From the IMG/VR virus record IMGVR_UViG_3300001460_000267, positions 1 to 20,918 of that record: a stretch of 20,918 nt of DNA. The stretch is one strand, 5' to 3'. Below the pieces are notes generated by a model, which was not told the DNA's origin, searched no databases, and saw nothing but the letters and a program-made list of their open reading frames with translations. Every line of letters begins with the position of its first letter. Position 1 is the stretch's first letter. The translations under genes were made by a program, and so were the position numbers. Source of the DNA: a virus. Below are positions 1-20,918 of this stretch, piece after piece.

Positions 1-381
1 GATAGAGTTGAAGACGCTATCTATGCAACGAGAGCAGCTTTACAAGAAGGTATTGTTGCCGGCGGTGGTGTTGCTTTATTGAATGCAGCACTAAGTATAG
101 ATGAAAAAAATATTGGTGAAAAGATATTAAGTCAAGCAATTGTCTCCCCATTTAGAACCATTCTAGATAATGCAGGTATAGAAAATGCTAAAGTTCCAAA
201 GAAAACCGGGTATGGTATTAATGTAATTACAGGTAAAGAAGTTAATATGGTTAAAACTGGTATAATTGATCCAGTATTAGTAACAAAGACAGCGCTGAAG
301 AATGCAGTTAGTGTTGTTAATACTATATTTTCTGCAGATTGTGTAATCTCTAATATAAGAATAGACAATGCAAGCAATTAA
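1..381 (+). CDS. groEL: Chaperonin GroEL, C-terminal part (5' end outside window)
   Basis: This is the last 126 residues of a GroEL-type chaperonin, the ATP-driven barrel that folds proteins in the cytoplasm. Frame 1 is open from the first base and begins DRVEDAIYATRAALQEG followed by IVAGGGVAL. That is the highly conserved start of the second half of the equatorial domain. The Asp coded at 13-15 aligns with E. coli GroEL Asp398, which is needed for ATP hydrolysis. GYGINVITG and the stretch GIIDPVLVTKTAL match the usual C-terminal nucleotide-binding elements. The protein ends at NASN, so the Gly-Gly-Met tail of most bacterial GroELs is absent. The groES start lies inside its last codons (14-base overlap), which makes translational coupling likely. 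It sits in a phage late operon, so I read it as phage-encoded rather than host. The apical domain is outside the window, so completeness cannot be judged. Confidence 0.93.
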   Translation, partial: DRVEDAIYATRAALQEGIVAGGGVALLNAALSIDEKNIGEKILSQAIVSPFRTILDNAGIENAKVPKKTGYGINVITGKEVNMVKTGIIDPVLVTKTALKNAVSVVNTIFSADCVISNIRIDNASN

Positions 382-625
382 TTATTATCTAGTTATTGAA
401 AAAATAAAAGAAGCGCCGAAGAAAGTAGGTGGCTTAGAGCTTACGGAAGATCAGAATAAAGATGTAAGGTATGCAAAAGGAAAAATAATATCTGTTGGAG
501 ATAAAGTGGAAATGTTAAAAACAGATGATATAGTACATTACGATAAACACGCTGGACACGGAATAGAGTGGAAAGACAAATTATACTATGTATTAAAGCT
601 AGGGGATATAGTTTTAGTTGAATGA
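368..625 (+). CDS. groES: Co-chaperonin GroES
   Basis: An 85-residue chaperonin-10 protein, the lid that closes the GroEL cavity. It is slightly shorter than the 95-100 residues usual for bacterial GroES. Three parts of the fold can be seen. The N-terminal strand is YYLVIEKIKEAP. The mobile loop is centred on VGGLELTE (residues 20-27), the counterpart of the GGIVLTG segment that docks into GroEL. The body has GKIISVGD, then DDIVHYDKHAG and a final YVLKLGDIVLVE resembling the ESDILAIVE ending. The start at 368 lies inside the end of groEL, and its stop overlaps the next start as ATGA at 622-625. Phages are known to encode their own co-chaperonins (for example T4 gp31). Here the cognate GroEL is encoded immediately upstream, so the two probably act as a pair. 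Confidence 0.92.
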   Translation: MQAINYYLVIEKIKEAPKKVGGLELTEDQNKDVRYAKGKIISVGDKVEMLKTDDIVHYDKHAGHGIEWKDKLYYVLKLGDIVLVE

Positions 626-1062
626 GACTAGACGCTAGTGACATAAAAGAATTAAATTTATTAAAGTATTATAGGCTCATTCGTAAATGGGCCTGTAAAA
701 CTTATGACCTAAAAGATGCTGATTTAGAACTTTTAGTGTATTTAGATTGCAAATCGCGATTTACACGTAATGAATTTATAGAAGGCGTATATACATATTC
801 CTGGGATAAAACCCGATGGGATAGACTCAGAAAAAATGGGTGGATAGATGTATGGCGCCAAAGAAATAGAACAACTATAAAATATAGTATATACAAAACC
901 TCATTTAAATGTAGTCAACTCATATCTCGTATATACAGAATAATGCTCGCGCAAGAAGACTTACCTACTAGCGAGCGAAGTGTATTTTATAACAATAAAT
1001 CATATACTGATAAAGTCTATAATAAAGCTATAGATGATATGATTAAAGATAAAGATCGCTAA
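622..1062 (+). CDS. Unrecognised 146-aa protein, possible winged-helix fold
   Basis: I do not recognise this protein by name. Its layout resembles a MarR-like winged helix. There is an N-terminal helix (LNLLKYYRLIRKWACKTY, residues 11-28). A helix-turn-helix-like stretch follows: DLELLVYL, then RFTRNEFIEG, then SWDKTRWDRLRKNGWIDVWR. Next come a possible wing (RQRNRTTIKYSIY) and a C-terminal helix rich in Arg and Ile (residues 97-110). The GWI turn just before the wing is typical of such folds. If so, it may bind DNA and regulate late genes, but no function is proven. It is tightly embedded between groES (ATGA overlap at 622) and the HExxH gene (TAATG overlap at 1060-1064), so it is co-transcribed and translationally coupled. 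Confidence 0.72.
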   Translation: MRLDASDIKELNLLKYYRLIRKWACKTYDLKDADLELLVYLDCKSRFTRNEFIEGVYTYSWDKTRWDRLRKNGWIDVWRQRNRTTIKYSIYKTSFKCSQLISRIYRIMLAQEDLPTSERSVFYNNKSYTDKVYNKAIDDMIKDKDR

Positions 1063-1463
1063 TGGGCTACACAATGAAAACTAATATTCCGGGACTCCTA
1101 GGCTTGAATGAAGAACATTCAACACCTGATATCCCAGTATTTGAAGAAAATTTGGGTGGTGCATGGGGCTATGCCAATATGGATAGAACTATTCATATTA
1201 ATAGTAAGTTAAATGATAGTCAAAAAGAAAAGGCGGTTGAACACGAACATGAGCATGTAATGCAGATGCGTAAAGGAGAAGCTTGGTTTGATAATAATAA
1301 CGTTTATCATCAACCAGATAAAAGCAAACCAATACAAACATATAAAAGGGTTGGTAATGGAATACTAGTAAAAGGTAAAGTAATACCTAATGGTCATCCA
1401 GAAAATCCTATTGAAAAATCTGTATACAATAAAACGGGTCATAAACCTACAAACTTAACTTAA
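1062..1463 (+). CDS. Small HExxH (zincin-like) protein
   Basis: A 133-residue protein whose clearest feature is HEHEH at residues 61-65 (bases 1242-1256). This satisfies the HExxH zinc-binding and catalytic motif of metallopeptidases. It sits in a helix beginning NDSQKEKAVE and continuing VMQMRKGEAWFD. The stretch before it, GYANMDRTIHINSKL, could be the edge strand that precedes the active-site helix in zincins. Hydrophobic positions around the motif fit an amphipathic active-site helix. A third zinc ligand cannot be assigned; Glu73 of KGEAW and His83 are candidates. There is no signal peptide or membrane segment. The start at 1062 overlaps the previous stop as TAATG; a second Met at residue 5 is an alternative start. 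It may be a virion-associated or prohead-maturation peptidase, or an inactive homologue. Substrate unknown. Confidence 0.75.
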   Translation: MGYTMKTNIPGLLGLNEEHSTPDIPVFEENLGGAWGYANMDRTIHINSKLNDSQKEKAVEHEHEHVMQMRKGEAWFDNNNVYHQPDKSKPIQTYKRVGNGILVKGKVIPNGHPENPIEKSVYNKTGHKPTNLT

Positions 1464-1465
1464 TT

Positions 1466-1759
1466 ATGCCAACAAAAAACGCACCATCAAAAAAGAAGTC
1501 TTTAGGCTACTATAATAAGGTAAAAGATAAAAATAAAGAAGGAGCTGCCGCTGGAGGCGGTATGACTAAAAAGGGTGTGGCTAAATACAGAAAAGATAAT
1601 CCTGGTAGTAAGCTTAAAACTGCCGTTACTAAGTGTGACGTTAAAGTAGGTACAAAAGCATACAAAAGACAAAAAGCATTTTGCAGCAGATCTAAAAGCT
1701 GGAATGGCGAAAGAGGAAAAGCAGCCAGAAGAAGATGGTGTTGCAGTAGACACAAATAA
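1466..1759 (+). CDS. Conserved small basic phage protein, function unknown
   Basis: A 97-residue, strongly Lys/Arg-rich protein. Its pattern is one I recognise from many phage genomes: a Lys-rich head, Gly-rich GGGMTKKGVAKYRKDNPGSKLKTAVT (residues 30-55, quoted here only as a landmark), then KAYKRQKAFCSRSKSWNG and ERGKAARRRWCC. The conserved Cys in FCSRS and the terminal Cys pair could bind metal or form a disulfide. No enzymatic role is known to me. The charge suggests nucleic-acid binding or packaging in the virion, which is inference. It starts two bases after the upstream stop. Its last 56 bases overlap the longest form of the next gene in another frame. Confidence 0.78.
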   Translation: MPTKNAPSKKKSLGYYNKVKDKNKEGAAAGGGMTKKGVAKYRKDNPGSKLKTAVTKCDVKVGTKAYKRQKAFCSRSKSWNGERGKAARRRWCCSRHK

Positions 1760-1931
1760 TATGTATAGAGAAAAACCACAGGGTCTTGGAGACTCAATAG
1801 AAAATTTAACAACAAAAACAGGGATAAAGGGGTTTGTAGATAAAGTATCAAATGGCCTTAACATACCATGCGGCTGCGAAGGTAGACGTCAGGCTATGAA
1901 TACTTTGTTCCCGTATAAATACAAACGATAA
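1704..1931 (+). CDS. Conserved small phage protein with CGC cluster and LFPY end
   Basis: A 75-residue protein of unknown function. The core KPQGLGDSIENLTTKTGIKG, the Cys motif CGC (residues 56-58) in a CEGRRQAMN context, and the ending TLFPYKYKR resemble small proteins in other phages. Those usually end in a Cys-Gly-Cys cluster, a basic helix and LFPY. The two closely spaced cysteines may bind a metal, but this is inference. The start is ambiguous. ATG at 1704 gives an acidic N-terminal extension (MAKEEKQPEEDG) and a 56-base overlap with the upstream gene. ATG at 1761 (residue 20) lies one base after the upstream stop and would remove the overlap. I keep 1704 because the extension reads as plausible protein. 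Confidence 0.7.
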   Translation: MAKEEKQPEEDGVAVDTNNMYREKPQGLGDSIENLTTKTGIKGFVDKVSNGLNIPCGCEGRRQAMNTLFPYKYKR

Positions 1932-1942
1932 AAACAAAAATC

Positions 1943-3010
1943 ATGCCTAACAAACAAACAGAAAAAGAAATTGCAAAACAAAAAGCTGTAAAAGGAGGAA
2001 TGCCTCCAAATGTAGCTGATAAAGTATTTAAAATGAGTAACGACAAAGTTGCTTATATGGCTCAAGTAGCTGGTAACCCTTCAATGCAAATGAATCCTGC
2101 GGATAGAGTTATGGCTGAAGATCCTACAACAATTAAAAGACCTTTATATGCTCTTGAAAGTAATAAAGATTTATATACTGAAACTAGTAAATCTGGTGAA
2201 ACAATAACATACGATACTACTAAAGACGGAAGATCTGTTATATATAGTCCTGGCAGCGCAGTGCCTGGTAATATTATGCAAAGAACTAGCACATCATCAA
2301 GGGATGACTTGTTTAGTAGTAAAAACTATTCTACAAACCAAAACTCTGCAGGTGGGGTTTTTGAAAATCAAGTACTGTCATCTGTTAATCAAATTTACAC
2401 TGGTAATCGTAGAGCAATGGGTGATTATAAAAGACAAACAAGTAATCAACTAAGAGAAAGCAATAATATGAGTTATTCAAATGTTGACTTTAGATCTAGC
2501 GCTTCTACAAAAAATCCATATTCGGGTAAAGAAATTACATTTGGAAGCACAAATAATGTTAGCAATTATTCATATGATACTAATAAAAGTATCAATGATA
2601 TTAAAAGACTTAAACATATTTTTCCACATATGCAAAAAAGCTTTGTTGCTAGTAATAAAGTTCAAAAAAGTATTAACAGCTCAGTTAAAGATTGGAGAAG
2701 TGGATCTACGCCAATTAAAAGTTCTGGAGATATAGTTAAAGTAACAGGTGCTAAGCCTCAGCTTTTAGGTTCTTTTGCGCCAAATTCTGTATCTGGTACT
2801 CCCAAAAAAGTATCTTCCAAAAAACCACCAAGACAGAAAAAAGGATTTGGGGGACTTATTAATCCCCTCAATGTTATACAATATGCAGGAACTTTTTTAA
2901 GTGGAAACAAATATAAAAGAAGAGATATGGAGCAACGAGGCTACACTCAGCTTATAGGTAATAGACAAGTTAACCCAGGGCAAACATACAGGGGTAATAG
3001 TGGGTGGTAA
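1943..3010 (+). CDS. Hypothetical 355-aa low-complexity protein
   Basis: Not recognised. The protein is rich in Ser, Asn, Thr and Lys and looks largely disordered. The N-terminal part, KAVKGGMPPNVADKVFKM then NDKVAYMAQVAGNP, could form two short helices. The middle (about residues 60-270) has no evident domain. The C-terminus is basic, with KKPPRQKKGFGGL and then a short hydrophobic run LINPLNVIQYAGTFLSG (about 305-321) and KYKRRDMEQRGYTQL. There is no signal peptide, cysteine cluster or catalytic motif. The start lies 11 bases after the preceding stop with an A-rich leader and no Shine-Dalgarno. Its position between small late genes and the holin suggests a virion or assembly-related protein. 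That placement is the only clue to its job. Confidence 0.72.
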   Translation: MPNKQTEKEIAKQKAVKGGMPPNVADKVFKMSNDKVAYMAQVAGNPSMQMNPADRVMAEDPTTIKRPLYALESNKDLYTETSKSGETITYDTTKDGRSVIYSPGSAVPGNIMQRTSTSSRDDLFSSKNYSTNQNSAGGVFENQVLSSVNQIYTGNRRAMGDYKRQTSNQLRESNNMSYSNVDFRSSASTKNPYSGKEITFGSTNNVSNYSYDTNKSINDIKRLKHIFPHMQKSFVASNKVQKSINSSVKDWRSGSTPIKSSGDIVKVTGAKPQLLGSFAPNSVSGTPKKVSSKKPPRQKKGFGGLINPLNVIQYAGTFLSGNKYKRRDMEQRGYTQLIGNRQVNPGQTYRGNSGW

Positions 3011-3052
3011 GACAAAGTAAATACAAACAATCAAATTAAATTAAATAAAATT

Positions 3053-3418
3053 ATGAAAAAAACAATTTTAGCATTAGCTATGCTTTTTAGCGTAGTTGTA
3101 AACGGACAAGACTTTTCAGGTATATGGCAAGACGAGGGAGATTCATCTTTCTATGTTGTGATATTAAATAATAAGGAAAAAGGATTAATATTTTCAAACT
3201 TTTCATTTATAGAACAAAATTTAATTCAAGAAAAAGTTTTAAATAGAGATGAAGATGTTGTAAAAACCGTTGTGCACAATCCCAATAATGGGTGGAGGAC
3301 TTTTTGCAAGTATACATATATTAACAGAAATACTATTCAAATTGAGTATACAGGTGATATTAGAAAAACTTCCTTTTTACATAGAAAAAAAATAACCGAT
3401 GTCAAAAATACTATCTAA
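3053..3418 (+). CDS. Secreted small protein with Sec signal peptide
   Basis: A 121-residue protein with a clear type I signal peptide: MKK, the hydrophobic core TILALAMLFSVVV, then NGQDF. Cleavage is likely after Gly18, leaving Gln at the mature N-terminus, a pattern characteristic of Bacteroidota exported proteins. There is no lipobox cysteine. The mature part begins FSGIWQDEGDSSFYVVILNN and continues with alternating polar and hydrophobic segments, as in a small lipocalin-like beta-barrel. One Cys is present (FCKYTY). Being next to the holin, it could act in the periplasm at lysis or in superinfection exclusion; neither is shown. It may also be a captured host-type protein. It begins 42 bases after the previous stop, one of the larger gaps in the window, and its last 20 bases overlap the holin start. 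Confidence 0.8.
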   Translation: MKKTILALAMLFSVVVNGQDFSGIWQDEGDSSFYVVILNNKEKGLIFSNFSFIEQNLIQEKVLNRDEDVVKTVVHNPNNGWRTFCKYTYINRNTIQIEYTGDIRKTSFLHRKKITDVKNTI

Positions 3419-3797
3419 ATTATTTGGTAATGCCAGTGGGACTATAATAGATAAGCTCTCTGGCGTTGCCGATAAGTTTATTCGAACTAGTGATGAAAAA
3501 GCTGAGTTTGAAAAAGAAATGACGCAAATATTTATAGAAGCAGAAAAAGAAATGCAAAAGAATGTAACCGAAAGATGGAAAGCGGACTTAGAGCATGGTA
3601 ACTGGTTTACTAGATCAGTTAGACCGTTAGTATTAGTATTCTTAATTGTAACTACTATATTAATGGTTTTTGTTGATTCCGGTTCTATAGCTTTTGAAGT
3701 AGAAGAAAAATGGACAGATCTTTTACAATTAGTTTTAATAACAGTAATCGGTGCCTATTTTGGCGGACGATCTGTTGAAAAAATAAAAAAAAAATAA
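3399..3797 (+). CDS. Holin of the GTA/3TM family
   Basis: A 132-residue membrane protein that fits the family known as holin of 3TMs for gene-transfer release. Residues 1-30 form an amphipathic head (SKILSKLFGNASGTIIDKL). Residues 31-65 are a charged helix (DEKAEFEKEMTQIFIEAEKE), followed by the conserved GNWFTRSVRPLVLV junction. Two hydrophobic helices are plain: about 75-93 (RPLVLVFLIVTTILMVFVD) and about 107-123 (DLLQLVLITVIGAYFGG). The tail is basic (RSVEKIKKK). It should oligomerise in the inner membrane and release lytic enzymes or depolarise the cell at the end of infection. Its start lies inside the end of the secreted-protein gene, and its stop abuts the next start at 3798. No endolysin was recognised beside it. 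Confidence 0.85.
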   Translation: MSKILSKLFGNASGTIIDKLSGVADKFIRTSDEKAEFEKEMTQIFIEAEKEMQKNVTERWKADLEHGNWFTRSVRPLVLVFLIVTTILMVFVDSGSIAFEVEEKWTDLLQLVLITVIGAYFGGRSVEKIKKK

Positions 3798-4139
3798 ATG
3801 CCTAGACTTAAAAATATACCACAAGATACTAGTATCAGTGACAATGATAAGTTATTAGGTACTGATTCTATAACTGGGAATACAAGAAATTACTTAATAG
3901 GAGATTTAAAGTCTCATATTAAAACAGCAAGACTTTACACTCACAACCAAGCAATAGCTTCTACTACGTGGGTAATAAATCACAATACAGATACGTTCCC
4001 CAGTGTAAGCTTAAAATTTTCCAGCAGTGATGAAGTCTATGAAAATGTAGGTGCATTTGCTGGTATAAAATACAACAACGGAAATACTTTAACAATAACC
4101 TTAGCGGCTGCGGAAAGTGGTTACGCATACTTAAACTAA
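3798..4139 (+). CDS. Small tail-fibre or fibre-tip protein
   Basis: A 113-residue structural protein. The N-terminal half, DTSISDNDKLLGTDSITGNT then RNYLIGDLKSHI, matches the head found on many phage tail-fibre proteins. The C-terminal half has the common beta-sandwich tip pattern: TTWVINHNTDTFPSVSLKF, then YNNGNTLTITLAAAESGYAYLN-like strands, ending exactly at the stop. It probably caps a fibre or acts as a short accessory fibre. It directly abuts the holin stop and precedes the larger fibre gene by six bases, so it belongs to the fibre operon. No trimerisation coiled coil is visible. Confidence 0.75.
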   Translation: MPRLKNIPQDTSISDNDKLLGTDSITGNTRNYLIGDLKSHIKTARLYTHNQAIASTTWVINHNTDTFPSVSLKFSSSDEVYENVGAFAGIKYNNGNTLTITLAAAESGYAYLN

Positions 4140-4145
4140 CAAAAA

Positions 4146-5873
4146 ATGAGTAAAATACCTTTTTTAAATCACTTAGACTTACGAAGTGTATCAGAGCTGC
4201 AAAATGCAATTCTGCATAAAACAACAACGTCCTCTGCGTCTAACGTAGAAGGTAAGTTATTATACGATACTGGCAGTAATACAATACAGTATTATAATGG
4301 ATCTAGCTGGATAAGCTTAACTGGACAAGACGCTAACACATTTAGAACAGTAAAAGTTGATACTAATAATGATGGCTCAGCCAATGCAACACTTGGGGCT
4401 ACTGAAAACTTACAGTTTATAGGTGGAAGTAATATAACTTTAGCTGAATCCGCAGGAGTTGTTACTATTAATGCCGGAGCTGCCACTACAGTCGGTAAAA
4501 CAAATTCAACACAAAGATCAGGTTCGATAGAGCTTATAGCAGGTACAAACGTATCTATAACTGAATCTGGTACAACTGGACACTTTACATTTGCGTCTAC
4601 GGATACTCAGCCATTAACAACTGAGCAAGTTCAAGATATTGTTGGGGCAATGGTATCAAGTAACACTGAAACAAGGATTGGTGTAACATATGACGATACA
4701 AATGGTAAATTAGATTTTGTGGCAGATAATATGAATTACAATCACCCAACACATGACGGGGATGATATTTCAATAGATACTTCTGGCGCCGCAGTAATTG
4801 ACACTTTAGTTCTAACAACAAACACTTTAGGGCACGTTACTGATGCTTCTGCAACAACAAGAAATTTAACTTTAGCAAACTTAGGGTTTACAGGTGCTAC
4901 TAACGCAAACAATTATAGTTTAAACTTATCTAAGTTAAATACTGTAACCTCTGCAATGACAGGTAGTGATACTTTAACGTTTGGGGATTCTGGAAATGAC
5001 ACTCAAGTAACAATAAACGGTAACTTAACTGTTATTGGTACTACAACTACAAATAATGTTGAAACAGTATCTACATCAAATGGTGTACAATTTGAGGGGA
5101 CAGCAGCTGATGGGCACGATGCAATACTTAAATCCGTAGTTGCTAGTTCTGATAAAACATATACATTACCAAATATAACTGGTCACATCCCAATATTAAC
5201 TAATGATCCTGGCACTACAGCTATATCGGCTACAGCTACTGAACTTAATTATGTTGATGGCGTTACCAGTGCTATTCAAAGTCAAATTAACGGTAAAGAG
5301 CCGTCTAGTGCTAAGCTAACTGAATTAGCGACTATGGCTCAGGCTACTGCAAATGCTTTAGCAGATCTAACAGGTACTGAAGTTGGAAAAATAGACGGTA
5401 CAACAGCTGGTACGGTAGTCGCTAGTAAAGCGGTTGTGGTTGATAGTAATAAAGATGTAACTGGATTTAGAAACTTAACATTAACTGGTGAGCTAGATGC
5501 TGGCTCATTAGATGTTTCTGGTAATGCAGATATTGATGGTACTCTAGAGGCTGACGCAATAACAGTTAACGGTACTGCATTAAATACTGTAATTGATGGC
5601 CGAATTACTAATAGAGAATATAAAGGAAACTTCCCTAGTTCAGCAACATCAGCGGGCGACACTATAACAATAACTCATAGTTTAGCTACAAGAGATGTTG
5701 TTGTACAGTTTTACGCTAACGTTGCAGATATAACAGGTAATGGATCAGGAGATGTTACACAGTATGAAGAAGTAAAACTTAATAACACTAGAGCTACCGC
5801 AAATACTATTACTTTAGTGCCTTTAGTACCTCTTGCGGCAAACGCATTAAGAGTACTTATTAAAGAACTATAA
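4146..5873 (+). CDS. Tail fibre protein, 575 aa
   Basis: A receptor-binding-type fibre. Residues 1-60 form an attachment-like head, with IPFLNHLDLRSVSELQNA and then GKLLYDTGSNTIQYYNGSSW. The shaft is built of short Gly/Thr/Asn-rich beta repeats such as NLQFIGGSNITLAES and GHVTDASATTRNLTLANLGFTG. It also carries phrases typical of marine phage fibres: KTYTLPNITGHIPIL, TATELNYVDGVTSAIQSQI and LDAGSLDVSGNADIDG. The C-terminal domain (about residues 485-575) is a small beta-sandwich: SAGDTITITHSLATRDVVVQ, then NTITLVPLVPLAANALRVLI. The repeat around 5481-5540 is related to five copies in the 2452-aa fibre downstream. No catalytic motif is seen. Probably trimeric; the receptor is unknown. Confidence 0.88.
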   Translation: MSKIPFLNHLDLRSVSELQNAILHKTTTSSASNVEGKLLYDTGSNTIQYYNGSSWISLTGQDANTFRTVKVDTNNDGSANATLGATENLQFIGGSNITLAESAGVVTINAGAATTVGKTNSTQRSGSIELIAGTNVSITESGTTGHFTFASTDTQPLTTEQVQDIVGAMVSSNTETRIGVTYDDTNGKLDFVADNMNYNHPTHDGDDISIDTSGAAVIDTLVLTTNTLGHVTDASATTRNLTLANLGFTGATNANNYSLNLSKLNTVTSAMTGSDTLTFGDSGNDTQVTINGNLTVIGTTTTNNVETVSTSNGVQFEGTAADGHDAILKSVVASSDKTYTLPNITGHIPILTNDPGTTAISATATELNYVDGVTSAIQSQINGKEPSSAKLTELATMAQATANALADLTGTEVGKIDGTTAGTVVASKAVVVDSNKDVTGFRNLTLTGELDAGSLDVSGNADIDGTLEADAITVNGTALNTVIDGRITNREYKGNFPSSATSAGDTITITHSLATRDVVVQFYANVADITGNGSGDVTQYEEVKLNNTRATANTITLVPLVPLAANALRVLIKEL

Positions 5874-5884
5874 AATATAATTAA

Positions 5885-6076
5885 ATGATAATAAAATTAA
5901 AATATAACAAAGCAGAGAAGACACTTGAGGTATCTAACGATTACCCTGAGTGTCCTGTTGTTATAAACCCAAACGCTACGGTAGACGATGATGATAATCT
6001 ATCAATAGAAGTATCAGTAAACACTAGTTACCTAGCAGAAATACAATCATATTTAGATGGCAGCGTTAACGAGTAG
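5885..6076 (+). CDS. Hypothetical 63-aa acidic protein in the fibre operon
   Basis: Not recognised. The 63 residues begin with strand-like MIIKLKYNKAEKTLEV, continue with YPECPVVINPNATVDDDDN, and end with IEVSVNTSYLAEIQSYLDGS. The composition fits a small beta protein with a C-terminal helix. It could be a fibre connector or a chaperone for the spike that follows, but nothing in the sequence proves that. Its last 20 bases overlap the start of the 846-aa spike gene, indicating translational coupling. The leader is AT-rich (AATATAATTAA) without a Shine-Dalgarno. Confidence 0.65.
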   Translation: MIIKLKYNKAEKTLEVSNDYPECPVVINPNATVDDDDNLSIEVSVNTSYLAEIQSYLDGSVNE

Positions 6077-8597
6077 TCAATCGGGTAATTGGGCATCATC
6101 ATCTACTTGGGGTGGTTCAACTCCAGCAGACGGTGATACATTTACTATTGCTCAAGGGCATAAGGTTACAGTTAACTCTGATCAAAGAGCTGGGGTTGGT
6201 TTTGGTGACATATTAGTTAGAGGTTGTTTACATTTTGCTACTAATGGTAAAATAAGAATGAACGGTAGGATTACTGTTCAAGGTAACGGTTCTACTGATT
6301 ATTCAAAAAGCGGTGGAGTTTCTGCACAGGATTTTACTGAAGGTGGTGGTTCTTCTGGGGCTTTACTTTCAGCAACAGGTAACAATATAACTTTAGAGTT
6401 TGAGGGCACTAACACTGATCAACACGGCATATGGATAGAAAATGTAACGTATTCGTCTTGGAAGTTTACAGGTGATGATAGTGTAACTACAACAACATTG
6501 TCAGCTGATGCAGATGTAGAGGATTATTATTTAACTGTTGCCGATGAAACAGGTTTTGGCGTTGGTGATTGGGTAGCAATATATAATGCTGGTCAAGGAG
6601 ATTACAGAGTTAGAGCAGATGAAGGTTGTTGGGTTCATGACATTGACACTTCAAACAATAGAATATATACAAAAAAATTCGTAGGCCCGAAAGCAATAGT
6701 TTCTTCTGCTAGCGGCACATCGTTAGTTGTTGACTGGAGTAGTATATTTAGAGTAGGATATATTATTATATTTGGTACTGGCAACAATCTAAATGTTAGA
6801 ACAATAACAGCGATAAACAATACAACAAACACATTAACTTTAAACTCAAGTATATCTGGTACTATATCAAGTGGTACGGAGGTATATGAGACTGGTTTTG
6901 ATAAAAAACATTTATCAGGCAACACTGTTAGAAGAAATGCAACTGTGCTTACTAGTGCTGCTGCTGTAAGTGATACTACTGTAACCATTAGTAATGCAAC
7001 AGATATAAGTGTTGGAGATACCATAAACATTGACGTTAATAATGATGTTGATACAAATTGGGATTATAATAGTGAATACTCAGTAACCGCTAAAAGTGGT
7101 AACACACTAACAGTTAGTCCAGCTATAGCAAACGTAAGAAAAGTTGGTAGTTTAGTTCAAAGGTTAAATAGATCAATAGAGATAACAGGAGTTGACACTG
7201 ACGTAAGAGCTTTTACTTATGTAGAGTATTGGACTGATTATAGTCAAGCTAGTACTAGAGAAATAGTGCTAAAAGATATAATATGGAATCGCATGGGTGG
7301 TAACACTAATAACACTTTTTACCAACCTATGTGTTTTGTAGCTGGATATAATAGTAGATATAGAGATAATGACAATGCCACAGATTCTAGATACGATTGT
7401 CAAAGTAAGTATGAAAATTGTGTTGCTTTAAATATAAACAACAACCCTAGTTACGGCGGCTTGAGTACTAGACACCCACATAGCTTTGTACATAGAAATT
7501 GTGTACAGGTTAATTCTGGTCAAAGAGGTGGATTTCAATGGTCTTCACACCACGACATACAGTATGTCAATAACTACACTACCCGTAACTCTTACAACAG
7601 TTTACATAATGACGGTATGTATGAGGCAAACGAATGGGCTTACTTATACTTTACTAGATCTGATGATTACGGTATGATGTTGCATCATAACAGAGAAATG
7701 AACCCTGTACATAACGTTATACTATTGCACCATGAGAATAGACCGATGTACATGTATTACCAAGCTCCCAACACAACATTTAAAAGATTTCACATAGATG
7801 GTTGGAGACATATACCGTATATCGGTATAGGTGGTGGTGATGCTGTGTTTAAAGATTCATACATACAAAACAAGTGGTATAAACAAGTTCCAGGTATATA
7901 TGCTGGATATACAGATACTTTTGGTATTGTTGACTCTAATGATTATTTTGGTAATGGTGGCGGTGATAGTAAAGCTAATAGTTATAGAGGTGGTGGTAAT
8001 TGGATGATGAGTCAATATCAAGACTGGTGTTTTCAAGAAAATTTAAACGCTGTTATTGAAAACTCTTATAATTTAAAATGGAATTTTGACGGTGGTAACA
8101 TATGGAATGTTATTAATTTAAGATCAGAATACTATCTAGTAGGCCAAGAAATACTTCATGTGCCAGCTAATACATCTGTAATTATAAAAGGTGAGTTTAA
8201 AGGACAGTCTGATGGTTCTTGGAGTTATCCTTATATATGTGCAAAACCACATACTAATAATGCTCTCGGTAGGTATCAGACAGCTTATACAAACCAAACA
8301 TCTTATGGCACTAGTTCAGATACAGATGTGAAGAGAAGCATGGTAAATGGATTTAAAGACGAAGTAAGGTTTGACAGCGCTGTTGGTGTTTGGCAACAAA
8401 AAACATTAACAGTGGCAGCACAAAAATATGGCTACACTTTAATAACAGGGTACAGCTGGGACAGTGATAACCAAGAAGAAATAGGTTACATAAGAGATTT
8501 AAAAATTATTTTTCCATCTCCCCCTAAAATAAAAATGAAAGGGTCTAAAGGAATTGAACTTAGTGTGAGTAGAAAACGAATATCAGGAAGAATTTAA
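6057..8597 (+). CDS. Tail spike with G8-like domain and beta-helix
   Basis: An 846-residue spike. Residues about 8-140 resemble a G8 domain: SGNWASSSTWGGSTPADGDT, then FTIAQGHKVTVNSD, GFGDILVRGCLHFA, KIRMNGRITVQGNG and later ITLEFEGTNTDQHGIWIENV. Three diverged copies of a small GDxxxI beta unit follow at about 158-205, 214-276 and 297-366. They are marked by GFGVGDWVAIYN, FRVGYIIIFG and ISVGDTINID, each followed by a strand such as NTLTLNSSI or NTLTVSPAI. From about 380 to 700 the sequence reads as a right-handed beta-helix rich in His, Tyr, Asn and Trp (SFVHRNCVQVNSGQRGGFQW; MMLHHNREMNPVHNVILLHH). The end (about 700-846) is a separate beta domain. G8 plus beta-helix proteins elsewhere act on or bind polysaccharides, so a glycan-depolymerising spike is plausible. 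No catalytic pair can be named. Confidence 0.85.
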   Translation: MAALTSSQSGNWASSSTWGGSTPADGDTFTIAQGHKVTVNSDQRAGVGFGDILVRGCLHFATNGKIRMNGRITVQGNGSTDYSKSGGVSAQDFTEGGGSSGALLSATGNNITLEFEGTNTDQHGIWIENVTYSSWKFTGDDSVTTTTLSADADVEDYYLTVADETGFGVGDWVAIYNAGQGDYRVRADEGCWVHDIDTSNNRIYTKKFVGPKAIVSSASGTSLVVDWSSIFRVGYIIIFGTGNNLNVRTITAINNTTNTLTLNSSISGTISSGTEVYETGFDKKHLSGNTVRRNATVLTSAAAVSDTTVTISNATDISVGDTINIDVNNDVDTNWDYNSEYSVTAKSGNTLTVSPAIANVRKVGSLVQRLNRSIEITGVDTDVRAFTYVEYWTDYSQASTREIVLKDIIWNRMGGNTNNTFYQPMCFVAGYNSRYRDNDNATDSRYDCQSKYENCVALNINNNPSYGGLSTRHPHSFVHRNCVQVNSGQRGGFQWSSHHDIQYVNNYTTRNSYNSLHNDGMYEANEWAYLYFTRSDDYGMMLHHNREMNPVHNVILLHHENRPMYMYYQAPNTTFKRFHIDGWRHIPYIGIGGGDAVFKDSYIQNKWYKQVPGIYAGYTDTFGIVDSNDYFGNGGGDSKANSYRGGGNWMMSQYQDWCFQENLNAVIENSYNLKWNFDGGNIWNVINLRSEYYLVGQEILHVPANTSVIIKGEFKGQSDGSWSYPYICAKPHTNNALGRYQTAYTNQTSYGTSSDTDVKRSMVNGFKDEVRFDSAVGVWQQKTLTVAAQKYGYTLITGYSWDSDNQEEIGYIRDLKIIFPSPPKIKMKGSKGIELSVSRKRISGRI
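6084..6476 (+). other. G8-like domain within the 846-aa spike
   Basis: Codes for residues about 10-140 of the spike. The diagnostic pattern is the opening NWASSSTWGG, then P-x-DGD-x-FTI, the GHKVTV strand, and a ladder of short strands with alternating Gly. In known G8-containing proteins this element precedes a parallel beta-helix, as here. Domain limits are by eye. Confidence 0.6.
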
Positions 8598-8607
8598 ATA
8601 ATAAACA

Positions 8608-11600
8608 ATGGCAGAATTTTTACATGATTTAAATATACACGGCGCAGGCCAGATACAATTTAAAACCACAGCAGGTGCTAATGCTGGTAAAATAGATCAA
8701 GATGGAAACAATCTAGTTTTAACAAATGCTGTTGGCGATGTTTTACTAGGTGATGGTTCATCTGATGTTTATATTGGCGATGGTAGCAACAATGTCGATA
8801 TTATATTTGAACAGTCTGGTAGTATAAAAGGTGACGGTAGCGCAGTAACACTTACATTAGGTGGTGCTAATACAACATTAAATTTAGAAAATCCTAATTT
8901 TAGTGGAAATATAGGTATGTCCAGTAAACTTACATTTACCACAGCAAATGGTTTTATATTATTTGACTACGAGCCATCAGGTGATACTGGTGAATACACA
9001 ACAGAAGTACCTTTACTAAAAGTTGGTTTAGGATCTGCGGATTCAACAATACTTGCAAGGTTAAGTGAGTACAGAGCTGTTGCTTTAGGTGCTGACGATA
9101 CTGTTTGGTTAAGAGCTGGTGATACTGGTAGTGTTATAAAATCTAATGTAAACTTATCAGCTGAGCAAGTTGTTATGTCAGCTGAAGGAGGTTTTGTTGC
9201 TTATGGTTTTCCTAGTAATGACACAACTTGGTCTAATAGAAATGAGTTTAAATTTTATTCAGCAGATGGTACCGCTTCAAATAACGGTTTATATATAGGT
9301 GATGGTGGTAGTACGCAGTTTATAGATGTAAATAGAAACTTAAAAAACATTGGAACAATAGGATCAGGCGCTATAACATCTACAGGCACAATAACTACAG
9401 ATAGATTAAGTATATTCACTAGCAACACAGACAGGGCAACTATACAAGCTGGGTCAAGTGGTACAACTGGTCATCTTTATTTAAACTCTTACGAAGGATC
9501 TGATTTACACCAATTAACATGGTCAGGCGCTAATAACGGTTTTTATCCACAAGGTTCTTCTGGTACTTTTAGTTTAGGATTAAATGGCAACAGGTGGTCT
9601 AATGTATATACTGAAGCTTTAACAGCTTCTGGTGAGGTTGAAGGAGGTAGCTTAGACATAAACGGTAATGCTGATTTTGCAGGAATGATCAGTACAACTG
9701 CTGGTGGTTCGTTGCTTAGAAAAACAGAAAGTTCTTGGTCAAACGCGACTACACATGATTTAATATATCAAAGTTGGAACACAAACACAGACGATTATAT
9801 ATATTTAAAAACACCTGGTAATAGCACAACAAATCACGGCATAGTTTTTATTGGAGACAATGTTATTGCTTTAGGTAGAACTGATGTAGAAAATGGTGCA
9901 CCTGAATTAACATCGGCTGCAGCGCCAATATCTGAGAACTGGTTTGTATTAAATAATACAGGCGCAACTTTTGCAGGGACAATAAGTTCTGGTAAACATA
10001 CTATTACAAAAAGTTCTTCACATACAGCACAAGGTTCTTTTAACGCTACAAATGCTCATTTAGATTTATACAATAGCTTAGAAGCTAACACAGATCAAAA
10101 AGGATCTATAATAACATTTACAGATAATTACTACGGTGGTGGCAGTTATAACAAAACAACTAGAGCCGCGATAAAAGGTGGTACCGATACTGTTGGTAAC
10201 ACAGCTGATGGTTATCTAGAGTTCTATACAGACTCAGGAAGCGCTAACACGCCAACCCTAGCTCTTAGATTAGATAAAAATCAAAACGCAACTTTTGCTG
10301 GTGAGGTTGAAGCTGCGTCTTTAGACATAAACGGTAACGCTGATATATCAGGAGTTTTATATGGCAACACAGTCGTAATAGATAACACCACTGGCACCAG
10401 AGGAATTTTTAGAGATAACGCTGCTTACGATTTAAGATTAGGTGGTGGTACTGTTTATTCCGATGGTGCTTACATAAGTTTATCAGGTGGTACAAGAGGT
10501 GGTGGGACAACCAATACAAAAGGTAGAGTTGAAATGTACTCAGGTGGTAGCAACTACTCAGCACAAGCAGACATTACTGGTGATATAGTTATAGGTACTC
10601 AGTGGAACGGTGGATTTTCAGATATATTAACTTTAGACAGTTCAACAGATAAAGCAACTTTTGCAGGTGATATATATTTGTCAGGTGGTAATATTTATAA
10701 CAGTACAGGTAGTTTAGTAATACAAAATGATGCTGGCGCTCAACTTGATATTAAATCAAACCAAGGCGTGAGATTATATATTGATAAAAACAACGATGAT
10801 ACTACTCGTAATTTTGAAATACTTGCTAACACAGACACTTATAATGCTAATAATGTAGTTGCTACAGTTTCCCAACTTGGTAATGCAACTTTTACAGGTA
10901 CTGTAACTGCCAATGGCACTACATTGACTGGTGACCAGGATTTAAGTGGTTTTTTAACATCATCTTCTACAGATTTAGACAGTAGATATTTTACAGAAAC
11001 AGAAGTTAATGACAGATTTACACGTAAATTTACGTTCGATCCTGGATCTGGTTCTGGTAATAGAAGATACATGAGATTGTTTACTGTGGCTAATTTTGAC
11101 GCAAGTGTTGTAGGTAAATTATCATCTGCGGGTGATTATGGTGATTCAGATAGAGCAACGTATGAAATTCAAATAGCAACTAGAAATAATATTAGCTTTG
11201 ATGTATATCAACTATCAACTGATACTGTTAGTGATGATTATGAATTCTTTTATAAAACAGTAGGTAGTACATATGAAATTTGGTGTAGATTTGGTGACTA
11301 CAATAAAAGTCAAACTTTTACAAGATTTTCAGATTACGGAACAGTTACTTATAATTTTGACTCATCTACTCAATCAACACCATCTGGCCTTACAGCGGTA
11401 ACAAAAAGTCATATATATCACGAGGGTCATAAACCTACTTTATCTGAATTAGGTTTCACAGGAGATGCAGACGCTACAAACGATCAAGATTTAAGTGGTT
11501 TAGCTCCAAAAGCAAGTCCAACATTCACAGGTGTACCAGCTGCTCCTACAGCAGCCGCTGCAACAAACACAGCACAAATAGCAACAACTGCTTTTGTTAA

Positions 11601-14600
11601 TACAGCTGTATCAAACCTAGTAGATTCTGCTCCTGGAACTTTAAATACGTTAAATGAATTAGCTGCAGCGCTAGGTGATGACGAAAACTTTAGCACAACA
11701 ATCACAAATAGTATAGGCGCTAAACTACCTTTAGCTGGTGGTACAATAACTGGAAATTTAAATGTAAATAGTAATCTTAACTTTTCTGGTGGTACTCAAA
11801 AGAAAATAATACTAGGTTCCCAGAAAGCATATGTATTACCCGCTATAGGTACAAGAATGAGAATACTAACACTGGCAAATCATACTTCTTGTAGAGTGTA
11901 TATTGATAGTTCAGAGAATTCATATAACCAGCCAATAGTGTTAGACATCTTTTATAATAATCAAAGTAGTGCTAAACCAGTAATGCACAGAACTAACAAT
12001 AAACAATGGCATGCTCACAGTAATGATATAAGATTTACTTCTGACACCAGCGGACATATATACGCAGAAAAAGTAGCATTTACTACAGGTAGAACTGTTA
12101 ACATAAGAAAAGTTGAAGAATTCAAAGGTACTGTAACAATATTAGACGGTTCAACAACAAATACAGGTGGTGGGGCAAACGAGGTTTATGAAGCTTCTTT
12201 TGCAACATTATCTGCTGCTGGTAAAATAACAGGGGCTGAACTAGAAGGTACAAGTTTAGATATAAATGGCGCTGCAAACATAGATGGTCTTCTTGACGTT
12301 AATACTGGTACAGCAAATACAGTTGCAATATTCGAAAGCACAGATGATAAAGCTTTTATAAGAATTAAAGATGACGATACAGATACTCATTTAATTTCTA
12401 GGAACAATTCATTTTCTATAGGTGAATCATCTACTGATTATAGTAATTTTAGAGTTAATATTACTAATGGTAATACAGAGGCCGCTGGTACATTTACAGC
12501 TATTGGTAAGATAACTGGTGCAGAGCTAGAAGGAACTAGTCTTGATATAAACGGTAACGCTGATATAAATGGAAACTTAGTTATTTCAGGAACAGTTGAT
12601 GGTGTTGATATAGCTGCAAGAGACGGTGTGTTGACAACTACAACTAATACAGCAAATGCTGCTGCTCCAAAGGCAAGTCCAACATTTACTGGAAATATAA
12701 TTGTACCAAATAAAATAATACACAGCGGTGATACCGACACATACATGCAGTTTGAAGCTGCCGATGTTTGGAGAGTTGTAACCGGAGGTACTGAAAGATT
12801 AGACATTAACACTAACAGAATATTAGTTGGTGATGGTATGATGATGCAGTACGATGGCATTAGCACAAGTAATAGCGGTACTGTTGTAAAAGGTGGTTTT
12901 TTAAATCCTGCGTCAGAAGCTAATATGGTTCATATACCGCATATTGTAAATGATTTAGCTGGGTTTAATAAATGGAGCAACGCTACAATAACTACAAGTG
13001 GTTTTTATGCATCAAGAAGTGGTAGTTCAGGTAGTTATACTTATAGCAATGAAATTGCTAGCAATAATAGTGGTTGGGCAAACGCTTTTGATGCACACTC
13101 AAGCACAGCGGGTAGTTGGTACTCAGATAATGGTTCTGATGGTATTTATCAACACGGCACAGATACACCAGGTATAGTAGAATTAGAATGGACTAATGAA
13201 GCTACATATTCATTATGGGCTGGTATTGTATTTGGCGCAGGTAGTTTTACACCAACATATGTAAAAATAGAAGCCTACAGAGCTGATGCTTGGCAAACTC
13301 TTTGTGAGATAACTGATAATACAGACCAAGTTATATTAAGACAAGTTAATAGTAATAGTGGTACAAACGCTGCAACAAGAAGATTAAAATATACATTAGG
13401 TGGTTCTGTAAATAATAGTTATTTTAGAATCCACTCTTTATACATGGCTAACTATGCCGCTGGAAATAATAATCTAAACAACACAGGTACAGCTACCACA
13501 AGAGGTGTTAATTTCTTAGAAAGATATAAAGATGGTTATTTACATGGATTTCTTAGAGCTGGTGCAGATAATACATATGACTTAGGTCATTCATCATATA
13601 GGTGGAAAAATATTGTTGGTGTTAACCTTCATGGTGATTTAGTTGGTACCATAAATACAAACACTACAGCAGCGACTCAATCTACTTCTGACAATAGCAC
13701 CAAAGTAGCTACTACTGCATTTGTTAAAAATCAAGGTTATGGTACTTCAAACTTAGCAATAGGATCTGGATCTGACGAAGCAATGGCTGGTAACACATCT
13801 TTATTACAATTAGGAACAACCTCTACTACGGCGCTAGCAGGTGATACAACAATACCTACTCTTTCATCGTTGGGTGGATTGCCAAATTCAGGCGGAACTA
13901 TATCAGGTGATTTAGAAGTTACTGGTAAAATTACGCAATCAGGAATTGTTGATTTTGAAAGATACGGAAGAACTTATGGGGTTAATGTAAACGCACCATT
14001 ACCTATATTAACACACGGCGGAAACGCTTTACCAACTGGTGGCGCTTACAGAGTTACAGGACATATATCAGGCACGGGAACAGAGCAGGTTTCTATGGCT
14101 GTTTTTTGGAACGAAAATGGAACTTGGAATATTAATAAAACTTTTGAAGGTGGTACTAGTTCAAACCATGTCGAGTTTAAATTATTAGATCACGGTTCGG
14201 GAAGTGTGCCTACTGTCACGTTAGAAACACACACGAGCAACTACAATGTCCATGTGTATCACGAAAGACTTTCTTTAGAAGAGGGATCAGGAACTGATAA
14301 CCTTAGAGGGTATTTTGGAGCAGACTCTTACTTATCATGGTTAGAAAGTACAAACACTCTTACTGTTCCAGGAACTGTAGCTGCCTCAAACCTCTCAGGC
14401 ACTAATACCGGCGACCAAACTTTACCAACAGCAATTTCCCTTGGTGCGGTAACATTAACAGGCACGCAAACTATATCAGGCTATAAAACTTTTACAAACA
14501 ACGGGAACACCTACAACGGACATTTGTACTATACTGCATATGATGCGGCTGGAAATCATTACCCACACTTTTTAGATGGCAGTGGTAATGGTGGAACAAC

Positions 14601-15966
14601 GATAAACTGGAGACAATATTACGGAACTAATTTTAAAACTCACACATGGACGTCGGATTCTTCTGGTAACATGCTATTTACGTATCAAGGAGGTATAACT
14701 GCAACTGGTGCTTTAACAGGTGCAAGCCTAGACATAAACGGTAACGGCGATATAAGTGGTAACGCTAACATAGGTGGAACATTAACTACTGGAGATATTA
14801 CAGGTGCTGAACTTGAGTCAAAACACGCTACAGCACCAGTGCTTAAATTAAGGAGAGAAGATACTAGTATAGTAGATGGCAACAGCATAGGTTCTATTTT
14901 ATTCCAAGGTGATGATCCAAGCGCAACTAATACAGGTGCAGCTATAAAAGGTGTAGCAGCAGGCACTTGGACTATGGGTAGCCCAAATGTTTATCCTTCA
15001 GGGCTAATATTTCAAACAGCAAAACAAGCTACATTATTAACAGCCCTTACACTTAATGAAGATCAAAACGCGACCTTTACAGGTGATGTTACTGTTGGTG
15101 GTGGATTAGTTTTTCAAAGTGCAGATGGAGCAACTTGTACACCGGTAGATTTTTTATCTTATACATGTCCTGATAGTTCAGGCACTACTGTTAACGCTAA
15201 AATAGGCGAGGGTGAAGTTATTTTTCCAGATAACTCAAAAGTATCTTTTGGTAATTCTTCTGACCTTCAAATATATCACGATGCAAGTGATAGTTATATA
15301 AAAGATGGAGGCACAGGTAATTTAAAAATATTAGGTGCTAATGTTGAAATAACAACAGTAGGCGGTAATAAGTATTTTTCTGGTGCATCTAATGTAGCAA
15401 GATTATTTCATACTAATAATGAAAAGTTAAGAACTACAAGCACAGGTATTGCTGTTACAGGCAATATAGCTGTAACAGGTACAACCGATGGGGTTGATTT
15501 AAGTGAATATCCTGCGCTACCAAACCAGTTAACTTATCAAACGTTAGTTGCACATTTCTCACAAACCTCAGGCTCTACAAGTGCATTTAACATACCAATG
15601 AATAATACAACAGAATCGACCACTGCTACGTATTACCATTCCTGGACTGCGCCATTTGATGGGCAAGTTAAAACAATGATAATGAAACATAGTCATGGAA
15701 CATCCCCGGATTTAATATCATCAGCCCCAACAAAATTTGGAGTAGCTGTAAACGGCACAAATGCAGATTATATATCTTCTAGTTTTTTAACAAGAGTAAG
15801 AGTTGAGGGTAGAAATGACGATTATTATTCTTATATAAAGGATGATAATATAAATGAATCGTTTAGTGCTGGGGATAGAGTTTATTTCCAATTTATAAAT
15901 TCATCAACTAGCGTTAGATGGAGAAACTGTAGTGTATCAATAGTTGTAGAATATAATATAACATAA
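8608..15966 (+). CDS. Giant modular tail fibre, 2452 aa
   Basis: A very long fibre. It opens with a collagen-free beta shaft (QIQFKTTAGANAGKIDQDGN, then LLGDGSSDVYIGDGSNNVDI). Short shaft repeats alternate with globular inserts. Recurring shaft units are ATFAG or ATFTG phrases (for example NQNATFAGEVEAASLDINGN), five copies of an SLDINGN unit, two copies of an LGxxxxRWxN unit (about 9565 and 13570), and two TTAFV units (about 11580 and 13700). Globular inserts include three similar beta-sandwiches and one discoidin-like module. LQIYHDASDSYIKDGG near 15270 is a motif frequent in marine phage fibres. Residues 2309-2452 form a C-terminal beta domain (HSWTAPFDGQVKTMIM; SFSAGDRVYFQFINSS). No enzyme motif was seen. 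It starts 10 bases after the spike stop with an A-rich leader. It probably forms the main host-recognition fibre. Confidence 0.9.
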   Translation: MAEFLHDLNIHGAGQIQFKTTAGANAGKIDQDGNNLVLTNAVGDVLLGDGSSDVYIGDGSNNVDIIFEQSGSIKGDGSAVTLTLGGANTTLNLENPNFSGNIGMSSKLTFTTANGFILFDYEPSGDTGEYTTEVPLLKVGLGSADSTILARLSEYRAVALGADDTVWLRAGDTGSVIKSNVNLSAEQVVMSAEGGFVAYGFPSNDTTWSNRNEFKFYSADGTASNNGLYIGDGGSTQFIDVNRNLKNIGTIGSGAITSTGTITTDRLSIFTSNTDRATIQAGSSGTTGHLYLNSYEGSDLHQLTWSGANNGFYPQGSSGTFSLGLNGNRWSNVYTEALTASGEVEGGSLDINGNADFAGMISTTAGGSLLRKTESSWSNATTHDLIYQSWNTNTDDYIYLKTPGNSTTNHGIVFIGDNVIALGRTDVENGAPELTSAAAPISENWFVLNNTGATFAGTISSGKHTITKSSSHTAQGSFNATNAHLDLYNSLEANTDQKGSIITFTDNYYGGGSYNKTTRAAIKGGTDTVGNTADGYLEFYTDSGSANTPTLALRLDKNQNATFAGEVEAASLDINGNADISGVLYGNTVVIDNTTGTRGIFRDNAAYDLRLGGGTVYSDGAYISLSGGTRGGGTTNTKGRVEMYSGGSNYSAQADITGDIVIGTQWNGGFSDILTLDSSTDKATFAGDIYLSGGNIYNSTGSLVIQNDAGAQLDIKSNQGVRLYIDKNNDDTTRNFEILANTDTYNANNVVATVSQLGNATFTGTVTANGTTLTGDQDLSGFLTSSSTDLDSRYFTETEVNDRFTRKFTFDPGSGSGNRRYMRLFTVANFDASVVGKLSSAGDYGDSDRATYEIQIATRNNISFDVYQLSTDTVSDDYEFFYKTVGSTYEIWCRFGDYNKSQTFTRFSDYGTVTYNFDSSTQSTPSGLTAVTKSHIYHEGHKPTLSELGFTGDADATNDQDLSGLAPKASPTFTGVPAAPTAAAATNTAQIATTAFVNTAVSNLVDSAPGTLNTLNELAAALGDDENFSTTITNSIGAKLPLAGGTITGNLNVNSNLNFSGGTQKKIILGSQKAYVLPAIGTRMRILTLANHTSCRVYIDSSENSYNQPIVLDIFYNNQSSAKPVMHRTNNKQWHAHSNDIRFTSDTSGHIYAEKVAFTTGRTVNIRKVEEFKGTVTILDGSTTNTGGGANEVYEASFATLSAAGKITGAELEGTSLDINGAANIDGLLDVNTGTANTVAIFESTDDKAFIRIKDDDTDTHLISRNNSFSIGESSTDYSNFRVNITNGNTEAAGTFTAIGKITGAELEGTSLDINGNADINGNLVISGTVDGVDIAARDGVLTTTTNTANAAAPKASPTFTGNIIVPNKIIHSGDTDTYMQFEAADVWRVVTGGTERLDINTNRILVGDGMMMQYDGISTSNSGTVVKGGFLNPASEANMVHIPHIVNDLAGFNKWSNATITTSGFYASRSGSSGSYTYSNEIASNNSGWANAFDAHSSTAGSWYSDNGSDGIYQHGTDTPGIVELEWTNEATYSLWAGIVFGAGSFTPTYVKIEAYRADAWQTLCEITDNTDQVILRQVNSNSGTNAATRRLKYTLGGSVNNSYFRIHSLYMANYAAGNNNLNNTGTATTRGVNFLERYKDGYLHGFLRAGADNTYDLGHSSYRWKNIVGVNLHGDLVGTINTNTTAATQSTSDNSTKVATTAFVKNQGYGTSNLAIGSGSDEAMAGNTSLLQLGTTSTTALAGDTTIPTLSSLGGLPNSGGTISGDLEVTGKITQSGIVDFERYGRTYGVNVNAPLPILTHGGNALPTGGAYRVTGHISGTGTEQVSMAVFWNENGTWNINKTFEGGTSSNHVEFKLLDHGSGSVPTVTLETHTSNYNVHVYHERLSLEEGSGTDNLRGYFGADSYLSWLESTNTLTVPGTVAASNLSGTNTGDQTLPTAISLGAVTLTGTQTISGYKTFTNNGNTYNGHLYYTAYDAAGNHYPHFLDGSGNGGTTINWRQYYGTNFKTHTWTSDSSGNMLFTYQGGITATGALTGASLDINGNGDISGNANIGGTLTTGDITGAELESKHATAPVLKLRREDTSIVDGNSIGSILFQGDDPSATNTGAAIKGVAAGTWTMGSPNVYPSGLIFQTAKQATLLTALTLNEDQNATFTGDVTVGGGLVFQSADGATCTPVDFLSYTCPDSSGTTVNAKIGEGEVIFPDNSKVSFGNSSDLQIYHDASDSYIKDGGTGNLKILGANVEITTVGGNKYFSGASNVARLFHTNNEKLRTTSTGIAVTGNIAVTGTTDGVDLSEYPALPNQLTYQTLVAHFSQTSGSTSAFNIPMNNTTESTTATYYHSWTAPFDGQVKTMIMKHSHGTSPDLISSAPTKFGVAVNGTNADYISSSFLTRVRVEGRNDDYYSYIKDDNINESFSAGDRVYFQFINSSTSVRWRNCSVSIVVEYNIT
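11062..11421 (+). other. Beta-sandwich insert A of the 2452-aa fibre
   Basis: Codes for about residues 819-938. It begins RRYMRLFTVANFDASVVG, has a central strand TYEIQIATRNNISFDVYQL, then YEIWCRFGDYNKSQTFTRF, and returns to a shaft at IYHEGHKPTLSELGF. It shares its opening (R-M-R-LxT), central hydrophobic strands and exit with inserts B and C. Confidence 0.5.
11503..11760 (+). other. Phage fibre repeat with TNTAQIATTAFV motif
   Basis: Codes for APKASPTFTGVPAAPTAAAA, TNTAQIATTAFVNTAVSN, then LNTLNELAAALGDDENF and LPLAGGTITGNL. This string is a classic phage tail-fibre repeat also found in T4-like and lambdoid fibres. A degenerate second copy lies at about 13660-13730 (DNSTKVATTAFVKNQGYG), and APKASPTFTG recurs near 12664. 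Confidence 0.75.
11824..12219 (+). other. Beta-sandwich insert B of the 2452-aa fibre
   Basis: Codes for about residues 1073-1204. Landmarks are TRMRILTLANHTSCRVYID, PIVLDIFYNNQSSAKPVMH, GHIYAEKVAFTTGRTVNIRK and FKGTVTILDGS. It is followed directly by the third SLDINGN shaft copy. The order of strands parallels inserts A and C although residue identity is low. Confidence 0.5.
13000..13460 (+). other. Discoidin-like (F5/8C-type) module of the 2452-aa fibre
   Basis: Codes for about residues 1465-1618. The order of motifs fits a galactose-binding-like jellyroll: WANAFDAHSSTAGSWYSDNG (the AFDG..WYS region), GIVELEWTNEATYSLWAGIV (the EFDLG-like strand), YVKIEAYRADAWQTLCEITD (the ExxxSxDGxxW-like region), and SYFRIHSLYMANY (the aRYVRI-like strand). 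Such modules usually bind glycans. Assignment is by pattern only. Confidence 0.5.
13951..14290 (+). other. Beta-sandwich insert C of the 2452-aa fibre
   Basis: Codes for about residues 1782-1894. Landmarks are APLPILTHGGNALPTGGAYR, QVSMAVFWNENGTWNINKTF, HVEFKLLDHGSGSVPTVTLE and NYNVHVYHERLSLEEG. It resembles inserts A and B in the opening ILT strand and closing strand pair. Confidence 0.5.
15532..15966 (+). other. C-terminal beta domain of the 2452-aa fibre
   Basis: Codes for residues about 2309-2452. It starts TYQTLVAHFSQTSGSTSAF, then YYHSWTAPFDGQVKTMIM, FLTRVRVEGRNDDYYSYI, GDRVYFQFINSSTSVRW and CSVSIVVEYNIT at the stop. It looks like a compact beta-sandwich at the distal end of the fibre and is a candidate receptor-binding tip. 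No binding site can be pointed out. Confidence 0.55.
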
Positions 15967-15967
15967 T

Positions 15968-16324
15968 ATGGCAAGTATAAATAGTAGTATAAGAGGTAAA
16001 AAATTATTTAAGTCGGGAAGTTCAGATCAAGCTGCGGCTAAAGGTGGAGATGGAGAAATAACTATATCAAGTGAAAAAGCTACAGAATTAAATGCTTTAA
16101 CAGATATTAGTGAGATTTTTAATGATGAAGCTTTATACCAATCAAATAAGTTTTTACTAAAACAAATAGAAGATTTAAGATTAGATTTAGAAGAGCTGCA
16201 TGCATTCGTAAAAGACTTTATGGGTACTAGTTCTGCTAAAGGGGCCACGGGTTCATTTACTTCTGGTGATAAATCAGCAAAGACTGTAACCGTAGACAAA
16301 GGCGTAATCACACAAATAAAGTAA
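15968..16324 (+). CDS. Small fibre-associated protein, 118 aa
   Basis: Function not known. The protein has a Ser/Gly-rich head (SINSSIRGKKLFKSGSSDQA), a helical middle likely to be coiled coil (QSNKFLLKQIEDLRLDLEEL, residues 58-77), and a beta ending KTVTVDKGVITQIK. That ending resembles the T-V-T-V-x-x-G-x-I-T terminal strand of some phage structural proteins. It starts one base after the stop of the giant fibre and is the last gene before a short noncoding gap. A role in fibre trimerisation or attachment is plausible from position and coiled coil only. Confidence 0.7.
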   Translation: MASINSSIRGKKLFKSGSSDQAAAKGGDGEITISSEKATELNALTDISEIFNDEALYQSNKFLLKQIEDLRLDLEELHAFVKDFMGTSSAKGATGSFTSGDKSAKTVTVDKGVITQIK

Positions 16325-16326
16325 AA

Positions 16327-16345
16327 ATTACGTATTTTACGTAAT
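16327..16345. promoter_or_regulatory. Perfect 8-bp inverted repeat in the gap between fibre and packaging genes
   Basis: ATTACGTA, a TTT spacer, then TACGTAAT form a perfect dyad two bases after the stop codon at 16322-16324. A TATAAT-like hexamer lies just downstream at 16348-16353, but no matching -35 box was seen. The dyad could be an operator or a weak stem-loop terminator. No U-run follows it, so an intrinsic terminator is less likely. The rest of this 58-base gap is AT-rich without other structure. Confidence 0.35.
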
Positions 16346-16382
16346 GATATAATTATAATAATAACAATTAAAATTAAATTTT

Positions 16383-16649
16383 ATGACAAAGAAAACAGAT
16401 GATTTAAAAATCACAGACGAAGAATTAAAATTAATTCAAGAACAAGTACAGAAAATTAACAGTTTGCAAATGCAAATTGGAGGATTAGAAATTCAAAAAC
16501 AGCTTGCAGTGTTACAAACACAACAATCGCAAGGACAGTTAAGTGAATTACAAAAAACTCTTGAAGAGAAATATGGTAAAGTTACAGTAAATTTACAAGA
16601 CGGTACTATAAAAGAAATTGAAGAAGATGGGCCTGATAAGGAAGATTAG
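16383..16649 (+). CDS. Small coiled-coil phage protein
   Basis: An 88-residue protein that is nearly all helix from about residue 12 to 62 (EELKLIQEQVQKINSLQMQI; LEIQKQLAVLQTQQSQGQLS). Leu, Ile and Val recur at heptad-like spacing, so a dimeric or trimeric coiled coil is likely. It ends with EKYGKVTVNLQDGTIKEI, a turn seen in similar small proteins of cyanophages and other marine phages. The molecular function is unknown. It is the first gene of the packaging block, after the only gap with a dyad. The leader is AAATTAAATTTT without Shine-Dalgarno. The next gene starts inside its acidic tail. Confidence 0.75.
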   Translation: MTKKTDDLKITDEELKLIQEQVQKINSLQMQIGGLEIQKQLAVLQTQQSQGQLSELQKTLEEKYGKVTVNLQDGTIKEIEEDGPDKED

Positions 16650-16845
16650 TATTGGCAGAGATTATAAAAATGATGCAATGCATTATGCAGTAGGCCAAGA
16701 AGTTTATGGCGGTCACACTATATGTGATATAGTTGAAAAAGATCATAAATTTTCTATTTTTATTAAAAAAAATAATGAGGTATTACCTTGGAAAGATTTT
16801 AATAAGAACATGGCGGTTGCAATTGAATATAATTTAGAATATTAA
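16627..16845 (+). CDS. Small conserved phage protein, function unknown
   Basis: About 72 residues. The core IGRDYKNDAMHYAVGQEVYG then GHTICDIVEKDHKFSIFIKK and VLPWKDFNKNMAVAIEYNLEY looks like a small beta barrel or SH3-like fold with a long hairpin. I do not know its function. The start is uncertain. ATG at 16627 is used here and overlaps the upstream gene by 23 bases. TTG at 16618 is an alternative, and the conserved part could even begin at the ATT near 16645 or 16651. Its stop overlaps the next start as TAATG at 16843-16847, so translation is coupled to the tandem GroES-like gene. Confidence 0.65.
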   Translation: MGLIRKISIGRDYKNDAMHYAVGQEVYGGHTICDIVEKDHKFSIFIKKNNEVLPWKDFNKNMAVAIEYNLEY

Positions 16846-17441
16846 TGCAAAGTATATTTGATTTTATAATAAAACCAAAATCCAATAGATACGACAATAC
16901 CAAACAAATCGGTGATACAGAGCTGCTGTTGAATACAGAAATATCTGACCACCGGTATGTTAGTCGTGTTGGAATAGTATTGGCTACACCAAAGCATCAA
17001 GAAACAGAAATACAAGTGGGAGACGAAGTTATTGTTCATCACAATGTGTTTAGAAGATTCTACGATGTTTACGGTGTTGAAAAAAACAGTAGGAGTTATT
17101 ATAAAGAAGATAAATACTTTGTAAAATCAGATCAAATATTTCTTTACAAAAGAAACAACTTATGGTACGCACCAGAAGGTTATTGTTTTGTTAAACCAAT
17201 TGAATCAAATAATATATTATTAGAAAAAGAAATTCCATTAAGAGGAATTATAAAGTATATTGACAAAAATCTTAAAGATATAAATAAAAATGATTTAGTT
17301 GGATTTACACCTAGCAGTGAATATGAATTTGTTGTTGATGGTGAAAGATTATACAGAGTATTAACTAATTCAATATCTATTAAGTATGAACGTCAAGGAA
17401 ACGAAAAAGAATATAATCCTAGCTGGGCAGCGAGCTGTTGA
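16845..17441 (+). CDS. Probable tandem GroES-like (chaperonin-10 fold) protein
   Basis: A 198-residue protein that reads as two GroES-like units. Unit 1 (about 4-103) has FDFIIKPKSNRYDNT, IGDTELLLNTEI (mobile-loop-like, ending in LLL), RVGIVLATPK (the GxVxAV strand), IQVGDEVIVHHNV (the VKVGDxVxF strand) and YFVKSDQIFLYK (the final strand). Unit 2 (about 108-192) repeats the scheme: EGYCFVKPIE, NILLEKEIPLRGIIKYID, DINKNDLVGFTPSSEY, LYRVLTNSISIKYE. Identity between the units is low and the call rests on the order of motifs. If it is a co-chaperonin-like protein, it could adapt phage or host GroEL to a phage substrate. It could also be a fold-alike with a structural role. It sits directly upstream of the terminase genes. 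Its last 56 bases overlap the probable small terminase start. Confidence 0.6.
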   Translation: MQSIFDFIIKPKSNRYDNTKQIGDTELLLNTEISDHRYVSRVGIVLATPKHQETEIQVGDEVIVHHNVFRRFYDVYGVEKNSRSYYKEDKYFVKSDQIFLYKRNNLWYAPEGYCFVKPIESNNILLEKEIPLRGIIKYIDKNLKDINKNDLVGFTPSSEYEFVVDGERLYRVLTNSISIKYERQGNEKEYNPSWAASC

Positions 17442-17658
17442 AGAACTTATTAAAGTTGCTAAAGAAGCTATTGTAGATTCTAGCGATGATTTATCAGCTG
17501 ACAGACTTAAAAATGCAGCGGCTACAAAAAAACTTGCAATATTCGATGCTTTTGAGATACTTAATCGTATTGAAGAAGAAAAAGCCTTATTAGATAATAA
17601 ACCTTTGAGCAAAAAAGAAGATGCTTTTAAAGGGTTTGCAGAAAGAAGATCTAAGTAA
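17386..17658 (+). CDS. terS: Probable terminase small subunit
   Basis: A 90-residue, mostly helical protein immediately upstream of the large terminase (TAATG overlap at 17656-17660). Helices are suggested at NIILAGQRAVEELIKVAKEA and at LKNAAATKKLAIFDAFEILN with RIEEEKALLD after it. The C-terminus is FKGFAERRSK. Small terminases recognise phage DNA and recruit the large subunit. They are commonly small helical proteins in just this position. There is no obvious helix-turn-helix, so the call rests mainly on location, size and general similarity to proteins in the same slot in other phages. The start at 17386 lies within the preceding gene. An alternative reading is a different helical packaging accessory. 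Confidence 0.55.
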   Translation: MNVKETKKNIILAGQRAVEELIKVAKEAIVDSSDDLSADRLKNAAATKKLAIFDAFEILNRIEEEKALLDNKPLSKKEDAFKGFAERRSK

Positions 17659-19877
17659 TGTATAAGCAATCATTATATAACATTATAGAGCCTATTAAAA
17701 TTAATACTATTAAAAGGCTTAATAAAGGAAAAAAGTGGAAATACGGATATAATAAGGAACATGACGTTGTTGTTATAAGCAAAACAGGTATGATAGGTGA
17801 TATATATGAGATACAGAATCTTAAAATAGCATTACCTAAACAGCCCAAAGATGTTTTTAAAGGTAATGATATATGGGAGGTTCAAGAATATCCTAAAGAA
17901 TTGCAAAAAATAAAAACAATATTTGATTGGCGAGATTTGCCAGCAGATTTTAAAAACAAATGGCATGGGTATATTGATTCAGAATTTATTAAAAGAGAAG
18001 AAGGTTTTTGGTTTTATAACAAAGGGACTCGCACTTACATTACTGGTACTCATTACATGTACCTGCAGTGGACCAAGATTGATGTTGGGAAGCCAGAGTT
18101 TCGAGAAGCAAATAGATTATTCTTCCTTTTCTGGGAAGCTTGTAAGGCAGATATACGATCCTATGGGATGTGTTACCTCAAGAACCGTAGATCTGGTTTC
18201 TCTTTCATGGCCTCAGGAGAGGTGGTCAATTTGGCGACCATATCCTCGGACTCGAGATATGGAATTTTATCTAAATCTGGGGCTGATGCCAAGAAGATGT
18301 TTACCGATAAAGTGGTTCCCATATCAGTTAACTATCCCTTCTTTTTCAAGCCCATCCAGGATGGTATGGACAGGCCCAAGACCGAGCTCGCTTTCAGAGT
18401 CCCAGCAAGTAAGTTCACAAGAAGAAAACTTACCGCCAACGAAGCCATCGAGGATATACAAGGATTGGACACCACGATCGATTGGAAAAACACCGGCGAT
18501 AACTCCTATGATGGTGAGAAACTCGCCCTCCTCGTTCATGACGAAGCCGGTAAATGGGAGCGCCCCGAGAACATCCTCAACAACTGGCGTGTTACGAAAA
18601 CCACCCTTAGATTAGGTAGCAGAATTATTGGAAAATGTATGATGGGATCAACAAGCAACTCATCAGACAAAGGAGGTGAAAACTTTAAAAAACTATATAA
18701 CAATTCAGATGTTACAAAACGAAACCGCAATGGGCAGACTCGCTCAGGATTATATTCTTTGTTCATACCTATGGAATGGAACTTCGAGGGATTCATTGAT
18801 TCTAATGGAATACCTGTATTCGAAACACCAAAAACAGAAGTTAAAGATGTACACGGAGAAGAAATTGACACTGGCGTTATTGAACACTGGGAAAATGAAG
18901 TTGATGGCTTAAAAGGTGACCAAGACGCATTAAATGAATTTTACAGACAATTCCCAAGGACAGAGGAGCACGCTTTCAGAGATGAAACTAAAAACAGTAT
19001 ATTTAACTTAGCTAAGATATATGAGCAAATAGATTACAATGACGAAGTTGCTAATATGTCAAGTGTTACTACTGGTAGCTTTTCTTGGAAAAACGGTATC
19101 AAAGATACTAAAGTTCAATTTTCACCAAACCCTAATGGAAGATTTAAAGTTAGCTGGGTACCAAGTTTAAAGTTACAGAATAATATTATAATTAAAAACG
19201 GTACAAAATATCCAGGCAATGAGCATATGGGTGCTTTTGGTTGTGATAGTTACGATATATCAGGGACAACAGATGGGCAAGGCTCTAAAGGTTCTTTGCA
19301 TGGATTAACAAAATTTAGCATGGAAAACGCTCCTGCTAATATGTTTTTTTTAGAATATGTGGCTAGACCACAAACTGCAGAAATGTTTTTTGAAGATATG
19401 TTAATGGCGCTAGTATTTTATGGTATGCCACTACTTGCAGAAAACAATAAACCAAGATTATTATATTATATAAAAAGAAGAGGCTATAGAGGTTTTAGTA
19501 TGAATAGACCAGACAGAGCTAGAAATAAATTATCAATTACAGAAAAAGAAATAGGTGGAATACCTAACTCAAGCGAAGATATAAGACAAGCTCATGCTGC
19601 TGCAATTGAAACATATATAAATGATTACGTTGGTATTATAGACGAAGGCCAGTACGGAAATTTATATTTTAATAGAACATTAAACGATTGGGCTAAATTT
19701 GATATAAACAAGAGAACAAAGTTTGATGCAGCTATAAGCTCAGGGTTAGCAATTATGGCATGTAATAAAAATAAATATAGACCTAACGCTGAGTTAATAA
19801 GACAAAAAGTTAATATCACTTTGAATAAATACGAAAATAAAGGAACTCTATCAAAAATAATAAAGAATTATGGCTGA
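17658..19877 (+). CDS. terL: Terminase large subunit
   Basis: The 739-residue DNA-packaging motor, an ATPase plus headful or site nuclease that docks on the portal. The N-terminal 120 residues are an extension rich in Lys and aromatic residues. The ATPase core has a TerL-type Walker A region, YLKNRRSGFSFM (residues 173-184), in which RRSG replaces the textbook GxxGxGK. Walker B is LALLVHDEAGKW, with Asp295 and catalytic Glu296. A coupling motif around MMGSTSNSS follows (328-336). The nuclease part shows GAFGCDSYD (Asp530), FFLEYVAR (Glu566) and FDAAISSGLA (Asp690), in the order expected for the acidic metal ligands. Bases about 18055-18609 have GC content and codon choice unlike the rest of the gene, yet the frame is intact. 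The portal start overlaps its last eight bases. Confidence 0.92.
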   Translation: MYKQSLYNIIEPIKINTIKRLNKGKKWKYGYNKEHDVVVISKTGMIGDIYEIQNLKIALPKQPKDVFKGNDIWEVQEYPKELQKIKTIFDWRDLPADFKNKWHGYIDSEFIKREEGFWFYNKGTRTYITGTHYMYLQWTKIDVGKPEFREANRLFFLFWEACKADIRSYGMCYLKNRRSGFSFMASGEVVNLATISSDSRYGILSKSGADAKKMFTDKVVPISVNYPFFFKPIQDGMDRPKTELAFRVPASKFTRRKLTANEAIEDIQGLDTTIDWKNTGDNSYDGEKLALLVHDEAGKWERPENILNNWRVTKTTLRLGSRIIGKCMMGSTSNSSDKGGENFKKLYNNSDVTKRNRNGQTRSGLYSLFIPMEWNFEGFIDSNGIPVFETPKTEVKDVHGEEIDTGVIEHWENEVDGLKGDQDALNEFYRQFPRTEEHAFRDETKNSIFNLAKIYEQIDYNDEVANMSSVTTGSFSWKNGIKDTKVQFSPNPNGRFKVSWVPSLKLQNNIIIKNGTKYPGNEHMGAFGCDSYDISGTTDGQGSKGSLHGLTKFSMENAPANMFFLEYVARPQTAEMFFEDMLMALVFYGMPLLAENNKPRLLYYIKRRGYRGFSMNRPDRARNKLSITEKEIGGIPNSSEDIRQAHAAAIETYINDYVGIIDEGQYGNLYFNRTLNDWAKFDINKRTKFDAAISSGLAIMACNKNKYRPNAELIRQKVNITLNKYENKGTLSKIIKNYG
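18055..18609 (+). other. Codon-usage and GC island inside terL
   Basis: By hand count 18061-18600 is about 47% GC (253 of 540). Sampled 60-base lines of the same gene on either side are roughly 22-38%. Inside the island Leu is mostly CTC, CTG, CTT or TTG, Lys often AAG, and Ala, Thr, Pro and Ile often end in C. Outside, TTA, AAA and A/T-ending codons dominate. The reading frame and the terminase motifs (Walker A at residues 173-184, Walker B at 290-296) continue through it. The right edge is sharp near 18609; the left edge near 18055 is softer. Confidence 0.8.
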
Positions 19878-20918
19878 ATCAGTTATGAAAAACTACTTTC
19901 CAAGTCAAGCCGTTGGTGATGATGAAAAATTATCAATGGAATACGGCTTAGAAATTGCTAAAGCTATAGAAAATGAATGGTTTAAAAAATCATCTGGTAT
20001 AAACAGATATTTAACTAACCAAGATAATTTTCATAAGTTAAGATTGTACGCAAGAGGTGAGCAGTCAACACAGAAATACAAAGACGAATTGTCCATCAAT
20101 GGAGATTTGTCATACCTTAATTTAGACTGGAAACCAGTTCCTATTATACCTAAGTTTGTAGATATAGTTGTTAACGGTATTGCTGAAAGAACATACGATA
20201 TAAAGGCTTTTTCTCAAGATCCATTTGGTGTAAACCAAAGAACAGCATATATGGAAAGTATAATGGTTGATATGCAAACACAGGATATAAATCAATTTGT
20301 GTCGCAAAATTTTGGAATAGATTTATCAAGAATGCCTGCTGATCAGCTACCGGAAAATAACGAGGAGTTACAATTACATATGCAGTTAGATTATAAGCAA
20401 GCTATTGAAATTGCTGAAGAGCAAGCTATTTCTACTGTTTTTAATTTAAATAATTACGAATTAACTAAGAAAAGATTTTACTATGATTTAGCTGTAGTTG
20501 GTATAGGGTGCGTTAAAAACACATTTAATACCTCTGAAGGAATAAAAATAGAATACGTAGATCCTGCTAATATAGTTTACTCACATACTGAATCACCTTA
20601 TTTTGACGACATCTATTATGTGGGCGAAATGAAAACAATAACATTAATAGATCTTAAAAAAGAATTCCCTGATTTAACAGATGAAGATTTAAAATCTTTA
20701 ATTCAAAACGGTGGATCTAGTTATAATCTATTTAATAAGTATACATCAAGATCTGACCAGACCGATAATAATTCAATAGAAGTTTTATATTTTAATTATA
20801 AAACGTATATGAATGAAGTTTATAAAGTAAAAGAAACAGCAACTGGAGCAGAAAAAATAATTAAAAAGTCTGATGCTTTTAATCCACCAACGACGGAAGG
20901 ATTGAAGTTCGAGCGTAT
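19870..20918 (+). CDS. Portal protein (3' end outside window)
   Basis: The open frame starts at ATG 19870, overlapping the terL stop by eight bases, and runs to the last base. That gives 349 complete codons with no stop. It forms the dodecameric ring through which DNA enters the capsid. Portal features include the N-terminal helix and HKLRLYARGEQST, then LNLDWKPVPIIPKFVDIVVN, which resembles the conserved entry to the clip and wing region. ELTKKRFYYDLAVVGIGCVK and IEYVDPANIVYSHTESPYFD follow; the ...YVDPxNI... motif is typical of these portals. An inserted region (about residues 118-190) is rich in Gln, Asp and Met. Position directly after terL is the standard phage order. The remaining part lies outside the window. 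Confidence 0.85.
   Translation, partial: MAESVMKNYFPSQAVGDDEKLSMEYGLEIAKAIENEWFKKSSGINRYLTNQDNFHKLRLYARGEQSTQKYKDELSINGDLSYLNLDWKPVPIIPKFVDIVVNGIAERTYDIKAFSQDPFGVNQRTAYMESIMVDMQTQDINQFVSQNFGIDLSRMPADQLPENNEELQLHMQLDYKQAIEIAEEQAISTVFNLNNYELTKKRFYYDLAVVGIGCVKNTFNTSEGIKIEYVDPANIVYSHTESPYFDDIYYVGEMKTITLIDLKKEFPDLTDEDLKSLIQNGGSSYNLFNKYTSRSDQTDNNSIEVLYFNYKTYMNEVYKVKETATGAEKIIKKSDAFNPPTTEGLKFER

Follow-up and report, generated by a model that had tools for sequence, protein, structure and literature searches.

A groEL-groES pair with a tail-less barrel and a roofless lid in a phage contig that also encodes a long GroES-like protein beside the terminase

The phage chaperonins described in the literature consulted are either lids for host GroEL (gp31) or lid-free barrels (EL, OBP, AR9), the latter three being described as needing no co-chaperonin. 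According to one source, gp31 of phage T4 is devoid of the roof loops, resulting in a wider opening, the ability of GroEL-gp31 to fold the large capsid protein gp23 is believed to stem from such differences, and the chamber of GroEL-gp31 is 8% larger, which is credited mainly to longer mobile loops, of 22 versus 16 residues (PMC6318259). The GroEL-like chaperonins of OBP and AR9 are reported to be single-ring (PMC9598537, PMC5934643). The presence of both GroEL and GroES in some phages has already been stated in another source (PMC7185714), and for Panino in a further one (PMC11590407). Moreover, a 'chaperonin cpn10' is listed among the core proteins of the Pervagoviridae (PMC8776804), and GroEL homologues are reported in 36 'group 2' flavobacterial phage genomes (Nishimura 2017, PMC5332604), so that the pair described here is already partly known as the group 2 GroEL.

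The DNA analysed, hereafter the window, is the whole of a linear IMG/VR virus record of 20,918 bases (IMGVR_UViG_3300001460_000267). It opens with the 3' end of groEL (1..381, plus strand) followed by groES (368..625, plus strand), and the same strand runs on through a holin (3399-3797, plus strand; PHROG 3427, 1.3e-24), fibre-like ORFs, the large terminase TerL (17658..19877, plus strand; PHROG 6681, 4.7e-162) and a portal gene cut by the contig end (19870..20916, plus strand; PHROG 6547, 8.2e-62), 'fibre-like' here denoting length and repeats, with no family match. This order fits the late-operon setting given in the preliminary description of this DNA. An ORF of 846 aa (6057-8597) has sub-threshold matches to the K1-lyase Rider and G8 domains and is possibly a tail-spike depolymerase. 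A small basic protein with a DUF6321 match (7.8e-9) is predicted at 1466-1759. No tRNA and no RNA family was matched anywhere in the 20,918 bases. A Shine-Dalgarno core was found at none of 20 gene starts of the window and the GC content is 34.8%. Given the translation traits of the Bacteroidota, both points fit a host from this phylum, and the window phage probably infects one of its members. Matches in MAGs were rejected as a guide to the host: the seven matches in genome_contigs carry a range of labels (Alphaproteobacteria, Maricaulis, Sphingobacteriales, Euryarchaeota, Flavobacteriaceae, Rickettsiales and Aliivibrio) and are read as phage contigs in bins.

The groEL ORF encodes 126 aa, equivalent to E. 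coli GroEL from about residue 394 to the end, and is open at the 5' edge of the contig. It matches Pfam Cpn60_TCP1 (PF00118) with 57.7 bits (cut-off 34.3; E 1.2e-15) and PHROG 5725 'chaperonin groEL' (1.3e-31), and the groES ORF matches Cpn10 (PF00166) with 36.8 bits (cut-off 21.1; E 4e-9) and PHROG 3188 'co-chaperonin GroES' (4.1e-11), so that the pair of a GroEL C-terminus and a GroES recognised earlier is genuine. The overlap between the two genes, also reported at that stage, measures 14 nt (368..381, plus strand) and comprises the last GroEL codons and stop together with the GroES start codon, in a different frame. Because the groES start codon sits within the last codons of groEL, translation could be re-initiated on groES by a ribosome that has just terminated on groEL, and the two proteins are likely translated together.

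A scan of viral_contigs (IMG/VR) gave at least 593 stretches that encode relatives of the groEL fragment, which speaks against a chance match. To extend the window upstream, viral_contigs was also searched with an exact pattern of 35 bases taken at its start; there was no match, very near records possibly being left out of that search, so that the window groEL stays incomplete. In the best 80 of the at least 593, a sample close to the window, groES directly follows groEL in all 80, its start overlapping groEL by 14 nt in 71, by 17 nt in 8 and by 1 nt in one. In the bacterial loci scanned, groES comes first, on the strand of groEL, in 73/73, a count obtained from 75 groES-first loci minus two phage records (L180 and L181). 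In the former record (CAKLQF020000019, "Acinetobacter phage MD-2021a"), groES-groEL is surrounded by genes of housekeeping type, and the record resembles a bacterial chromosome. The preliminary description had held a complete matched pair to be less common, a view that did not stand: the pair is present in all of the best 80 of the at least 593 relatives and thus is not rare in this phage group, it also occurs in elemoE, phi38:1, ctfjg026 and Panino, and published text reports both proteins. The arrangement looks like a standard, distinctive part of this phage group. A truncated or broken groEL, raised earlier as a concern, was not seen in the relatives, since groEL is full-length and open in 63 of the 80 and leaves the contig at the 5' end in the other 17, which were left out of the GroEL alignment. 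The dN/dS ratio is 0.104 for groEL (12 pairs of relatives) and 0.090 for groES (21 pairs), which indicates selection for function in the relatives. The window fragment itself is 84% identical to L002, a phage contig whose groEL is a complete ORF of 523 aa.

A TerL of the window type is encoded in 20/20 large groEL contigs picked from the 80. The TerL matches in three of these 20 contigs (G111, G116 and G125, all virus records) contain one in-frame stop each. Starting from 80 TerL matches, groEL was present in 10 of 16 contigs picked; the six others end 2.4-7.2 kb upstream of TerL and are thus silent on the absence or presence of groEL, which in the window ends 17 kb upstream of TerL. The nearest named TerLs are those of ctfjg026 (64%) and of flavobacterial phages.

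In a careful tree of 68 rows, a branch (100/97) separates the window, the phage contigs and the phage-like MAG contigs from the GroELs of the Bacteroidota and proteobacteria sampled, and L002 is the sister of the window (99/96), which places the window in a phage clade outside the sampled hosts; the window fills 23% of the tree columns and several phage branches are long, so that its deeper placement is unsure. The rows of the first tree were 22/63 viral, 14/30 and 16/30 Bacteroidota and 9/14 proteobacterial sequences, and the careful tree was built without EL, cr111 and L105, which have long branches, and without 12 further rows. Dropped rows were L088 (unknown residues) and L100, L102, L104, L107 and L108 (duplicates of the same MAG contigs); a masked row (L103), two cut rows (L093 and L110) and L096 were also unused. 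An assembly chimera or a recent host capture, considered here highly improbable, would be in line with the observation that the GroEL fragment is nearest L002 while the GroES is nearest L012 (92%) and the downstream DNA nearest L012/L038, as well as with a DNA identity to L012 of 50-67% in most 60-base steps from 61 to 240. However, this identity amounts to 87% over bases 1-60 and to 80-93% between 241 and about 480, just one variable segment stands out, a similar combination is found in L005, and the sampled hosts are excluded by the tree; both capture and misassembly are therefore unsupported by the tree and the identity scan. The groEL stretch 61-240, which is far less L012-like than its flanks, overlaps the region of the ring-ring contact sites discussed below.

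Concerning the barrel, the ATPase aspartate named in the preliminary description is present, as the equivalent of E. coli Asp398 (13..15, plus strand, by alignment), and Asp495 is kept as well. The apical, intermediate and equatorial domains were read in the 63 full-length relatives, the window covering the last 126 aa. Positions D52, GDGTTT 86-91, D398 and D495, which we take to serve the ATPase, are kept in 63/63 of them, and two replacements, P33 to A and A480 to V, are equally found in 63/63. Past E. coli position 525, the window GroEL has six residues without Gly-Gly-Met, in agreement with the earlier reading, and the phage relatives have 2-8, versus 14-27 in Bacteroidota (n=60). A GGM-like end was found in 0/63 phage relatives versus 55/60 Bacteroidota, the five without a match indicating that this tail is typical but not strictly defining. 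Only one of 14 other phage rows, which include one MAG row (L105), has such an end, so that tail loss is common among phage GroELs.

In the apical domain of the full-length relatives, Y199 is replaced by L (60) or I (3), L234 by Q (63/63) and L259 by K (46/63). Positions 234 and 259 are presumably contacts with substrate or GroES, and because they are polar or charged in the phage GroELs, client and lid binding may differ. These changes bear on the rather unlikely alternative that the pair chiefly stands in for a host chaperonin put out of action or in short supply during infection, and so serves general proteostasis with no dedicated virion folding. A complete pair does free the phage from host GroEL, and the ATPase site is fully retained, as such a replacement would have it; but the apical residues, as well as the residue pairs 83/327 and 197/386, are unlike those of hosts in most relatives, which suggests specialised clients. 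Furthermore, four related Cellulophaga phages of the Pachyviridae (NC_021792, NC_021803, KC821620 and KC821608) have two Cpn10 each and no GroEL in the Pfam search, so that host GroEL is presumably enough for them.

Concerning the lid, the AF2 model of the window GroES (85 aa, PF00166) has a pLDDT of 87.4, with lowest confidence at residues 21-30, and its best structural match is the Thermus Cpn10 1wnr (Z 11.7, rmsd 1.3, 75 aligned). The mobile loop (407..460, plus strand, by alignment) consists of an invariant Gly followed by Leu-Glu-Leu: G24 is present in 80/80 relatives, position 25 is Leu (76) or Phe (4), and in the window the L-E-L has its Glu at 26. The mobile-loop segment counts 18 residues in 74/80 relatives and is no longer than in hosts, so that a cage volume larger than that of the host is unsupported. 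The roof turn, by contrast with hosts, is shortened to 9 residues (494..520, plus strand, by alignment). This segment has 9 residues in 79/80 relatives and 12 in one, versus 12-18 in 70 hosts, which include proteobacteria (18 in E. coli, 13 in 38/70), and the AF2 model shows no strand there. The roof beta-hairpin is nevertheless not strictly defining for GroES, being absent in gp31.

A further difference from hosts concerns the face between the two rings. The segment equivalent to E. coli 434-464 (100..192, plus strand, by alignment) carries ring-ring contact sites and is highly variable in the phage relatives. A109 and E434 are taken here as inter-ring sites, and segments 37-50 and 514-523 as intra-ring contacts. 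PMC5575113 gives R452, E461, S463, V464, K105 and D435 as inter-ring sites. The window GroEL keeps R452 and E461 and has A463, K464 and a Glu at 435, residue 105 being beyond the contig. One reading, possible but held at somewhat below an even chance, is that the GroEL is single-ring or loosely paired, a heptamer whose ring-ring interface has been freed of constraint and which works with its own GroES, the mode described for mitochondrial Hsp60 (mtHsp60). Indeed, the residue pairs 105-435 and 452-461, which correspond to the two inter-ring salt bridges named in PMC5575113, both carry opposite charges in all 60 Bacteroidota and all 14 proteobacterial GroELs and in 1/63 phage GroELs, neither pair doing so in 44/63 of the latter, although the 452-461 pair is kept in 18/63. 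With the gap counted as a letter, the mean entropy of seven ring-ring columns is 2.87 versus 0.88 for the equatorial domain, and 0/10,000 random draws were as high, most contact columns ranking among the more variable of the protein; when gaps are ignored, however, E461 ranks 130th and E434 54th of 505 in variability, the contact columns ranging from 4 to 130 of 505. Host-conserved sites turned variable at 5/6 contact sites versus 18/135 equatorial sites (hypergeometric 1.4e-4), and the intra-ring segments 37-50 and 514-523 are more conserved in phage than in hosts; against this, the hosts conserve the ring-ring columns about as much as the average equatorial column (0.70 vs 0.76), and indels near 107-109 and 464-475 weaken the alignment there. 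The dN/dS ratio is 0.27 at 16 ring-ring sites versus 0.089 elsewhere, and because the average of 0.27 is below 1, diversifying selection was rejected and relaxed constraint is preferred for this face. The mtHsp60 is without the same two salt bridges according to PMC5575113, whereas a new interface of other geometry would look alike, phage EL having 1:1 contacts according to PMC7185714.

The sequence signs on a double heptameric ring are therefore mixed. The question of single-ring or double-ring assembly, put to the equatorial contacts in the preliminary description, is answered in part: the ring-ring contacts are eroded across the clade, but the window itself retains R452/E461 and has an acid at 435. 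A single ring is a reasonable hypothesis for the clade and a weaker one for the window phage.

The gene that follows groES, with a 4-nt overlap, encodes a 146-aa protein (622..1062, plus strand) with a winged-helix model of the MarR type. This protein was matched in 88/89 loci searched; the 4-nt overlap of its gene with groES recurs in 36 loci, and in others the gene starts several hundred bases further on, the starts being set at the first Met, a rule by which some are mis-set. Its AF2 model has a pLDDT of 84.8, and regulators of the MarR type make up most of the 50 Foldseek rows (best E 1.7e-3, TM <=0.51), none of which reaches E 0.001; the window protein has no Pfam match. On the strength of the model, it is probably a MarR-like regulator, which may time the expression of the operon. 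On the other side of the pair, a small gene of 94-122 aa lies directly upstream of groEL in relatives (L012:6497-6781 and equivalents). The L012 copy matches 47/56 upstream ORFs at E <=1e-5, itself included, many copies end in KGPKVVKTF or similar, and two copies gave no Pfam or PHROG match.

A second, long GroES-like protein of 198 aa is encoded upstream of TerL (16845..17441, plus strand). It matches PHROG 13932 'co-chaperonin GroES' (1.3e-17) and has no Pfam match in the window. In hhalign against GroES sets, its C-terminal half appears Cpn10-like, at 94-97%, with five named phage homologues added to the family and scored 1.2-1.7% without them, versus 11-24% for the N-terminal half and 0.1-0.2% for a control protein. 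A tandem Cpn10 was rejected, as the N-terminal half reached just 11-24% and the two halves matched each other at 1.8%. Among the homologues, those of phi46:3 (5.2e-8) and phi38:1 (2e-6) pass the Cpn10 cut-off and the Panino and elemoE copies have no match, while homologues in the elemo phages, phi38:1, Calle and Panino are annotated as co-chaperonin GroES or cpn10. The gene is present in 45/45 loci with TerL in view, and a similar gene is found at the same place near TerL in the Pachyviridae. In the Pfam search of nine named relatives, GroEL was found in four (phi38:1, Panino, ctfjg026 and elemoE), and neither GroEL nor Cpn10 in Gundel_1. The four Pachyviridae with two Cpn10 and no GroEL imply that the long TerL-linked gene is not confined to phages with a GroEL, and Gundel_1 implies that TerL can occur without the long gene. 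Its product may be an alternative lid or a head-assembly factor.

In summary, the window probably encodes part of a group I chaperonin peculiar to phages, the cage of which would be more open and would serve virion proteins. By alignment, the barrel keeps the ATPase site and has no GGM tail, and the lid keeps the mobile loop and has lost the roof hairpin. A tail-less barrel under a roofless lid would give a roomier or more open cage, in which phage proteins too big or too awkward for the host cage could be folded, most likely head or other virion proteins; the fibres and the capsid protein suggested in the preliminary description are candidate clients. A more elaborate version, seen as improbable, is a three-part chaperonin comprising a tail-less single-ring GroEL, a roofless translation-coupled GroES and a two-domain Cpn20-like lid beside the terminase for head assembly. 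If true, this would be a case of a single-ring GroEL and its own lids evolving together, in contrast to those single-ring phage chaperonins that are said to be lid-free. For the phage-specific chaperonin, the barrel tail, the lid roof and probably the ring-ring contact changed together, as a linked set, in the best 80 of the at least 593 relatives. The group would thereby provide a natural test case for the cycling of single rings with a lid and for the tuning of a cage to its clients, and cultured relatives (Elemovirus, Callevirus) make laboratory testing possible. Among the papers listed in the literature searches, in which subscription papers are thinly covered, no account was found of the overlapping groEL-groES order, of the roofless GroES of this group, of a TerL-linked long GroES as second lid, of the eroded ring-ring face, of the MarR-like companion or of the combination of a roofless lid with a tail-less barrel. 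A study of virioplankton chaperonins by Marine et al. (2017) may include this phage group.

Among named phages, elemoE (Elemovirus, a Flavobacterium phage) and ctfjg026 (an uncultured podovirus, MW202828) resemble the window in that (i) groES directly follows groEL, (ii) GroEL is without a GGM end and GroES has a shortened roof, and (iii) a related TerL, a MarR-like homologue nearby and a long GroES-like gene upstream of TerL are present. Their GroELs are, however, just 36-38% identical to that of L002, their MarR-like homologue is on the strand opposite groEL, and their chaperonin genes occupy another place with respect to the late genes, those of elemoE being encoded on the strand that does not carry TerL. 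The Callevirus phi38:1 (Pervagoviridae) likewise has GroEL and GroES, a related TerL and the long GroES-like gene adjacent to it, but there groES lies ahead of groEL, from which a single gene separates it, and genes for DNA polymerase and exonuclease are close by. The GroESL of Bacteroidota belongs to the same group I family with the same ATPase site and is 37-49% identical to the window GroEL fragment, but differs by groES coming first, by a GGM-like end (55/60), by a roof of 12-18 aa and by the ring-ring salt bridges (60/60). The chaperonin of phage EL is 25.5% identical to the GroEL of L002 over 76% of the latter. Finally, the window GroES model can be superposed on gp31 (Z 9.9 and 9.2); what the two have in common is the open roof only, the mobile loops of gp31 being longer, and gp31 pairs with host GroEL whereas the window phage brings its own.
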